NCBI RefSeq assembly: GCF_003990915.1
Contig: NZ_BHXQ01000005.1
Location: 124,001 to 188,000, forward strand
Direction of reading: 5' to 3'
DNA from: Chryseotalea sanaruensis
GTDB taxonomy: Bacteria; Bacteroidota; Bacteroidia; Cytophagales; Cyclobacteriaceae
Length of the DNA stretch: 64,000 nt
Position 1 is the stretch's first letter, and each line of letters begins with the position of its first letter. This document shows positions 1-64,000 of the stretch, piece after piece. The notes beneath the pieces were generated by a model. That model was not told the origin of the DNA. It saw only the letters and a program-made list of their open reading frames with translations, and did no database searches. A program made the translations under genes and the position numbers.

Positions 1-2056
1 CCCAAACAGTTTTATAGATGTCTTTCAGGTTTTGAGGAATTTCAGGAATGCTCTGGATAGAACCGTTCGCACCAATTAATTTCTGGCGCATAGTTTCATT
101 CCAAAGACCTTGTTCGATCAAATCCTTCATCAAGTATTTATTCACCAGGATGAAATCACCAGAAAGCGTTCTGCGTGTGTACAGGTTTGAAGTGTACGGC
201 TCGAAGCACTCGTTATTACCAAGAATCTGTGAAGTAGAAGCAGTAGGCATAGGTGCTAATAACAAAGAGTTACGCACGCCATTTTGTTTTACTTCGCGCT
301 TCAGTGCATCCCAGTCCCAACGATTGCTCTTAGGTGTTACACCCCACATATCAAATTGGAAAATACCTTTTGATACGGGAGAACCTTTAAAGGTTTCGTA
401 AGCACCATCTTTCTTCGCCAATTCCATAGAAGCTTCCATGGCACCGAAGTAAATGGTCTCAAAAATATCTTCGTTCAAGCGTTTTGCTTCATCTGAATCG
501 AAAGGCATACGCAACATGATGAAAGCGTCAGCTAAACCTTGTACACCAATACCAATAGGACGGTGGCGCATGTTAGAATAGCGAGCTTCTTCTACAGGGT
601 AATAGTTAACATCAATTACCTTGTTCAGATTGCGTGTAATCACTTTCGTGATTTCGTATAAACGCTGGTGATCAAATACACCTTCTTCAGTTACAAACTT
701 CGGTAGTGCAATAGAAGCCAGGTTACATACAGCCACTTCATCAGGTGAAGTGTACTCCATGATTTCTGTACATAAGTTACTGCTCTTAATCGTACCTAAG
801 TTCTTCTGGTTAGATTTTTTGTTAGCAGCATCTTTATATAAGATGTACGGTGTTCCGGTTTCAATTTGTGATTCAAGAATCTCAAACCAAAGGTCTTGCG
901 CTTTTATTTGTCTGCGAGCTTTGCCTTCTTTCTCGTATTTCTCGTACAGTCTTTCAAATTCATCTCCGTAAACATCAGCCAGACCAGGTGCTTCATTAGG
1001 ATCGAAGAGAGACCACATTTCGTTGCTCTCCACGCGCTTCATGAAAAGATCTGAAATCCACATGGCATAGAACAAATCGCGTGCGCGCATCTCTTCTTTA
1101 CCGTGGTTTTTCTTTAAGTCAAGGAAATCGAAAATATCAGCATGCCATGGCTCAAGGTAAATAGCAAAGCTTCCTTTGCGCTTACCACCACCCTGATCAA
1201 CATAACGTGCAGTCATATCGAAATTGCGGAGCATAGGTACAATACCATTAGACGTTCCGCCAGTTCCTTTAATGTAAGAACCCTTCGCGCGAATGTTGTG
1301 TATGCTTAAACCGATACCACCTGCTGATTGCGAAATTTTTGCACACTGCTTTAAAGTATCATAAATACCATCAATGCTGTCATCCTTCATGGTTAACAAG
1401 AAACATGAAGAAAGCTGAGGCTTAGGCGTACCCGCGTTGAATAGGGTAGGCGTTGCGTGGGTAAACCACTTCTCAGACATCAGGTGGTAGGTTTCAATAG
1501 CGGCAGGAATATCTTCTCCATGAATACCTACAGCCACACGCATAATTAAATGTTGTGGACGTTCGATGGTTTTGCCATCGATCTTCATTAAGTAAGATTT
1601 CTCTAGTGTTTTAAAACCGAAGTAGTCGTAACCAAAATCGCGGTCGTAGATGATAGCCTCATCCAGTTCAGCAGCATTAGCTTGCACAATGCGCCACGTT
1701 TCTTTCGAAACTAAAGGAGCATTCTCACCAGTTTTAGGATCTACATAAGTGTAAAGTCTCTTCATTGTGTTAGAGAAAGACTTACTCGTGACTTTATGTA
1801 AATTCGAAACAGCGATACGAGCCGCAAGTTTTGCGAAATCCGGGTGCTTTGTCGTCAGGGTGGCGGCAATTTCAGCAGCGAGGTTATCCAATTCTTGGGT
1901 AGTAACACCATCGTACAGGCCATTGATTACTTTCATGGCCACTTCCACAGGATTTACATAGCGCTGATCTAAACCGTAGCAGAGCTTTTCTATGCGTGCT
2001 GTGATCTTGTCAAACTTTACGGACTCGCGGTGTCCGTCTCTTTTGATGACGAGCAT
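1..2056 (-). CDS. nrdA: Ribonucleoside-diphosphate reductase alpha subunit, class I (3' end outside window)
   Basis: Catalytic subunit that reduces ribonucleoside diphosphates to deoxyribonucleotides in the cytosol; works with the NrdB encoded just upstream. The first 685 codons are present and the frame is open to the window edge. Residues 1-90 form an ATP-cone (starts [18 protein letters not shown]), the allosteric activity site. C218 in QLSSCFLL matches the first redox cysteine. The active-site loop SSNLCTEI gives N427, C429 and E431, spaced as N437/C439/E441 of E. coli. The ATG at 2056 lies 53 bp after the nrdB stop, so nrdB-nrdA should be one operon. The C-terminal redox cysteines would lie beyond the edge. 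Confidence 0.96.
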
Positions 2057-2109
2057 GGTTGTTGTTGGGTTGTTAAAAGTTTAAAAAATGATTTAGGTGT
2101 TTGAAGATA

Positions 2110-3099
2110 TTAAAAATCTTCGTTCAACGAAAACTTAGGCGCACTTTCTTTATCGGCACTGTTCTTCACGCCCGCTTTTTGGTATTCGCCTACTCTTCTC
2201 TCGAAGAAGTTGGTTTTGCCACGAAGGGAAATCATATCCATGAAGTCGAATGGGTTAGTTGCGTTATAAATTTTCTTGCCGATTAGCTCAATTAACAAGC
2301 GATCAGCCACAAATTCAATGTATTCGCGCATTTGCTCGGCATTCATACCAATTAAGTTTACTGGTAGTGCGTCCGTTACAAATTCTTTTTCAATTTCAAC
2401 AGCATCTTTAATGATGTCGATCACTGTTTGCTCAGGTAACTTATTCACTACATGTTGCATGTATAAATGACAGGCAAAGTCACAGTGTAAACCTTCATCG
2501 CGGGAAATTAATTCATTTGAGAAAGCAAGTCCTGGCATTAAACCACGCTTCTTCAACCAGAAGATAGAGCAGAAAGAACCAGAGAAGAAAATACCTTCAA
2601 CAGCAGCAAAAGCGATTAAGCGCTCCTGGAAGCTACCCTTATCAATCCAACGTAAAGCCCATTCTGCTTTTTTCTTCACGCAGTCCATGGTTTCAATGCC
2701 ATTGAAAAGCTTGTCTTTTTCGCGTGGATCTTTAACGTAAGTGTCTATTAATAATGAATAAGTTTCAGAGTGAATGTTTTCGATAGCAATTTGAAAGCCG
2801 TAAAAAAACTTTGCTTCAGTATACTGTACTTCAGAAACAAAGTGCTCTGCTAAATTTTCGTTGACGATACCATCGCTGGCAGCAAAAAATGCCAACACGT
2901 GTGTTATAAAATGACGTTCGCCATCATTAAGGTTAGCCCAATCTTTTAAATCATGACTCAGGTCAATTTCTTCGGCCGTCCAGAAGCTGGCCTCTGCCTG
3001 TTTATAAAATTTCCAGATGTCGTGTTGTTGAATAGGGAAGAGAACGAAACGATCTTTGTTCTCTTTTAAGATGGGTTCTTCCCGCAATGCTTGACTCAT
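2110..3099 (-). CDS. nrdB: Ribonucleoside-diphosphate reductase beta subunit, class I
   Basis: Small subunit (329 aa) that carries the diiron-tyrosyl radical cofactor used by NrdA. The ferritin-like helices show the metal ligands expected for class Ia: D46 in [10 protein letters not shown]107 and H110 in IENIHSETY, and later E and H residues in EGIFF and [10 protein letters not shown]114, seven residues after E107, is in the radical tyrosine position, so this is a tyrosyl-radical enzyme and not a Phe-type class Ic. Length and motif wording resemble eukaryotic-type R2. It is the first gene of the nrdBA operon and has a long (about 780 bp) upstream region holding an inverted repeat and a perfect DnaA-box match. 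Confidence 0.96.
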
Positions 3100-3151
3100 G
3101 GCTCTTAAAATGGGTTTTAGATTAAAAACTAAATATTAACATGCTTAACAG

Positions 3152-3168
3152 CCACAGGTTTACTGTGG
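3152..3168. promoter_or_regulatory. Inverted repeat upstream of nrdB
   Basis: CCACAG - 5 nt - CTGTGG, a perfect 6-bp inverted repeat 53-69 bp before the nrdB start. It has no T-run, so a terminator is unlikely. It does not resemble the NrdR box consensus. It could be a regulator site or an mRNA leader hairpin of the nrd operon; function is inferred only from position. Confidence 0.35.
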
Positions 3169-3876
3169 TGCAAGCAAATTTTTCCAATAAATTTTTTCTT
3201 GTTGACTAGTGAGGAAGCACTATCAGGGGAGAGGATGGTACTTCGAATAGCGTCAAGTCTGCAAAGATGAAAAACGAGCGGCTTTTAGACAACCGTTGCT
3301 TTAGCGCAAAAGTGTTGAAAATGATGTAAGGTCCAGGTACTTTTTGATAGATAAGTAGCTGTTAAATAATTGGTTATTGGCTATCAGTGCAGGGTTGTTT
3401 GAGGTACTTATCCACAATGAAAATTAACATTGATTTTTTTAAGTGTCTATTAATCAGATTTTTAATTTTTCATGAATTGAAAATACCTTAAAAATAAAGT
3501 GACATTTTATGTCGTAAATGTGTCAAACAACTTTCAAAGCGTAATGTGAGCTGCGTTACTGTAGATAAACGTGGCGACATCCCATGTTCAGTCAATTATT
3601 TACCCTAACCCAAATTGGCAAGGCAAAGGCCTCAATATTTCAATTATAATATGGCAAGTCGTGCGGTACTTCCTGGCATTACAATCCAATGAACTGTTAC
3701 TATTCATATGTATAAGTAGCTTTATCATAACAGGTTAACAATCTAAAGTCTACAGTTTTTGAATGGCTTATTGATAAAAAAGCACACTCAATTGGCTTAA
3801 AACATTGTTTTTTGACATGGAAATGGCCTTTTTATAATATTCTAAACTCTATACTCCCCATTTTCAATTCTTTTCC
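3169..3876. other. Long AT-rich divergent intergenic region between nrdB and rplU
   Basis: About 700 bp with no convincing gene on either strand. It holds one perfect DnaA-box match (TTATCCACA, 3408-3416). A broken inverted repeat spans roughly 3500-3527 (TGACATTT and AAATGTGTCA). The part from 3420 to 3530 is strongly AT-rich. It must contain the nrd promoter, but no exact TAnnTTTG element was seen facing nrdB. No tRNA or other structured RNA was recognised. Confidence 0.4.
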
Positions 3877-3884
3877 TACCTTTG
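3877..3884 (+). promoter_or_regulatory. Bacteroidota-type -7 element of the rplU-rpmA promoter
   Basis: TACCTTTG matches the TAnnTTTG -7 consensus of Bacteroidota sigma-ABfr promoters. It lies 22 bp before the rplU ATG and predicts a very short leader. The following bases GCAGTCC are also found after the -7 element of rplS. No clear -33 TTG was seen. Confidence 0.65.
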
Positions 3885-3905
3885 CAGTCCAATTTTTGGA
3901 AAAAT

Positions 3906-4214
3906 ATGTACGCAATTGTAGACATCGCAGGAAAGCAGTTTAAGGTGGCTAAAGACCAGTTCATCTATGCACCCAAGATGGAAGGCGAAGCCGGAGCTAA
4001 TGTTAGCTTCGACAAAGTTCTTCTTATCGATAACGGAGGCAAGATTGAAGTTGGCGCCCCAACTGTGAACGGAGCTAAGGTTTCTGGGAGAATCCTTGAG
4101 CACGTGAAAGGTGATAAAGTTATCGTCTTTAAAAAGAAGAGAAGAAAAGGGTATACGCTGAAGAACGGTCACCGTCAGCAATACACTAAAGTTCAAATCG
4201 AGAGCATCGGCTAA
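3906..4214 (+). CDS. rplU: 50S ribosomal protein L21
   Basis: Primary 23S rRNA-binding protein of the large subunit, 102 aa from the ATG at 3906. The N-terminus MYAIVDIAGKQFKV and the C-terminal basic stretch KKKRRKGYTLKNGHRQQYT are classic L21. An in-frame TTG at 3882 would add eight residues but falls inside the promoter -7 element, so the ATG is the start. It is followed 57 bp later by rpmA (L27), the usual bacterial pairing, and both share the promoter at 3877. Confidence 0.97.
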   Translation: MYAIVDIAGKQFKVAKDQFIYAPKMEGEAGANVSFDKVLLIDNGGKIEVGAPTVNGAKVSGRILEHVKGDKVIVFKKKRRKGYTLKNGHRQQYTKVQIESIG

Positions 4215-4219
4215 GCCTA

Positions 4220-4257
4220 ACCCTCTCCGAGGGATTTGAAATTTGAAATTTGAAATT
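4220..4257. repeat. Small hairpin plus 7-bp tandem repeat in the rplU-rpmA spacer
   Basis: CCCTC-TCC-GAGGG (4220-4232) is followed at once by three and a half copies of ATTTGAA (4233-4257). The hairpin looks like a shortened form of the CCTCTCC/GGAGAGG palindrome at 52349-52367. Similar A/T heptads occur near 53260, 56310 and 57495, also in spacers between co-directional genes. Confidence 0.5.
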
Positions 4258-4271
4258 TAGAATTAAAAGAT

Positions 4272-4535
4272 ATGGCACACAAAAAAGGTGAAGGTAAAGT
4301 AAAGAACGGCCGCGAATCGGAAAGCAAACGCTTAGGTATTAAAGTGTTTGGCGGTCAGGGTGTAATTGCTGGCAACATCATCGTTCGCCAACGCGGCACT
4401 AAACACCACCCTGGTAAAAATGTAGGTATGGGTAAAGACCATACATTGTTTGCACTTACCAATGGTGTAGTTGTATTTAAGAAAGGCAGAGAGAATAAGT
4501 CAACTGTAATAGTTGAACCTGCTGCACAAGCTTAA
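4272..4535 (+). CDS. rpmA: 50S ribosomal protein L27
   Basis: Large-subunit protein whose N-terminal tail reaches toward the peptidyl transferase centre; 87 aa, normal length. The N-terminus [16 protein letters not shown] and the core [20 protein letters not shown] are diagnostic. It begins directly with MAHKKG, so it lacks the cleavable N-terminal extension seen in Firmicutes L27. Second gene of the rplU-rpmA operon, which ends at the strong hairpin terminator at 4561. Confidence 0.97.
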
Positions 4536-4560
4536 ATTAAACAAAAGATCATTTTAGTTA

Positions 4561-4594
4561 GCCAATCCTGAAAAGGGTTGGCTTTTCTTTTATG
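4561..4594 (+). terminator. Intrinsic terminator after rpmA
   Basis: AGCCAATCC / GGGTTGGCT stem (one G-U pair) with loop TGAAAA, followed by TTTTCTTTT. It starts 25 bp after the rpmA stop. The same stem and loop recur at 11443 after an unrelated operon. Confidence 0.9.
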
Positions 4595-4960
4595 GGTGAG
4601 TCTGTATTGATTTCATCTAACAGATAACATCTCGACATAGCAGAAAACCCTCATTCCAGAGGGATCCAACCGATTAAGCCTCACCGAGTAATTATGCGCA
4701 CCACTACAGTTTTGGCTACTCGAGTCAGGTAACTTTGCGGTAATCTATTGCATTTTGTAGAGTTCATCATTTGAAAGGGTCAGATTGGGTTACATGTAGA
4801 ATAGACTATAATGACAAGATTATTGGGCTTATTGCACTTTTAGGCTAATAAAAAACCCTTCGATTCACCAAATTCGGTATTTTATTTCATTGATCTATAC
4901 AGAATATTACGTGAGCTTTTTATATTGCTAGATATTTAACCTAAACCTAAACCTTAACCT
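4595..4960 (+). promoter_or_regulatory. Leader and promoter region of SusC1
   Basis: About 365 bp without a gene. TAACTTTG at 4730-4737 fits the TAnnTTTG -7 consensus, with a TTG at 4712-4714, but the spacing is shorter than usual and the implied leader would be about 215 nt. Just before the start codon lies a CTAAAC-rich stretch (about 4938-4960, copies of AACCTAA) in the place where a ribosome-binding site would be; it is shared with SusC3 and in part with SusC2. No sigma/anti-sigma pair precedes the gene. Confidence 0.35.
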
Positions 4961-7900
4961 ATGAAGAAGTTTCTACTACTATGTAGTGTGGCAGTCTTTG
5001 CGTTTTCCAGCGCATGGGCTCAAGAACGAACCGTGTCAGGACGGGTAACCTCCACCGAGGATGGCTCTCCCTTACCGGGTGTAAACGTTGTTATAAAAGG
5101 AACAACATCAGGAACCGTTACAGACATTGACGGTAATTACAGACTCAGTGTTGCAAATGCTGGGGGTGAACTAATCTTCTCCTTTATTGGACTCCAAACG
5201 CGTGAAGTTCCGATAGGCGACAGATCTACAGTAGATGTTTCATTAGCATTAGATGTAACACAACTTGGAGAAATCGTAGTAACTGCAGGGGGTATTGAGG
5301 CAAGAAGAAAGGAAATGGGCTACAATGCCACCTCTATCAGAACCTCTCTTTTAAATCAGGCAAAACCAATAAACGTTGCGGCTGGTTTAACAGGTAAGGT
5401 TGCGGGTCTTCAAATTAACACTGTGTCAAGTGGTGTTAACCCAAATGTAAGAGTGGTGCTTCGTGGTAACCGCTCAATTACTGGAAATAATGAAGCGCTC
5501 GTTGTTGTTGACAATGTAATTGTACCAAACGACATTCTATCTAATTTAAATCCTCAGGACATAGAAGAAATTACTGTACTTAATGGTTCTAATGCAGCAG
5601 CTCTTTATGGATCTCAAGCATCAAATGGTGCGTTAATTGTTACCACCAAAAAGGGAACAAAAGGATCTACTTCAGTAACTGTTTCGCACACATTAAACTT
5701 AGAGAAGGTTAGCTTTTTCCCTCAATTACAAAAGAGTTTTGGCTCGGGTACAAACCCTGGATATCCAACTGTTTATGTTCCTTATGAAAACCAGCAGTAT
5801 GGTCCAAGATTTGATGGAACCGTTAGACCAATCGGAAGACCACTTCAAGATGGTTCTATCCAAAATATTCCCTACTCTGCAACAGATGATAAGGAGAAGT
5901 TCTGGGAAACAGGTGTAACTAACCAATCTGATATTTCAATTCAGGGTGGTGATGACAAATCAACCACATTCTTCTCAGTACAATACTTAAAGAATACTGG
6001 CACAACACTGAAAGATGAGTATAAGAGAGCATCTTTTCGTTTAAATGGAACAAGAGATTTTGGTAACAAAGTATCTGTAGCATACAATACAAATTACGTT
6101 CAAAATGTTTATGATGTAACAACCCAAACCGGCTCTATTTATGAGCAGGTTTTAAATACTCCAGCGCAAATCCCATTGACGAAGTATAAGGATTGGCAAA
6201 ACGACCCTTTCGCAAATCCAAATGGATATTTCAATGAATACTATGATAATCCTTATTGGACAATAGATGCCTTCAGAAGAGATAGAAGAGACAACTATTT
6301 TGTGGGTAACGCAGAATTGAAGTGGAAGGTAGCTGATTGGTTTAATCTATTAGGAAGAGTGGGTGTATCATCTCGCGCGAACATTGTAAAGGACAAGAAC
6401 GCACAGTTTACCTTGACTGATTATACAAAGTCCGTATCATCTTCTAAAACTGATGTTGCTGGAGGGGTTGGAGACGCTAGTTTGAACACTACACAAATTA
6501 CGGCAGACTTTTTTGCTCAGTTTAACAAGGATGTTGGCAGCGATTTCAATATTGGAGCCTTAGTTGGTAATTCACTTCGTAGAAACTTATCAAAATCGAT
6601 TAGTTCTACCGGAAATGGAATTGTTATCCCTGGCCTTTATAACATTAGCAACAGAGTGGGTGAACCCTCAGTAGGTGAAGGAAACTATGAAGCAAGCCAG
6701 GTTGGTTTGTTCGGACAATTAAAATTCGGTTATAAAGACTATTTGTTTCTTGAATTAACTGGCCGTAACGACTGGGTATCAATTTTGAGCCCTGAAAACC
6801 GCTCATTCTTTTACCCTGCAGCATCAGCTTCATTTATAGCTTCAGAAGCATTCGAAGCTTTAACATTCGGTGGTTTTGTAAGTACATTAAAATTAAGAGG
6901 TGGTTGGTTTCAGGTAGGTCAGGTTAACTTAGGTAATTCCCAGACTTTTGGCGCTTACGAACTGGATGCTACTTTTTCACCTTCATCAGGATTCCCTTAC
7001 GGAAGCTTGTCTGGATTTACACCTAACAATAGATTAGTAGCAAGCAACCTTAATCCTGAAATAACTACAGGGGTAGAATTTGGAACTGATTTTAAAATTT
7101 GGTCAGATAAAATTTCTGGTGCTCTAACGGTTTACAAGTCGAACACAGTTGATCAGACAATCCCAACTAACGTTTCATCTACAACTGGTTTTACAACTTT
7201 ACTACAAAATACAGGTGAGGTTGAAAACAGAGGACTTGAAACTACTCTTTCCTGGTCTGTTTTAAATTCTGATTCTGACTTTGAATTAGTATTTGGTGGT
7301 AACTATACATACAATGAAGGAAAGGTTCTTTCAATTAGTGGAGATTTAAAGAATCTTCAGCTTTCTACCGGGGGTCAGGCACAAGTGTATGCAGTGGAAG
7401 GTCAACCATTTCCAATTCTCCTAGGGAATACCTACGTTAGAGATCCTCAAGGAAGAATTGTAGTAGACAGAATCACTGGCTATCCTTCTCAGGCTACTGA
7501 GCAAAAACAGTTTGGTAATACAGTTCCTAAACATCGTTTGGGTTTAACAGGTGAATTAGGATGGAAAGGATTCAGATTGTCGGTACTGATGGAATACAGG
7601 GCGGCATACTCAATTCTATACAATGCAGGAAGTACGTTTGATTTCTCAGGAGCTGCGATTACCACAGCTACATATAACAGAGAAAGATTTGTTATGCCTA
7701 ACTCTTCTTATGAAGATCCAGAAAACCCGGGCACGTACCTTCCAAATAACAACATAACTGTTGCTGATGGTGGTTCTGGATTCTGGACAGATGGTTCCAG
7801 ACGTTTAAATATTGCTGATAACTATATCATCTCAGGTGACTATTGGAAATTAAGAGAACTTGCTATTAGCTATCAGTTACCAACAAGTCTCTTGAGCAAA

Positions 7901-8086
7901 ACGAAATTTATCAAGTCGGCTTCTATTACTTTCCAAGGGCGTAACTTGTTTATTTTTACACCTAAATCTAACGTGTATACCGATCCTGATTTCAACTTCT
8001 CGGATACTAACGCTATTGGAATTGTTAGCTTATCAGCTACCCCTCCAACAAGATTTTTTGGAACTTCAATTTCTTTAACTTTCTAA
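4961..8086 (+). CDS. SusC/RagA-family TonB-linked outer membrane transporter 1
   Basis: TonB-dependent barrel that imports a ligand held by its SusD partner; 1041 aa. Order of parts: signal peptide ending AWAQ (about 1-20), carboxypeptidase-D-regulatory-like domain (about 23-107, VSGRVTSTEDGSPLPGVNVVIKG is its core start), plug domain with LRGNRSITG and VVVDNVIVP (about 115-235), then the 22-strand barrel ending in ISLTF with the aromatic last residue typical of outer-membrane barrels. The SusD1 gene follows after 12 bp. The first 107 residues are nearly the same as in SusC2 and SusC3, while the rest has diverged. Substrate unknown: no degradative enzyme is nearby. Confidence 0.93.
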   Translation: MKKFLLLCSVAVFAFSSAWAQERTVSGRVTSTEDGSPLPGVNVVIKGTTSGTVTDIDGNYRLSVANAGGELIFSFIGLQTREVPIGDRSTVDVSLALDVTQLGEIVVTAGGIEARRKEMGYNATSIRTSLLNQAKPINVAAGLTGKVAGLQINTVSSGVNPNVRVVLRGNRSITGNNEALVVVDNVIVPNDILSNLNPQDIEEITVLNGSNAAALYGSQASNGALIVTTKKGTKGSTSVTVSHTLNLEKVSFFPQLQKSFGSGTNPGYPTVYVPYENQQYGPRFDGTVRPIGRPLQDGSIQNIPYSATDDKEKFWETGVTNQSDISIQGGDDKSTTFFSVQYLKNTGTTLKDEYKRASFRLNGTRDFGNKVSVAYNTNYVQNVYDVTTQTGSIYEQVLNTPAQIPLTKYKDWQNDPFANPNGYFNEYYDNPYWTIDAFRRDRRDNYFVGNAELKWKVADWFNLLGRVGVSSRANIVKDKNAQFTLTDYTKSVSSSKTDVAGGVGDASLNTTQITADFFAQFNKDVGSDFNIGALVGNSLRRNLSKSISSTGNGIVIPGLYNISNRVGEPSVGEGNYEASQVGLFGQLKFGYKDYLFLELTGRNDWVSILSPENRSFFYPAASASFIASEAFEALTFGGFVSTLKLRGGWFQVGQVNLGNSQTFGAYELDATFSPSSGFPYGSLSGFTPNNRLVASNLNPEITTGVEFGTDFKIWSDKISGALTVYKSNTVDQTIPTNVSSTTGFTTLLQNTGEVENRGLETTLSWSVLNSDSDFELVFGGNYTYNEGKVLSISGDLKNLQLSTGGQAQVYAVEGQPFPILLGNTYVRDPQGRIVVDRITGYPSQATEQKQFGNTVPKHRLGLTGELGWKGFRLSVLMEYRAAYSILYNAGSTFDFSGAAITTATYNRERFVMPNSSYEDPENPGTYLPNNNITVADGGSGFWTDGSRRLNIADNYIISGDYWKLRELAISYQLPTSLLSKTKFIKSASITFQGRNLFIFTPKSNVYTDPDFNFSDTNAIGIVSLSATPPTRFFGTSISLTF

Positions 8087-8098
8087 AAGACTTTCAAG

Positions 8099-9679
8099 AT
8101 GGTCAAGAAAAGAATATTAATATTTTTAGCCATAATGATGGCAACAGTTGTTTCCTGTGATGATTTCCTAGGGGACAATGTAAATCCGAACGCAGCCACT
8201 AAGCTGACACCGCAATTGGTGCTACCGAATGCTTTAACCGTTTCAGCAGATTTGGTTCGCCAATGGAATGATGACGGTTCATGGATAGCTGGCTACATTG
8301 TTAATGCTGGCGGTTTTGCTGGCTTTGGATCGGACGTGACTTATAATTATGCCACAACTGATCATAATGGTTTATGGAGCAATACGTATGATGGACTGTA
8401 TAATTATCAGTATATCCTAGATCAGACAGAGGGCGATGAGGCATTAGCCTATTTTAATGCGGCTGCACGTGTTATGAAATCTTATCATTTTCAACACTTA
8501 ATTGATTTTTATAATGATGTTCCTTACACAAATGCACTTAAAGGATCCGCAAATGTGGCGCCTGATTATGAGAATGCAGCAACGGTATATCAGCAACTGG
8601 TAACTGAATTGAATACAGCTCTCACTGTTTTCGAAACTGCAACTTTAGCTCTTCCTATGGGTAGCGCTGATGTCCTTTTTGGTGGAGACATTTCAAGATG
8701 GGCTGAATTCGCTAATACCATTAAACTTCGTTTGTTAATAAGAATGAGCGAAGTAGCTTCTGTTAGTAGTTTTGTGTCTTCCGAATTTGCAAATTTTGAC
8801 TTGAGCGTTGGTGTTTTATCAAACGATGCTTTGGTAAACCCCGGTTATTTAACAACCTCTGGAAAGCAAAACCCAATGTGGAATACTTACCATAGTGATG
8901 CTGCAGGTGTACAAGCAGGGGCGGGCAGATCCAGAATACCAAGTGCTTACGTTTTTGCTTTTTACAATGGCACAAAATTATCTGATACATACAGAGGTTC
9001 GCGCACTTACAAAAACTTCCCGACAACACCACGTGGTGTATTAGGCGACCAAACATCTGATCAGCCTTTTGCTATTACGAATTTTATTGCATGGTATGTA
9101 GGTACTGGTGTTGCAGCTGCGGCTGAAAATACCGTTGGTTTGTTTAAAGGCAGAACAGCAGGTATGCCAATGATGCTAAGAGCCGAAGCACAATTTTTAT
9201 TAGCGGAAGCACAATTAAGAGGTTTATTGGCAGGAACAGCTGCTACTACTTTCAGAGCTGGACTTGATGCTTCCTTTACTTATTTGTACAAGAATATTTC
9301 GGGTACAGTAGTAGGTAATCCGGTTAACGATGTTACAGCTTACATCAGCGACAATTCAGGAAATTACTTAGTTGATTTTGCAGCTGCAACAAGTGATGAA
9401 GAAAGACTTGAAGCTATCATTACACAAAAGTATATAGCACTTAATTTTGTACACGGTCACGAAGCATGGAGTGAGTTCAGAAGAACAACCTATCCAGCCA
9501 TTGTAAACGGTTCATCTGATCCTGTAGAAACATTTGCTTCTATTGTTTCGACATCAAGCAGACCAGATAGACTTCCGGTTAGAGTTTTGTACCCGGCAAC
9601 TGAGTATCAGCTAAACCCGTCAACTATTCCTGCTGATATAAACCAGTTTAACTCCAGGGTCTTTTGGCAAGCACAATAA
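8099..9679 (+). CDS. SusD/RagB-like surface lipoprotein 1 (SusD-like_2 type)
   Basis: Predicted ligand-binding lid for SusC1, anchored in the outer leaflet as a lipoprotein (526 aa). The signal peptide ends in a lipobox with the lipidated Cys at residue 20 (MATVVSCDDF). The DD-FLG-NVNPNAAT start and the all-helical TPR-like body, with the late segment HGHEAWSEFRRTTYP, fit the nutrient-binding SusD-like_2 subgroup more than classic SusD. Translationally close to SusC1 (12 bp gap) and followed by two further lipoprotein genes, so it is in a four-gene operon ending at 11421. Confidence 0.9.
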   Translation: MVKKRILIFLAIMMATVVSCDDFLGDNVNPNAATKLTPQLVLPNALTVSADLVRQWNDDGSWIAGYIVNAGGFAGFGSDVTYNYATTDHNGLWSNTYDGLYNYQYILDQTEGDEALAYFNAAARVMKSYHFQHLIDFYNDVPYTNALKGSANVAPDYENAATVYQQLVTELNTALTVFETATLALPMGSADVLFGGDISRWAEFANTIKLRLLIRMSEVASVSSFVSSEFANFDLSVGVLSNDALVNPGYLTTSGKQNPMWNTYHSDAAGVQAGAGRSRIPSAYVFAFYNGTKLSDTYRGSRTYKNFPTTPRGVLGDQTSDQPFAITNFIAWYVGTGVAAAAENTVGLFKGRTAGMPMMLRAEAQFLLAEAQLRGLLAGTAATTFRAGLDASFTYLYKNISGTVVGNPVNDVTAYISDNSGNYLVDFAAATSDEERLEAIITQKYIALNFVHGHEAWSEFRRTTYPAIVNGSSDPVETFASIVSTSSRPDRLPVRVLYPATEYQLNPSTIPADINQFNSRVFWQAQ

Positions 9680-9707
9680 TCTCTTCTAGCATTAAATAAT
9701 CTTGATT

Positions 9708-10649
9708 ATGAAAAAAATATTAGGTGTTGTTTTTATGTTCTCACTCTTTGCAGGCGCGTTAACGTCTTGCCTGGATGAAGATCCTTTGTTCGATGCGTCA
9801 AAGTCAGAGAATATTATTGAATTCTTTGATATTGGGGCAATAGCATCTCCAGTGGATGCGAGTTATCCTTTATATGTTTCTACTTTTAAATTAAGTGAAG
9901 CAGAACAGTTTGATGTGGTTATTAGTTACTCTGGGGCACATTCAAGCGATGAGGATGTAACGGTAAATGTTGAATTGGATCCAATTGCTCTTGAAAAGTA
10001 TAATGCTGAGCAAGGTGGTGTTTATGAGGTTTTACCCGAAAGCTTGTATACAGTACCAAGTTTTACAGTTACTATACCGAAAGGTCAGACTAAGGCGGTA
10101 TTAAGGTTCTCTTTAAATACCATCAACTTTGACTTTTCAAAAGCTTATGCTCTGCCTTTAACGATTGTCTCTTCATCAAAGGGAGTTATCAGTGGCAATT
10201 TTGGCACAGCTATTTTCTCCGTTGGTGGCAAAAATAAGTTTGATGGTGTGTATGCTGTAGAGGGTACAATGGTTGATGCGTTAGGTGCATTTACAGGTTT
10301 CTATCCTACAGAGATCGAATTTAGAACAATAGATGCGAATACGGTTAACCGCTATGACAGAGAGTTGGGTAGTAATTTGCATGGAATAATACAAAATGGT
10401 ACCGGTGCTCTTTTTGTGTTTGGAACTTTCTCTATTCAGTTTGATTTAGATGAGGATGGCACTGTAACTGATGCCAGAAACTCAGTAGCCAGCGCAACCA
10501 GATCAGGTAAACTGGGCACTGGAATAAATAAAATGACCTTTAAAGCTGATGGAACCCCTGATAAGATGGAGGTTACGTACATAATGGTTCAAAGCGGAGC
10601 AGACAGGGCTGTGTTTACAGAGACATTAACTTATATCGGTGAGAGATAA
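9708..10649 (+). CDS. DUF1735-type surface lipoprotein
   Basis: Lipoprotein of 313 aa with lipidated Cys at about residue 20 (GALTSCLDED). Residues about 25-165 look like a DUF1735 beta-sandwich, a domain often found in accessory glycan-binding proteins of Sus-like systems: SKSENIIEF, a DPIALEKYNAEQGG stretch and YTVPSFTVTIPKGQ. The C-terminal half is a further beta-rich region I do not recognise. The start is the ATG at 9708; an in-frame TTG at 9702 adds only two residues. It probably helps the SusC1/SusD1 complex capture its ligand at the cell surface. Confidence 0.8.
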   Translation: MKKILGVVFMFSLFAGALTSCLDEDPLFDASKSENIIEFFDIGAIASPVDASYPLYVSTFKLSEAEQFDVVISYSGAHSSDEDVTVNVELDPIALEKYNAEQGGVYEVLPESLYTVPSFTVTIPKGQTKAVLRFSLNTINFDFSKAYALPLTIVSSSKGVISGNFGTAIFSVGGKNKFDGVYAVEGTMVDALGAFTGFYPTEIEFRTIDANTVNRYDRELGSNLHGIIQNGTGALFVFGTFSIQFDLDEDGTVTDARNSVASATRSGKLGTGINKMTFKADGTPDKMEVTYIMVQSGADRAVFTETLTYIGER

Positions 10650-10671
10650 TGAACTGATTATCACAAACAAA

Positions 10672-11421
10672 ATGATTAAAAAAAATCTTATGAAGCATAA
10701 ACGGAATTCTTATATCCCCTTTTTATTACTGTCTTCAATCGGCTTATTACTTTCTTGTGATAATGAAGATGAGGTAACGACAAGTTTTGAAAGGGTATCC
10801 TCGACATACGAGGAAATTAATGGAACAGGTGAGGTGGTTATACCACTCAGGTCTACAGGATCAATTACATCGGATAATGTAACCGTTCAGTTTGATGGCA
10901 CCGCTACAGAGGGCGAAGACTTCGAACTCGTTAGTATTAATTCTGAATCGATGGTTATCAGGGTAATAGATGATAATCTGTTTGAAGAGACAGAATATGT
11001 CAGAGTTCTGTTGGTATCAAACGGAGCCAATGTTGGAGGTAATGCTATCCATAGATTGAATATAGTAAGCAATTGTGAAGATATTGGAGGATTAGATGTT
11101 GGTTTCTTTGCAGGTGATTATGATGCTTTGGAAGATTATGGTGGCGGAACCACTTATGGTCCATACACAATTACATTAGTACAAGACGAAGAAGATCCGA
11201 CCAGATTTAGTTTTGATAATCTTTACGATAGTGGGTGTGATGCTTACATGATCTTTGATTATGCGAATGGTACAGTCGCATTCCCGAATCAATCGCCATG
11301 TGACTCACCTTTAACCAATTCATCAGGTACTTTCAGTATAGATTTGTGTGAGGAAACCACATTAACCATTAATCTTAATTTTGATGGTGGTGACTGGGTA
11401 TACCGCTTTACCAAATTGTAA
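10672..11421 (+). CDS. Calx-beta-like surface lipoprotein
   Basis: Predicted lipoprotein of 249 aa; lipidated Cys at residue 29 from the ATG at 10672 (GLLLSCDNED), or 23 if the ATG at 10690 is used. An in-frame GTG at 10639 overlaps the previous gene and is less likely. Residues about 45-125 read like a Calx-beta-type immunoglobulin fold: GTATEGEDFELV followed by VIDDNLFEETEYVRVLL. The C-terminal 110 residues are acidic with paired Cys. Last gene of the SusC1 operon, 22 bp after the DUF1735 gene, and followed by a clear terminator. Function likely accessory ligand binding; not assigned. Confidence 0.65.
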   Translation: MIKKNLMKHKRNSYIPFLLLSSIGLLLSCDNEDEVTTSFERVSSTYEEINGTGEVVIPLRSTGSITSDNVTVQFDGTATEGEDFELVSINSESMVIRVIDDNLFEETEYVRVLLVSNGANVGGNAIHRLNIVSNCEDIGGLDVGFFAGDYDALEDYGGGTTYGPYTITLVQDEEDPTRFSFDNLYDSGCDAYMIFDYANGTVAFPNQSPCDSPLTNSSGTFSIDLCEETTLTINLNFDGGDWVYRFTKL

Positions 11422-11442
11422 TTGAATTTAACCGCAGTCAAA

Positions 11443-11473
11443 AGCCAATCCTGAAAAGGGTTGGCTTTTTTTA
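11443..11473 (+). terminator. Intrinsic terminator of the SusC1 operon
   Basis: AGCCAATCC stem, TGAAAA loop, GGGTTGGCT stem and then TTTTTTT. It starts 21 bp after the stop at 11421. The core is base-for-base the same as the terminator at 4561. Confidence 0.9.
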
Positions 11474-11657
11474 TGGGAAAAATTGAAGGCAATCGTTTAG
11501 GTGCCAGTTTGTAGGTGACTGAAAACCAAATTGATACGATATAATTTGTCATTTAGACAGAATACCCCAATTAAATTTTATCCTCTAAGACTCATGGGGT
11601 ATTTTGTTTTGTCCATACATACCGTAAATTCAGGCTTTTAAATTTAAACTAAAACCT

Positions 11658-14600
11658 ATGAAGAAGTTTCTACTACTATGTAGTGTAATGGTCTTTACAC
11701 TTTCCAGTGTATGGGCCCAGGAACGAACCGTGTCAGGACGGGTAACCTCTACGGAGGATGGCTCCTCTTTACCGGGCGTGAACGTGGTGATTAAAGGCAC
11801 CACAAACGGTACAGTTACCGACTCCGATGGAAATTATAAGCTTAATGTTCCAGCAGGGGGTGGTGCACTGGTATTCTCGTTTATCGGCCTTCAAACTGAG
11901 GAAATTGTTATTGGAGACCGTAATGTTGTTGATGTCTCTCTATCCTTGGATGTAACACAACTTTCTGAAGTTGTTGTAGTGGGTTACGGTACTCAGGAAC
12001 GTAAAGAAATTACGGGATCTGTTGTTTCAATTGCCAGCAAAGACATTGAAAACTTAGTATCAGCTTCTTTTGATTCTCAGCTTGCTGGGCGTGCTCCAGG
12101 TGTACAAGTAACAACACCTGGTGGTATAATCGGCCAAAGACCTATTATTCGTATTCGTGGTGTTAACTCACTTACTTCCAGTGCAGATCCATTAATCGTT
12201 ATTGATGGTGTTCCAGCTGTAACAGATGACCGTTCAAGCATAGTACCATCAAATCCTTTAGCGAACATTAACCCTGCTGACATTCAGTCTTACGAGGTGT
12301 TAAAAGACGGTTCAGCAACTGCGATTTATGGTTCAAGAGCAGCCAATGGTGTAATCCTTATTACTACTAAAAGAGGAACCAAAGGTAAGGCTACCGTTAA
12401 CTACAGTGGCTCATTTGGTATCAATCAAGAGGTAGCTAGATTCGATTTATTATCTGGCGATCAATTTGTTGAAATTGCCAATGAAAAACGTACAAATGCA
12501 GGTCTGGGAGTAGCAGCAAATGCTGGAGGCAACACAGATTGGCAGGATCACATTTTTAGAAATGGTGCAGTTCAGCAACATAATGTTTCTTTAGGTGGCG
12601 GTTCAGATAATACCAACTATTTCTTCTCTTTAGGATTTACCGAGCAGGAGTCTCCTGTTATCGCGAACAGCTTGAAGCGCTACTCTTTCAGAGCTAACAT
12701 TGATCAAAAGGTAGCGAACAGAGTTAAGTTAGGCACCAGCTTATCTTATACTTATGGTGAAATTAATGGCCTTAACAATGGTGCAAACTCACTTTCAGGT
12801 GCCATTTACAACGCCTCAAGAATGTTGCCAAATGTGGATATCTTCGATCCTGCCAATGTTGCTTTTGACGGTTATAATGTAACTGCAAACGGTGCGGCTT
12901 TAGGCCTTGGACCGAACACTGTGGGTGTTGATAACAACATTCCTAATATTGCTTTTGTATTGGCTAACAATATCTATAGAAATAGAACAAACAGATTGCT
13001 TGCTAATGCTTATGCAGAGGTAGAAATTGTTGATGGTCTTTCTTTGCGTACTCAAATAGGTACAGATGTAACGTTAGCAGACGATTTCCAATCATTAGAT
13101 CCTCGCCATGGTGATGGTCGTGGTGCTGTAGGTAGCATTACACAAACGTTCAACCCTGTTTACCGTTGGAACTGGCAAAATACGCTTAACTATCAGAAAG
13201 TGTTTGCTGATGTGCATAACGTAAATGCAACTATTGGTGTTGAATATCAAAAGACAAATTATTACAACTTCTCTGCAAGTGGAACAGGATTTTCTGACAG
13301 GTTCTTCCTTCAGCAAAACCTGATCACTGGATCTTATCAAAACCCAAGCGTTGGTGGTGGTTATGCAGACAGAGGTTTTGAATCTTACTTTGGTCGTTTA
13401 AACTATAGCTATAAAGGAAAATATCTGTTGAGTGTTTCAGCTCGTAATGATGCAATTTCTGATCTTTACATAGACAACAGAGTAGGATTTTTCCCTGGTG
13501 GTTCAATAGGATGGAGAGTATCTGAAGAAGATTTCTTTAACAGCACACTAATTACCGATCTTAAGGTAAGAGCATCTTATGCTGAAGTTGGAAACACTGA
13601 AATTGGTACACTAGCCTATGCAGGTGGTTTTGGTGCGGTGCTTTACGGGCCAAATGCAGGTATTGCACTCACTCAAGTATCTAACAGAGACTTACAGTGG
13701 GAGGTTTCTAAAAAAATCAATGTTGGTTTTAACACAACAATTGCTGGCATTACTATCGAGGCAGACTACTTCAAGAATGACATTGATAAGATGGTGTTAG
13801 ATGCTCCGGTTGCTGAATCATTGGGTGTACCAGGTAATACAATTGCACAGAACGTTGGTGCAATGACAAACTCCGGCTTCGAATTGCGTATTGCCTCTAA
13901 AGTATTAGAAAGAGGTGACTTTAAATGGACCACTGACTTCAACTTCACAGCTATCAAAAATGAAGTAACAAGCTTGCTTAGTCCGCTTACCGGAAGTCAG
14001 ATATTTAACCGTACAGAAGTTGGCAGGTCAATTGCTGAGTTGTATGGATATCGTTTTGCAGGAGTTAATCCTGCTAATGGTAATCCATTGTACTTCAGAG
14101 GCGATGGTTCAATTTCACAATATAACTTGGTTCCAGGTGCCACAGGATGGAGAGTTTATGATGCAGCGAACCCAACAAACGTAGCAACGACTACAAACGC
14201 TCTGGGTGCTAATGACCTTGCCTTCTTAGGAAACACATTACCTAAATGGTCTGGCGGTTTGACGAACCAGTTTACTTTCAAAAATTTCGATGCAGAAATT
14301 TTCTTACGTTACTCAGGTGGTAACTATATAATGAACGAAACACTTCGCGGCCAACTTGGTATGGGCTTCTCGAATAATAATTCTGAAATCTTGAATCGTT
14401 GGACTGAGGCTGGTCAGGTTACTGATGTGCCTAAAATATACAATGGTCAGGATGCCAACATTTGGGCCACAGGTGCCGCAAACTCTCGCTTCGTAGAGAA
14501 AGGAGATTTTGTAAGGGTACAAAATATTATAATTGGTTACAGGGTGCCAACTGAAGCGTTGCAGACTGCATTCAAAGGCGGAATACGTAGCGCTAGAGTT

Positions 14601-14753
14601 TTTGCTCAAGTACAAAACCCTTTCACATTCACTGCTTATAAAGGTCTTGACCCTGAGTTAAACCAATTTAGCAACCAACTAGTGTATGGTGTTGATTGGA
14701 ACGGAGCTCCTATCATCAGAACATGGACTTTCGGTGTAAATGTTGGATTCTAA
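11658..14753 (+). CDS. SusC/RagA-family TonB-linked outer membrane transporter 2
   Basis: TonB-dependent outer membrane importer of 1031 aa. Signal peptide to about residue 20 (VWAQ), carboxypeptidase-D-regulatory-like domain about 23-107, then a plug with VVVGYGTQERKEITGSV, the TonB-linked SusC signature, and IRGVNSLTSSADPLIVIDGVP. The barrel is full length and ends WTFGVNVGF. SusD2 follows after 27 bp. The 185 bp between the preceding terminator and the ATG hold its promoter; no exact TAnnTTTG was found. Ligand unknown. Body sequence differs clearly from SusC1 and SusC3, despite the near-identical first 107 residues. Confidence 0.95.
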   Translation: MKKFLLLCSVMVFTLSSVWAQERTVSGRVTSTEDGSSLPGVNVVIKGTTNGTVTDSDGNYKLNVPAGGGALVFSFIGLQTEEIVIGDRNVVDVSLSLDVTQLSEVVVVGYGTQERKEITGSVVSIASKDIENLVSASFDSQLAGRAPGVQVTTPGGIIGQRPIIRIRGVNSLTSSADPLIVIDGVPAVTDDRSSIVPSNPLANINPADIQSYEVLKDGSATAIYGSRAANGVILITTKRGTKGKATVNYSGSFGINQEVARFDLLSGDQFVEIANEKRTNAGLGVAANAGGNTDWQDHIFRNGAVQQHNVSLGGGSDNTNYFFSLGFTEQESPVIANSLKRYSFRANIDQKVANRVKLGTSLSYTYGEINGLNNGANSLSGAIYNASRMLPNVDIFDPANVAFDGYNVTANGAALGLGPNTVGVDNNIPNIAFVLANNIYRNRTNRLLANAYAEVEIVDGLSLRTQIGTDVTLADDFQSLDPRHGDGRGAVGSITQTFNPVYRWNWQNTLNYQKVFADVHNVNATIGVEYQKTNYYNFSASGTGFSDRFFLQQNLITGSYQNPSVGGGYADRGFESYFGRLNYSYKGKYLLSVSARNDAISDLYIDNRVGFFPGGSIGWRVSEEDFFNSTLITDLKVRASYAEVGNTEIGTLAYAGGFGAVLYGPNAGIALTQVSNRDLQWEVSKKINVGFNTTIAGITIEADYFKNDIDKMVLDAPVAESLGVPGNTIAQNVGAMTNSGFELRIASKVLERGDFKWTTDFNFTAIKNEVTSLLSPLTGSQIFNRTEVGRSIAELYGYRFAGVNPANGNPLYFRGDGSISQYNLVPGATGWRVYDAANPTNVATTTNALGANDLAFLGNTLPKWSGGLTNQFTFKNFDAEIFLRYSGGNYIMNETLRGQLGMGFSNNNSEILNRWTEAGQVTDVPKIYNGQDANIWATGAANSRFVEKGDFVRVQNIIIGYRVPTEALQTAFKGGIRSARVFAQVQNPFTFTAYKGLDPELNQFSNQLVYGVDWNGAPIIRTWTFGVNVGF

Positions 14754-14780
14754 TTCTTTTAACTTAAAAGTGATATAGAA

Positions 14781-16292
14781 ATGAAACTTAACAGAATAAA
14801 TAAATTTATAGGAGTTGCGGCCCTGCTATTTGCAGTAGAGGCTTGTGATCTCACGGATATCGATCCGGCAAACCGAATTCCTGAAGGTGTTGCCTTCAGT
14901 GATGCAGCACGTATTCAGGCTGCAGTTTTAGGAGTATATGAGTCTGCTCAGCGCGGTTTCTATCTAGGCGCAGTTCAGAGGGGGTATCCTTTCGGTGCTG
15001 CCTCAACCGAGCAAAATGATATGCGAGGTGAGGATATGTACAACGACCAACTCTTTTATGAAATAACCTACATAGGAAACTGGACAACAACTACAGCTAA
15101 TAATAATGGTATGTGGATTTCACTTTACCGTGTTATTAACAGATGTAATATCGTTCTGGAGGGCATACAACGTGCAGAAACTGCAGGTGTATTAACACCG
15201 GCTCAGGCGAATGCTTTTAGAGGCGAGATGCTCTTCTTAAGGGCCATGTCTCACTTCGAATTAGTAATTAATTATAGTCGTCCTTATTCTGATGATCCAT
15301 CAGATCTTGGAATTCCATACAGAGATTTTGCGGTAGATGATGCTGGGAAAGTACCTGCAGGTATTGAGGTGCAAAGAGGCACTATTCAGCAAACCTACAC
15401 ACGCATTCTGCAAGACTTAGATAATGCTGAGGGCTTCCTAACTAATACTGGAACACCTTATCGTGCCAGAGCGGGCGCGGCAGTTGCCTTGAAAACCAGG
15501 GTTAAGCTGCACATGCTTGATTGGGCAGGTGTAATAACTGAGTATGATAAAATCGACAATTTGTACGCATTAACAGCAAGTCCTGCAGGCCCCTTTACTT
15601 CGGGTACATCAACTGAAGCCATATTTTCATTACAGAATTCTAACGTTTCTAATGCAGGGGTAAATGGTGCTTTAGTAAGTATGTACGGAAGTCCTACTTT
15701 AGGAGGACGTGGTCTTGTAAAAATAAGCCCGGTAATCTGGATAGAACCTTTCTGGTTAGCATCAGATTCAAGAAGAACATTGTTGACAACACAGGAATCT
15801 ACTGGTGTTTATAGCTATAAATACAGAACATTCGGTGTTTATGATGATCCAACACCGCTTATCAGGCATGCTGAGGTTGTCCTTAATGCGGCTGAAGCTT
15901 ATGCAAGAACTAATGATTTTGCTACAGCAATTACATTATTGAATAGCGTAAGAAACCGCGCTGTAGGTGCAGCATTAGAATATGATTTAGCTGATCTCGG
16001 TGGAAACCAGGCTGGTGTTCTTCAAGGTATATGGAATGAAAGAAGAATTGAATTCCTAGGTGAAGGTAAGAGATGGTATGATGTACACAGACTTTCGGGC
16101 GAAGGCTTAATGGCAGGTATTCCTGCTAAAGCACAAACACGCTCTGTATCATTGTTGACGCAATACACGCCAGGTGGCTTTACACTAGCACACGCATTGC
16201 CTTACACAGAGGATAATTTTATCTGGCCTATTCCGTTATCAGAAGTTTTGGTAAACCCTACTTTAGCTGATCAACAGAATCCAGGTTATTAA
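14781..16292 (+). CDS. SusD/RagB-family surface lipoprotein 2
   Basis: Partner lipoprotein of SusC2, 503 aa. Lipobox FAVEACDLTD puts the lipidated Cys at residue 22. The N-terminal helices carry AVLGVYESAQ and the segment GMWISLYRVINRCN, typical of the RagB/SusD N-terminal domain. The C-terminal SusD region has the pattern NAAEAYARTNDFATAI and EFLGEGKRWYDVHR, then NPTLADQQNPGY at the end, as usual for the family. It forms a two-gene operon with SusC2 and ends before the terminator at 16321. No hydrolase is associated. Confidence 0.94.
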   Translation: MKLNRINKFIGVAALLFAVEACDLTDIDPANRIPEGVAFSDAARIQAAVLGVYESAQRGFYLGAVQRGYPFGAASTEQNDMRGEDMYNDQLFYEITYIGNWTTTTANNNGMWISLYRVINRCNIVLEGIQRAETAGVLTPAQANAFRGEMLFLRAMSHFELVINYSRPYSDDPSDLGIPYRDFAVDDAGKVPAGIEVQRGTIQQTYTRILQDLDNAEGFLTNTGTPYRARAGAAVALKTRVKLHMLDWAGVITEYDKIDNLYALTASPAGPFTSGTSTEAIFSLQNSNVSNAGVNGALVSMYGSPTLGGRGLVKISPVIWIEPFWLASDSRRTLLTTQESTGVYSYKYRTFGVYDDPTPLIRHAEVVLNAAEAYARTNDFATAITLLNSVRNRAVGAALEYDLADLGGNQAGVLQGIWNERRIEFLGEGKRWYDVHRLSGEGLMAGIPAKAQTRSVSLLTQYTPGGFTLAHALPYTEDNFIWPIPLSEVLVNPTLADQQNPGY

Positions 16293-16320
16293 TTATTTTT
16301 GATAACTCTATTAATCATTA

Positions 16321-16356
16321 AGAGAGGCTGCCTTTATTGGGCGGCCTCTTTTATTT
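16321..16356 (+). terminator. Intrinsic terminator of the SusC2-SusD2 operon
   Basis: AGAGGCTGCC pairs with GGCGGCCTCT (one G-U pair) around loop TTTATTG, followed by TTTATTT. It starts 28 bp after the SusD2 stop and ends just before the next gene. Confidence 0.88.
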
Positions 16357-16370
16357 CTTAAAACTTAGAA

Positions 16371-19013
16371 ATGCGCTCATCACTAATTTTGCTTGTTGTT
16401 GCAGTATTCCCGTCACTCTGTTCTGCACAAAGCATTGATTCAATACGATTAACAAAAGATTATGACGGACTGCTTTTTCCAGCATTCGCAGATACAATCG
16501 AAGGAGAATTCGCAGTTAAATTTTATTACAATTACGAATGGATTAAAGATGTTAAAATCATACAGCGCCAATCCAATTCCAGATTGGCAGAAGTTTTACA
16601 AAAATCTTTGGTTGATGTTCGACTAGAGCCTTTACAATTAAATAGAAAAAGTATTGTCTTAGTAAACACAATCAGTGCAAGCACAACTACTCGAGCACAA
16701 GATGCAATCGCTTCTTATAGTGTATCTGGCTACATAAGCGACAGTCAAAGTGGCGAAAAAATTAGCGGAGCAACTATTCAGATGCCGGGCACAAAATTTG
16801 CCACCACCTCTTCAAGTAATGGATTCTTCACTTTAAAATTACCTGAAGGGATGTATGAAATACTGGTCAATGCTGTGGGAATGTCAGGTCTTACCAAAAG
16901 ATTAAGGGTTTATGCAGATCAAGTTGTGGATATTGAAATGTTCGAAAGTGTAACGGAATTAGATGAAATTATCATCTCAGGTTTAGCTTCTAAACAATTA
17001 AGTAGTCTAGATATAGGATTGCAAACGATAAGCACACAATCATTAAAGTCAATGCCGCCATTGTTAGGTGAAGTCGATATCATTAGATCGGTGCTTTCGT
17101 TGCCAGGAGTAACTACTGTTGGTGAGGGCGCATCAGGATTCAATGTGCGTGGAGGAAACGTTGATCAGAATTTAATTGTGGTTGACAACGCCCCCCTATT
17201 TAATTCGTCTCACCTCTTCGGTCTTTTTTCAGTAGTAAACTCAGAGGCAATTAGTTCATTGAGTCTTCAAAAAGGAACCTTACCGGCAAGGTATGGTGGA
17301 AGACTTGCTTCAGTTATGGATATAAGCTTGCAAGACGGAATGGATCAGGACTTATATGCAGAAGCCTCTATCGGGGTGATCAGTAGTAAACTTAAAATCT
17401 CAAGCCCGATTATAAAAGATAAAATGTCCATTGTGACAACAGGAAGATTTGCGTATCCAAGCTGGGTACTTGGGTTTGTCCCCGATCAAAATGTGAGCTC
17501 AAGCAAAGCAGGCTTTTATGACGCAACTCTAAAGGCTGCTTATAGAATCAGTTCAAAAGATTATCTAAGTTTTTCAACACTCTTCGGAGGTGACTCTTTT
17601 CGATTTGGTTCAGACACCACCTACTCATGGAGTAGCAGAATGGCCTCTCTACAATGGCTCCATAATTTTTCACAGGATTTCTCTAGTAAATTATCGGTCG
17701 CATACTCAAGGGGAGATAATGTTGTGTCTGGCAAATCATTCGCAAATGAATTCGACTTAAAATCATTTATTGGTAGTACGGGAATTAATTATGAGTTTTT
17801 TTGGAATAAATGGAAACAGCACAATATAGAGTTCGGGCTGCAATCAAACTTTTATAAAATTGGAAGGGGTGATCTAGATCCAACCAATGAGAGTTCCGGG
17901 ATACAACCATTTTCGATTCCAAATGAAAGAGGGGCTGAATCAAGTTTTTACTTTTCTGATGCCATTACATTAACACAAGCATTATCAATTTCTTTTGGAG
18001 TGCGGCTATCAGCTTTCGCATACCTTGGTAATGGACTAAAAAGATTTTATCAAGAGAATTCTCCTATAAACGAGGCGAGTTATGTTGAAACTCAAAATGT
18101 ATCAGGCAATAGTGTTCAATCTTTTTTTATTAATCCCGAGCCACGATTTGCTTTGAAATTCTCAATTGACAACGAGTCATCAATAAAGCTGGGATATAAC
18201 AGGAATTTTCAGTACTTAAGTCTACTGTCTAATACGATGGCAGTTTCTCCGATTGATACTTGGAAATTAAGTGATAATTTCCTGGCCCCTCAATCTAATG
18301 ACCAGGCGAGTCTTGGATACTTTAGAAACTTTTCTAATTCCGCCTATGAAGTTTCTGTTGAATCATATTACAAAATAGTATCAAGTGTAACACAGTATAA
18401 AGAAGGCGCTCGACTTGTGCTCAATGATTTTATTGAAAGAGAATTGTTAATGGGTAAGGGTAAATCTTACGGGGTTGAATTTTACGCAAAAAAAAATCGT
18501 GGTGATTTAACCGGATGGATTAGTTACACCTATTCAAGAAGCCTTGTACTAGTAAAAGGAGATTACGAGGAAGAGACACTTTCAAATGGCGAGTATTTCC
18601 CAAGTAATTTTGATAAACCGCACGACCTAAGTTTAGTAGCTAACTACTCCTTAACTCCAAAATTTAGTGTATCTGGTAATTTCTTTTACAGTACAGGCCG
18701 TCCTATCACTTATCCTGAATCAATATATGTAGTTGATGGATATGTGGTGGCTGATTATTCAGAAATTAACCAATCAAGAATCCCGGATTATCACAGATTG
18801 GATCTTTCATTCAATTACAAAATGCTTGCAAAGAAGAATAGACGGTTTGAGCGAAGTTGGAGTGCAGGAGTTTATAATGTCTATGCAAGAAGGAACCCCT
18901 TCTCAGTATTCTTTAAGCCAGAATATCAGGGTTCATTTCCCCAAGCATACAAGCTGTCGGTATTGGGCACTGCAATTCCATACTTTGCAATTAATTTTAA
19001 ACTAAAGCCTTGA
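16371..19013 (+). CDS. TonB-dependent receptor with STN-like and carboxypeptidase-regulatory domains
   Basis: Outer membrane receptor of 880 aa, not of the SusC type. Signal peptide to about residue 19 (SLCSAQ). Residues 20-105 resemble a short secretin/TonB (STN) domain, often present in transducers that signal to an anti-sigma factor. Then a carboxypeptidase-D-regulatory-like domain (about 117-200), a plug with FNVRGGNVDQNLIVVDNAP and LFSVVNSEAI, and a barrel ending YFAINFKLKP. No sigma/anti-sigma pair lies next to it. It starts 15 bp after the SusC2 terminator and is followed after 8 bp by a DUF4249 lipoprotein, a frequent pairing in this phylum. Confidence 0.88.
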   Translation: MRSSLILLVVAVFPSLCSAQSIDSIRLTKDYDGLLFPAFADTIEGEFAVKFYYNYEWIKDVKIIQRQSNSRLAEVLQKSLVDVRLEPLQLNRKSIVLVNTISASTTTRAQDAIASYSVSGYISDSQSGEKISGATIQMPGTKFATTSSSNGFFTLKLPEGMYEILVNAVGMSGLTKRLRVYADQVVDIEMFESVTELDEIIISGLASKQLSSLDIGLQTISTQSLKSMPPLLGEVDIIRSVLSLPGVTTVGEGASGFNVRGGNVDQNLIVVDNAPLFNSSHLFGLFSVVNSEAISSLSLQKGTLPARYGGRLASVMDISLQDGMDQDLYAEASIGVISSKLKISSPIIKDKMSIVTTGRFAYPSWVLGFVPDQNVSSSKAGFYDATLKAAYRISSKDYLSFSTLFGGDSFRFGSDTTYSWSSRMASLQWLHNFSQDFSSKLSVAYSRGDNVVSGKSFANEFDLKSFIGSTGINYEFFWNKWKQHNIEFGLQSNFYKIGRGDLDPTNESSGIQPFSIPNERGAESSFYFSDAITLTQALSISFGVRLSAFAYLGNGLKRFYQENSPINEASYVETQNVSGNSVQSFFINPEPRFALKFSIDNESSIKLGYNRNFQYLSLLSNTMAVSPIDTWKLSDNFLAPQSNDQASLGYFRNFSNSAYEVSVESYYKIVSSVTQYKEGARLVLNDFIERELLMGKGKSYGVEFYAKKNRGDLTGWISYTYSRSLVLVKGDYEEETLSNGEYFPSNFDKPHDLSLVANYSLTPKFSVSGNFFYSTGRPITYPESIYVVDGYVVADYSEINQSRIPDYHRLDLSFNYKMLAKKNRRFERSWSAGVYNVYARRNPFSVFFKPEYQGSFPQAYKLSVLGTAIPYFAINFKLKP

Positions 19014-19021
19014 TTTAGGTT

Positions 19022-20059
19022 ATGCGATATATAATATTTTTTTCGCTTTTATTAATAAGTTGTGTTGATAAGATATTAATTGAAGGTCCATCTGTTCAGC
19101 CTAAACTAGTTGTAGATGCTTGGTTTACAAATGTGGCTGATTTTAATTCTGTCAGATTGTCCAAGAGTGCACCTTTCTCCAATAATTATCCGTTTGTTGT
19201 ATTCAATGAGCCCGTTTCCGGGGCTACAGTAACCGTTTATTCTCAAGATAAATCGCGAGCCATTAGTTTTTCTGAAGATACAACAGGTGTTTATAAAACA
19301 TCGGAAATTGCAGAAGTAGGCGAATCGTACTTTCTAGAAGTTCAAGGTCCGGGAGGGCAGTTATACAGGTCGTCAATACAAAAGGTGGAACAACCGGTTT
19401 CTATTGAATCACTAGATTTTACTTTTGATAAGGTCGATGATATTATAAACACTACATCCGGGGGCTATCAAACGATACCAAGATATTACTTCAACGTCTC
19501 AGCAAACATCAATGACCCTGAAGAGAATCAAAATTTCTACTTATGGAAGAGTATTGGCATTTTTGAATATCTGACTATTCCTCCCGGTGATTCCCCTTGC
19601 AACTTTTGTAAATGTTGGTCTACTATATCTCCATTAGTAGGTAGTGTTAATGTATCATCAGATCAATACATAAACGGGAGTTCATTTAGCGTTAAAGTGG
19701 GTTCTATCTTATACGATAGAAGCACAGGCTTTCTAACAAGGCTATATCAGTTTTCAATAACAGGCTCGGCATTTCAATATTGGAATGCAATTAGCAACCA
19801 ACAGAGAAACACAGGCACTATTTTCGATCCGGCTCCTGGAAACATTGCTGGTAATATTGTAAGTGTAGGTCAAGAGAACGAGGAAATACTTGGGTATTTT
19901 ACAACGGCTTCAGTTTCATATAATAAGTTACTGATCAATCGGGGATCAGAGGCTAGAAAATTAAATGTAAATGAGCCCAATCTAATTCCTCCCGGAGATG
20001 GCGATTGTCGTTTGCTTTATAGGAATTCAACTCATATTAAACCTGTAGATTTTCAATGA
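19022..20059 (+). CDS. DUF4249 lipoprotein
   Basis: 345-aa lipoprotein with a very short signal (MRYIIFFSLLLISC, Cys at 14). Residues about 25-130 form a beta-sandwich with PKLVVDAWFTN, VRLSKSAPF and GATVTVYS, the recognisable start of DUF4249. A CNFCKCW cysteine cluster lies near residue 197. Its stop overlaps the next start by four bases (ATGA), and the receptor gene ends 8 bp upstream, so the three genes should be translated together. It probably sits over the receptor as a surface partner, by analogy with SusD; this is inference. Confidence 0.82.
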   Translation: MRYIIFFSLLLISCVDKILIEGPSVQPKLVVDAWFTNVADFNSVRLSKSAPFSNNYPFVVFNEPVSGATVTVYSQDKSRAISFSEDTTGVYKTSEIAEVGESYFLEVQGPGGQLYRSSIQKVEQPVSIESLDFTFDKVDDIINTTSGGYQTIPRYYFNVSANINDPEENQNFYLWKSIGIFEYLTIPPGDSPCNFCKCWSTISPLVGSVNVSSDQYINGSSFSVKVGSILYDRSTGFLTRLYQFSITGSAFQYWNAISNQQRNTGTIFDPAPGNIAGNIVSVGQENEEILGYFTTASVSYNKLLINRGSEARKLNVNEPNLIPPGDGDCRLLYRNSTHIKPVDFQ

Positions 20060-22098
20060 ATAAGCTGATTTTTATACTGGTTAGTTATTTGAGTTTTAGC
20101 ATAACCAATTCTGCCTCTTCACAAACTAGTTCATCCTCTTTAATTGCAACAAATTATAATTATCTGAAAACTGAAAGCGCATTTTTGTTTACAGATAACA
20201 GTGTATATACAAAAGGAGAGAAGATTTTGTATAAAGTTTTTGTTTGGGGAAATACCGACCTGCAAGAGATTAGTAATGTTGCCTTTGTTTTATTAAAAAA
20301 TTCGAGGGGTAGAATAATTGAGCAACAGAGAATTTTGATAAATGAGGGTGAGGGTAATGGAGATATAATCTTGTCGGATTCACTAACAACTGATATCTAT
20401 ACAGTGGAGGTTTATACCAAATGGATGCAAAATTTTTCGGAGACACCGCTATCACTAAAAAATGTTTGGGTTGGAGATCCAAAGCAAAGTCTGTCTGATT
20501 CTAAGGATCCAAATCTGTCTGTATCGATTTTTCCGGAGAGCGGAAATTTTCTTGCAGACAATCTGCCAAACAAATTATTAATTTATCCAGCTACCTATCA
20601 CCCTGAAGGATTTCGCTTTGAACTATCAGATCCTGACGGAAAGCAGATACAAAATGTGGCGTTTGATGCTTTTTACGGAGTTACTGCTGTTAGCATTGCT
20701 AAAGCTGGAGTCTATTCGTATAGAATTTGTTTTTCAGGTTCAGAAAAATGTATCACCGGAATACTTCCCACCTCTGAACTGCCATCATTTGAAATAGCAG
20801 AGAATTCAGATGGATCTATTAAGGTAAGCTTTCGAAATTTTGAAAGTAGTAATTTGAATACCACAACATTAATAGCCATGAACAATGGCAGTATTATTCT
20901 TTCTAGAGATCTAAAAACCACTGAAGACATTGTTGTTAAAGCACACGAGTTGAGAAGTGGTGAAATACAGGTATTACTTTTGAACAAAACTCATGGTATA
21001 ACAGCCTTTCAATCATTTTACAATCTTAAAGGAGAGGGAAAAAGTAATCTAAAACTGGTTTCAGAAAAAGCGAAATCTATTGATGAAAGATTAGTTTATC
21101 TAAAAAATGACAAGAACAATAAGTTTAAGCTCACTGCTTTAGTTCAGCCAAAGGAAGTTGCTGGTTATTTAACCTCAGTATCTGAATTGAAAAAACAAGG
21201 CGTTGATGTTGATATGTTACTATCACAAAAAAATTATGGCAATAATGAGGTTTTAAAAAGGATAGTTAATGGTACAGATTTCGAGTATAATAACTATCGA
21301 TTCGTATCAGTTAACGATTCCACAAGATTGATAAATAATAAAATTTATAATACTCCTATAGATTTGCTATTAAGCGGATTTGATAAGCCAGCGCATCTCG
21401 ATTCCATTCTTTATTTCAAGTCTCGATTGGATCGGGTGAAAAAAACATATGAGCTTACGGAATCCTCTTTTCAGAAGATAACCCCTGATAAATCATTTAT
21501 TCCAGACGATTATACTGAAATTAAAAGCACAAAAGATTTTCTGGACTTAGCAATACCTAATTTGCTTCCTGCGCCAGGCAGCAAAAATAAGGAGCAAGTC
21601 TTTTCGTTCACGAATTTGAAAGAGCAAAAATCATTTTATTCACAGCCCCCAATTATATGTTTAAATGGATTCATTCTCCCATCGATAAAATCAATTTACG
21701 ATTTTCCGCTTTCAGATATTTCCTCTATTGATATAGTATACAATGCTCAATCAATAATCGAACAAGGCGTTAAGGATTTTTTCCCAAATGGGGTAATCTT
21801 TGTATTCACAAAAAGTAAGTTGCATCCCTTAGTCCAATACAGTAGAAGTAACTTTCCTTTCTTTTCAAGGGGAGTAAACTGGCCTGGTCAGTTTAATAAT
21901 AACAACACTATTCATAGCGATAAAAGAATACCGCAATTCAAAACAGTATATAACTGGTATCCATCTTTAGTTTTTGATGACAAAAGACCGGTTCTTTGCA
22001 ATACACCTAATAATGCTGAAACAGAGTTCTATTTAACCTTGCTTACAATGAGTGAAGCAAGAGAGGGTGTTATTGAACGTTTTAGATTAAAGAAATAG
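20056..22098 (+). CDS. Secreted MG2-like protein with plug-like C-terminus
   Basis: 680 aa with a signal peptide (about 1-23). Residues about 42-140 resemble an alpha-2-macroglobulin MG2 domain: AFLFTDNSVYTKGEKILYKV, a pattern found in envelope proteins linked to TonB receptors. The middle is beta-rich and not recognised. Near residues 540-595 the text IICLNGFILPS, SDISSIDIVY and GVIFVFTK looks like a TonB plug remnant. No barrel follows. It is the last gene of the three-gene receptor operon; there is no clear terminator after it. Possible role: handling ligand or peptide at the surface beside the receptor; not assigned. Confidence 0.65.
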   Translation: MNKLIFILVSYLSFSITNSASSQTSSSSLIATNYNYLKTESAFLFTDNSVYTKGEKILYKVFVWGNTDLQEISNVAFVLLKNSRGRIIEQQRILINEGEGNGDIILSDSLTTDIYTVEVYTKWMQNFSETPLSLKNVWVGDPKQSLSDSKDPNLSVSIFPESGNFLADNLPNKLLIYPATYHPEGFRFELSDPDGKQIQNVAFDAFYGVTAVSIAKAGVYSYRICFSGSEKCITGILPTSELPSFEIAENSDGSIKVSFRNFESSNLNTTTLIAMNNGSIILSRDLKTTEDIVVKAHELRSGEIQVLLLNKTHGITAFQSFYNLKGEGKSNLKLVSEKAKSIDERLVYLKNDKNNKFKLTALVQPKEVAGYLTSVSELKKQGVDVDMLLSQKNYGNNEVLKRIVNGTDFEYNNYRFVSVNDSTRLINNKIYNTPIDLLLSGFDKPAHLDSILYFKSRLDRVKKTYELTESSFQKITPDKSFIPDDYTEIKSTKDFLDLAIPNLLPAPGSKNKEQVFSFTNLKEQKSFYSQPPIICLNGFILPSIKSIYDFPLSDISSIDIVYNAQSIIEQGVKDFFPNGVIFVFTKSKLHPLVQYSRSNFPFFSRGVNWPGQFNNNNTIHSDKRIPQFKTVYNWYPSLVFDDKRPVLCNTPNNAETEFYLTLLTMSEAREGVIERFRLKK

Positions 22099-22206
22099 CA
22101 ATACATCCTTTACTATTTCTTTGCTTTATGGGTTATTTTAAAGGGAATTAAATAGAGAGGATTGAGTTCATGAACAATCTGTTTTTAAATGTAGCAAATG
22201 GCATTT

Positions 22207-22620
22207 CCACCAGTAGAACCCTCTGTGGCTTATGCGCCAGGCAGGCCGGATTCTACCTGAATACAGAAAAGTCCGAGAATCGGCAGGCGACTTTAAAACA
22301 TTGGTCACTACCCCAGAACTGGCAGCCGAAGTAACTATTCAACCGTTGATATACTGGGAGTTGATTCAGCCATTGTATTTCCAGACATCCATAATTTGAG
22401 GGGTTCTCAAGCCGAAGACTTACAATACGTGCTGGATGCGATAAAGTTAACCAAGGCGCATCTCAACGGCAGTGTGTTATTAATCGGTTTTGCTGGGGCA
22501 CCATGGACTATCTTCTCCTATATGATTGAAGTGGGGAGTAAAGCATTCAGTAAAGCAAAAAAATACTGTGTACTAATCCGCCAATAGCCAATCAGTTGCT
22601 GGATAATGATTTTCAGAACT
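22207..22620 (+). pseudogene. Decayed, internally deleted copy of hemE
   Basis: Clear remnant of uroporphyrinogen decarboxylase when laid against the intact hemE at 28153-29190. It keeps the reading [17 protein letters not shown] and [14 protein letters not shown]. It lacks the first ~18 codons, has a 1-nt deletion near 22343, a 93-nt in-frame deletion at 22381-22390 and a frameshift and stop near 22560-22590; the last half of the gene is missing. The 93-nt gap is bounded in intact hemE by two copies of CAGATATCC (28373 and 28466). Most differences from the intact copy are at third codon positions, so it diverged while still functional. It sits left of the SusC3/SusD3 pair, with intact hemE on the right. 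Confidence 0.9.
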
Positions 22621-22770
22621 CAATTGCAGACTGGAACAACAATAATTACGCATTAAAGTAAACTGACCATCTGAAGTTTTCTTTGATTCTTTAAGAGCAA
22701 TTTCCACTAATTCATGGTTGGCATAAGAGTCGTAGAAAGAGCTCAAAATATGAAAAAAAAGAACACCTCA
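22573..22770 (-). other. Possible remnant of an unknown gene, minus strand
   Basis: An open frame on the minus strand reads FYDSYANHELVEIALKESKK, then continues for about 30 residues to a stop at 22573. The 5' end has no start codon and runs into a poly-T stretch, and its last third overlaps the hemE remnant. The segment 22630-22750 has protein-like composition but I do not recognise a family. It may be a gene fragment next to the decayed hemE, or chance. Confidence 0.2.
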
Positions 22771-23238
22771 AACGCTAAAGATTCCTAGCCATAAATTCTT
22801 AGTCTATCTATTACCAAAGAGATTTTCCACTGATCAGTTTTTTTATCATTTCAAACAAAAAATCGTGCAAGTTAAAAGTTGCCATTACGCATAAAAGGGC
22901 ACGTGTAGGTTTGCCTTGCAAACAATATAATTTCACAATTATCATTTCGCAAATCATGTTTGAGACCACTCAAACTTAAAAAACTTTTTATGACATAATT
23001 CAATAGCGATAAGAATAGAATTACAATGTCACCTTCTCTAGTAAGAATTCAATGATCGAACACGGAATTTTGAAGGCTTTAAACCTAACACAAAGAATAT
23101 TGGTTTATCCAAAATATTATTTGGTTTAATTTATTAAGGCTTGCCATTGATTCTAAAAATAATTTTATTTCAATATTTAAATTTAATAAAAGAGCTTAAT
23201 ACATTAGATATAGTTAACCTAACCTTAAACCTAAACCT
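22771..23238 (+). promoter_or_regulatory. AT-rich leader of SusC3
   Basis: About 470 bp with no gene seen. The last 25 bases (TTAACCTAACCTTAAACC and on to the ATG) repeat the CTAAACC-rich start-codon context of SusC1. No exact -7 element was found, and no inverted repeats marking an insertion. Confidence 0.35.
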
Positions 23239-26200
23239 ATGAAAAAGTTTCTACTACTATGTAGTGTGATGGTCTATGCGCTTTCGGCTGTATGGGCTCA
23301 GGAACGTACCGTGTCTGGACGAGTTACCTCTACGGAGGATGGCTCATCTTTGCCGGGTGTAAACGTGGTGATTAAAGGCTCCACAAATGGTACCGTTACA
23401 GATGCTGACGGTGGCTATAAATTAAGTGTACCATCCGGAGGAGGTTCTCTCATCTTCTCCTTCATTGGTCTCCAAACACAAGAAATCGCAATTGGTGACA
23501 GGACAGTTGTTGATGTCTCGTTAGCACTCGATGTTACTCAACTTTCAGAAGTTGTTGTTACCGGGGTGGGTGTACCAACTGAGAAACGTAAACTTGCCAT
23601 CGCAGTTGAATCGATCACTTCCGCTCAATTGCCAATAGCGCCAACAGCAAGTATTGACCAGGCTTTGATTGGAAAAATTGCAGGTGCTCAGATTCAAGCT
23701 ACAAATGGAGCACCAGGATCTGACATTAATATTCTTTTAAGGGGGGACAACACCTATGGTTATGGTGGATGGTGTTCAGATGGCAGGTACAAGTTTAAAC
23801 TCGTTGGATCTTAACTCAGTTGAAAGAGTGGAGGTCGTTCAGGGTGCTGCAGCTGCATCAATTTTTGGTGCTCAGGGCGCAAATGGTGTTATCCAGATTT
23901 TTACTAAAAAGGGTAAGGAAGGAAAATTGAATATCGACTTTTCTTCTAGTGTTGCTTCTAATCAATTTTTAAATGTTGGTAATCTGAGAAAGGCAAACCT
24001 TCATGGATTTGCAACCAATGCAAATAATGAGGTAATAGGAGGTTCAGGCAATCCTTTGGTTCAGGATCCGGCTACACTCGTTTACTCAGAAAACGTAATT
24101 TTTAATAATATTGACCCAACCACCAATATTAATAAGCCATATGATCGAAACTTACAATATCATGATCATATAAAGGAATTTTTTACTAGTGCACAAACCA
24201 CCAACTATTCATTATCTATTTCTGGCGGTAGTAAAAACGGTGATTTCAGCTTGTCAGCTTCAAACAATAAACAGGAAAGCAACTTTCGTGGTGATGGTTA
24301 TAATGACCGTACAAATTTTACCAGCAACGTTGGCATTAATTTAGCAAAGGGCTTAAAGTTAAGATCAATTACACAATTGGTTTATACAAAGAATACTGTA
24401 GACCTATATAATAAGCAGGATTTTGGACTTAATAACCTGGTGTTTGGTATCTTCAATGCACGACCTTTCGTTGATTATAATTTGCTTGACACAAAAGGTA
24501 ATCATGCTTATTATTATGGAGATGCATCAGGAGTGAATCAGACAAATCCTAATTATACATTACAATATCAGGATTCCGATGATAGAAAAGTTGATATAGT
24601 TCAAAGCTTTAATCTTAACTATGCTTTTCCTAAGTATGTTGACGTTGATCTAAAATATGGTATTAATCATCAGAATAGATCAGTTGAGTACATAGCGTAT
24701 AATCAATCCGACAATGATAACTCCAATGATCAGGCTGCTTTTGTGTCATGGTATGCAGGTGATAATTTAGGTGAAATGACAAATTTCACTTTCAAAAACA
24801 CCTTCCAGAATTTTCTTGCTAACACTACCGCGAAATTTGATTTCAAGGAAGATTTTAAAATGAGCTTGCCGATTAAATCTGTAACGCAAATTGCTTTTGA
24901 CTATCGCAAGGATGTAAGAGGTGAGTATTTCACATCGGGTGTTGGTATTCCATTGGATCCTCCATTAACTGCAAATCAAGCAACAACGTATAGCATAAGA
25001 AGAGACTTCTCAACGGAATTTGTAACATATGGATATTTGATAAGTCAGCGTTTTGAATATGGAGATATCGCAGGACTTTCCGCAGGATTTAGAAGTGATT
25101 ATTCATCAGCATTCGGTGAGGGATCCAAGCCTTTTACTTTCCCTAGAGGAGATGCCTTCTTTAGAGTCTCTGGACTTAATTTCTGGGATGGTAGTAGTAT
25201 AGGAAATGTAATATTGGATTGGAAGTTTCGTGCGGCTTATGGTGAGGCAGGTATTCAACCACAGCCGTATGATCGTTTCCCAACCTTATCAACCAGAACA
25301 CTTGGATCAACAGGTTCTCTTTATTTTGGCCCAGGGCAGTCTAATCCTGCATTGGACGTAGAAGTATCTAAAGAAATTGAGATCGGTACAGACATGACTT
25401 TCCAAGGACTTGGCGGAAATTGGCTAACTAACATTACATTTTCTCCTACCTATTGGAAAAGATCTACAGACAATGCAATTTTCAGGATTGATGCCGCCCC
25501 CTCAACTGGTATCGGTACCATTCTTGACAACGCCTTCTCGTTAAGCTCAACTGGTTTACAAGCGGCACTAACTGCTTCAGTTTATTCAGGATCAAATATT
25601 ACCTGGAATACAGCTATTAATTGGTCACAGCAATCTTCGCAAATTGATGAGGTAAAGGGCGGTGCAGAGGTAGTTGTGGTTTCCTCAGCAGGTAGCTCCA
25701 ATTATGTGCTAAAAGCAGGAGATAAGATCGGCCAGCTATATGGATTTAAACTATTAAGATCATTAGATGCCATAAGCCCCTTGACAGGTCAGCCTTATAT
25801 TGCACCAGCAGACAGACCTTTATATGAGGTTGCAAGCAATGGTTATGTGGTTAACATTGCATCCAAACAACCATTCTTTACACCTGAAAGAAGCAGCTTC
25901 GGTAACCCATACCCTAAGTTTAACATGTCTTTCATAAATGATTTTACCTATAAGAACTTCCTGACTTTTGGTATTCAAGTAGACTGGGTTCAGGGTAGTC
26001 ATTTGTATAATCAAACAAAAGAATGGATGTATCGCGATGGTATTCATTCAGACTACACCAGACCAATTACTATAAATGGAGAAACAGGAGCGTGGTCTGC
26101 ATTTTATCGCGGAGTCTATGCACAACGTCAGGCAAATGGTACAAAGGACTATTTCTATGAAGATGCATCTTTTGTGAGACTGAGAAATGTTGCTATTGGT

Positions 26201-26407
26201 ATTGATTTCGCAAAACTATTTGATATCAAGATGTCAAGACTTCAACTAGTTTTAACGGGTAGAAATCTCTGGACTAAAACAGACTATACCGGTATGGATC
26301 CAGAGATCAGTTCAGGTACCACCAACTCAGCATGGGATCGTGGAACAGATCACAACACTTTACCTAATTTCAAGACCTATCAGGCAACTTTAAACATTGG
26401 ATTTTAA
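23239..26407 (+). pseudogene. SusC/RagA-family transporter 3, disrupted by a frameshift in the plug
   Basis: Two overlapping frames together make one SusC. The first, 23239-23814, codes the signal peptide, the carboxypeptidase-regulatory-like domain and the plug start as far as INILLRGDNT, then 17 foreign residues. The second, open from 23756 to 26407, takes up at MVMVDGVQMAGTSLNSLDLN and runs through ERVEVVQGAAAASIFGAQ to a complete barrel ending LNIGF. The break is at about 23741-23760. SusC1 and SusC2 have 11 residues between RG and the VVVD/IVID motif (33 nt); here only 13 nt remain, so a 20-nt loss explains the frame change. The second part has no signal peptide and could not reach the outer membrane alone. 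SusD3 downstream is intact. Confidence 0.85.
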
Positions 26408-26419
26408 CATTGAAGAGCC

Positions 26420-28045
26420 ATGAAAAGAATAAAAATATTTTCTCTTGTAATCGTTCTTCTCACGCTGAATGCGTGTGAAGATCAGCTGGATATAAAAAAT
26501 CCTAATCAACCTACTCCGGAAAGTGCAAGAACTGAGAGAGGTATTGTTGCCTTTGCCCAAGGGGGCGTTTATGTCAACGGATTTTGGTCCCTCAAATACA
26601 CTGATGGCGTTCCGGGAAGGTTTTGGACTGGTGCTATTGGCTACCATGAGTTAATGGGAGATGTAATCGGAATCGAGGCAGCAAACTGGTTTATGAATCA
26701 GGTTGCTATGCCTGATCAGGTAATACATGATGATGGTGAGATTGTGCTGAATCCGGCAAGCCCTGCTAATCAGAAGGATCTTATTAATCAGGTAAATGTT
26801 AACTCTAATCAAGGTAACAATCCACTATTTCATGAATGGGCTGCTATGTATGGTATGAATAATGCCTGTAACGTAACACTTTCTTTGGTTGATGATGTGG
26901 AATTTCTTGGCAATGCGGATGTCAAAAAGAATACAATAAAAGCATGGTGTTATTTTTGGAAAGGGTTTGCCTATTCTCGAATTGGCTCAATGTACGTTGC
27001 CGGGATAATTAATGATGAGCCGCTCACATCTAATGGTAATTATGTAACCAAGGAACAGATCATTGCAGAAGCAGAGGTAAATTTTGCAAAGGCAGAAACT
27101 TTGCTCAATGGCTTATCTGCTGGTGGTGAATTTGATGATATATTAGGTGCGTTGATTCCTTCTATATGTCAGGTTGGAAAAGGAATGGTACTAACCCCTG
27201 CTATGTGGATTCGTAATATTAACACCCTAAGGGCGAGGAATATTTTGGTGAATACCCATGCAGCAGACATGACTCCTGCACAATGGACACAAATACTCAA
27301 TTTGACCAACAACGGAGTTGGTGCCAATGATTATACTTTTACTTTGAGGTCAAATGCCAATGGTGATATCATGTCATCAACTACAGGAAACATTCCGGCA
27401 AAAACCTTTGGTACTACAGCACAAGGGGGCACCTATAAAGTGAGCGAGCGATTGATTCAGGATTTTAAACTGGGCGACCAACGTTTGGCTAATAATTTTG
27501 CGCAGGGAACGGCTTGGCTAGGAAATGCCGATAGAGGTAACTCATTTAATACAAGATGGGCGTTAAGAAATGGCGGTGACGGCCTTGATGGTGTTGTTGT
27601 AATGTGCGATAGATCGGATGGAGCCTATGAATTGTACTGTGTGGGTTTCTATGAAGAAAATGAATTAATGAAAGCTGAGGCCCTGATAAATGGAGCAGGT
27701 TCTGTTGATGCCGGTCTTACTATTATTGATGGAATCCGTACTTTACAAGGAGCAGGCTTGGCAGCTGTTTCGGGAACTGGCCTGACTCAAACTGAAGCCA
27801 GGGAGGAACTCAGAAGAGAAAGAAGGGTTGTTCTTGCTTTTCGTGGGTTTGCTTTCTATGATGCAAGAAGATGGGGTGTTTTGGCGGGAGGAAGAACCGG
27901 TGCAGTCGTGATCAAGAAAAATGGAGTTATTAGTACTAATGCAACCATTAACTATAACTTCTTTGAGTACTGGAGTGTACCTGATAACGAATTAGCTTAT
28001 AACCCACCTGCAGCTGGTAGTGCCGCGGTTGTTAGTGAAAATTAA
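26420..28045 (+). CDS. SusD/RagB-family surface lipoprotein 3
   Basis: 541-aa SusD-like lipoprotein, Cys at residue 19 (LTLNACEDQ). The start DQLDIKNPNQPTPESART is the usual SusD pattern just after the lipid anchor, and the late segment REELRRERRVVLAFRGFAFYDARRWG is the conserved RagB/SusD C-terminal helix region (shown here only in part by its R-rich core). The ATG lies 12 bp after the SusC3 stop. The reading frame is intact although its SusC partner is frameshifted, so either the SusC damage is recent or the SusD serves another transporter. Terminator at 28069. Confidence 0.92.
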   Translation: MKRIKIFSLVIVLLTLNACEDQLDIKNPNQPTPESARTERGIVAFAQGGVYVNGFWSLKYTDGVPGRFWTGAIGYHELMGDVIGIEAANWFMNQVAMPDQVIHDDGEIVLNPASPANQKDLINQVNVNSNQGNNPLFHEWAAMYGMNNACNVTLSLVDDVEFLGNADVKKNTIKAWCYFWKGFAYSRIGSMYVAGIINDEPLTSNGNYVTKEQIIAEAEVNFAKAETLLNGLSAGGEFDDILGALIPSICQVGKGMVLTPAMWIRNINTLRARNILVNTHAADMTPAQWTQILNLTNNGVGANDYTFTLRSNANGDIMSSTTGNIPAKTFGTTAQGGTYKVSERLIQDFKLGDQRLANNFAQGTAWLGNADRGNSFNTRWALRNGGDGLDGVVVMCDRSDGAYELYCVGFYEENELMKAEALINGAGSVDAGLTIIDGIRTLQGAGLAAVSGTGLTQTEAREELRRERRVVLAFRGFAFYDARRWGVLAGGRTGAVVIKKNGVISTNATINYNFFEYWSVPDNELAYNPPAAGSAAVVSEN

Positions 28046-28068
28046 TAGGAGATAGTAAATTTAATGAG

Positions 28069-28102
28069 AATAAGGCCAGCCATTTAGCTGGTCTTATTTT
28101 TT
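28069..28102 (+). terminator. Intrinsic terminator after SusD3
   Basis: AATAAGGCCAGC pairs with GCTGGTCTTATT (one G-U pair) around loop CATTTA, then TTTT. It starts 24 bp after the SusD3 stop and separates the SusCD3 unit from hemE. Confidence 0.88.
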
Positions 28103-28152
28103 AACACCAGTATATTCTTTTTTATTGTCCCCTTCCCTTGTTTCTTTGCACC

Positions 28153-29190
28153 ATGTTGCAAAATGATATTTTCTTAAAAACGGCCCAAAACAAACCCACA
28201 GACCGGACCCCCGTTTGGCTAATGCGCCAGGCAGGCAGAATCCTACCAGAATATAGAAAAGTCAGAGAATCGGCTGGTGATTTTAAAACGCTGGTAACCA
28301 CTCCGGAATTAGCAACTGAAGTTACTATTCAGCCAGTTGATATACTGGGTGTTGATGCCGCCATTATATTTTCAGATATCCTGGTTATCCCTGAAGCAAT
28401 GGGCTTAACCTATGAAATGGAAGAGAAAAAGGGGCCGGTTTTCCCTAAAGTCATCCAGTCGGCAGCAGATATCCATAATCTAAGAATTGCTCAGGCCGAA
28501 GACCTGCAATATGTTTTGGATGCTATAAAGCTAACCAAGGCAGAGCTTAATGGCCGTGTGCCATTAATCGGTTTTGCAGGCGCGCCCTGGACTATCTTCT
28601 CCTATATGATTGAAGGAGGAGGAAGCAAAACATTCAGTAAAGCAAAAAAAATGCTTTATACCAACCCGGCACTAGCCCATCAGTTGCTTGATAAGATAAC
28701 CCAAAGCACTATTAATTACCTAAAGGGACAAATAGTAGCGGGTGCAGATCTATTACAAATTTTTGACTCATGGGCCGGAATATTGAGCCCGGAGCAGTAT
28801 GATGAGTTTTCTTTACGTTACATACGTAAAATCTGCGAAGCAATTGATGAGGTGCCTGTGACTGTATTTGCCAAGGGTGCATTTTTTGCAAGAGAAACAA
28901 TGAACCTACTTCCGTGTAAGGTTGTAGGTCTCGACTGGAATATGGATATTCAGGAATCAATCAAAATGTTGCCTAATAAGGTTTTGCAGGGTAATCTTGA
29001 CCCTTGCGCGCTTTACGGTACATTAGATGATGTAAGAAGAGAAACAAAAAGAATGTTAGATGCATTTGGCACACATCCGCATATTGCCAACTTGGGTCAT
29101 GGTTTGTATCCAGATACGGAGGTTGATAAAGTGAAGTGTTTTATTGATACAGTAAAGGAATATAGCGTCACGTCAAAATTAAAAAAGTAG
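28153..29190 (+). CDS. hemE: Uroporphyrinogen decarboxylase
   Basis: Decarboxylates the four acetate side chains of uroporphyrinogen III to give coproporphyrinogen III in haem synthesis; cytosolic, 345 aa, normal length. [11 protein letters not shown] holds the substrate-binding arginines, IIFSDILV the catalytic Asp, [16 protein letters not shown] the glycine-rich loop and [10 protein letters not shown] the late conserved His. The start is the ATG at 28153; an in-frame TTG at 28138 would add five residues and overlaps a TTTCTTTG stretch that resembles a -7 element. A decayed second copy is at 22207. Two secreted paralogs follow 21 bp downstream. Confidence 0.97.
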
Positions 29191-29211
29191 TAGTGCATTA
29201 AAATATTATTT

Positions 29212-29706
29212 ATGAAAAGCGCAGCTGTCTTTATTCTTCTGTTTTTTACCGTGACTGCTCTTTCGGCACAACAGGAATTTAAGTCACCCGAAGATTTGAA
29301 AGCTTGGTTGCCTGCCGAAATTGCTGGTTATGCTGAAGATGCCGATAACCATGCATCAGAGCAGCAACTTCAAGGGAAACTATACTTCATAGCCGCGAAA
29401 CAGTATAAAAAATCACAAGAGGCAATAAGTATTGTTATTATTGATTACAGAACAAGTGTACAAGTAATAACATCGGTAACTTCCGCATGGGAAGATGGAA
29501 AGGAAGTTAACAACGAATTAATTCAATCAAAGAACATAACAATTGGTAATAATAAAGCCAAGGAGATATACGATAAGAAGAATAATTCAAGCCAGTTGTA
29601 TGTATATCATAATGATCAATACCTGATTACTGTTTCTATGAAGGGTGATTACATGGATTTGCTTAAACAAGTAATAACTAATTTGCCTTTCAGCCGTTTA
29701 CCTTAG
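29212..29706 (+). CDS. Secreted protein of unknown function, first of a tandem pair
   Basis: 164 aa with a signal peptide ending near residue 19 (TALSAQQEF). I do not recognise the family. The mature part reads SPEDLKAWLPAEIAGYAEDA, a conserved IDYR in the middle, and a short C-terminal tail. The next gene codes a protein with the same plan (L-P-x-x-I-G-G-Y-x-E-D near the start, DY in the middle, S-S-Q later), so the two are diverged paralogs. Starts 21 bp after hemE and is probably co-transcribed with it. It is likely periplasmic or surface exposed; no lipobox or membrane segment. Confidence 0.7.
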   Translation: MKSAAVFILLFFTVTALSAQQEFKSPEDLKAWLPAEIAGYAEDADNHASEQQLQGKLYFIAAKQYKKSQEAISIVIIDYRTSVQVITSVTSAWEDGKEVNNELIQSKNITIGNNKAKEIYDKKNNSSQLYVYHNDQYLITVSMKGDYMDLLKQVITNLPFSRLP

Positions 29707-29718
29707 CAAACAAGCAAG

Positions 29719-30228
29719 GTGGTTAAACTAACAATCTTAATGGTTCTCATGTTATTGGCAGCACAAACACTGTCAGCACAGAAGCTATTACCCCCAGAAG
29801 CACTCTCCAAACTTATACCCAATAAAATTGGTGGCTATCACGAAGATGGAGATATGCGGGGTTCGCAGAAAGCCATAGGCGATATTCGTTACACAGTTTG
29901 TGAACGAAGGTTTTCAAAGGGTAAGCAAAAAGTAAAGATTCTTCTCTTTGATTATAAGGAAGCTCAAATCATGTTTAATCAGGCCATGAAGAATGCACAA
30001 AATAACAAAGGCTTAGAAACGGATTCATTAGTATCAAGAAATATTGCGGCAATAAATTATACAGGCTGGGAAACCTACAGTCGTAAGGCAGCATCATCTC
30101 AGATTTTTCTAGGTATAGCAGATCGTTTTTTTTTAATGTTATCCGCAGAAAACATTGATCTTACAAGCTTACAAAGTATTCTATCCGGTTTTAATTTTGA
30201 GAACTTTTCGCAAGGAACAGATCGTTAA
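29719..30228 (+). CDS. Secreted protein of unknown function, second of a tandem pair
   Basis: 169 aa from a GTG at 29719, 12 bp after the previous stop; the GTG is chosen because it gives a complete signal peptide (MVKLTILMVLMLLAAQTLSA). The mature start KLLPPEALSKLIPNKIGGYH, then HEDGDMRG, lines up with the preceding protein. Later ILLFDYKEAQ and SSQIFLGIADRFF match its middle and C-terminal parts. Gene family unknown. There is no T-rich hairpin between it and the convergent sensor gene that ends 17 bp away. Confidence 0.7.
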   Translation: MVKLTILMVLMLLAAQTLSAQKLLPPEALSKLIPNKIGGYHEDGDMRGSQKAIGDIRYTVCERRFSKGKQKVKILLFDYKEAQIMFNQAMKNAQNNKGLETDSLVSRNIAAINYTGWETYSRKAASSQIFLGIADRFFLMLSAENIDLTSLQSILSGFNFENFSQGTDR

Positions 30229-30245
30229 TTGGTTCTTAACACCAC

Positions 30246-32411
30246 TCACAACCGTATCTTCTTCACCGCTATTTCCGCCTCGAGTAAAGCTGCTTTGTCT
30301 ATAGCATTTTTTTGCTCTGTAATATCTCTGCTAACAACTGCACAACCTATCACTTCTTCCTTGTCATCTAAAATAGGCTCTACAAATACTTCAAGGTAAA
30401 GTGTTTTGTCTCCGGTTACCCTTTCCTCTGTAAAATGTTGTCTTTCACCACTCAGTCCTCTGTCATATCTATCTTGCCATATCTTCAACGCATCTGCTGA
30501 AAGCACCTCGGTAATTTTTGTGTCTTCACTTAACACTGTCCCAGAATTTTGAAAACGATTCTTCAACGTATTATTAGCAATCAGAATTTTGTATTCTTTG
30601 TCAATTGCAAAGTATGAGTCGTTGGTAAAATTGATTAATGCGTTAATAATGAAGCCTCTTCTTAGTGTTTCATTTTCTGCTTTGTGCCTTTTTGTTACAT
30701 CGCGCGAAACAACAGACAAACCAAATACCAATCCCTTAGCATCAATCATAGGGTTAATAAAATATTCACGGAAAGAATCTTCACCTTTTACCGAGCTCTT
30801 CAACACAAACTGCAAATTTTCTCCAGCCAATGCGCGGTCGTAATGTCCTTTCCATTCATCGCGAACAGCACCAAGTGTTTGTAAGGCATCTGCACCAACA
30901 TCCAACCCTTCATATTGTGTGCCTTTATATCGCTTACGAAGCGTGTCGTTCATCACAATAATTCTATAATGCTTATCCATTGCGATAATAGAATCGCTTG
31001 TGGCGTTTATCAAAGCGTTTAAATTATTCTGTTTTTCGTTTACCTCCCGTGCCTGCTCAGAAAGCATGCGCTGAGTACGTTCCATTTCTTCTTGCGTTGC
31101 CTGCATTTCCTCCATGTTCTGGCGCATCTCTTCTTCTTGTGCCCTCATTTGCTCCGTCATCATGCCGGATTGTTCCAACAGTTCTTTATTGCGCTCGTTG
31201 TTGCGCGAGTTTAAAATGGTGGATGCAATACTTTCACCTACTTTTTCAAGAAATTCAATTTCAAAACTTTCAAACTTTTTAAAGGAAGCTAACTCTAAAA
31301 CACCAACAACACGCTCTTCATTTTTTAAAGGAACAATAATGATTGAACGAGGATTCGACTCACCCAAACCAGAGGTAATCACAACATAATTTTCAGGAAC
31401 ATCCGTCATGTAAATGGTAGACTTCTCAATCGCTGCCTGGCCTACCAGCCCTTGTCCCATTTCAATTCGCTTCTCTAAAAATTTCTTTCGGTTCCAGGCA
31501 CGTGAACTCATTAGCCTTAAATGTTCATCCTCCGTACCCTCTTGCTCGAGTGTAAAAATTGAACCCTGATTAGCCTTCATGTAATTTACAATCTCAGCTA
31601 ACACAGTATCGCACAATGTTTGCAATTCGTTAACATGGGTTCTTAGTAATTCGCCAATTGTGGCAAGTCCAAGTGTTGTAAATCTCTCCTTTTCTTCGCG
31701 CTCATTCGCTTCTACTAAACTTTTACGCATTGATAGGAGGGATAGCCCCAGACTATCCGGATTGGCAGAAGGATACTCGGATTTTAATTGACCTACGCTA
31801 ATGCTTTCTGCAAATTGCTGGTTGCTTTCAATCAGCGCAAGTTGTTTTTGCATTTGTGTAGCCTGTTGTGCCGCCTCGCTTGTTTGTCTGTGTTGCAACT
31901 CAGACCAGATAGCACAAAGCACCGTGTAGGCAGCTACAATTAATGTATGTAATGTAAAATCACCAACTGTTAATGCACCGCTTTGAAGCACAAAAGGCTG
32001 GATCAAAGCGTGATCACTTTTAAAATAGAGAAGGGAAACAAAAACTAAATGAAGGAGAGCTGCAGGAATAAGCACTTTCCAATCTTCATAAAAAAGTAAG
32101 ATGGTAAGTACAACAAAGTAAAAAAAATGTGATGCCTGTAAGCCTTGTAATTGGTAGTGAAACTGTATGGTGAAGCTGGCAAGAACCAGGCTGTTCAAAT
32201 AACGGTTATAGGCCCCTAAAGCCAAAGGCACGAAGAATAGAGCCACGAGGACTATTCCACCTAAAAATGCTGCTGACCACGTATTGTAAAAGGCTGCCAG
32301 TAGTATGCCAATAATAAAGAAGGAGAAAGTAGCTCGTTTTGCGATGGCGTTGGCTTGATCCGTTACTTTCTGGTAGTATGGAGCAAGCTCAACTCCTGTG
32401 AGTTGATTCAT
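30246..32411 (-). CDS. Membrane GAF/PAS sensor protein without a kinase domain
   Basis: 721 aa. The N-terminal ~190 residues hold five to six hydrophobic segments (for instance FFIIGILLAAFYN and VVLTILLFY). A helical linker follows to about 245, then a GAF domain (about 255-405; TIYMTDVPENYVV, IIVPLKNEERVVGVLELAS), a coiled coil rich in E/Q/M (EEEMRQNMEEMQATQEEMER), and two PAS domains (each ends VVSRDVT or VVSRDIT). The protein stops 20 residues after the second PAS with no HisKA, HATPase, GGDEF or other output domain. It probably signals through a partner protein. Monocistronic; convergent with the tandem secreted pair. Confidence 0.82.
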   Translation of the reverse strand: MNQLTGVELAPYYQKVTDQANAIAKRATFSFFIIGILLAAFYNTWSAAFLGGIVLVALFFVPLALGAYNRYLNSLVLASFTIQFHYQLQGLQASHFFYFVVLTILLFYEDWKVLIPAALLHLVFVSLLYFKSDHALIQPFVLQSGALTVGDFTLHTLIVAAYTVLCAIWSELQHRQTSEAAQQATQMQKQLALIESNQQFAESISVGQLKSEYPSANPDSLGLSLLSMRKSLVEANEREEKERFTTLGLATIGELLRTHVNELQTLCDTVLAEIVNYMKANQGSIFTLEQEGTEDEHLRLMSSRAWNRKKFLEKRIEMGQGLVGQAAIEKSTIYMTDVPENYVVITSGLGESNPRSIIIVPLKNEERVVGVLELASFKKFESFEIEFLEKVGESIASTILNSRNNERNKELLEQSGMMTEQMRAQEEEMRQNMEEMQATQEEMERTQRMLSEQAREVNEKQNNLNALINATSDSIIAMDKHYRIIVMNDTLRKRYKGTQYEGLDVGADALQTLGAVRDEWKGHYDRALAGENLQFVLKSSVKGEDSFREYFINPMIDAKGLVFGLSVVSRDVTKRHKAENETLRRGFIINALINFTNDSYFAIDKEYKILIANNTLKNRFQNSGTVLSEDTKITEVLSADALKIWQDRYDRGLSGERQHFTEERVTGDKTLYLEVFVEPILDDKEEVIGCAVVSRDITEQKNAIDKAALLEAEIAVKKIRL

Positions 32412-32489
32412 GGTCGGTTTGGGCTTATTTACAAATGAAAAGAAAGATCAATTGACATGAAAGCCATCGATCAAAAAAGTTCGTTCTCT

Positions 32490-33725
32490 TTAGTCCAAAT
32501 TTTCCAATTTCCTCAGGCTTGGTGCTTTCCAAGCTGTTATGCTTACAGTAAGCAAGGTCATAGCTCCACCAAAAATAACAGAAGGTACTAATCCCATTAA
32601 GCGAGCTGCGAGGCCAGATTCAAACATGCCTATCTCATTTGATGATCCAATGAAAATATTATTAACAGCCGAAATGCGACCTTTCATATTCTCAGGTGTA
32701 AGTGTTTGAAGTAGCGTACTTCTAATGATTACACTTACGCCATCAAAACCACCGCTTAGCATTAAGATGCCGAGTGAGAGCCAGAAATTTGTAGAAAGAG
32801 AAAAGGCAATCATACAAAGACCAAAACCAGCCACAGACCAAAGCAGCTTTCTGCCTATTTTACTATTTATTGGATTGTGTGCTATATAAAAAGCTACTAT
32901 TAAAGCACCCACTGGCGGAGCTGATCTTAGCAAGCCTAACGCCTCAGCGCCTGCATGTAGTACTTCTTTTGCAAAAATGGGAAGCAAGGCAACGGCACCC
33001 CCAAACAGTACTGCAAACAGATCTAGGGAAATGGCACCAAGTATTAGTTTGTTGCTAAACACAAATTTTAAACCGGCCCTGATTTTATCTCCAGTACTTT
33101 GTTCATCACTAGCAGCAGGTAGGGATTTACGCGAAACAAAAGAAATGAGCAGAAGCGCCACACAAGTAAGACTAACATCTACAACATAGGCAGTTTGCAA
33201 TCCGAAAAAGCCATAAATAAATCCGCCTAAAGCAGGGCCAGCAATCAGGGCTGTTTGCCAGAAACTGCTATTCCAGGTAATTGCATTTTTAAAAATTTCG
33301 CGTGGTACTAATTGGGGCATGTACGCAAAGTTGGCGGGCGTTAGAAAACCACGGGCTAAGCCACTTAAGAAAATAACGGCATAGATGGGTACTACACCAA
33401 ATTGAATGGTGAGGGCATTGGTATTTAAACTGAACAATAAAAGTGCTACCGAGCATAAAACAAGAATAGAAATGCAGGTAAGAATAATTTTTTTTCGTTG
33501 CACTATATCTGCAACGTGGCCTGCATAGAGTGAAACTGTAATAGAGGGTAAGGCTTCGGCCAAGCCGATTAAACCAAGCGACAATGGATCATGCGTAAGT
33601 TCGTACACCTGCCAGCCTACAATTACTGCTTGCAGGTTAATAGCCAGTGTTATAAAAAAACGGGCAGAAACAAATAAGCGAAAGTCTTTTACTTTTAAAG
33701 CTGCGTAAGCATCATGTTTAGTCAT
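32490..33725 (-). CDS. Major facilitator superfamily transporter
   Basis: Inner membrane transporter of 411 aa with 12 predicted helices. The loop between helices 2 and 3 reads LYAGHVADIVQRKKII, the G-x-x-x-D-R/Q-x-x-R/K-K signature of MFS proteins, and helix 4 onward has LARGFLTPANFAYMPQLV, typical of the EntS-like/MFS_3 exporter group. Substrate unknown. Its ATG overlaps the last 8 bp of the NadR-like gene upstream, so the two are translationally coupled. Confidence 0.85.
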   Translation of the reverse strand: MTKHDAYAALKVKDFRLFVSARFFITLAINLQAVIVGWQVYELTHDPLSLGLIGLAEALPSITVSLYAGHVADIVQRKKIILTCISILVLCSVALLLFSLNTNALTIQFGVVPIYAVIFLSGLARGFLTPANFAYMPQLVPREIFKNAITWNSSFWQTALIAGPALGGFIYGFFGLQTAYVVDVSLTCVALLLISFVSRKSLPAASDEQSTGDKIRAGLKFVFSNKLILGAISLDLFAVLFGGAVALLPIFAKEVLHAGAEALGLLRSAPPVGALIVAFYIAHNPINSKIGRKLLWSVAGFGLCMIAFSLSTNFWLSLGILMLSGGFDGVSVIIRSTLLQTLTPENMKGRISAVNNIFIGSSNEIGMFESGLAARLMGLVPSVIFGGAMTLLTVSITAWKAPSLRKLENLD

Positions 33726-34266
33726 TCTGCAATTCTTTTATTGCTGCTAAAGCTTTTTCAATGCGCTTTTCTTCGTTACCTGAAAGTAAAATATATTTTA
33801 CCTTCATATTGTCTAGAGCATTTTTATATAAACCAAAAAGTTCCTCTCGTTGTTCTGGATTTTCCCTTTGAGGGTCTTCCTCCCAGGGCATATCTATGTC
33901 TGTTAAAAAATAGAGATCATAATGACGGCTCAAAACGTTCTCAATTATCCACGGATGACAACTGTTGTATTTAAATTCACTCCAGATTTTTATTACTAAA
34001 AGGTTGGTGTCGCAAATCAATAACCTGTGGGCATGAAGAGCTAGGCTATCCTCTAAGTTAACCTGCCCCTTAGCAATATCAATCAAATCAGAGGCGACAT
34101 AAGGTCTGCCTAATTTTTCCAGAAAAGTGCGGGCATATTCTGGCACCCAGGTGGTTTTGCAGATAGAGGCCAGTTGCGTGGCTAATGAAGTCTTGCCCGT
34201 ACATTCAGGCCCAACAATGGCTATTCGCTTTAACTTTGCTGCTTGAAGAGAATGATCGACATTCAT
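33718..34266 (-). CDS. NadR-like AAA-type nucleotide kinase
   Basis: 182-aa P-loop protein. Walker A is GPECTGKT at residues 19-26; WVPEYARTFLEKLGRPY follows, then a DTNLL Walker-B-like strand and the acidic loop DIDMPWEEDPQRE. These match the kinase half of NadR (ribosylnicotinamide kinase), here without the HTH and adenylyltransferase parts. It would phosphorylate nicotinamide riboside or a related nucleoside in the cytosol. In this phylum such kinases often lie by a PnuC transporter; here the coupled partner is an MFS protein, so a transported nucleoside is possible but not shown. Confidence 0.75.
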   Translation of the reverse strand: MNVDHSLQAAKLKRIAIVGPECTGKTSLATQLASICKTTWVPEYARTFLEKLGRPYVASDLIDIAKGQVNLEDSLALHAHRLLICDTNLLVIKIWSEFKYNSCHPWIIENVLSRHYDLYFLTDIDMPWEEDPQRENPEQREELFGLYKNALDNMKVKYILLSGNEEKRIEKALAAIKELQND

Positions 34267-34333
34267 GGGGCGAAAATGCCAGTAATTTCTTTAAAACTAT
34301 AACGTTCTTTATCTTTCCATTAAATATTTATAC

Positions 34334-35767
34334 GTGAACAGAAGATCAGCACTTAGACACCTTAGTTTTGGTATGTCGGCAGGATTAATTCTCCCGAGTA
34401 TGCTATCTTCTTGTGTTAACAACGACCCTGGGCCGGAGATAAATTATGATGGCGTAGTGGCCATAATTGGCGCAGGGGCAGCAGGGCTTTTTGCTGCAGA
34501 TATCCTAAGGAGCAAGGGCGTTAAAGTAAGGGTTTTTGAGGCCAATAACCGTGTAGGTGGACGCATTTACTCAATTCGGGCCTTCAATGCAGAGTTTAAT
34601 GCTTTTCCAAAGCAAGATTTTCCGGTTGAAATTGGTGCAGAGCGTGTTTTGGGAAGTAATGGCGCATGGGCCGAAGTAATTGATTTGTTGCGGGTGCCTA
34701 CTGTTGATTATCGGAGTGAGTCCTTTCAAAAATATATTATAGACAGTACGTTGCGCAGCGAAGCTGAAGCGAGTTTAGATAGTGAATTTCTAGCAGCCCA
34801 GAATTTCTACAATAATTTATCTACCGCTTCTGGCAATTCTATACAAAACGCTATAAATACTCAGGGGATTGGTGGTCGTATGCAGGGCATTCTTAATTCA
34901 CAAATTGGCAATGAGTACGGCACTTCTAATGCAAACCTGAGTGCAGATGCTCTAGCAGAAGCACTTACAAAACGCGAAAGAAACAATGATGAGTTGATCA
35001 TGCGCAATAATCCCATGCAGGATATTCTGATCTCACGTTTTTCACAAACAGTAGACGTTGTTGAGCTAAATAGTAAAGTAACAAGAATTGATAATCAAGG
35101 GGAAACGATTGATTTGACAGTTTTTAATACACTGGATCAAAGTGAGGAGGTAGTAACTGTTAATAAAGTCATTGTAGCAGTGCCGCTCTCTATTTTAAAA
35201 GGTGGAGAAATACAATTTAACCCGGCATTACCTGCTTCAAAGACCGGAGCAATGTCAAAAATTGGTATGGATGCCAGTGTAAGAATGGTGCTTGACTTCA
35301 GACAAAATTTATGGGGAGATGATACCTCATTTATTTTAGGAGGCAGTGATGGCCCACTTTATTTTAATGCGGGGGTTGGCAGAAGTGAATTTAACAAAAT
35401 TTTATCGGTCACCATTAACGGGCCTAAAGCTGTTGAGCTAGGTGCATTGGGCAATAATGCCATTAATGAAGTCGTGCTTGAATTAGATGGAATACTTGAT
35501 GGTAAAGCATCAACAAACGTGAAAGATGCTTTTGTCATTAAGGATTGGGCTGCTGATCAATTTATTAAAGGTGGTTACTCTTATCCATTGCCTGGTGGAA
35601 GTGAAGCTGATAGAGTTGCTTTAGCAGAAGCTATAAATGGCAATCTATTTTTTGCTGGTGAGGCAACTGACTTGATGGGTGATTGGGGAACAGTAAATGG
35701 CGCGCTGAATTCTGGTGAGCGCGTTGCATTAGAAGTTATTGAAGCAATTGTTAATCCTGTGGTTTAA
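34334..35767 (+). CDS. FAD-dependent amine oxidase, Tat-exported lipoprotein-like
   Basis: 477 aa from a GTG at 34334; no ATG lies upstream in frame close by. The N-terminus MNRRSALRHLSFG carries a twin-arginine motif and the signal ends SMLSSC (Cys 27), so export folded with its FAD and possibly lipidated. The dinucleotide fold is GAGAAG (46-51) with FEANNRVGGRI after it, and the C-terminal FAD motif reads LFFAGEATDLMGDWG. These are the monoamine oxidase/flavin amine oxidase hallmarks. The substrate is unknown. A fragment of the last ~52 codons is found again at 37624-37780. Confidence 0.88.
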   Translation: MNRRSALRHLSFGMSAGLILPSMLSSCVNNDPGPEINYDGVVAIIGAGAAGLFAADILRSKGVKVRVFEANNRVGGRIYSIRAFNAEFNAFPKQDFPVEIGAERVLGSNGAWAEVIDLLRVPTVDYRSESFQKYIIDSTLRSEAEASLDSEFLAAQNFYNNLSTASGNSIQNAINTQGIGGRMQGILNSQIGNEYGTSNANLSADALAEALTKRERNNDELIMRNNPMQDILISRFSQTVDVVELNSKVTRIDNQGETIDLTVFNTLDQSEEVVTVNKVIVAVPLSILKGGEIQFNPALPASKTGAMSKIGMDASVRMVLDFRQNLWGDDTSFILGGSDGPLYFNAGVGRSEFNKILSVTINGPKAVELGALGNNAINEVVLELDGILDGKASTNVKDAFVIKDWAADQFIKGGYSYPLPGGSEADRVALAEAINGNLFFAGEATDLMGDWGTVNGALNSGERVALEVIEAIVNPVV

Positions 35768-35960
35768 TCTTTCAATTAAGTAACTATAGGAGTTTCTACA
35801 CAAAATAATCTGCAGCTTTTTTATTCTCAAAAAGGACTGCCAAAGATTTTGCTTCAGTATTGGTACGCTTACAAAGCACATGCAAGCTCCACGTAGCGAT
35901 TAATCTGAGGGACTAATTTGGGGTTGGTAAAAAGTTGATTTTATAATCTAATATTGACTA

Positions 35961-36404
35961 TCAGTTTTTTGATTTTAATTCACTTCTGCTTTTGATATTT
36001 AGCTTTCTGTAGATTTGATTAACGTGTGTTTTTAGAGTGCTTTGTTCGATAAAGAGTTCGGAAACTATTTCTTTATTTGTTTTTCCTGAAATTATTAAGT
36101 CATAAACTTCCTTTTGTCTTGTCGTCAATTCTGCGAGTAAAGCGCTAAAACCCTCTCTATTTACATTGGAATGCTCTTTAATTTGATTAGAAAGATTTTC
36201 TATTTTCCTTTTACTAATTTGAATATAGAGCATAACTAAAAAGGTACTTATGCTTACCATCAAAAAAATTGCGATTGGATAATCTTGGAAAGTCAAAAAG
36301 ACTTTTCCATCATTACCTCTAATGGATACAGCTAAAGCAGATAACACAATTGCAATTGCAAGTAAATAGTTTTTATATTTTAATAGTATGCTTTCTAATT
36401 TCAT
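35961..36404 (-). CDS. Two-TM membrane LuxR-type HTH regulator
   Basis: 147 aa. Two hydrophobic segments at about 13-30 and 42-62 (LLAIAIVLSALAV, IAIFLMVSISTFLVML), a short helical linker, then a LuxR-type DNA-binding domain at the C-terminus (about 88-145): LTTRQKEVYDLIISGKTNKE and ELFIEQSTLKTHVNQIYRKL. It has no receiver domain, so the signal must come through the membrane part. A decayed copy of its 3' end lies at 37411-37622, and the small membrane gene at 37157 resembles its N-terminal half. Convergent with the amine oxidase. Confidence 0.82.
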   Translation of the reverse strand: MKLESILLKYKNYLLAIAIVLSALAVSIRGNDGKVFLTFQDYPIAIFLMVSISTFLVMLYIQISKRKIENLSNQIKEHSNVNREGFSALLAELTTRQKEVYDLIISGKTNKEIVSELFIEQSTLKTHVNQIYRKLNIKSRSELKSKN

Positions 36405-36592
36405 GATTTAGAATAGATCATGTGTTTTAACTTAATTACATTGAAGGAACTAAGTTAACGAAAGAAAACCAATCAGATGAAATCAGTGAAAATTTTAAAA
36501 TACATAAAACGAATAATTAACTAAACTCGGTTTTACTGGCAATAGTTATTTCGTTTTTTAATTAGTAAATCTATGTACTCACAAAGCCTTAT

Positions 36593-37087
36593 CTATTTTT
36601 GCGATTTTTCGCTTAATTCTTTAACTTTTAATAACCAATTTTGCCAGGTTGCTTTTTGCTTGTTGTAATCGTTACCATATGGACTAATGACTGCTGAGAG
36701 TTTGGCAACAGAACCTAGTTTTTCGATCGTGAACTTTTCTACATATTCCAATCCATTAATGTTGTAATCAATTTGAATAAACTCTTCCTCTGTGATTTTA
36801 GTGATTATTCCAGAATATACGATGTAATCAGGCTCGTAAATGAAATGGACTTTAGAATTGAGTTTCCAATCAGATTTAACAAATCCATTTTTAACAAATA
36901 TATTCCCTAATATTTTTGCATGATCCTCATTGGTAATTATATCCCAAACTTTTGCTGTACTAGCATTTATCTCAATACTGCCATTAACAACTTTAGATTC
37001 TTGATCCCTGGTATTTGAGTTTTCTCTTAATTGAAAACTGCTGATGAAAACTGAAATAATGATTAAAATAGTAGTTGAATGTTTCAT
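36593..37087 (-). CDS. Exported SRPBCC (START-like) protein
   Basis: 164 aa from the ATG at 37087 (MKHSTTILIIISVFISSF, a signal peptide or N-terminal anchor); an upstream in-frame ATG at 37120 adds 11 residues. The mature part starts with GSIEINASTAKVWDIITNED, the usual first strand and helix of the polyketide-cyclase/START fold, and ends with a long helix (KATWQNWLLKVKELSEKS). Proteins of this fold bind small hydrophobic ligands; here exported, so the role is unclear. It lies between a full LuxR-like gene and a LuxR-like membrane fragment on the same strand. Confidence 0.7.
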   Translation of the reverse strand: MKHSTTILIIISVFISSFQLRENSNTRDQESKVVNGSIEINASTAKVWDIITNEDHAKILGNIFVKNGFVKSDWKLNSKVHFIYEPDYIVYSGIITKITEEEFIQIDYNINGLEYVEKFTIEKLGSVAKLSAVISPYGNDYNKQKATWQNWLLKVKELSEKSQK

Positions 37088-37156
37088 AATTTTGTGTGCT
37101 TTAGTGAATGTAAATAACATTTGTGAGTAGTTTCTAGCTGCTTTAGGTGCTCTGTT

Positions 37157-37363
37157 TTATTCATTTAACTTGCTACCGTTTCTTTTTTCATAGATTCTTA
37201 GTTTAATTATGTATAACGCTATACACATTAGCGAGGTAAAAATTAAAATCAGTGGTACCCAAGGTAAGTCTTCCCATAGCCAACGAACTTCATTTTCATT
37301 GCCGCTAAAGGGAACGCAAAGAATTATCAGAAACATTGCTAAGTACAATAAGTTGTTTTTCAT
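37157..37363 (-). CDS. Small two-TM protein resembling the N-terminus of the LuxR-type regulator
   Basis: 68 aa from the ATG at 37363 (MKNNLLYLAMFLIILCVPF). Two membrane segments separated by SGNENEVRWLWEDLPW, then a basic tail LRIYEKRNGSKLNE. It lines up with residues 10-70 of the regulator at 35961 (KNYLLAIAIVL / RGNDGKVFLTFQDYP / IAIFLMVSI), but there is no HTH part. It may be a truncated paralog left by the duplication seen just right of it, or a separate small membrane partner. Confidence 0.45.
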   Translation of the reverse strand: MKNNLLYLAMFLIILCVPFSGNENEVRWLWEDLPWVPLILIFTSLMCIALYIIKLRIYEKRNGSKLNE

Positions 37364-37410
37364 ATAAATATGGTTTAGTGAAAATTTATGATCTGCAAAT
37401 GTCCCTGGTT

Positions 37411-37780
37411 GCATTAATTTGAACAAGTAATTTGGGGTTGATAAAAGGTTGATTTTATACTTACACTCTGGCTATCAGGTACTTATACTTTGTTTAGTTA
37501 ATCCCTATTTTCTGGTATTCAACTTTCTATTGATTTAATTAACCTGTTTTTTCGAGTGCTTTGTTCAATAAATAGTACGGATATTATTTCTTTATTCGTA
37601 TTTCCCGAAATAATCAAATCATATAGAGTTGCTTTAGCAGAAGCTATAAATGGCAATCTATTTTTTGCAGGTGAGGCCACTGATGTATTGGGCGATTGGG
37701 GAACTGTAAATGGAGCACTCAATTCTGGTGAGCGTGTTGCATTAGAAGTTATAGAGGCAATTGTGAATCCTGTAACCTAA
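37411..37780. pseudogene. Fused remnants of a luxR 3' end and an amine oxidase 3' end
   Basis: 37411-37622 is a degraded copy of 35896-36110, which covers the spacer and the 3' end of the LuxR-type gene; on the minus strand it still reads YDLIISGNTNKEII and LFIEQST, then frameshifts. From 37624 to 37780, on the plus strand, it continues as a copy of the last 52 codons of the amine oxidase (RVALAEAINGNLFFAGEATD and on to IEAIVNPVT). The intact genes lie in the opposite order, so the remnant is permuted. The join sits in a shared ATA/ATAGAG microhomology. Neither part can make a working protein. Confidence 0.88.
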
Positions 37781-37848
37781 AAGTAAAACACATCACTAAT
37801 GCTCCATTGGTAATGAGTAAGTAAAATCACTCAAATAACTTTAGGGGT

Positions 37849-38444
37849 TCAAGGAATCTGCATATCCCACAATTCTATAACACCTACAGCAAGATTAGCG
37901 GTTTTTGCCGAATCAGCATCGCTTGAAATTTGTAGGGGCACAGTGGAGAATAAACTTTTAGAACTATCCTCATTCAGTTTTTCCAATCCATCTATAGTTG
38001 TGCCTAGCGCAATACCCTCAATTGTCTTCCAGTCGGATTTGTGTCCGTAGTGCGAAACACTTGATAAATTCGTAAAGTTGATAGTGTCTCTCCATCGGCA
38101 CCTCACTTCATTTTTTGAGTTTAGAAAAAGTAAGGATATTGGAGAGATTTCTAAAGTGCAATCATTACTATCGTAACACCTTACTACATTATCTTTTCCA
38201 AACTTTTTAACAACGCTTCTTCTGATTCAATCTTTAACAAATCACTTAAAGAAAGATTAATTTTTACAGTTGTGTTATTTGTATCAATGCAAAGCATGGC
38301 TTTTTCTTGGAGAGCCATGCTGTCTGTAGTGTTGAGACTATCCTTATGTATTCTGTAATGCAGTAACTCATGCTCTTTTTTTGTTGAGCACATTGTGAAG
38401 ACAGTGGAGATCGGAAAAAGGAGGAAGTATAGTTTTGCATTCAT
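37849..38444 (-). pseudogene. Frameshifted lipoprotein gene of unknown function
   Basis: Two minus-strand frames join into one protein. The first (38444 to 38184) reads MNAKLYFLLFPISTVFTMCS, a lipoprotein signal with Cys 19, and stops at ALLKSLEKIM. One extra A in the run of five (38204-38208, T on the plus strand) would continue it as LLKKFGKDNVVRCYDSND, then CRWRDTINF and SDWKTIEGIALGTTIDGLEK, up to the stop at 37849. The second part recalls a Bacteroidota lipoprotein family with an IGTSLEELEKLNGK-like motif, but the FGWDYGG stretch expected next is absent, so there may also be an internal deletion. Family name not known to me. Confidence 0.6.
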
Positions 38445-38624
38445 CTATTTGACTACGGGTCCTTAAAATTCATTAATTATTTTTTAACGAAATAGTGCTG
38501 AGATAAGAAATTCAAATAACAAGAAATCCATTCTTTTAATCTTATCTTATAAGAATACTCTTTGAGCCTTTTAAAACATAATTAATAGTACCAACATACT
38601 ATTTTTATTTTTTTGGCTTAATCT

Positions 38625-41600
38625 ATGAGAGTACTAACTATAGTTCTGTTCACCCTTGTATTGCACAAAGTGTTTGCACAAAATGGCCCTGGTGGTGTAG
38701 CGTCCAGAAATGGAAGTAGCGATCTCCTGCTGTGGCTTAGCTCTTCAGATTTTGCTGCTGATGGCTATCAAACTGGAGATGCCATAAATTCCTGGACGGA
38801 TTTGTCGGGAAGAGTGGCAAACACATTCATAAGTAATAGCCCTCAATTCACTCCAAACGTCATTAATGGGTTTCCAGCAGTTGAATTTGAAAGTAATGAT
38901 GAGGAATTTATGGAGGGTATGCTTGACGGAACACCTACAGCTCCACTTACCATTATTGCTGTTGCTAATTTTAGACTTGATCCTCAACCAGATGGTACAG
39001 GCCAGTATGTTTTTGGTTTAGGGGGAGGAGGAAATAATCAAGCTAGTATATCAAGACAAGATTTTAACGATGCCGTTCCTCATGCCTATTACTCATTCGA
39101 GGGGCCTTTTACAATACCTACTAGATCGGTGGGGCCAAGCCTTAGTGCAAATCAATGGTATGCCATTGCTGCTGGGTATAATACAATTGCCCCTTATCAT
39201 CAATTATACATTAATAATGCATCGCAGGTAATAGTGAATGATTTTGATGCGTTACCTACCTGGGATAATGCAAACTATAGCATTGGCAGAAATAGTTCTG
39301 GATTACTTACTTCATATCTTGATGGAGATATTGCAGAAATAATTGTAATAGACAGACTGTTAAATGATGCTGAGCGAAACATTTTATTTAATTATTTTTC
39401 TGCTAAGTACAACCTGTCAATTAGTAACGACTTATATATGTTTGATGACAATGCTCAAGGTAATTTTGATCTTGAGGTTGTCGGTATTGGTGTGGAGGTA
39501 AGTGGTAGTCAATCAGTAGCAACTTCTGCTGGCTTGAATATTACTATAAACACAGGATTTGAAAATGGAGATTATCTACTCTGGGGTCATAGAACAAACT
39601 TAAACTCTGTAAATGATTTTGATATAACAGAAATTTCTGAAATACTGGATGCAAGATGGTCGAGAACATGGGGAGTAGATGTAACAAATACAGGTGCAGA
39701 CCTTACAGTCGATCTATCTTTTGATTTTGAAGAAGCCGGTATTGGAGGAACACCGCTGAGCGCAAGTAACTACTATTTAATTCGCTCGTTGGGAGCAGGC
39801 ATGGGGTGGGAAATTATTGCAACAGCAAACAGTATTTCTGGTGATGTAGTTAATTTTATAAACTTGGCAATTACCGATGGAGTCTATACACTTGCCACTG
39901 AAGATATAGTGAATAACTTACTAAGCAATGTAAACATTTCAACAGGAAATGGCCCGGCAGGAATTGGTTCAACTTCAGGTATAGATTTAGCACTGTGGTT
40001 AGATGCCTCGCAACTTGTCGGTTTTAATAATGGAGATCCCATTGCTATATGGCCAGATTTAACTTCGAACACACATGATGCAACTCAGGCCACTGGTGCT
40101 AATCAACCTGTTTACATTGCAAATGCACTTAATGCACATGGTGTTGCTCGTTTTAATGGTGCCAACAGTTTTATGGCTGGCTCACTTGGGGCGTCCTTCA
40201 ACGCGCCTTTTACTTTGTTTGCTGTGGCTCGTTTTGGTCAAGTTAATCAAGGTGCAGACAATAATGATTATGTTTTTGATCTTGGATCACCTGGCCCTGG
40301 AACATTAGGCACTAAAGCGAGCATATCAAGGCGAAGAAATAATGATGCCATTCTCAGAACTAATCGCTATTATTCTTTTCAAGGAGACATACCTCAATAT
40401 GGCCCAGTTATTAACGGAGGCTTGGCTAATGTTCACGCTTTCGCAGCTGTCTATCAGTTAAGATCTCCTTACCATCAATTATACTATAACGGAGCTTTGT
40501 CGTTTTCTGCTCCTGGCAACACAGCTATAATAAGCAATGGTGTTTACCATTTAGGCAGGTTAAACAATACTTCAGATGTAAACTATTTTTTGGATGGAGA
40601 CATTGCTGAAGTCATTGTCTACAATTCGGTCTTGAATTCAACACAAATCAGAATTATTCAATCTTATCTTGCTTCTAAGTGGGGATTTAATTTGAGTGGT
40701 AGCGATCTTTATACAGGTGATGATGTAGTAAATGGTAACAATGATCTGGATATTGGTGGTGCTGGCAGAGGTTTGGATGGAGATGTAGGCGTGTCAATCT
40801 CGGCTGGTATGACCGTTCGCCTGGGCACTGATGCGGTAGCAGAAAGCTTTATTATGTTTGGCCATAACATAGCCACAAATAGTGCAAACAGTACGGATGT
40901 AAATGGAACGATTGAGGAGCGATCAGACCGTGCCTGGTATTTTACCTTAACAGGAAATATAGGCATTACAGATAGCATTACATTTGATTTTTCAGAAATG
41001 GGTTTGTCGGGTACTCCAGGGGATCCAAATAACTATGTGTTAATTTATCGCAGCGGTACTTCAGGCGATTGGTCAATTGTTGCTACAGCAAGCGATACAG
41101 ATGGAGATCAGGTTTATTTTACCGAAGTTGATCTTACAACAACTGGCAATGGATTTTATACATTGGCTTCCATAAATAACGCACCATTACCAGTTAGCCT
41201 TTTATCATTCGATGCTAAAGTTGTTACTGAGGGTAAGAAGAACTTAGTGCTACTTAAATGGCAAACGGCTTCGGAACTTAACAATGACTACTTTACTTTA
41301 GAACGATCTATGGATGGTAAAAAATGGTTAAGCATGCTAACAATTCCCGGTAAGGGTTCCTTTAATGGATTAAGTAGCTATGAAAGTCTAGATCAAAATC
41401 CACCTGCGGGTAAAGTTTATTATCGCTTAAAGCAAACTGACCTTGACGGGCAGTCGAAGTATGTTGGGGGCATTAAAATGGTAACTATCGAGTATGAAGA
41501 AATGGATGTCAACATATTTCCAAATCCTTCAACAGGTTTCGTAAATGTGCTAAGTAAAAGAGGTATACTAGATAGCGCTGAACTAATCGTTACTGATTTT

Positions 41601-41744
41601 ACGGGTAAAGAAATGTTTACAAAGAGTTTGAGCAACGAATATCAAGAACAAGTACAATTGACTTTAACACCAGGGCTTTATTTGATCAGTCTTAAGAAAA
41701 ATAATCACTTGCTTTATTCGCAGCGACTAATGATTAGCGAATAA
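38625..41744 (+). CDS. Secreted two-copy LamG-like protein with type IX sorting domain
   Basis: 1039 aa with a signal peptide to about residue 19 (HKVFAQ). Two similar halves follow: each begins with an LxLWL(D/S)AS motif (about 34 and 455), has LTIIAVANF or FTLFAVARF, an AISRQDF/ASISRRRN segment, YHQLYINN/YHQLYYNG and YLDGDIAEIIV/FLDGDIAEVIV, which is a LamG/concanavalin-like lectin fold. After each comes a beta domain ending in VYTLA or FYTLA. The last ~80 residues (VNIFPNPSTGFVNVLS, LTPGLYLISLKKN, QRLMIS) are a type A Por sorting domain for T9SS export. It likely binds a polysaccharide at the surface; no catalytic domain is seen. Confidence 0.85.
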   Translation: MRVLTIVLFTLVLHKVFAQNGPGGVASRNGSSDLLLWLSSSDFAADGYQTGDAINSWTDLSGRVANTFISNSPQFTPNVINGFPAVEFESNDEEFMEGMLDGTPTAPLTIIAVANFRLDPQPDGTGQYVFGLGGGGNNQASISRQDFNDAVPHAYYSFEGPFTIPTRSVGPSLSANQWYAIAAGYNTIAPYHQLYINNASQVIVNDFDALPTWDNANYSIGRNSSGLLTSYLDGDIAEIIVIDRLLNDAERNILFNYFSAKYNLSISNDLYMFDDNAQGNFDLEVVGIGVEVSGSQSVATSAGLNITINTGFENGDYLLWGHRTNLNSVNDFDITEISEILDARWSRTWGVDVTNTGADLTVDLSFDFEEAGIGGTPLSASNYYLIRSLGAGMGWEIIATANSISGDVVNFINLAITDGVYTLATEDIVNNLLSNVNISTGNGPAGIGSTSGIDLALWLDASQLVGFNNGDPIAIWPDLTSNTHDATQATGANQPVYIANALNAHGVARFNGANSFMAGSLGASFNAPFTLFAVARFGQVNQGADNNDYVFDLGSPGPGTLGTKASISRRRNNDAILRTNRYYSFQGDIPQYGPVINGGLANVHAFAAVYQLRSPYHQLYYNGALSFSAPGNTAIISNGVYHLGRLNNTSDVNYFLDGDIAEVIVYNSVLNSTQIRIIQSYLASKWGFNLSGSDLYTGDDVVNGNNDLDIGGAGRGLDGDVGVSISAGMTVRLGTDAVAESFIMFGHNIATNSANSTDVNGTIEERSDRAWYFTLTGNIGITDSITFDFSEMGLSGTPGDPNNYVLIYRSGTSGDWSIVATASDTDGDQVYFTEVDLTTTGNGFYTLASINNAPLPVSLLSFDAKVVTEGKKNLVLLKWQTASELNNDYFTLERSMDGKKWLSMLTIPGKGSFNGLSSYESLDQNPPAGKVYYRLKQTDLDGQSKYVGGIKMVTIEYEEMDVNIFPNPSTGFVNVLSKRGILDSAELIVTDFTGKEMFTKSLSNEYQEQVQLTLTPGLYLISLKKNNHLLYSQRLMISE

Positions 41745-41759
41745 GGCATGATGCCTTAA

Positions 41760-43241
41760 TTAGTTTTCAAATCCCAACTGACTTACTCCAGCTGACCAGT
41801 ATAATAAGGCTTTGCTCTTTTCATACTCGGTAAGCATTTTTAAGAACTTGGCCTGTGCATTAATTAATTTTTCCTGTTGAATATTGATTTTAAAGAGGTC
41901 ACTCTCCCCATTTTCCAGGTTCATAAATTCAGCCGCTAGTAAGCGTTCATAGTTTTCAACCATAGAAGCTAGTTGTGCTATCATACTACCCGTGACATCC
42001 ATGGTGTTATAGGCACTTTCAATTTGGTTGAGTATATCGCGCTCAGCCAACCCTCTTTCAAATGCTGTAGAAGTGATCTTAATCTTAGTTTGCGCCAACT
42101 TTGCCCTTTCTTTTCTTAGAAAGATTGGAAAAGAAAAATCAAGACCAAATTTATAGTTCTCACCTAAATCAAAAGATGAGTTCCACCTAGGATCGAACGG
42201 CTGATTTAAAAAAGTATAGCTGGCATCTAAGGTGGGTTTTAAAAATTCAACTGCTAGTTTTCTTTCAACATCTAGTTGCTCAAGTTTAACAGATAATTTT
42301 CTTAATTCAGGATGATTCTGTTTGGCTTGAATCTTTAATTCTTCTAATGCACCCTTTGTTAAACTCCAGTTTTCGCTCGGTCTTACAGGTGCTAGGTTGA
42401 GTGAAAGTATGAGTGGGTTTGATAGGCTATCCCACAAATAGGTGGATAGTTGTATGCCAGTATTTCTAAAATCAAGTAAAGCTTCTTGTTGCTGGACTAA
42501 ACGCTCCTGTAGCGTTATTTGTGCTTGTACGGTATCAATGGATGCGGCTTCACCCTGTAAAGCATTTATTTTTACTCTTCTGAAAATTTCCTGGGCTAAA
42601 CGTACACCATTATTCTGTATTCTATAATTGTAATAAGCAAAATACCATTGCCAATATTCTTTGGTTGCTTCTAACAAAAGTTTATTGATAAGTTTTAACT
42701 GTTCTGCTTCAGTCATGTCGCTGAATAATTCTGCCTGTCGAAGTGCAGTTCTCCGCTCATCAGTTATTAAACCCCGACCAAGTGGTACACTTAAGCCCGC
42801 ATAAAATTGCTGATAATTAAATTGGTCTGCGATGTAGTTTTCTGGATTAACATATTGTCCCTGATTGCGCTGAAAACCAACCTTTGGATCGAAAGGTAGA
42901 GCTGTTGGGAATTTTAAGGAACCATCTAATAAATCATAATATTCGGTACCATCTAAATTTTTTTGTTGATAAGACAATTCGAGCTTTGGATCAAAATTGC
43001 CACGTGCCAAACGTATTTCTTGTTTCGCAATATCGGTGAGTAGGTAAGTTTGTTTTGCGGTAGGATGGTTTTCTAAAATAAGAGAATAGAAATTTTCAAG
43101 TGTAAAAGCTTTAACCGTGTCCGGTAAAACGAAAAGAGAATCTTGCTGTGCCTGCACCTTATTCAGGCAGAACACAGCGAAGGTGAATGACACAGTACGC
43201 ATTAGAATCAATAAAGTTTTTCTTCTATATCTCATCTTCAT
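41760..43241 (-). CDS. TolC-family outer membrane efflux protein
   Basis: 493 aa from the ATG at 43241, which lies one base after the HlyD stop and has AAGGAGG 17 bp upstream inside the HlyD gene; the longer in-frame start at 43274 lies inside HlyD and is not favoured. Signal peptide ends near VQAQ. The body is a series of long helices typical of the outer membrane factor fold, with the LPTAL/PLGRGLI strand region and a C-terminal half of KINIQQEKLINAQAKFLKM helices. Forms the outer membrane exit duct for the ABC/HlyD exporter encoded just upstream. Confidence 0.9.
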   Translation of the reverse strand: MKMRYRRKTLLILMRTVSFTFAVFCLNKVQAQQDSLFVLPDTVKAFTLENFYSLILENHPTAKQTYLLTDIAKQEIRLARGNFDPKLELSYQQKNLDGTEYYDLLDGSLKFPTALPFDPKVGFQRNQGQYVNPENYIADQFNYQQFYAGLSVPLGRGLITDERRTALRQAELFSDMTEAEQLKLINKLLLEATKEYWQWYFAYYNYRIQNNGVRLAQEIFRRVKINALQGEAASIDTVQAQITLQERLVQQQEALLDFRNTGIQLSTYLWDSLSNPLILSLNLAPVRPSENWSLTKGALEELKIQAKQNHPELRKLSVKLEQLDVERKLAVEFLKPTLDASYTFLNQPFDPRWNSSFDLGENYKFGLDFSFPIFLRKERAKLAQTKIKITSTAFERGLAERDILNQIESAYNTMDVTGSMIAQLASMVENYERLLAAEFMNLENGESDLFKINIQQEKLINAQAKFLKMLTEYEKSKALLYWSAGVSQLGFEN

Positions 43242-43242
43242 A

Positions 43243-44526
43243 TTACTTTTTAACTGCAGCCTCCTTCTTCTCAATCACATCATCCAATGGCTCTTCATAC
43301 AAACTTGGCGGGAAGCCATTAAGTTGTCGCCATAATTCGTACCATACGGGCACATCCTCAAGCATTACCCAAGCTTTAATTCCAGAACCTACCCTTAATT
43401 GTTTTGGCCATTGTTCATCCTTATCATCGGGTAGTACAATCAAACGAAATTCTCCAGGCTTAGAACTTACATAGTCAATAACTTTTACGGTGCCTCCAAA
43501 AGTACCAACAGATACACTGGGCCAACCTGAAAATTGAAGTGCAGGCCAACCATCAAATTGAATGCGAACGTTTCTTCCTTTTTCTACCAAGGGAACATCC
43601 ATCGCCTTAACATAAAGCTCTACGGCCAAGTCTGATACATCAGGCATAATAGTGCAAATAGGATCACCTTCTTTTACCGTTTCGCCAATACCGGCTTGCA
43701 TTGTTTTAACAATGAAACCGCTTTGTGGAGCTAAAATTTGGTAGCGTTCGTTTCGAATTTGCATATTGGCATATTCATTTCTTAATTTTGAAATTTCACC
43801 TTCTGTGTCAAATAAATCAGCTTGAGTTGAGCTTAAATCGGATTCAGCTTTACTGATTTTATCCATGTATTCAGCCTCGACCCTGTCTAATTCGATTTGT
43901 GCATTTAGATAATCAGCTTGTGCGCCTTGATATTTGTATTCAATATCCTGAAACTTGGTAAGGGCAATGTTGCCAGCTTCAAAAAGTTTTTTGTTGCGTT
44001 GATATTGGTTTTCCGCATTTTGAAAGCGAACTTTTTCAGCATCAAGTTTTGCCTTACTCTGATCCAGTTTATTAGCCAATGTTGCACGTAGCGCTTGTAT
44101 TTGTCTTTGAAGTGCTTTTGCCTTACTCTCTTTAGAATCCAAACTGCTAACCTTAGCACTCAATTGCTCTTTTAGCCTTAGTAATAATTGAGGATCAAAA
44201 TACTTTTCTTTAACCTCTCGAATAGTGATGATGGTGTCTCCCTTTAAAACGAAGTCACCTTCGCGTACATGCCAAATTTGTATCTGGCCGGCAATAACAG
44301 ACTCGATTGTTTGCGGACGATTAGCAGGGTTAAAGGCAGTAACCTTACCAGTTCCCCTAACATTTTGTTGCCACGGCAAGAACAAAATAACTGTACCAAT
44401 AAACCCAATAGTGGCTAAGATGGCTGCAAGAGTTTTTCCAGTATTCGGTGTTTTCAATGCACGCAATGAATACAAGCGGTCCTGATGAATAGCACGTTCA
44501 ATTCTATTTTTTGATAAATTCAGCAT
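43243..44526 (-). CDS. HlyD-like membrane fusion protein
   Basis: 427 aa periplasmic adaptor. One membrane helix near the N-terminus (about 34-52, LAAILATIGFIGTVILFLP), a lipoyl-like half (about 75-110, GQIQIWHVREGDFVLKGDTI), a long coiled coil (about 115-265), the second lipoyl half ILAPQSGFIVKTMQAGIGE, then a beta-barrel part. It bridges the inner membrane ABC subunit and the TolC protein. Gap of two bases from the ABC gene and one base to TolC: fully coupled operon. Confidence 0.92.
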   Translation of the reverse strand: MLNLSKNRIERAIHQDRLYSLRALKTPNTGKTLAAILATIGFIGTVILFLPWQQNVRGTGKVTAFNPANRPQTIESVIAGQIQIWHVREGDFVLKGDTIITIREVKEKYFDPQLLLRLKEQLSAKVSSLDSKESKAKALQRQIQALRATLANKLDQSKAKLDAEKVRFQNAENQYQRNKKLFEAGNIALTKFQDIEYKYQGAQADYLNAQIELDRVEAEYMDKISKAESDLSSTQADLFDTEGEISKLRNEYANMQIRNERYQILAPQSGFIVKTMQAGIGETVKEGDPICTIMPDVSDLAVELYVKAMDVPLVEKGRNVRIQFDGWPALQFSGWPSVSVGTFGGTVKVIDYVSSKPGEFRLIVLPDDKDEQWPKQLRVGSGIKAWVMLEDVPVWYELWRQLNGFPPSLYEEPLDDVIEKKEAAVKK

Positions 44527-44528
44527 AC

Positions 44529-46706
44529 TTATTCTATATAATTTCCTAACAAACCTTGTTGCATTAATTCATCAAACTTTCCTTCGCCCAGAATGCTGCC
44601 TTCTCTTATTACAACAACTCGGTCGCAAGAGGCCATTACAAGCGGATCATTAGAAACAACAATGAATGTCCACTTATTTTCTTTGCTCACTAATCGCTCT
44701 ATCAGTAGCACCTTATCAGACTTCTTCATAAAGTTGAAGTAGTCATTTAATATAATCATCTCTGGCTTTTTAGCAATGCAACGCGCCAAGATTAAGCGTT
44801 GGTTAACAGAACTTGAGAAGCCTTTACCACCACTGAGAATGTGCGTATTCAGACCTTCAGGCAAGCTATTTACAAAATCACTTAACCCAACTTTTTCAAG
44901 TGCATCGATGGCGTCCTCTATGCCCTCCGTTGGTTTACCTACTGTAATGTTTTCTAACAGGGTGCCATCAAAAATATCATCGAGTGAAATGTTCTTCGCA
45001 ATTTTATCACGTAAGTGAGTCAGATCGAGATCTCGTATGGAATAATTGTTAATGGTAACAATTCCTGTAAACCCACCCTGTAAACCTGCAATAATATTGG
45101 TTAGTGTAGTCTTACCACTTCCACCAGGCCCCGAAATACAAATTCGTTCACCTGCCTCAATCGATAGATTTAGTTTATTCAAACCATGATCTCCACTTGG
45201 ATATTTGTAATAAACATCTTTTAAGTTTACAGCGTAGCCACGCACTAATTTTTTAGGAAGATCTATTCCGCCTACTTTTTCTAATGGGAGATCAGTTACT
45301 GTTGCTACTTTATCAACGGCAGTTAAAAGATCATAAACTACATCCATGTATGTGATAATTTTTTCAACCGAATTCAAAATCAATATAATGATGACTTCAG
45401 ATGCTACGAACTGACCAAGTGTAATTTGTCTATCGACTACAAGGATGGTTCCCATGATTAAAAGACCTCCGGTTACTGCTGCTTTGAATAGAATAATGAA
45501 TGAAAGCTGACTTATCAAAACATTGAAGTGTGTTTTTCTGTATTTGAGGTAGTTGTTTACATTAATATCTGTTCGTTTAATAGGAAGATCTGTGTTACCT
45601 GCAAGCTTAAACGAGTTCAACGCTCTCGCCAACTCTTCTAACCATTGCGCTACTTTGTATTTGTACTTTGATTCATTAATTGATGACTCCAGACCTCTTG
45701 GGCCAGTAAAATAGAAAATCAGAGCTAATACGGTAACCAGTACCATACTGAAGAAAACGAAGAAGGGGTGGTATAAAGAGAGTAGTAGTAAACCAAAAAA
45801 GATTTGTATACCTGCCGATGACAAATCAATAAGCAACTTAGGTAAGCCTTTTTGAATAGTCATGATATCAAAAAAACGATTGACTAGTTCAGGAGCATAA
45901 TTACCCATGATACTTTCCGTTTTAATACGGGGGATGCGGTAAGCAAATTCCAGGGAAGCTTTGGCGAATAACCTTCGTTGTAAATATTCCACAAGACTTA
46001 TCTGAACTAGCTGCAAACCTCCAGTTAGTAATACCGCCAGAATCAGTAAAGCAATGAGCACATAAATTGAACTGAAGAATACACCGCCAGATACTAATTC
46101 TATAGTGGTTTGAATGCCTAATGGTAACACCAGGCCTAAACCACCAACAACCAGTGCATAAAAAAATATATAATAAATATCTTTTCTCTCAGTTGAGAGT
46201 AAACGCAGGAACCTACGCACGGGACTCATCTTTTCACCAGACAAATCCTGATCGTAACCGTATTCACTTACTAAACCGCGGTAGGGAACAACTACGAAGA
46301 ATGTAATTTCGCTATCATTGTTTAGTAAGAGTTGCGATACATCATCTGTATTGAATTCAGCTTGAGTTGATTCCTCATTGCCTATGATAATCTGTATTAA
46401 TTTTCTTTTTTGCTTGCGGATAATCCATGGGACTACAGCATCTCCGCTATCGTCAAACACAATTACAGAGTCTTCTTCTTTAACAATGAACTGCTTAAAG
46501 TCTTCAGCGGGAAGGCTGTATTCCAGTAGCATCAAACGTACCTTGCTCCCAGCTTCAACAAGGTCTCTTTTAAATTCCTGAAATTCCTCATCATTATAGC
46601 TTCGCCTGTTTGCTTCAGCAAAACGCAAGTCCATAGGATTGAAATCATGCTTCATCAGTAGAGCAGACTCCCGAAGAATACGTACGAGTTGGTCGTTGTT
46701 TAACAT
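44529..46706 (-). CDS. ABC exporter permease/ATPase fusion with degenerate ATPase motifs
   Basis: 725 aa. An N-terminal cytosolic domain of about 165 residues (not a recognisable C39 peptidase) precedes a six-helix exporter membrane domain (about 175-455) and a nucleotide-binding domain (about 490-725). Walker A is good: GPGGSGKT at 526-533. The other motifs are not. The Q-loop Gln position is S574. The signature in the LSGGQ place is FSSSV (630-634, followed by NQR). Walker B is IILND with Y656 where the catalytic Glu should be. The H-loop His position is N686. So it may bind ATP but should hydrolyse poorly. It sits in a TetR-ABC-HlyD-TolC operon like a type I secretion or drug efflux unit. 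Confidence 0.88.
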   Translation of the reverse strand: MLNNDQLVRILRESALLMKHDFNPMDLRFAEANRRSYNDEEFQEFKRDLVEAGSKVRLMLLEYSLPAEDFKQFIVKEEDSVIVFDDSGDAVVPWIIRKQKRKLIQIIIGNEESTQAEFNTDDVSQLLLNNDSEITFFVVVPYRGLVSEYGYDQDLSGEKMSPVRRFLRLLSTERKDIYYIFFYALVVGGLGLVLPLGIQTTIELVSGGVFFSSIYVLIALLILAVLLTGGLQLVQISLVEYLQRRLFAKASLEFAYRIPRIKTESIMGNYAPELVNRFFDIMTIQKGLPKLLIDLSSAGIQIFFGLLLLSLYHPFFVFFSMVLVTVLALIFYFTGPRGLESSINESKYKYKVAQWLEELARALNSFKLAGNTDLPIKRTDINVNNYLKYRKTHFNVLISQLSFIILFKAAVTGGLLIMGTILVVDRQITLGQFVASEVIIILILNSVEKIITYMDVVYDLLTAVDKVATVTDLPLEKVGGIDLPKKLVRGYAVNLKDVYYKYPSGDHGLNKLNLSIEAGERICISGPGGSGKTTLTNIIAGLQGGFTGIVTINNYSIRDLDLTHLRDKIAKNISLDDIFDGTLLENITVGKPTEGIEDAIDALEKVGLSDFVNSLPEGLNTHILSGGKGFSSSVNQRLILARCIAKKPEMIILNDYFNFMKKSDKVLLIERLVSKENKWTFIVVSNDPLVMASCDRVVVIREGSILGEGKFDELMQQGLLGNYIE

Positions 46707-46713
46707 AGTCTGC

Positions 46714-47388
46714 TTACTTTATAGAATTAAAAATAATGGCTTCACAGAATTCATATAGTTTCTGATATGTAACTTGCTTTTCTCCATTTATATCTGTCAA
46801 TGAGGGTAAATGCTTTGCATAAAAAACCTGGTGGTTTGCTGAGAGCATAATTGTACTGATTAAGGTGTGTGGATGTTGGTATGCAGGATTAACCTTTTTT
46901 ATTTCACAAGCTAGTTTGTTACATACTGTTTTATAGGGAATAAATAGCCCCTCCTTATTGTCCAGATCAACTTGCTTGGTCAGATAGGTTTTATCGAACT
47001 CAGACATAACAATGCGTTGTAGCGCTTGTTCATCTACAAAAGCAAAATTTGGATCAGGTTTTTTCTCTTCAATTATTACTTTTAAACCTGCTCGAAGTCG
47101 ATCCTCGGGTGTCAATAAATTTTGCATTGCAAAATCCATTTTATAATCCATCCATGTCCAGTACCAGTCTATTAAATAAACTAATAGCCTGTGTTTATTT
47201 TCAAAGTAGCGGTAAACAGATGCCTCTGTTGATTCGATTTTATCAGCCAGTTTCTTAAAGGTAAAATGCTCAAAACCGATTTCGTCAATCAGTGAAATAC
47301 TGGAGCGAATGATATTTTGACCCAATTCCGAGTTTTGGGGATCTTTTAAGAAAAGGTTTTCATTTAATCTAAAAGAAATGATAGTCAT
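46714..47388 (-). CDS. TetR/AcrR-family regulator of the exporter operon
   Basis: 224 aa. The helix-turn-helix at about 22-65 reads IIRSSISLIDEIGFEHFTFK, KLADKIESTEASVYRYFENK and KHRLLVYLID, a standard TetR N-terminal domain; the ligand-binding half is helical and not assigned. It is the first gene of the operon and lies 7 bp before the ABC gene. A perfect 13-bp palindrome lies 14 bp upstream of its start and could be its operator, which would make the exporter self-regulated. Confidence 0.85.
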   Translation of the reverse strand: MTIISFRLNENLFLKDPQNSELGQNIIRSSISLIDEIGFEHFTFKKLADKIESTEASVYRYFENKHRLLVYLIDWYWTWMDYKMDFAMQNLLTPEDRLRAGLKVIIEEKKPDPNFAFVDEQALQRIVMSEFDKTYLTKQVDLDNKEGLFIPYKTVCNKLACEIKKVNPAYQHPHTLISTIMLSANHQVFYAKHLPSLTDINGEKQVTYQKLYEFCEAIIFNSIK

Positions 47389-47401
47389 TTATCCAATTAC
47401 A

Positions 47402-47414
47402 ATAGTAATACTAT
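47402..47414. promoter_or_regulatory. Candidate TetR operator and overlapping promoter
   Basis: ATAGTA-A-TACTAT is a perfect palindrome of 6+1+6 bases in the spacer before the tetR-ABC-HlyD-TolC operon. On the minus strand TACTATTG (47407 to 47400) differs by one base from the TAnnTTTG -7 element and overlaps one half-site, so repressor binding would block the polymerase. Confidence 0.55.
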
Positions 47415-47476
47415 CATAAACGGAAGTAATTTTGGAATGTTTATGGTTTTTGACAAAAAAGTTGAAAATATTGGTT

Positions 47477-48679
47477 TTAGCCCTCTACGTAGTCTTTTAG
47501 GTAGTCAAAATGTGGACTGAGGGCACCATTTTGAGTAATAGTGGCTCTTTCTATAACACCTTCTGTATCGTCTCCAAAAAGGGGTTTTAGTATCCTATCT
47601 ATCAAATCGCGGCCAAATTCTTCCGATGCACTCCTGGGTAACTCACAAGGCAGATTGTCGATGGCCATTACTGTTATATGCTTGTTACTGCTCAAAGCAG
47701 GTTTTTCCAAAGCGGTAAAAGGATCATAATCGTACAAAGGCTCATCAATGCTTGTCGCCCGCAACGTACTAGGTACTGAACCGTTGATGTCGCAAGTAAT
47801 GTCTGCAATGACCTGAATCTTAAACGCAGTTGCCTGCATGTCTTCTTTGGTAAAGAGTACCGGAGCTTTTGGATTCCAGTAAGCTCCGGCCATTAAAATG
47901 TCTGCTACTTTTGTATAGAGTAGAAAGTGAGATTCGTAGCGTTCAGGATTCTTATGGAACTCGTCACGTATAAAATGTCCGCCTTCTTTTCGGGTGTGGT
48001 AATCACCACTGCCTAATTGTACATACACTGGCTCGTCAAATTGCTTTGTTAAAAAATCGTGAGGATTTACTTTACGTATACCTGCTGTGTCCAACGTTTC
48101 CATTGAACCTTTACCAACACGTCCGCCACCAGTCAGGATTATCTTGATTGGTGGTAATTTTATTTTCCGCAATTCAAGTTTTAAATCATTTAAGTCGAAG
48201 CACTCATGTGCCCTCCGCATGGTGAAGAGATTAGTGCGTTTACCGTAAGTCCATAAACCATTGTAGGCACCCACAATACCAGCAAACCTCCCGAAGGCCA
48301 CCAAACGATTCCCCAGACGATCGCGCAATACTTCGTAGTCGATGAGTCGTATTTTTTTCTGAAGAACTGCTTGAAGTAAGTTTTTATTATAAGGTTGTTT
48401 CTTAATCGTGTGCGAAAAGAAGAGATACGTTTTATTAGAAATCAATTTATCAATAGGTACTTCTTTTATACCCATCAATACATCGCAGCTACTCATGTCA
48501 TCTGCTACCTCTATACCAAGATTGGCATACTCTTCATCCTGGTAGCAACGAATAGGACTACGCTCGCAAATAACTTTAACTGTTGGAAATAAATCACCAA
48601 TTTCTTCGGCTTGCTTAGGTGTAAAAGGAACTCGTTTGTCGGGTGGGTTTTTGCCTTCGCGAATGATGCCTAGTTTCAT
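47477..48679 (-). CDS. Saccharopine/alanine-dehydrogenase-like NAD(P) oxidoreductase
   Basis: 400 aa of the alanine dehydrogenase/PNT superfamily. The N-terminus MKLGIIREGKNPPDKRVPFT is the typical first strand with the K-R-V-P/A loop, and ILTGGGRVGKG (about 180-190) is the NAD(P)-binding glycine loop. Other conserved pieces are LFFSHTIKKQPYN, LIDYEVL and ITCDINGSVPST. This pattern fits lysine-forming saccharopine dehydrogenases more than alanine dehydrogenase. A role in lysine or other amino-acid oxidation is likely but the substrate is uncertain. Monocistronic. Confidence 0.78.
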   Translation of the reverse strand: MKLGIIREGKNPPDKRVPFTPKQAEEIGDLFPTVKVICERSPIRCYQDEEYANLGIEVADDMSSCDVLMGIKEVPIDKLISNKTYLFFSHTIKKQPYNKNLLQAVLQKKIRLIDYEVLRDRLGNRLVAFGRFAGIVGAYNGLWTYGKRTNLFTMRRAHECFDLNDLKLELRKIKLPPIKIILTGGGRVGKGSMETLDTAGIRKVNPHDFLTKQFDEPVYVQLGSGDYHTRKEGGHFIRDEFHKNPERYESHFLLYTKVADILMAGAYWNPKAPVLFTKEDMQATAFKIQVIADITCDINGSVPSTLRATSIDEPLYDYDPFTALEKPALSSNKHITVMAIDNLPCELPRSASEEFGRDLIDRILKPLFGDDTEGVIERATITQNGALSPHFDYLKDYVEG

Positions 48680-48913
48680 GAACTGCTATTAAAATAAAAT
48701 TTACATATCCATTTAGAGTCCTGCACCACTTGATCAGTGCAAACAAAGGGGAACAATCTGCAAAAAATTAGATTGCTTCGGTCGTACCTCCCTTGCAATG
48801 ACTCGAATTTTTATTTCAGAACTCTTTGTGGATATTTATAAATAAATTCATTTGAATAACCTGGCCTCAGGTATTTCACTTTGTGTTTGTCAGTGAAAAG
48901 TATTGAGACGAAA
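48680..48913. repeat. Intergenic region with REP-like palindrome
   Basis: 234 bp without a gene. At 48770-48803 the string GATTGCTTCGGTCG, then TACCTCCC, then TTGCAATGAC, forms an imperfect hairpin (ATTGC/GCAAT ends). It is worded like a short palindromic repeat that I recall as scattered in many bacterial genomes. No other copy is present in this window, so its repeat nature is inferred. Confidence 0.4.
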
Positions 48914-49132
48914 TTATTTTTTCTTTTTGGTTTTAGGCTTTTTTATCTCCTCGTAATCATCCCGCTCCGCTAGTTTCTTATCATCTACATTTTTGTCCAG
49001 AAAGGCATTCAGCTTTTCAATGTCAAGACTGGAATTAATTTCTCCGAAGGAGTTAATAGACATTTCAAAACCTTCAAGTTCTTTATGAACTTTGGGCTTC
49101 TTTTTCGATGACGACTTTTCTGACTTAGCCAT
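48914..49132 (-). CDS. Small lysine-rich protein downstream of gltX
   Basis: 72 aa, not recognised. Both ends are highly basic (MAKSEKSSSKKKPKVHKE and KKPKTKKKK); the centre, GFEMSINSFGEINSSLDIEK and LNAFLDKNV, looks folded. Such charged tails suggest contact with nucleic acid. The ATG is four bases after the gltX stop, so it is translated from the gltX mRNA. Composition and the tight spacing make it a likely real gene. Confidence 0.65.
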   Translation of the reverse strand: MAKSEKSSSKKKPKVHKELEGFEMSINSFGEINSSLDIEKLNAFLDKNVDDKKLAERDDYEEIKKPKTKKKK

Positions 49133-49136
49133 AGGC

Positions 49137-50672
49137 CTAAGCTACTTTAACTTTTAATGTTTGCAAAGCAAAATCAAGACGTTTTACAACTTCTTCTTTG
49201 CCAACGATCTCCATCACCATCATTAGATCGGGCCCTGCTCCGGCACCCGTAATACTTAAGCGAAGCGCCTGCAGAATTTTGCCTGTGCCAATACCAAGTG
49301 CAGCTGTTACACTTTCTAATGTTGTTTTGGCTATAGTGGCATCAAAAGCAGTTAAAGCAGAAATACTTTCGCGATACGCGGTCAATACAGTAACAGCTTC
49401 GTTGTTCCATTTCTTATCAGCGACAGCGTTATCAAATTGGGTGGGTGTAAAAAATAAAAACTTGCCTTGTTCCCAAATATCTTTAGGGAAGGTGATACGC
49501 TCTTTCATGATAGAACAAATCTTTATGGCTGTTTCTGAAGAACAATTTACGCCTTCATTTTTCAGAATGGTGAGCAAGTACTCCGCTAAGGTTTCGTTAC
49601 TTCTGGCTTTTAAATACTGCTGATTGAACCACTGCGCCTTTTGTATATCGAAACGCGCACCTGCTTTACCAATGCGTTCAATTGAAAATGCTTTTATCAA
49701 CTCTTCCATTGAAAATATTTCTTGTGTTGTTCCGGGGTTCCATCCCAGAAATGCAAGGAAGTTTACGAGTGCATCAGACAGATAACCTGACTCTTTGTAT
49801 CCTGGTGCTCTTTCATTTGTATTTGGATCTACCCAGTCAAGCGGGAAAATAGGAAAGCCCATTTGATCAGCATCACGCTTAGAAAGTTTTCCATCGCCAC
49901 TTGGCTTTAGCAATAAAGGCAAATGTGCAAACTTAGGCATGGCTTCTTCCCATCCTAAAAATTTATACAGGAGCACGTGCAATGGCGCTGAAGGCAACCA
50001 TTCTTCACCGCGGATCACGTGCGATATTTCCATCAGATAATCATCAACAACATTTGCCAGGTGATATGTAGGCATGCCGTCTGATTTCATCAACACTTTA
50101 TCATCAATCTGAGATGAGTGAACCATCACCCAGCCTCTGATCAAATCGTTTAGCCTTACTTCTTCTTTACGTGGTACTTTTAAGCGAATAACATAAGGCG
50201 TTCCTTTATCAATGAGTGCCTTCGTTTCTTCCTCTGAAAGTGTGAGTGAGTTACGCATTTGCATTCGGGTGATGCTGTTGTACTGTTGCTGATCTACCCC
50301 TGCAGCTTTTAAACGTTCACGCATTTGCTCCAACTCCTCTTCTGTATCGAAGGCATAGTAGGCGTGGCCGCTATCTATCAGTTGCTGGGTATATTTAGCA
50401 TAAATATCTTTTCGTTCAGATTGGCGATAAGGTGCGTGAGGTCCACCTACACCTACACCCTCATCTATTTTAATTCCTACCCATGCTAGGGCTTTTACAA
50501 TATATTCTTCAGCACCGGGCACATAACGTGTCTGATCGGTGTCTTCAATTCTCAATATCATGGTGCCGCCTTGCTGGCGAGCCAATAAAAAATTGTAAAG
50601 GGCTGTTCGAACACCACCAATATGGAGGGCTCCTGTAGGACTTGGTGCAAAACGTACTCTAACTGCTTTCAT
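49137..50672 (-). CDS. gltX: Glutamyl-tRNA synthetase
   Basis: Class I aminoacyl-tRNA synthetase, 511 aa from the ATG at 50672 (MKAVRVRFAPSPTGALHIGG). An in-frame TTG at 50693 falls in the promoter -7 element and is rejected. The HIGH motif is HIGG and the KMSKS motif is KLSKRD. The catalytic core continues with LRIEDTDQTRYVPGAEEYI; the anticodon-binding half is helical. No zinc-binding cysteine set is seen after LRIEDTD. Followed after four bases by a small basic gene. Confidence 0.97.
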   Translation of the reverse strand: MKAVRVRFAPSPTGALHIGGVRTALYNFLLARQQGGTMILRIEDTDQTRYVPGAEEYIVKALAWVGIKIDEGVGVGGPHAPYRQSERKDIYAKYTQQLIDSGHAYYAFDTEEELEQMRERLKAAGVDQQQYNSITRMQMRNSLTLSEEETKALIDKGTPYVIRLKVPRKEEVRLNDLIRGWVMVHSSQIDDKVLMKSDGMPTYHLANVVDDYLMEISHVIRGEEWLPSAPLHVLLYKFLGWEEAMPKFAHLPLLLKPSGDGKLSKRDADQMGFPIFPLDWVDPNTNERAPGYKESGYLSDALVNFLAFLGWNPGTTQEIFSMEELIKAFSIERIGKAGARFDIQKAQWFNQQYLKARSNETLAEYLLTILKNEGVNCSSETAIKICSIMKERITFPKDIWEQGKFLFFTPTQFDNAVADKKWNNEAVTVLTAYRESISALTAFDATIAKTTLESVTAALGIGTGKILQALRLSITGAGAGPDLMMVMEIVGKEEVVKRLDFALQTLKVKVA

Positions 50673-50690
50673 CGCTAAAAAATAGGATTG

Positions 50691-50698
50691 CAAAGTTA
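50691..50698 (-). promoter_or_regulatory. -7 element of the gltX promoter
   Basis: TAACTTTG on the minus strand (50698 to 50691), a TAnnTTTG match 19 bp before the gltX ATG. A TTG lies 23 bp upstream of it. The bases after it (CAATCC) resemble the CAGTCC seen after the rplU and rplS -7 elements. Confidence 0.6.
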
Positions 50699-50715
50699 AA
50701 GCTTTTAAAACTTAA

Positions 50716-51189
50716 TCAGGCCAATAATTTGAAAAGTGCAGTACGCATGGGCTTTAGTTGTTGCTTAAAATTTGCCCAGGCGATTAAATGAAAAAGCAGC
50801 AGAATACCCAATGCGCCAAGTATTGGCCACTGATTGGACTGTACGAAACTCATGACAGAACCAGCAATGATTAAGAACACCGACCAAAAGATGAGCAAAG
50901 CCCTTGTTAAAACAAATAGCTTAAAATTCAGAAAAACAATACTGCCACTAGTAGCACCTTCAATTTTGCCATACATCATCGGGGTAAAAGCCAGAAGGCG
51001 CATGTTACGGAGTGCTAATTGAAAATTTCCATTGTGCACAAAGCCGTAGAAAACCTTGTCATTAGGTATTTTGTATTCTCTATCCCAAACTACCGTGTTG
51101 GCTGTGCTTTTTTCTAAACGTGTGTTAATCTCATCCATCTCCAGACTGGTTACTATTGTTTCAGAAGAAGATGGCAGGAGATTTATCAC
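50716..51189 (-). CDS. Two-TM membrane protein of unknown function
   Basis: 157 aa from a GTG at 51189 that overlaps the RidA stop (GTGA). The N-terminal 85 residues are soluble (KIPNDKVFYGFVHNGNFQLA), followed by two membrane helices at about 92-112 and 121-139 (LLIFWSVFLIIAGSVMSF, ILGALGILLLFHLIAW). Family unknown. The overlap indicates coupling to RidA; gltX has its own promoter just downstream. Confidence 0.65.
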   Translation of the reverse strand: MINLLPSSSETIVTSLEMDEINTRLEKSTANTVVWDREYKIPNDKVFYGFVHNGNFQLALRNMRLLAFTPMMYGKIEGATSGSIVFLNFKLFVLTRALLIFWSVFLIIAGSVMSFVQSNQWPILGALGILLLFHLIAWANFKQQLKPMRTALFKLLA

Positions 51190-51566
51190 TTCACAGCTAT
51201 ACAGGAAATTTCAATATTTACATCTTTTGGCAAGCGACTTACTTCTACTGTTTCTCGTGCAGGAGGTGCAGAAGTAAAGTATTTTCCATAGATTTCGTTA
51301 ACAGCGACAAAGTCATTAAAATCTTTTAAGAAGATTGTACACTTTACTACATGACTAAAATCCATATTGGCTGCCTTCAATACATCAACAATATTTTGCA
51401 GCACTTGTTCTGTTTCCTCTTCAATGGAATTGGTAATAAGCTTACCAGTTGATTTTTGTATAGCAATTTGTCCGCTTACAAAAAGCATATTTCCAGCTTG
51501 AATGGCCTGGCTATAAGGGCCGATTGGTTCCGGTGCATTAGAAGAATAAATAACAGTTTTAGACAT
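51186..51566 (-). CDS. ridA: RidA-family reactive intermediate deaminase
   Basis: 126 aa cytosolic protein that hydrolyses reactive enamines/imines such as 2-aminoacrylate. It has the full RidA pattern: SSNAPEPIGPYSQAIQAG, LFVSGQIAI, and the late segment APPARETVEVSRLPKDVNIE, in which the Arg (PPARET) binds the substrate carboxylate and Glu (NIEISC) activates water. Usual length. First gene of a two-gene unit with the membrane protein that overlaps it. Confidence 0.95.
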   Translation of the reverse strand: MSKTVIYSSNAPEPIGPYSQAIQAGNMLFVSGQIAIQKSTGKLITNSIEEETEQVLQNIVDVLKAANMDFSHVVKCTIFLKDFNDFVAVNEIYGKYFTSAPPARETVEVSRLPKDVNIEISCIAVK

Positions 51567-51623
51567 ACAGATTAATTTAGCATTTTCGTGGTCTAAATAT
51601 CTGCAAACTATCCGACTTTTCGA

Positions 51624-52286
51624 ATGAACCTTATTGTAATTGGAACCGAACAGAATTTAAGTGAGTGTAAGGCCAAATTTGGCGATACCCATACTTATGC
51701 AATCGCTGATAATTACAAAGAGGCGGGAAGGCTTATAGAGACAGATACAGTTATTTTCGATTTTTTAATTGATGAAATTCCTACGGAGATTGAGTTCTAT
51801 CTTGATTTAAATGTTGTGGCTTTTCTAAGCACGGCAAAGCGGTCTTTGCTTGACTTAACGTATGGTTTACTGAAAAACCCTGAAGCAACACTATTCGGAT
51901 TTAATGGGATGCCCACCTTTCTTAACAGATCATTATTAGAAGTTGCGGTTTTGCATGTTGATGATAGAAGTGTGTTGGAAAAAACTTGCCAAGATTTAAA
52001 CAGTGCGTTTACAATTGTGGAAGATCGCGCAGGGTTGGTGACACCACGCATTATCTGCATGATTATTAACGAAGCATATTTTACCGTGCAGGAAGGCACT
52101 GCCACCCGAGAGGATATCGATATGGCCATGAAGCTGGGAACTAATTATCCTTACGGGCCTTTTGAATGGTGTAAAAGAATAGGAATTAAAAACGTGTATG
52201 AGTTGCTTGAAGCGGTGTATGAAGATACGAAGGACGAACGCTATAAAATTTGTCCGTTGTTGAAGAGGGAATATTTACAACAATAA
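51624..52286 (+). CDS. 3-hydroxyacyl-CoA dehydrogenase-like protein with degenerate NAD domain
   Basis: 220 aa. The C-terminal ~100 residues match the 3HCDH C-terminal domain: GLVTPRIICMIINEAYFTVQ and EGTATREDIDMAMKLGTNYP, then YGPFEWCKRIG. The first 120 residues occupy the place of the Rossmann domain but the glycine loop is gone (MNLIVIGTEQNLSE, no GxGxxG), and the part is shorter than usual (about 180 in full enzymes). So NAD binding and beta-oxidation activity are doubtful; a structural or binding role is possible. Divergent from RidA, terminator shared with accD at 52290. Confidence 0.7.
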   Translation: MNLIVIGTEQNLSECKAKFGDTHTYAIADNYKEAGRLIETDTVIFDFLIDEIPTEIEFYLDLNVVAFLSTAKRSLLDLTYGLLKNPEATLFGFNGMPTFLNRSLLEVAVLHVDDRSVLEKTCQDLNSAFTIVEDRAGLVTPRIICMIINEAYFTVQEGTATREDIDMAMKLGTNYPYGPFEWCKRIGIKNVYELLEAVYEDTKDERYKICPLLKREYLQQ

Positions 52287-52289
52287 AAA

Positions 52290-52310
52290 AACCGGAGTGA
52301 TGCTCCGGTT
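52290..52310. terminator. Bidirectional terminator between the 3HCDH-like gene and accD
   Basis: AACCGGAG / CTCCGGTT, a perfect 8-bp stem with loop TGATG. On the minus strand it is followed by a run of seven T, so it should stop transcription from accD; on the plus strand only TTCTTC follows. It begins four bases after the stop at 52286. Confidence 0.85.
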
Positions 52311-52320
52311 CTTCAATGTA

Positions 52321-52407
52321 ATGTCGTTTAGTTAAGCCTCCGTGTCCATCCTCTCCTTTGGAGAGGATTATAGGTGTGGCCTAAAAAAAACCTTAACTAA
52401 AAGACAT
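52321..52407. repeat. Long imperfect hairpin element (REP-like)
   Basis: Outer arms ATGTC-g-TTTAGTTAAG (52321-52336) and CTTAACTAAA-a-GACAT (52392-52407) pair with one mismatch. In the centre ATCCTCTCC-TTT-GGAGAGGAT (52348-52368) forms a second perfect 9-bp hairpin. The element fills the spacer between two convergent genes. The centre matches a palindrome often seen in Bacteroidota spacers, and part of it recurs at 4220. Confidence 0.7.
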
Positions 52408-52414
52408 CGGTTTT

Positions 52415-53254
52415 CTACTGAAGCATTTTCAATAAAGTTGTCAGTCTGCTTTTTATGCTTCGTCTGTCAACAATAAAATCAAGGAAGCCATGATCCAATA
52501 CGAACTCAGCACTTTGAAATCCTTTTGGTAAATCTTTTCCTATGGTTTCGCGAATAACACGTGGACCTGCAAAACCAATTAATGCTCCTGGTTCAGCGAT
52601 ATTGAAATCACCTAACATGGCGTAAGATGCAGTAACACCACCAGTTGTCGGGTCAGTCATCAAAGAAATGTAAGGCACTTTTGCCTGATCGAGCTGAGCG
52701 ATTTTAGCAGAGGTTTTTGCCATTTGCATGAGCGATAAACCTGCCTCCATCATACGTGCACCACCCGAGCGTGAGATCATCAGGAAGGGCTTCTTGTGTT
52801 TTAAGCTGTGATCCATTGCACGGGCAATTTTTTCGCCCACTACCGATCCCATTGAACCACCAATAAAAGCGAAGTCCATACAGGCGACTACAATATCCAA
52901 TCCGTTCATTTTACCATAGGCAGAACGGCAGGCATCTTTTAACTCAGTTTTAGCCTGCGTTTCTTTAATGCGTTTTGGATAAGCTTTTGTGTCAACAAAC
53001 TTCAGAGGATCACCGGATTCCATATTGGCATCTAATTCTGTGAACTCATTGTTGTCGAAAAGCACTTCAAAATATTCTGCAGAACCAATGCGCACATGGT
53101 AATCCTCTTCAGGTACCACATATGCATTGTTTTTTAATTCACGGGTATGTACAATTTTACCGGCAGGCGATTTGAACCAAAGACCATCGGGCACTTCGCG
53201 TTTCGCTTCTGTCGGAGTAAGAATTCCTTTATCGCTACGTTTAAACCAAGCCAT
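52415..53254 (-). CDS. accD: Acetyl-CoA carboxylase carboxyltransferase subunit beta
   Basis: Beta half of the carboxyltransferase that makes malonyl-CoA, 279 aa from the ATG at 53254 ([11 protein letters not shown]). The crotonase core is intact: [17 protein letters not shown]-like helix, [35 protein letters not shown] and [14 protein letters not shown]. The N-terminal zinc ribbon of E. coli AccD is changed: the four Cys positions read LWFKSPAGK and VVPEEDYH, without any Cys. The fold there must be held without zinc. Lies 65 bp downstream of fbaB, separated by a strong hairpin. Confidence 0.96.
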
Positions 53255-53284
53255 AATTTGATTTGAAAATTTGGAGATTTGAAA

Positions 53285-53312
53285 ATTGGCTGATGCGATC
53301 ACATCAGCCAAT
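53285..53312 (-). terminator. Terminator/attenuator hairpin between fbaB and accD
   Basis: ATTGGCTGATG and CATCAGCCAAT pair perfectly over 11 bp with loop CGATCA. On the minus strand it begins 7 bp after the fbaB stop and is followed by TTTTC. It should end most fbaB transcripts before accD, whose start is 31 bp further on. Confidence 0.8.
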
Positions 53313-53319
53313 GTATCAA

Positions 53320-54390
53320 TTATGCTAAATCAATTGATTTATCGATGTAAACATCCTGAATAGCATTCAGAATTTCGATACCATCTTTTAAAGGTTTTTG
53401 GAAAGCCTTACGACCCGAGATTAAGCCCATACCGCCAGCACGCTTATTGATAACGGCTGTACGTACAGCATCTGCAAGATCGCTTGCACCTTTAGACTCA
53501 CCACCTGAGTTGATAAGACCAGCGCGGCCCATGTAGCAGTTAGCTACCTGGTAGCGGCACAAATCAATAGGGTGATCAGAAGTTAGTTCTGTATAAATTT
53601 TCTCATCGAGTTTACCGTAGCTGCTTCCACCAGTGTTCAGGGCTTTGTAACCACCATTGTTCTCGGCTAATTTTTGCTTGATAATATCCGCCTGAATAGT
53701 TACGCCCAGGTGATTGGCCTGACCTGTTAAGTCGGCTGATACGTGGTAATCAATACCGTCTTTTTTGAAAGCACTGTTACGGGTATAGCACCAAAGAATG
53801 GTAGCCATACCTAATTGATGAGCACGTTCGAAAGCCTTTGCTACTTCAACGATTTGTCTGGTGGCATCAGCAGAACCAAAATAAATGGTGGCACCAACAG
53901 CCATGGCCCCCAGGTTCCAGGCATCGTCTACCGAACCGAACATGATTTGTTCAGCCTTATTCGGATAGGTCAACAATTCGTTGTGATTAATTTTTACAAT
54001 GAAGGGGATTCTGTGTGCGTATTTGCGCGACATCATACCCAATACGCCAAAAGTAGTAGCCACACCGTTACAACCGCCTTCAATGGCAAGTTTTACAATG
54101 TTTTCCGGATCGAAGTATGCCGGATTCTTTGCGAAAGAAGCACCAGCACTATGCTCAATACCTTGATCGATAGGAAGAATTGAAACGAAACCAGTGCCAC
54201 CTAAGCGACCTGTGTCCATCAACTGCTGTAAGCTGCGAAGCACTTGCGGGCTTCTGTTGCTCAGTGTAAACACCTGATCAACGAAATTCGGGTTGGGTGT
54301 GTGAAGCTGATCTTTAGAAATGGTTTTGCTTTTGTGGCCGAGCAGATAATCTGCGTCTTTGCCAAGAAGTTCTGAAATGTTTCTTGCCAT
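53320..54390 (-). CDS. fbaB: Fructose-bisphosphate aldolase, class I (DhnA type)
   Basis: 356-aa Schiff-base aldolase of glycolysis/gluconeogenesis, which splits fructose-1,6-bisphosphate to dihydroxyacetone phosphate and glyceraldehyde-3-phosphate. The text [31 protein letters not shown] (catalytic Lys in the IVKIN strand), [16 protein letters not shown] and [20 protein letters not shown] is typical of the archaeal-type class I enzyme. Full length. It has its own promoter and a terminator hairpin after it. Confidence 0.94.
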
Positions 54391-54412
54391 GATTTTAGTT
54401 TCTGAAAGGTGA

Positions 54413-54420
54413 CAAAGTTA
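54413..54420 (-). promoter_or_regulatory. -7 element of the fbaB promoter
   Basis: TAACTTTG on the minus strand (54420 to 54413), an exact TAnnTTTG match 22 bp before the fbaB ATG, the same distance as in rplU. No clear -33 element. Confidence 0.6.
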
Positions 54421-54502
54421 TCAATTATTCGATAAGACGAATGGTGATTTACTTGTAAATGCAACAACCGTTTGCAATGCTGCTGAAAGGCATATAAAAT
54501 AA

Positions 54503-54527
54503 AAAATCCGCCTTTTGAGCGGATTTT
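54503..54527 (-). terminator. Intrinsic terminator after rplS
   Basis: AAAATCCGC / GCGGATTTT, a 9-bp stem with loop CTTTTGA. On the minus strand it is followed by TTTTTATTTT, 19 bp after the rplS stop. Confidence 0.88.
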
Positions 54528-54545
54528 AATGACTTTATATGAAGA

Positions 54546-54899
54546 TTATAATCTCTCTTTGATACGGGCAGACTTACCTTGACGACCTTTAAGGTAGTTC
54601 AACTTTGCTCTACGTACTTTACCAAACTTCACAACTTCAATCTTATCGATAGTTGGAGCAGTAATAGGGAAAATACGCTCAACACCAACGCCATTAGAAA
54701 TTTTACGTACTGTAAAAGTTTCTCCGTTGCCGTTTGTGCCTCTGCGCTGCATAACAACGCCCTGGAACTGCTGAATACGCTCTTTGTTACCTTCTTTTAT
54801 TTTCACGTGAACGTTCACGGTATCGCCTGCTTTGAAAGACGGCATTGTCTCGCGAACCTTCGCGAATTCATGCTCTACAAGTTTGATAAGATCTGCCAT
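54546..54899 (-). CDS. rplS: 50S ribosomal protein L19
   Basis: Large-subunit protein at the 30S-50S interface, 117 aa. The pattern [50 protein letters not shown] and [19 protein letters not shown] is unmistakable. In many bacteria it follows trmD directly; here trmD lies on the same strand 728 bp upstream with a vapBC module in between in the opposite direction. Own promoter at 54928 and terminator at 54503. Confidence 0.98.
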
Positions 54900-54927
54900 A
54901 ACTCGATGGTGTTTTGAAAATGGACTG

Positions 54928-54935
54928 CAAATGTA
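54928..54935 (-). promoter_or_regulatory. -7 element of the rplS promoter
   Basis: TACATTTG on the minus strand (54935 to 54928), a TAnnTTTG match 28 bp before the ATG. It and the flanks (CTACATTTGCAGTCCA) match the rplU promoter (CTACCTTTGCAGTCCA) in 15 of 16 bases. Confidence 0.65.
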
Positions 54936-55034
54936 GGGAAAGAATCGGGATTTCGATTCTCAGACTTCAAAAATTGTCATCAAATTTATGCTTTGTGTAT
55001 GATTTTTGTATTTTCGTGTGTATGACGTATTCAA

Positions 55035-55235
55035 ATGAGGACAAATATTGACATTGACGATGATTTATTGGCCGATGTGATGGAAAGAAGCGAGGCCAAA
55101 ACTAAGAAGGAAGCAGTAGAAATGGCGCTTCAGTTGTTCAGACGTATGCTCGCGCAACGCGATTTGCTTGAATTGAGGGGTAAGGTGAAGTGGGATGGTG
55201 ACCTTGATGAATTAAGTGGTGCAAACACTAAATAA
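55035..55235 (+). CDS. vapB: VapB-type antitoxin
   Basis: 66 aa. MRTNIDIDDDLLADVMERSE followed by AKTKKEAVEMALQLFRRMLA is the ribbon-helix-helix DNA-binding start of the short DUF2191/VapB group (M-R-T-N/T-I-D-I-D). The acidic tail LDELSGANTK would wrap the toxin. Sits one base before vapC and should repress its own promoter. Opposite in direction to rplS and trmD on both sides. Confidence 0.85.
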   Translation: MRTNIDIDDDLLADVMERSEAKTKKEAVEMALQLFRRMLAQRDLLELRGKVKWDGDLDELSGANTK

Positions 55236-55236
55236 T

Positions 55237-55635
55237 ATGTTGCCCATTTTAGTGGATTCGTCTGTATGGATAGCTTTTATCAATAATCAGGAAAGCCGTG
55301 AAACAACATTATTGACTGACTTGCTGACGGAGGAGAATACAATATGCACCTGTCCGCTCATTTTTCAGGAAGTGCTTGATGGAATAGCAGATAACAGGGA
55401 TTTTGAACGCATCAAAAAAAATTTAGAAACTTTTGATTTGTTGTATGCAGAGCCATTTACTGCAGCTATAGAGGCTGCCAATATTTACAGATTATTAAGA
55501 AAAAACGGAGTGCCAATGCGTAAATCGAATGATTGTCTTATTGCTTACTACGCGATTTTTAATAATGCGTATGTGCTTCAAAAGGATGGCAGCTTTGAAC
55601 AAATTGCCAAATACTTTCCACTGAAATTACTCTAA
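55237..55635 (+). CDS. vapC: VapC-type PIN-domain toxin ribonuclease
   Basis: 132 aa from the ATG at 55237, one base after the vapB stop; an in-frame GTG at 55216 inside vapB is less likely. PIN-domain acids are all visible: D7 in [11 protein letters not shown], the Glu in [11 protein letters not shown], and the Asp in [11 protein letters not shown], with a further Asp in [12 protein letters not shown]. It should cut RNA, usually tRNA, when freed from VapB. Its 3' end overlaps trmD by nine bases, tail to tail. Confidence 0.88.
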
Positions 55636-56301
55636 TAAGCCAGGTCGTCTTTTTCTGGTTCGTTCAATGGCCTGTTCCTGTTTCCAACTGTTAATTTTTG
55701 CTTCGTGCCCGGACAAAAGTACATCTGGAACATTCCAACCCTTGTATGTTGCTGGTCTGGAGTAGACAGGAGGTGCTACCAATCCATCCTGAAAGGAATC
55801 ACTCAATGCAGAGGTTTCATCATTTAGCACACCGGGTAAAAGTCTGATGACAGAATCGGCTACGACTGCGGCAGCTAACTCACCCCCTGAAAGCACATAA
55901 TCGCCAATGCTGATCTCACGCGTTATTAGATGTTCGCGTACCCTTTCATCAACCCCTTTGTAATGACCACACAACAAAATCAAATTCTCTTTCAGACTTA
56001 ATTCGTTACTTACTTTTTGGGTAAGTAATTCTCCATCCGGGCTCATGTAAATGATGTCATCATAGTGACGCTTACTTTTTAAATCACTAATGCAGCGATC
56101 AACCGGTTCGATCATCAACACCATGCCAGCCCCACCACCATAGGCATAATCGTCAACCGATTTATGTTTGTCTGTTGCGTAACTGCGCAGGTCAATGATA
56201 TCAACTGTTACTAATCCTTTTTGTTGCGCGCGTTTTAAAATGGAGTCGTTAAAAGGACTTTCGATGAGTTTGGGTAGACAAGTGATAATATCAATGTGCA
56301 T
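55627..56301 (-). CDS. trmD: tRNA (guanine37-N1)-methyltransferase
   Basis: 224-aa knotted SPOUT methyltransferase that makes m1G37 with S-adenosylmethionine. It starts [20 protein letters not shown] and keeps [26 protein letters not shown] and the SAM-binding knot [20 protein letters not shown], then LLPGVLND. Length normal. Last gene of the minus-strand run prmC - hydrolase - DUF4254 - GT9 - trmD. vapC overlaps its last three codons in antisense. Confidence 0.96.
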
Positions 56302-56345
56302 GAAGTGGAATTACAATTTACAAATTACGATTTACGATTTTAGAT
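56302..56345. repeat. AT-rich short-repeat spacer between trmD and the GT9 gene
   Basis: TTACAATTTACAAATTACG and then ATTTACGATTTTAGATTT: irregular copies of a 7-bp ATTTACG unit, running into the last codons of the GT9 gene. Similar in style to ATTTGAA at 4233. Confidence 0.4.
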
Positions 56346-57396
56346 TTAAAACCGACATAACTCTATTGCTTATAAGTTGAGGTGTAATGCGAGTCATGCA
56401 GGCAAAGTCACCTCGTGCGCACGTTTCTTTTCCATACACAGAGCAGGGGCGGCAAGTCAATTCTTCAGGACTTATCTGGATAATAGAATTTGCATTGCGT
56501 TGAAAGGGACCGAAGCCTACATCAGGGTGTGTGCCACCCCAGATAGATAAAATGGGTGTGCCTGCCAAAGTCGCGAAGTGCATATTAGAAGAATCTACAC
56601 AAAGCATCAAATCCAGTTTTTGCATCAGGGCGATTTCTTTATGGAGTTTAAGTACACCGGCTACAATGGTTACTTGATTGGGGAACTCGTTTTTCAAGGT
56701 GTTGAAAAAATCAATTTCTTTTTGTCCGCCACCAAAGAGGAAGAAGCGATAGCTTTTTTGTTCAAGAAGTAATCGAAACAGTTTGGCGTAATTTTCAATC
56801 GGCCATATTTTAGAACGGTGCATGGCGAAGGGTGCCACACCAATCCAGGGCTCATTTTTTACAAGATTTTCCGCTTGCAGCCATTGTGCTACTTCGTTTC
56901 TTATATCGGGTTCGCTAATCAGGTGCGGGCCTGGCAAGAGTGGAAAGTTGAAACCACTTTTCTTAAATGCATCGCTGTAACGCTCAACAGTATGCGGTAA
57001 AGGTTTTGTTATCTTGTTTTCAGTTCGGGAAAATTTCTTTTTATCGCTTCTGCCTTTATCGAAGACAAGTGTGGGTGTACCTGCTAAGAAAAAAAGTGTG
57101 CGTAAAATTTTTGTGCGCAAATGATCGTGCTCATCGATCACCAAATCGAATTTCTCAGTTTTTAGTTTTCTAAATAAACGCCACAATCCACTAAAGCCTT
57201 TAAATTCCTTATCAACATCAGCTGCAATTATTTTTACGCTGGATAAATGATGAAAGAAAGAAGTAAACTTCGGTCGTGTGGCTACACTGATTTGTAACTC
57301 AGGATATTCTGCTAACAATGAGCGTAGCACAGGCACTAAAAGCACCACATCGCCCATGGCCGAGAACCGAAGTATCAATATTTTTTTTGGAAGCAT
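56332..57396 (-). CDS. Glycosyltransferase family 9 (heptosyltransferase-like)
   Basis: 354 aa from the ATG at 57396 (MLPKKILILRFSAMGDVVLL); a start 14 codons further up is in frame but adds a non-conserved acidic stretch. The N-terminal GDVV and C-terminal LMLCVDSSNMHFATLAGTP and SIWGGTHPDVGFGPF are hallmarks of ADP-heptose:LPS heptosyltransferases (GT9). It probably adds a sugar to the lipopolysaccharide core. A cysteine-rich end (TCRPCSVYGKETCARGDFAC) is usual for this branch. 117 bp downstream of the DUF4254 gene. Confidence 0.9.
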   Translation of the reverse strand: MLPKKILILRFSAMGDVVLLVPVLRSLLAEYPELQISVATRPKFTSFFHHLSSVKIIAADVDKEFKGFSGLWRLFRKLKTEKFDLVIDEHDHLRTKILRTLFFLAGTPTLVFDKGRSDKKKFSRTENKITKPLPHTVERYSDAFKKSGFNFPLLPGPHLISEPDIRNEVAQWLQAENLVKNEPWIGVAPFAMHRSKIWPIENYAKLFRLLLEQKSYRFFLFGGGQKEIDFFNTLKNEFPNQVTIVAGVLKLHKEIALMQKLDLMLCVDSSNMHFATLAGTPILSIWGGTHPDVGFGPFQRNANSIIQISPEELTCRPCSVYGKETCARGDFACMTRITPQLISNRVMSVLNLKS

Positions 57397-57453
57397 TTTT
57401 TTTAAATCATCGCCTTGGTCCGTGTCTTCACGAACCACATTTTATTCAGATTT

Positions 57454-57477
57454 TCGGTCTGTGGGGACACAGACCGA
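57454..57477. repeat. Perfect hairpin in the GT9-DUF4254 spacer
   Basis: TCGGTCTGTG and CACAGACCGA pair perfectly over 10 bp with loop GGGA. There is no T-run on either side, so a terminator is unlikely. The wording resembles a short palindromic intergenic repeat I recall from other Bacteroidota, but no second copy is in this window. Confidence 0.55.
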
Positions 57478-57513
57478 GGAGGAGATATTTTATAATTTCA
57501 AATTTGAAATTGA

Positions 57514-58119
57514 CTATTTCTTCTGATAAAGCATGGGGTTCAAAGAAGCATCATTGTACATCTTCATCTGCCTGTACACTTTAAATCTACGATTACCACT
57601 TCCTATATCCTCCATTAATTCATCGAAAGCCAATTGCATATCCGTTTTTTGTTCCATTAAAATATTCAGCTTTAACTGACATTTAGCGATATGCTCTGCA
57701 CTGGCATCTTTACGTTCCGTCTGCTCCTGCATGTGATAGATTTTCAGCATTAAGATGCTCATCCTATCCAATAACCAAGCAGGCGTCTCAGAATTTATGC
57801 GTGTACCTGCTTTGGGTGTTACATTTTTAAAAGCCTCGAGGAAAAAGTCGTCAATCTGCTCCACACGGTCAGTGCGATCCTGGTTACTCTTGTCGATTCT
57901 TCTTTTAATAGCTAAAGCCTCAGTGGGGTTAATTTCAGGTAAACGAATAATGTCCTCCAAATGCCATTGTACTGTATCGATCCAGTTTTTATGATAAAGT
58001 AATGCCTCGAAAGAATTTACCGGATATGGATTTTGAATAGGCGCATCTACATGATCCTTCTTATGGTAATCGTCAATACTTTTATTGAAGATGGTGTAGC
58101 ACTGGTTTGCACTGAGCAT
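57514..58119 (-). CDS. DUF4254 protein
   Basis: 201 aa, all-helical by composition, no signal or membrane segment. Recognised as DUF4254 from NSFEALLYHKNWIDTVQWHLED, here seen as ALLYHKNWIDTVQWHLEDI, then IDKSNQDRTDRVEQID and the C-terminal NRRFKVYRQMKMYND. Function unknown. It lies just upstream of the GT9 gene in the same direction, an association that I recall from other members of the phylum, so a part in cell-envelope sugar assembly is possible. Confidence 0.8.
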   Translation of the reverse strand: MLSANQCYTIFNKSIDDYHKKDHVDAPIQNPYPVNSFEALLYHKNWIDTVQWHLEDIIRLPEINPTEALAIKRRIDKSNQDRTDRVEQIDDFFLEAFKNVTPKAGTRINSETPAWLLDRMSILMLKIYHMQEQTERKDASAEHIAKCQLKLNILMEQKTDMQLAFDELMEDIGSGNRRFKVYRQMKMYNDASLNPMLYQKK

Positions 58120-58137
58120 AAAATAATTTTTGGCAAG

Positions 58138-58830
58138 TTACGCAAAGAATTCGTTGAGTGCCTGACCAAGCAAGGTCAAATTTACACGTTCAATCATGTG
58201 AGGTGTTTCCTTCATGATCATAAAAGAAGCATTCGTCAATAATTTGGGGACTTCCTCACTGTGAAAACGATTAACCATGTCATCACTGTCGCCTACTGCT
58301 ACGCAAGTTCGTGTGTCAATGGAGCACAATGCTTCCTCATTAAGCAAAGGTTCACGTCCTAATTCTCGCATTAAATTGGCAGTGTTCCACATCACTTCTT
58401 TCCAGTCAAGTGGTTTGTGGCGTTCTTCCAACACTTTGGCAAAAGCAGGAACTTTTTCTAGTATTTTATCGGGATTGAGTTTCTTCGTTTCGAGTGTTGC
58501 GCTTTCTTCGCTCCAATCGAATTTTGTGCCCAGTGTAAATATTTTATTAATTTTTTCTGGATGATGATGGGCCAACCATAAGGCCACATAACCACCCATG
58601 CTATAACCAAAAATGTTTACTTGTGATAAAGCATTCTCTTCCAGAAAATCAAAAACTTCATCAGCAAAAACCGAAATGCTGAATCCCTTTTGAGATGCTA
58701 CTTTACCACCATGACCACTGAAATTTAAGCCATACACTTTTCTTCCTTGCGCCTCCAGCATCTGTTGAAGTGTTTCAAATTGCGAAGCCGCCCCAAGGGC
58801 TCCGTGCAGTAATAATACGGGGTAACTCAT
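58138..58830 (-). CDS. Alpha/beta hydrolase
   Basis: 230 aa, cytosolic. The oxyanion region is LLLHGALGAASQFE, the nucleophile elbow GYSMGG (Ser around residue 97), the Asp lies in VGDSDDMV and the His in ETPHMIERV. So the full Ser-Asp-His triad is present. Substrate unknown. It overlaps the prmC stop by four bases (ATGA) and is 18 bp ahead of the DUF4254 gene. Confidence 0.88.
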   Translation of the reverse strand: MSYPVLLLHGALGAASQFETLQQMLEAQGRKVYGLNFSGHGGKVASQKGFSISVFADEVFDFLEENALSQVNIFGYSMGGYVALWLAHHHPEKINKIFTLGTKFDWSEESATLETKKLNPDKILEKVPAFAKVLEERHKPLDWKEVMWNTANLMRELGREPLLNEEALCSIDTRTCVAVGDSDDMVNRFHSEEVPKLLTNASFMIMKETPHMIERVNLTLLGQALNEFFA

Positions 58831-59666
58831 CTGCTTGCTGTTACTATTCTTTCTTTACCAAATAGATCTTTAACAATGCTTGTTTTCGTATATCCGAAAC
58901 TTTCAAACATATCGCACATCATTTTACCAAGCTGCTCATTGATCTCCACAAAAATTTTTCCATCAGGGGCTAGAGCATCCAAACCTTGTCTGGCAATTTC
59001 TGTATAGAAAATTAAAGGATCAGTGTCAGGCACGAACATAGCGACATGTGGTTCGTACTTGAGTACATTATTACGCATCAGATTTTTTTCTGCATGCATG
59101 ATGTAAGGCGGATTGCTGACAATAGCTGTTAAATTTTTATGTTGTGTTTTCTGTTCCAGAAAATTTACCTGATCAAAATAAACTGTTGCCTCCAGTTGAT
59201 CAGCATTCTTCCGGGCAGTTGCTATTGCTTCATTGCTTACATCAAGCGCAAATATTTCTGCTCCAGGCATTTCTTTTGCTAATGTCACCGCTATACAACC
59301 GCTGCCAGTTCCCACATCTAAAATAGACACGTTTTTTTTGTGTCCATACTCCGCCACAACTAGTTCTATCAATAATTCTGTTTCGGTGCGGGGTATTAAT
59401 ACCGAGGCATCTACAAAAAACGTACGCCCATAAAAATAAGCTTCATTTAAAATATATTGAACAGGCTCTTCCGTGTTCACACGCTTAATGATGGCATCTA
59501 AAACTTCTTTTTGCGGATCGCTTATCTCTTGCTGTGCAAGAATGCGTGTTCTGTCTGTTCCGTAAAGCTTTTCCATAATCAAAAAGGCAATACTTTGAAT
59601 CTCGTCAGAAGACTCAGGAATCGTAATTTCCTTTACAATGTTGTCGAATAATACTTTGGCGTTCAT
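58827..59666 (-). CDS. prmC: Release factor glutamine methyltransferase
   Basis: Methylates the GGQ glutamine of release factors with S-adenosylmethionine; 279 aa from the ATG at 59666 (MNAKVLFDNIVKEI). The methyltransferase loop is DVGTGSGCIAVTLAKEMPGA and the catalytic motif is VSNPPYIM. RTETELLIELV precedes it, as usual. A start 11 codons upstream lies in the ribD gene on the other strand and is not likely. Heads a five-gene minus-strand operon that ends with trmD. Confidence 0.95.
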   Translation of the reverse strand: MNAKVLFDNIVKEITIPESSDEIQSIAFLIMEKLYGTDRTRILAQQEISDPQKEVLDAIIKRVNTEEPVQYILNEAYFYGRTFFVDASVLIPRTETELLIELVVAEYGHKKNVSILDVGTGSGCIAVTLAKEMPGAEIFALDVSNEAIATARKNADQLEATVYFDQVNFLEQKTQHKNLTAIVSNPPYIMHAEKNLMRNNVLKYEPHVAMFVPDTDPLIFYTEIARQGLDALAPDGKIFVEINEQLGKMMCDMFESFGYTKTSIVKDLFGKERIVTASR

Positions 59667-59674
59667 TAGTTTTG
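59667..59674 (+). promoter_or_regulatory. -7 element of the ribD operon promoter
   Basis: TAGTTTTG, an exact TAnnTTTG match 18 bp before the ribD ATG. It directly abuts the divergent prmC start codon, so the two genes share a 26-bp spacer and the ribD -33 region must lie inside the prmC coding sequence. Confidence 0.5.
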
Positions 59675-59692
59675 CAATACTAACGATTGTCC

Positions 59693-60724
59693 ATGACATC
59701 TCCCGAAGTCTACATGCAACGCGCTCTTGAATTAGCCCAACTGGGTCAGGGTCGGGTGAGTCCTAACCCCATGGTGGGTTGTGTCATTGTACATGGAGGA
59801 AAAATAATTGGTGAAGGCTGGCATCAGCAATTTGGCGGGCCGCATGCCGAAGTGAACGCTATCCATTCAGTGGACGACAAAAGTTTATTGTCAGAAAGCA
59901 CAGTCTATGTTACGCTGGAGCCATGTTCGCACTTTGGTAAAACTCCTCCCTGTGCCGATTTATTACTTGAACATCGCGTAAAGCGCGTTATTGTTTGCAA
60001 TAAAGACACACACAGTTTGGTGGCCGGTAAAGGCATTGAAAAACTCAGGGCTGCCGGTGTTGAAGTAACGGTGGGTGTTAAAGGCGAAAAAGGGCTGCAT
60101 TTGAACAAACGCTTCTTTCATGTAGTTGAAAAGGAAAGACCTTACATTATTTTAAAATGGGCAGAGACTGCTGATGGCTTTGTTGCAAAAGAGAATTACG
60201 ATTCTAAATGGATCAGTAATGAATATTCCAGACAGCTCGTACATAAATGGCGGGGAGAGGAGGATGGCATTTTAGTGGGCCGCAATACAGCTGCACATGA
60301 CAACCCGCAACTCGATGTGCGAGAGTGGACAGGTAAAAATCCTGTGCGAATTGTTATCGATCGCTTTCTAAAGCTTTCCGAAAGGTTACACATCATGGAT
60401 GGGAAACAACCTACTATTATCTATAATGTGTTAAAGCATGAAGAACACCCTAACCTTACGCTTATGCGTATTGACGAGCAGGGTTTCTTATGGCATTTGT
60501 TGAAAGACCTGCATAAAAGAGGCATTCATTCGCTATTTGTTGAAGGAGGCGCTCACACACTGCAGTCCTTTATCAACGAGGGGCTATGGGAAGAAATACG
60601 AATTTTTAAATCTCCCAAGCAATTTAACAAAGGCATTAAGGCACCTCACTTTCATGGGAACCTTCTCCACACAGAAAACGTAATGGGTGATAACTTATAT
60701 ACTTATAAAAGACCAGAAATCTAA
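59693..60724 (+). CDS. ribD: Bifunctional riboflavin biosynthesis deaminase/reductase
   Basis: Performs the second and third steps of riboflavin synthesis: deamination of the pyrimidine and reduction of its ribosyl side chain. 343 aa from the ATG at 59693. Deaminase half: PHAEVNAIH with the zinc His and Glu, then EPCSHFGKTPPCADLL with two zinc Cys. Reductase half from about residue 145: PYIILKWAETADGFVA, DGILVGRNTA, and the late FVEGGAHTL. First gene of a plus-strand run including fRMsr and a MutS homolog. Confidence 0.96.
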   Translation: MTSPEVYMQRALELAQLGQGRVSPNPMVGCVIVHGGKIIGEGWHQQFGGPHAEVNAIHSVDDKSLLSESTVYVTLEPCSHFGKTPPCADLLLEHRVKRVIVCNKDTHSLVAGKGIEKLRAAGVEVTVGVKGEKGLHLNKRFFHVVEKERPYIILKWAETADGFVAKENYDSKWISNEYSRQLVHKWRGEEDGILVGRNTAAHDNPQLDVREWTGKNPVRIVIDRFLKLSERLHIMDGKQPTIIYNVLKHEEHPNLTLMRIDEQGFLWHLLKDLHKRGIHSLFVEGGAHTLQSFINEGLWEEIRIFKSPKQFNKGIKAPHFHGNLLHTENVMGDNLYTYKRPEI

Positions 60725-60769
60725 ATCAGAAAATTTTAACATTTAGCTTCTAAACTCCAATTCCAATAC

Positions 60770-61252
60770 ATGGCCGAAGAACTCATTGTCGCACAAAGTG
60801 CTGATAAAGCTGAAAAATACAAAATACTTGTTCCTCAAATAGAAGCCTTGGTGCAAGGTGAAAATGATGTTGTTGCCAATCTTTCTAATGTAGCAGCAGC
60901 ATTAAAGCAAACCATGAACTTTTTCTGGGTTGGTTTTTATTTAGTAAAAGATAATCAATTGGTATTAGGGCCCTTTCAGGGACCAATTGCCTGTACGCGC
61001 ATCAATTTCGGTAAGGGGGTGTGTGGCGCCTCGTGGAAAGAGAAGAAAACAATTGTTGTTCCTAATGTAGATGAATTCCCAGGTCACATTGCCTGTAGTT
61101 CAGCTAGCAAATCGGAAATTGTTTTGCCCGCTTTTAAAAATGCCGAAGTTGCTTTAGTGTTAGATGTTGACAGCGATGAGCTTAACGACTTTGATGAGAC
61201 TGATGCAAAGGCCTTAGAGCAAGTGATGCGTATCGTTGAAAAATTCCTTTAA
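60770..61252 (+). CDS. Free methionine-(R)-sulfoxide reductase (GAF type)
   Basis: 160-aa GAF-domain enzyme that reduces free L-methionine-R-sulfoxide in the cytosol. The three cysteines of the E. coli enzyme are present with the same spacing: C75 (PIACTRI), C85 (GKGVCGASW) and C109 (GHIACSS). FFWVGFYLV and VLDVDSDELNDFDETD complete the family pattern. Gap of 45 bp from ribD and 6 bp to the next gene. Confidence 0.93.
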   Translation: MAEELIVAQSADKAEKYKILVPQIEALVQGENDVVANLSNVAAALKQTMNFFWVGFYLVKDNQLVLGPFQGPIACTRINFGKGVCGASWKEKKTIVVPNVDEFPGHIACSSASKSEIVLPAFKNAEVALVLDVDSDELNDFDETDAKALEQVMRIVEKFL

Positions 61253-61258
61253 TTTTTC

Positions 61259-63043
61259 ATGACGACTTCTAAGAGACTGCCCATATATGCGCAGCGTAAA
61301 AAAGATTTCCTCCATCAACTTGCTGTAAAGGAAAAAGAGATTGCGCGCATCGCTGTGTTCAGGTTACTGGCAGGTCTTGCTATAGCGGTTTGCATTTATT
61401 TATCTTTTAAAGATCAGTGGTTTATTATAGCAGTTTTCGGGACTGTCTTTGTTTTTGCCTGGTTGGTGCGACTGCACAGCAAACTTTTTAATGAAAAGGT
61501 AATCACCACCAATTTATTGCGCATCAATGAACTGGAGTTAGCTTCTGCAAAAGGTGATTTCAGTAAACAAGAAACAGGATCAGCCTTTACAGACACACAT
61601 CATGTGTATGCTTATGATTTGGATATTTTTGGAGAAGGTTCACTTTTTCAATTTATCAATCGCGCAGCAACACATTCTGGTAAAAAGCAATTAGCAACAC
61701 GTTTAAAAAACCCTTTAACGTCAATTGATAACATTGTAAAACACCAGGAAAGTAGTAAAGAGTTAAGTGAGTGCATCGACTTGCGACAAAAGCTTCAGGC
61801 AGTTGGCATGAACTCACTAGAGACAGCAGAAAGCAGAACACAACTATTGGATTGGTTACAACATAAGCCTATGTTGCCCAATAAAAATATCTGGCGTGTC
61901 TTATTAATGGTTATACCTGCGCTAACCATTGCGTTGGTTGTTGCTGCTTATTTTTCTTCAGCCTTCAAACCTTTTGCAAGTTTATTAGTCTTTTCGCAAC
62001 TGGTGCTTATTGGTGTTTACTTTAAACGCACTACGGCTTTTCATGATTATGTAAGCAGAAAGCATACGATCCTTAAACAGTATGCATCTTTGCTTAGGGT
62101 TTTTAATCTTGAAAAATACAACGCAGCTCATTTACGTGATTTATCAGGTATAACGCATGAAGCAGAAGTGAAAATCACAACGCTTGCTTCGCTTTTAACT
62201 GCTTTGGATGCACGGTTAAACTTCATGACTAACATTGTAGTGAATGGTTTACTGCTTTATGATTTACAATGTGTGTATCGATTAGAAAAGTGGAGGGAAG
62301 AAAATGGTGAGGCGTTAGCGGGCTGGTTAGATGCCCTAGCGGAAATAGAAGTAACAAATAGTTTGGCAACTTATACCTACAACCATCCACATTATGCTTT
62401 TCCTGCTTTTAGTGAAGTACAACATATAAAAGCTGAGGCTTTAGGGCATCCTTTACTTGCTGAAGATGTTTGTGTCAGCAACGACTTTCGTGCAGGTGAT
62501 CCGCAAAGTGTTCTGCTGATTACTGGTGCTAACATGGCTGGTAAAAGTACCTTCTTGCGTACGTTGGGTATTGCCATGGTGTTAGCTTATAACGGAGCCC
62601 CAGTGTGTGCCAAAAGTTTTTCGTGCTCTGTTATGCATTTGCGTACAGGTATGCGTACAGCCGATTCGTTAAAAGATCAGCAATCTTATTTTTATGCTGA
62701 GCTCAACAGACTCAAATCCATTACCGAAGAACTCAGAACTAAAAAGCCTTTACTGATTTTGCTGGATGAAATTCTTAAAGGCACAAACTCAACTGATAAA
62801 CAAGCTGGATCAATGGCGTTGGTGAAACAATTGATTGATCAACCTTGTCTTGCCCTGGTGGCCACACATGATCTGGCGCTTGGCGTGCTGGAAGAAAAAT
62901 TTCCAGAACAAGTTAAAAACTATCACTTTGAACCTACTATTGAGAATGATGAACTCTCCTTCGATTATAAATTGAAAGAAGGTATAGCTGAAAAAATGAA
63001 TGCTACTTTCTTAATGAAGAAGATGGGCATTATTCCAAGTTAG
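61259..63043 (+). CDS. Membrane-anchored MutS-family ATPase
   Basis: 594 aa. Two N-terminal membrane segments (about 32-48, LLAGLAIAVCIYL; 53-69, FIIAVFGTVFVFAWLV) and two more around 210-255 (LLMVIPALTIALVVAAYF, LLVFSQLVLIGVYF) break up a lever/clamp-like helical region. The C-terminal MutS ATPase domain is complete: Walker A TGANMAGKST near 425, Walker B LLILLDEILKGTNS, and the His of VATHDLALG. There is no mismatch-recognition domain I. So it is not the repair MutS, and its place in the membrane is unusual for this superfamily. Role unknown. Confidence 0.85.
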   Translation: MTTSKRLPIYAQRKKDFLHQLAVKEKEIARIAVFRLLAGLAIAVCIYLSFKDQWFIIAVFGTVFVFAWLVRLHSKLFNEKVITTNLLRINELELASAKGDFSKQETGSAFTDTHHVYAYDLDIFGEGSLFQFINRAATHSGKKQLATRLKNPLTSIDNIVKHQESSKELSECIDLRQKLQAVGMNSLETAESRTQLLDWLQHKPMLPNKNIWRVLLMVIPALTIALVVAAYFSSAFKPFASLLVFSQLVLIGVYFKRTTAFHDYVSRKHTILKQYASLLRVFNLEKYNAAHLRDLSGITHEAEVKITTLASLLTALDARLNFMTNIVVNGLLLYDLQCVYRLEKWREENGEALAGWLDALAEIEVTNSLATYTYNHPHYAFPAFSEVQHIKAEALGHPLLAEDVCVSNDFRAGDPQSVLLITGANMAGKSTFLRTLGIAMVLAYNGAPVCAKSFSCSVMHLRTGMRTADSLKDQQSYFYAELNRLKSITEELRTKKPLLILLDEILKGTNSTDKQAGSMALVKQLIDQPCLALVATHDLALGVLEEKFPEQVKNYHFEPTIENDELSFDYKLKEGIAEKMNATFLMKKMGIIPS

Positions 63044-63109
63044 CCTTACGGATAATTCTACTTGTATTTTCTTGGCGCAAAGTGTACCTTCCTTATCAAA
63101 TGTATCGGT

Positions 63110-64000
63110 ATGGAAAATGTATCACGCAGAAAGTGGTTTAAATCAGCAGCAGGTTTAACAGTAGGTTTTGTTTCAATTCCTGCACTTGTAGACCAATTAA
63201 TGGCTGCGCCAGTCAGCGAAGCTGAGCGGCTACATACTTCATCAATTTTAAAAGATGGCATTGTCAGATTGGGGTCAAATGAAAACCCTTACGGCCCATC
63301 ACCCAAGGCGCGTGAGGCTATTGTTGCATCATTAAACGAAGGCAATCGATATGCCTTTGAAGCAACTACTTCATTTAAAAAATTCCTTGCCCAAAAAGAG
63401 GGGGTAACTCCTGATCATATTATGATTGGCAATGGTTCGAGTGAATTACTTTGTGTGGCTGGAATAGGCGTTGGCTTAGAAGGTAAACGTGTGGTATCAC
63501 CTTTTCCAACTTTCCGCTTGCTTATGGATTTTGCTGAAAGAATGGGTGCAACCTGGGATCGTGTTGACGTGAATGGTAAACTGGAATTGGATTTAGAGAA
63601 GATAGCTTCAGCAGTACGTTCAGATACAAGAATGATTTTTCTGGTTAACCCAAATAATCCAACGGGAACCCTAATCGATTTTAACGCTTATCAGAATTTC
63701 TGTGAAGAGATGGCGAAGAAGACTACGGTTTATTCTGATGAAGCTTACCTCGAGTTTGTAGAGCCATCGCAACAGCGAAGTATGGTGGAGTTAATTAAAA
63801 AGGGAAGTGATGTAATTGTATCGCGCACTTTTTCAAAAATATACGGTTTGGCTGGTTTGCGTTTGGGTTATGTTATTGCGCAACCTGATCGTATTAAGCA
63901 GATGAGTAAATATCAGATGGGTGGTGGTATTAATATTAACCAGGCTGTGTTGGCTGCTGCTAAAGCTTGTGTTGATGATACTACCTTTATGAAAATGACT
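63110..64000 (+). CDS. Tat-exported histidinol-phosphate-aminotransferase-like protein (3' end outside window)
   Basis: First 297 codons of a fold-type I PLP aminotransferase. Starts MENVSRRKWFKSAAG, a full twin-arginine motif (SRRxFK), then a hydrophobic stretch and cleavage near residue 33 (LMAAPVSEA). The enzyme begins VRLGSNENPYGPSPKAREAI, the HisC-like start; NPNNPTGT binds phosphate and the PLP lysine is in SRTFSKIYGLAGLRLGY. Histidine synthesis is cytosolic, so an exported enzyme must have another substrate. It is 66 bp after the MutS gene. Confidence 0.88.
   Translation, partial: MENVSRRKWFKSAAGLTVGFVSIPALVDQLMAAPVSEAERLHTSSILKDGIVRLGSNENPYGPSPKAREAIVASLNEGNRYAFEATTSFKKFLAQKEGVTPDHIMIGNGSSELLCVAGIGVGLEGKRVVSPFPTFRLLMDFAERMGATWDRVDVNGKLELDLEKIASAVRSDTRMIFLVNPNNPTGTLIDFNAYQNFCEEMAKKTTVYSDEAYLEFVEPSQQRSMVELIKKGSDVIVSRTFSKIYGLAGLRLGYVIAQPDRIKQMSKYQMGGGININQAVLAAAKACVDDTTFMKMT

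Follow-up and report, generated by a model that had tools for sequence, protein, structure and literature searches.

Results

The operon and the exporter that it encodes

The window analyzed here is a stretch of 64,000 nucleotides from Chryseotalea sanaruensis (contig NZ_BHXQ01000005.1, positions 124,001 to 188,000). It carries an operon that is headed by a gene for a TetR-type regulator and continues with genes for an ABC exporter, an HlyD-type adaptor, and a TolC-type outer membrane factor (Table 1). An earlier note on this DNA had described the exporter frame as open throughout, the HlyD and TolC genes as intact, and the operon as lacking a second ABC gene; the ORF list of the window agrees on each point. 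In Pfam, the exporter scored above the cut-offs for both the membrane domain PF00664 (42 bits, cut-off 28) and the nucleotide-binding domain (NBD) PF00005 (65.3 bits, cut-off 25). Its best NCBIfam matches, TIGR03375 (169.9 of 693.1 bits) and TIGR03796 (169.3 of 853.3 bits), were far below cut-off, and so was the type I secretion ABC model TIGR01846 (126.8 of 725.55 bits).

Table 1. Features of the exporter operon in the window (coordinates of the 64,000-nucleotide stretch)
Feature	Coordinates	Strand	Basis or remark
TetR-type regulator, head of the operon	46714..47388	-	
Degenerate ABC exporter: C39-like N-terminal domain, six-helix transmembrane domain (TMD), NBD	44529..46706	-	725 aa ORF; PF00664 and PF00005
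C39-like domain, residues 1-158, without any Cys (no peptidase nucleophile)	46233..46706	-	Model and VIA-align
TMD, residues 160-486; the best conserved part	45249..46229	-	Sequence comparison and model
E437 in TM6, candidate ion-coupling residue	45396..45398	-	Kept in family rows
NBD, residues 490-725; folded, hydrolysis motifs gone	44532..45239	-	Z 30.3 to the ComA NBD (3vx4)
Walker A GPGGSGKT, residues 526-533, intact	45108..45131	-	
Q-loop position, S574	44985..44987	-	HMMER alignments
Signature position FSSSV, residues 630-634	44805..44819	-	HMMER alignments
N654 at the Walker B Asp position, D655 at that of the catalytic Glu	44742..44747	-	HMMER alignments
H-loop position, N686	44649..44651	-	HMMER alignments
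HlyD-type periplasmic adaptor, 427 aa	43243..44526	-	
TolC-type outer membrane factor	41760..43274	-	True start probably within the listed ORF

The AlphaFold model of the exporter (pLDDT 80, pTM 0.60) resembles exporters of the HlyB, MsbA, and PCAT1 kind with Z scores of about 29-30; HlyB (8dck), for example, aligned over 672 residues at Z 28.9. By fold, the protein is a type IV ABC exporter, a membership that does not by itself establish ATPase activity. The N-terminal domain, modelled alone at pLDDT 88.5, was matched by VIA-align to HlyB (7sgr, Z 11.2), the ComA peptidase (5xe9, Z 11.1), and a C39-like domain (3zua, Z 10.6); Foldseek alone gave no match for this domain at E < 0.001, the best being E 0.0026. 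The only cysteines of the protein are at positions 523, 643, and 694.

The operon is conserved well beyond C. sanaruensis. Of 70 loci in named sequence records, 63 (L042-L104) are close relatives and the other seven are distant ABC genes. HlyD accompanies the ABC gene in 62 of the 63 and TolC in 61, and the exceptions (L062 and L047) run into the end of a contig. Within up to 5 kb on each side, these 63 loci contain no separate second ABC ORF. The TetR gene is present in 38 of them and absent from those of Arcicella, Siphonobacter, and Flectobacillus; this gene suggests that the substrate is an inducible small molecule. In a few of the loci, the degenerate ABC gene is split in two pieces. One record (L104), titled Cellulophaga sp. 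BC115SP, has a protein that is nearly identical in the motif stretches to that of Flectobacillus (L101), and the record may be mislabelled.

Five of six classical NBD sites are altered

Each residue named in the earlier note lies where the note had put it: GPGGSGKT at 526-533, S574, FSSSV at 630-634, D655, Y656, and N686. Two of the roles assigned to them have to be revised, however. The note had taken D655 as the Walker B Asp and Y656 as the catalytic Glu, whereas HMMER alignments against canonical exporters pair L-N654-D655-Y656 with L-D-E-A, which puts N654 at the Walker B Asp position and D655 at that of the catalytic Glu. The degeneracy claimed for four of five sites is real in kind but larger in extent: the Q-loop, signature, Walker B Asp, catalytic Glu, and H-loop (N686) are all changed, and among the six sites Walker A alone is intact. 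Y500, the aromatic residue of the A-loop, is intact as well. An LSGG at 624-627 was considered as a displaced signature and rejected; measured from the QRL..AR stretch, it comes six residues too soon, and relatives do not conserve it. In the same genome, nine further exporters are near-canonical, with the Walker A Lys in nine, the Q-loop Gln in nine, an S-G-G signature in seven, the Walker B Asp in nine, the catalytic Glu in eight, and the H-loop His in nine.

The altered residues are a property of a clade

The gene is present in all five genomes of the genus examined, including that of C. sanaruensis itself, and the same motif state is found in the three other members whose C-terminal part is read in one frame (L013, L014, and L015). 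At E 1e-60 or better, a relative occurs in 163 of 196 genomes of the GTDB family of the window, and a profile search across the phylum matched 97 of 395 genomes at 1e-90. Almost all of the 63 close relatives in named records come under titles of Cytophagales and include Chryseolinea, Roseivirga, Fulvivirga, Arcicella, Siphonobacter, and Flectobacillus, and the degenerate stage is present in named strains of Arcicella, Roseivirga, and Chryseolinea. NBD-bearing relatives have two forms, a long one of about 725 residues and a short one of about 550-640 residues without the N-terminal domain.

Dropping identical TMDs reduced 229 rows to 192, and nine that were split, contig-cut, or too divergent were removed; the remaining 183 rows comprise 86 long, 57 short, 28 NBD-less, 10 semi-canonical, and two sphingomonad proteins. 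In a single MAFFT alignment, where individual residues of divergent rows may be misplaced, the 86 long forms have the Walker A Lys in 86 and its Ser/Thr in 54, the Walker B Asp in two, an Asp in place of the catalytic Glu in all 86, and the H-loop His in three, all Siphonobacter (L085, L095, and L097); the Q-loop Gln, S-G-G signature, and catalytic Glu occur in none. The 57 short forms, read from the same alignment, have the Lys in 55, Ser/Thr in 53, Gln in three, no signature, the Walker B Asp in 13, the Glu in six (Asp in 34), and no His. Over both forms (n = 143), the signature is found in no protein, the Gln in three, the Glu in six, and the His in three. Among the long forms, 48 of 86 have a Cys at one position or another of the N-terminal stretch.

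Only more distant relatives keep the Walker B Asp-Glu pair and the His, and even these are without the Gln and the signature. Ten such semi-canonical rows from other families of the phylum (L168, L169, and L171-L178) have the Lys in 10, the Walker B Asp in 10, the Glu in 10, and the His in eight, with neither Gln nor signature in any; they are possibly an intermediate state. A UvrA-like gene beside L175/L176 was set aside as a chance neighbor after the ORF sequences had been read by eye. Both sphingomonad proteins, L239 (Novosphingobium plasmid pNL2) and L242 (a Sphingomonas hankookensis plasmid), have the same ABC-HlyD-TolC gene order and have lost the Walker A Lys; their NBD has possibly degenerated independently. 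In two full-length members, the NBD has degenerated further: L179 has no Walker A, and the NBD of L237, which was dropped from the row set, has diverged to the point that it gives no Pfam match.

These alignments bear directly on whether the gene is merely dying in this strain. Motif loss is all that speaks for local decay, and the chance of it is next to nil: the same state recurs in L013, L014, and L015 and across the family, and within the genus the TMD is 91-94% identical although synonymous sites are saturated, so that the homologs refute it. The earlier note had held the gene to be maintained, and its presence throughout genus and family, the conserved TMD, and the retained operon bear this out. 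It had also asked whether the altered residues are shared by a clade; once the motifs of the relatives were aligned, the same positions proved non-canonical in nearly all of them, and no homologs with canonical sites, the finding that the note had set against its own reading, were seen among the 143 long and short relatives. The degenerate exporter represents a Bacteroidota family with HlyD and TolC alongside and is not the decaying gene of a single strain.

The TMD is better conserved than the NBD

In the long forms, identity is 65.5% in the TMD versus 47.7% in the NBD, and in the short forms 54.7% versus 33.4%; for each form 800 pairs were sampled, and the TMD was the more conserved domain in every one. 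The same holds for 36 of 45 pairs of the semi-canonical group. In a canonical control, 30 orthologs of one exporter of the window genome, the balance was reversed, with the TMD at 68.9% and the NBD at 72.0%; of 435 pairs, 301 had the higher identity in the NBD. For the window protein, identity within the genus is 77-87% in the NBD and 52-71% in the C39-like domain, which evolves fastest. The contrast between TMD and NBD is weaker here than above, and one of two canonical controls likewise has its NBD below its TMD throughout. Synonymous sites are saturated in the within-genus pairs of the gene, and no dN/dS ratio is given.

Because the NBD keeps this identity although synonymous sites are saturated, it is still under purifying selection within the genus. 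Seven of its positions (Y500, G526, G531, K532, D655, S685, and D687) are invariant in the 44 long proteins aligned, which, together with the purifying selection, argues that the NBD of the long branch is kept for some role, probably nucleotide binding. All 86 long forms and 55 of the 57 short ones keep the Walker A Lys, and all 44 long forms aligned keep Y500, so that binding of ATP may still be important.

These observations raise the alternative that the exporter is still run by ATP, with D655 in place of the catalytic Glu and with weak hydrolysis, or ATP binding alone, driving slow transport. It would account for the Asp at this position (all 86 long forms and 34 of the 57 short ones), the retained Walker A and A-loop, and the selection on the NBD. 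We nevertheless regard it as quite improbable, given that most members have lost the signature, Q-loop, Walker B Asp, and H-loop all at once, that this would affect both sites of a homodimer, that the Walker A Ser/Thr is gone from 32 of 86 long forms, and that Walker A is lost in L179 and the two sphingomonad proteins and the whole NBD in others, as described below.

A nested clade has no NBD

In the phylum search, six proteins of 334-360 residues consist of the TMD only; they stop at the point where an NBD would start, and HlyD and TolC come next. A search with an NBD-less profile found at least 46 such ORFs in at least 45 of 291 genomes of the order, and at least nine of 395 genomes of the class have them, four of which are common to the order search. 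Altogether, NBD-less ORFs of 334-394 residues were found in at least 50 genomes from four family-level groups (f2, f3, f4, and f70), of which 28 were read in context, with HlyD next in each, and 22 were judged by open-frame length alone; two ORFs at a contig end (L219, 353 residues, in genome G1044, which had looked like a tenth case in the class search, and L217) were left out of this count. The 28 distinct sequences end 0-4 residues past the TMD match. In Pfam, L162 and L166 have ABC_membrane (PF00664) above cut-off and no ABC_tran, and PDB sequences searched with a profile of the NBD-less proteins gave no match at 1e-5. One genome (G705) has two NBD-less operons (L235 and L236) about 300 kb apart on one contig.

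On a quick TMD tree of 111 rows, built without bootstrap, rooted on the sphingomonads, and flagged for long branches, the 28 NBD-less proteins form one clade (SH-aLRT 100). It is nested in a branch (SH-aLRT 99) with eight long and one short degenerate protein, including those of Arcicella, Rhabdobacter, and Siphonobacter, and the semi-canonical and sphingomonad proteins fall outside this branch. The lineage seems to have lost its peptidase chemistry, then its ATPase chemistry, and then, in one clade, both domains.

We searched 15 NBD-less genomes with a degenerate-NBD profile for a stand-alone degenerate NBD and found none. The best match, 146.5 bits, compares with 142.6 bits for an ordinary exporter of the window genome and 280-361 bits in four genomes with the full gene, and each genome's best match sits in an ORF of 590-726 residues. 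Because this is the level of an ordinary exporter, these 15 genomes give no sign that the NBD now sits in a gene of its own. When plasmids were searched with an NBD-less protein, 22 records matched, and the NBD region is still present in all four examined (Novosphingobium, Riemerella, Persicobacter, and Sphingomonas).

The earlier note had proposed two ways for such an exporter to work; a change to ion-gradient energy was not among them. The family as a whole cannot depend on gating by ATP binding, because a nested clade has no NBD; in the branch of the window protein, where the Walker A Lys and the A-loop Tyr are invariant, ATP binding may still play a role. The second proposal, pairing with an ABC protein encoded elsewhere, would make the protein half of a heterodimer with a canonical exporter, in which a single ATP site would function, an arrangement seen in TAP1/2 and TM287/288. 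Candidate partners exist, as the window genome has nine other exporter-type ABC genes and a canonical exporter of the MsbA type is encoded about 60-1,320 bp upstream in four genomes of another family-level group (f76; L243, L244, L245, and L248), and the retained Walker A would fit. However, no separate second ABC ORF adjoins the operon in the 63 close loci, the nine paralogs are only 20-26% identical to the degenerate protein, 18 of the 68 genomes in which the degenerate gene occurs have no ortholog (E 1e-150) of L002, the one paralog checked, and in the NBD-less relatives the NBD of the partner would be left unpaired. We therefore think a heterodimer unlikely.

Charges in the membrane are kept whatever the state of the NBD

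Five charged residues lie inside predicted membrane segments (TM3, TM5, and TM6) of the window protein: D294, K408, E437, E448, and K449. Across the 171 long, short, and NBD-less rows, D294 is Asp/Glu in 169, K408 is Lys/Arg in 171, E437 and E448 are Glu/Asp in 171 each, and K449 is Lys in 170. At the position of E437, each of the 183 family rows has Glu or, in three rows, Asp, irrespective of how much of the NBD is left, and the 10 semi-canonical and two sphingomonad proteins all have Glu; its counterpart is Glu in none of the nine paralogs of the window genome. A counterpart of E448 is present in the canonical peptide exporter ComA.

The second intracellular loop (residues 362-378), by its position coupling helix 2, is 30.8% identical in the NBD-less clade versus 64.1% for the TMD, and in the long forms 73.7% versus 74.9%. 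The short forms, which keep the NBD, also fall below their TMD in this loop (41.0% versus 57.1%), and relaxation of this loop is therefore not confined to proteins that have lost the NBD. The first intracellular loop stays conserved in the NBD-less clade (73.4%).

A protein without a motor might also be a passive gate or anchor, which opens HlyD-TolC or holds it to the inner membrane, with the TMD preserved because assembly requires it or because it forms a substrate-gated channel. In favor of this, all NBD-less loci read still have HlyD and the NBD can be dispensed with, and active transport by the degenerate exporter is itself our interpretation; the conserved charges in TM3, TM5, and TM6, in turn, would be needless for an anchor, though a gate could use them. 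We judge a gate or anchor unlikely. The loss of the motifs, the conservation of the TMD and the operon, the NBD-less clade, and the relaxed second loop within that clade are established at the level of sequence.

Discussion

ABC transporters are defined by ATP hydrolysis. We lean slightly toward the view that the exporter described here is a TolC-type tripartite system that no longer uses it, in which, we infer, a homodimer devoid of ATPase activity exports its substrate through HlyD-TolC on an ion gradient. Hydrolysis by its own NBD would not be needed, because such a homodimer has two dead sites and the NBD can be lost altogether. The protein would be the inner-membrane pump of an exporter on the HlyB/PCAT plan, with a C39-like domain, a type IV ABC TMD, and an NBD unable to hydrolyze ATP at either composite site; the TMD would do the transport work. 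The motor appears to have been lost stepwise: the Gln and the signature would have gone first, with the Walker B Asp-Glu pair and mostly the His kept, then all hydrolysis residues, as in the window protein, and at last the NBD itself. Transport would most likely be driven by a proton (or sodium) gradient by way of D294, K408, E437, E448, and K449, as in SbmA. In the branch of the window protein, the NBD, which is folded, has probably retained nucleotide binding by its Walker A and A-loop and serves a structural or regulatory function. The wider claim, that a Bacteroidota-wide lineage has turned an ATP-driven two-membrane exporter into an ion-gradient-driven tripartite pump by first inactivating and then deleting its ATPase, independently of SbmA and in the direction of export, is put forward tentatively, as a possibility to which we give a little less than an even chance.

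A search of titles and abstracts in the open-licence PMC literature, the only papers searchable, gave no description of this family, nor did it turn up a tripartite exporter whose ATPase had first lost activity over a large part of a phylum and had later been deleted. Single degenerate sites in heterodimers (PMC7756269) and the NBD-less SbmA (PMC13316013) are already known. The family offers several natural stages of NBD removal within one operon type; the cut MsbA, in the excerpt that describes it, is laboratory-made (PMC4979069). If our reading is true, it is a natural series of an ABC transporter turning into a secondary transporter. The family makes it directly testable whether export across two membranes can be powered by an ABC-fold pump without ATP. 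The annotation "ABC transporter ATP-binding protein" is misleading for such genes.

Among known systems, HlyB, PCAT, and NHLM exporters share with the family the domain order, the fold, and the HlyD and TolC partners; they differ from it in that the family has lost the hydrolysis motifs, has a short form without the N-terminal domain, and includes one clade without the NBD. EmrAB, of the MFS, is driven by a gradient and has an HlyD-like adaptor, and the fold of its inner-membrane component is unrelated to the TMD of ABC exporters. EmrAB-TolC likewise combines an inner-membrane pump, an adaptor, and TolC (PMC8277102, excerpt). The heterodimers TAP1/2, TM287/288, and TmrAB have the Glu and the H-loop changed in one nucleotide site (PMC7756269) and keep one canonical site, whereas both would be dead in a degenerate homodimer.

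Precedents for ion coupling come from ABC exporters themselves. It is reported that proton-coupled efflux persists in MsbA after its truncation to the membrane domain (PMC4979069), that a TM6 Glu of LmrA is needed for proton-coupled transport, and that the LmrA membrane domain conducted ions in earlier work (PMC6155054); counting against ion coupling, truncated LmrA without the NBD gave no ATP-evoked current in one assay (PMC6155054). The closest parallel is SbmA/BacA (SLiPT), a proposed descendant of a full ABC protein that, by the excerpt, has lost the NBD and coupling helices and is proton-driven through a glutamate ladder in the TMD (PMC13316013). Among the Pfam matches of the NBD-less L162 and L166 at E 0.05, there was no SbmA family, so the two systems are likely to have separate origins. 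They are alike in that an ABC-exporter TMD works, or would work, without ATP and carries glutamates. They differ in that the window protein still has its NBD and in that SbmA imports peptides, in a source whose excerpt mentions no HlyD or TolC partners (PMC13316013), whereas our family is proposed to export through both.
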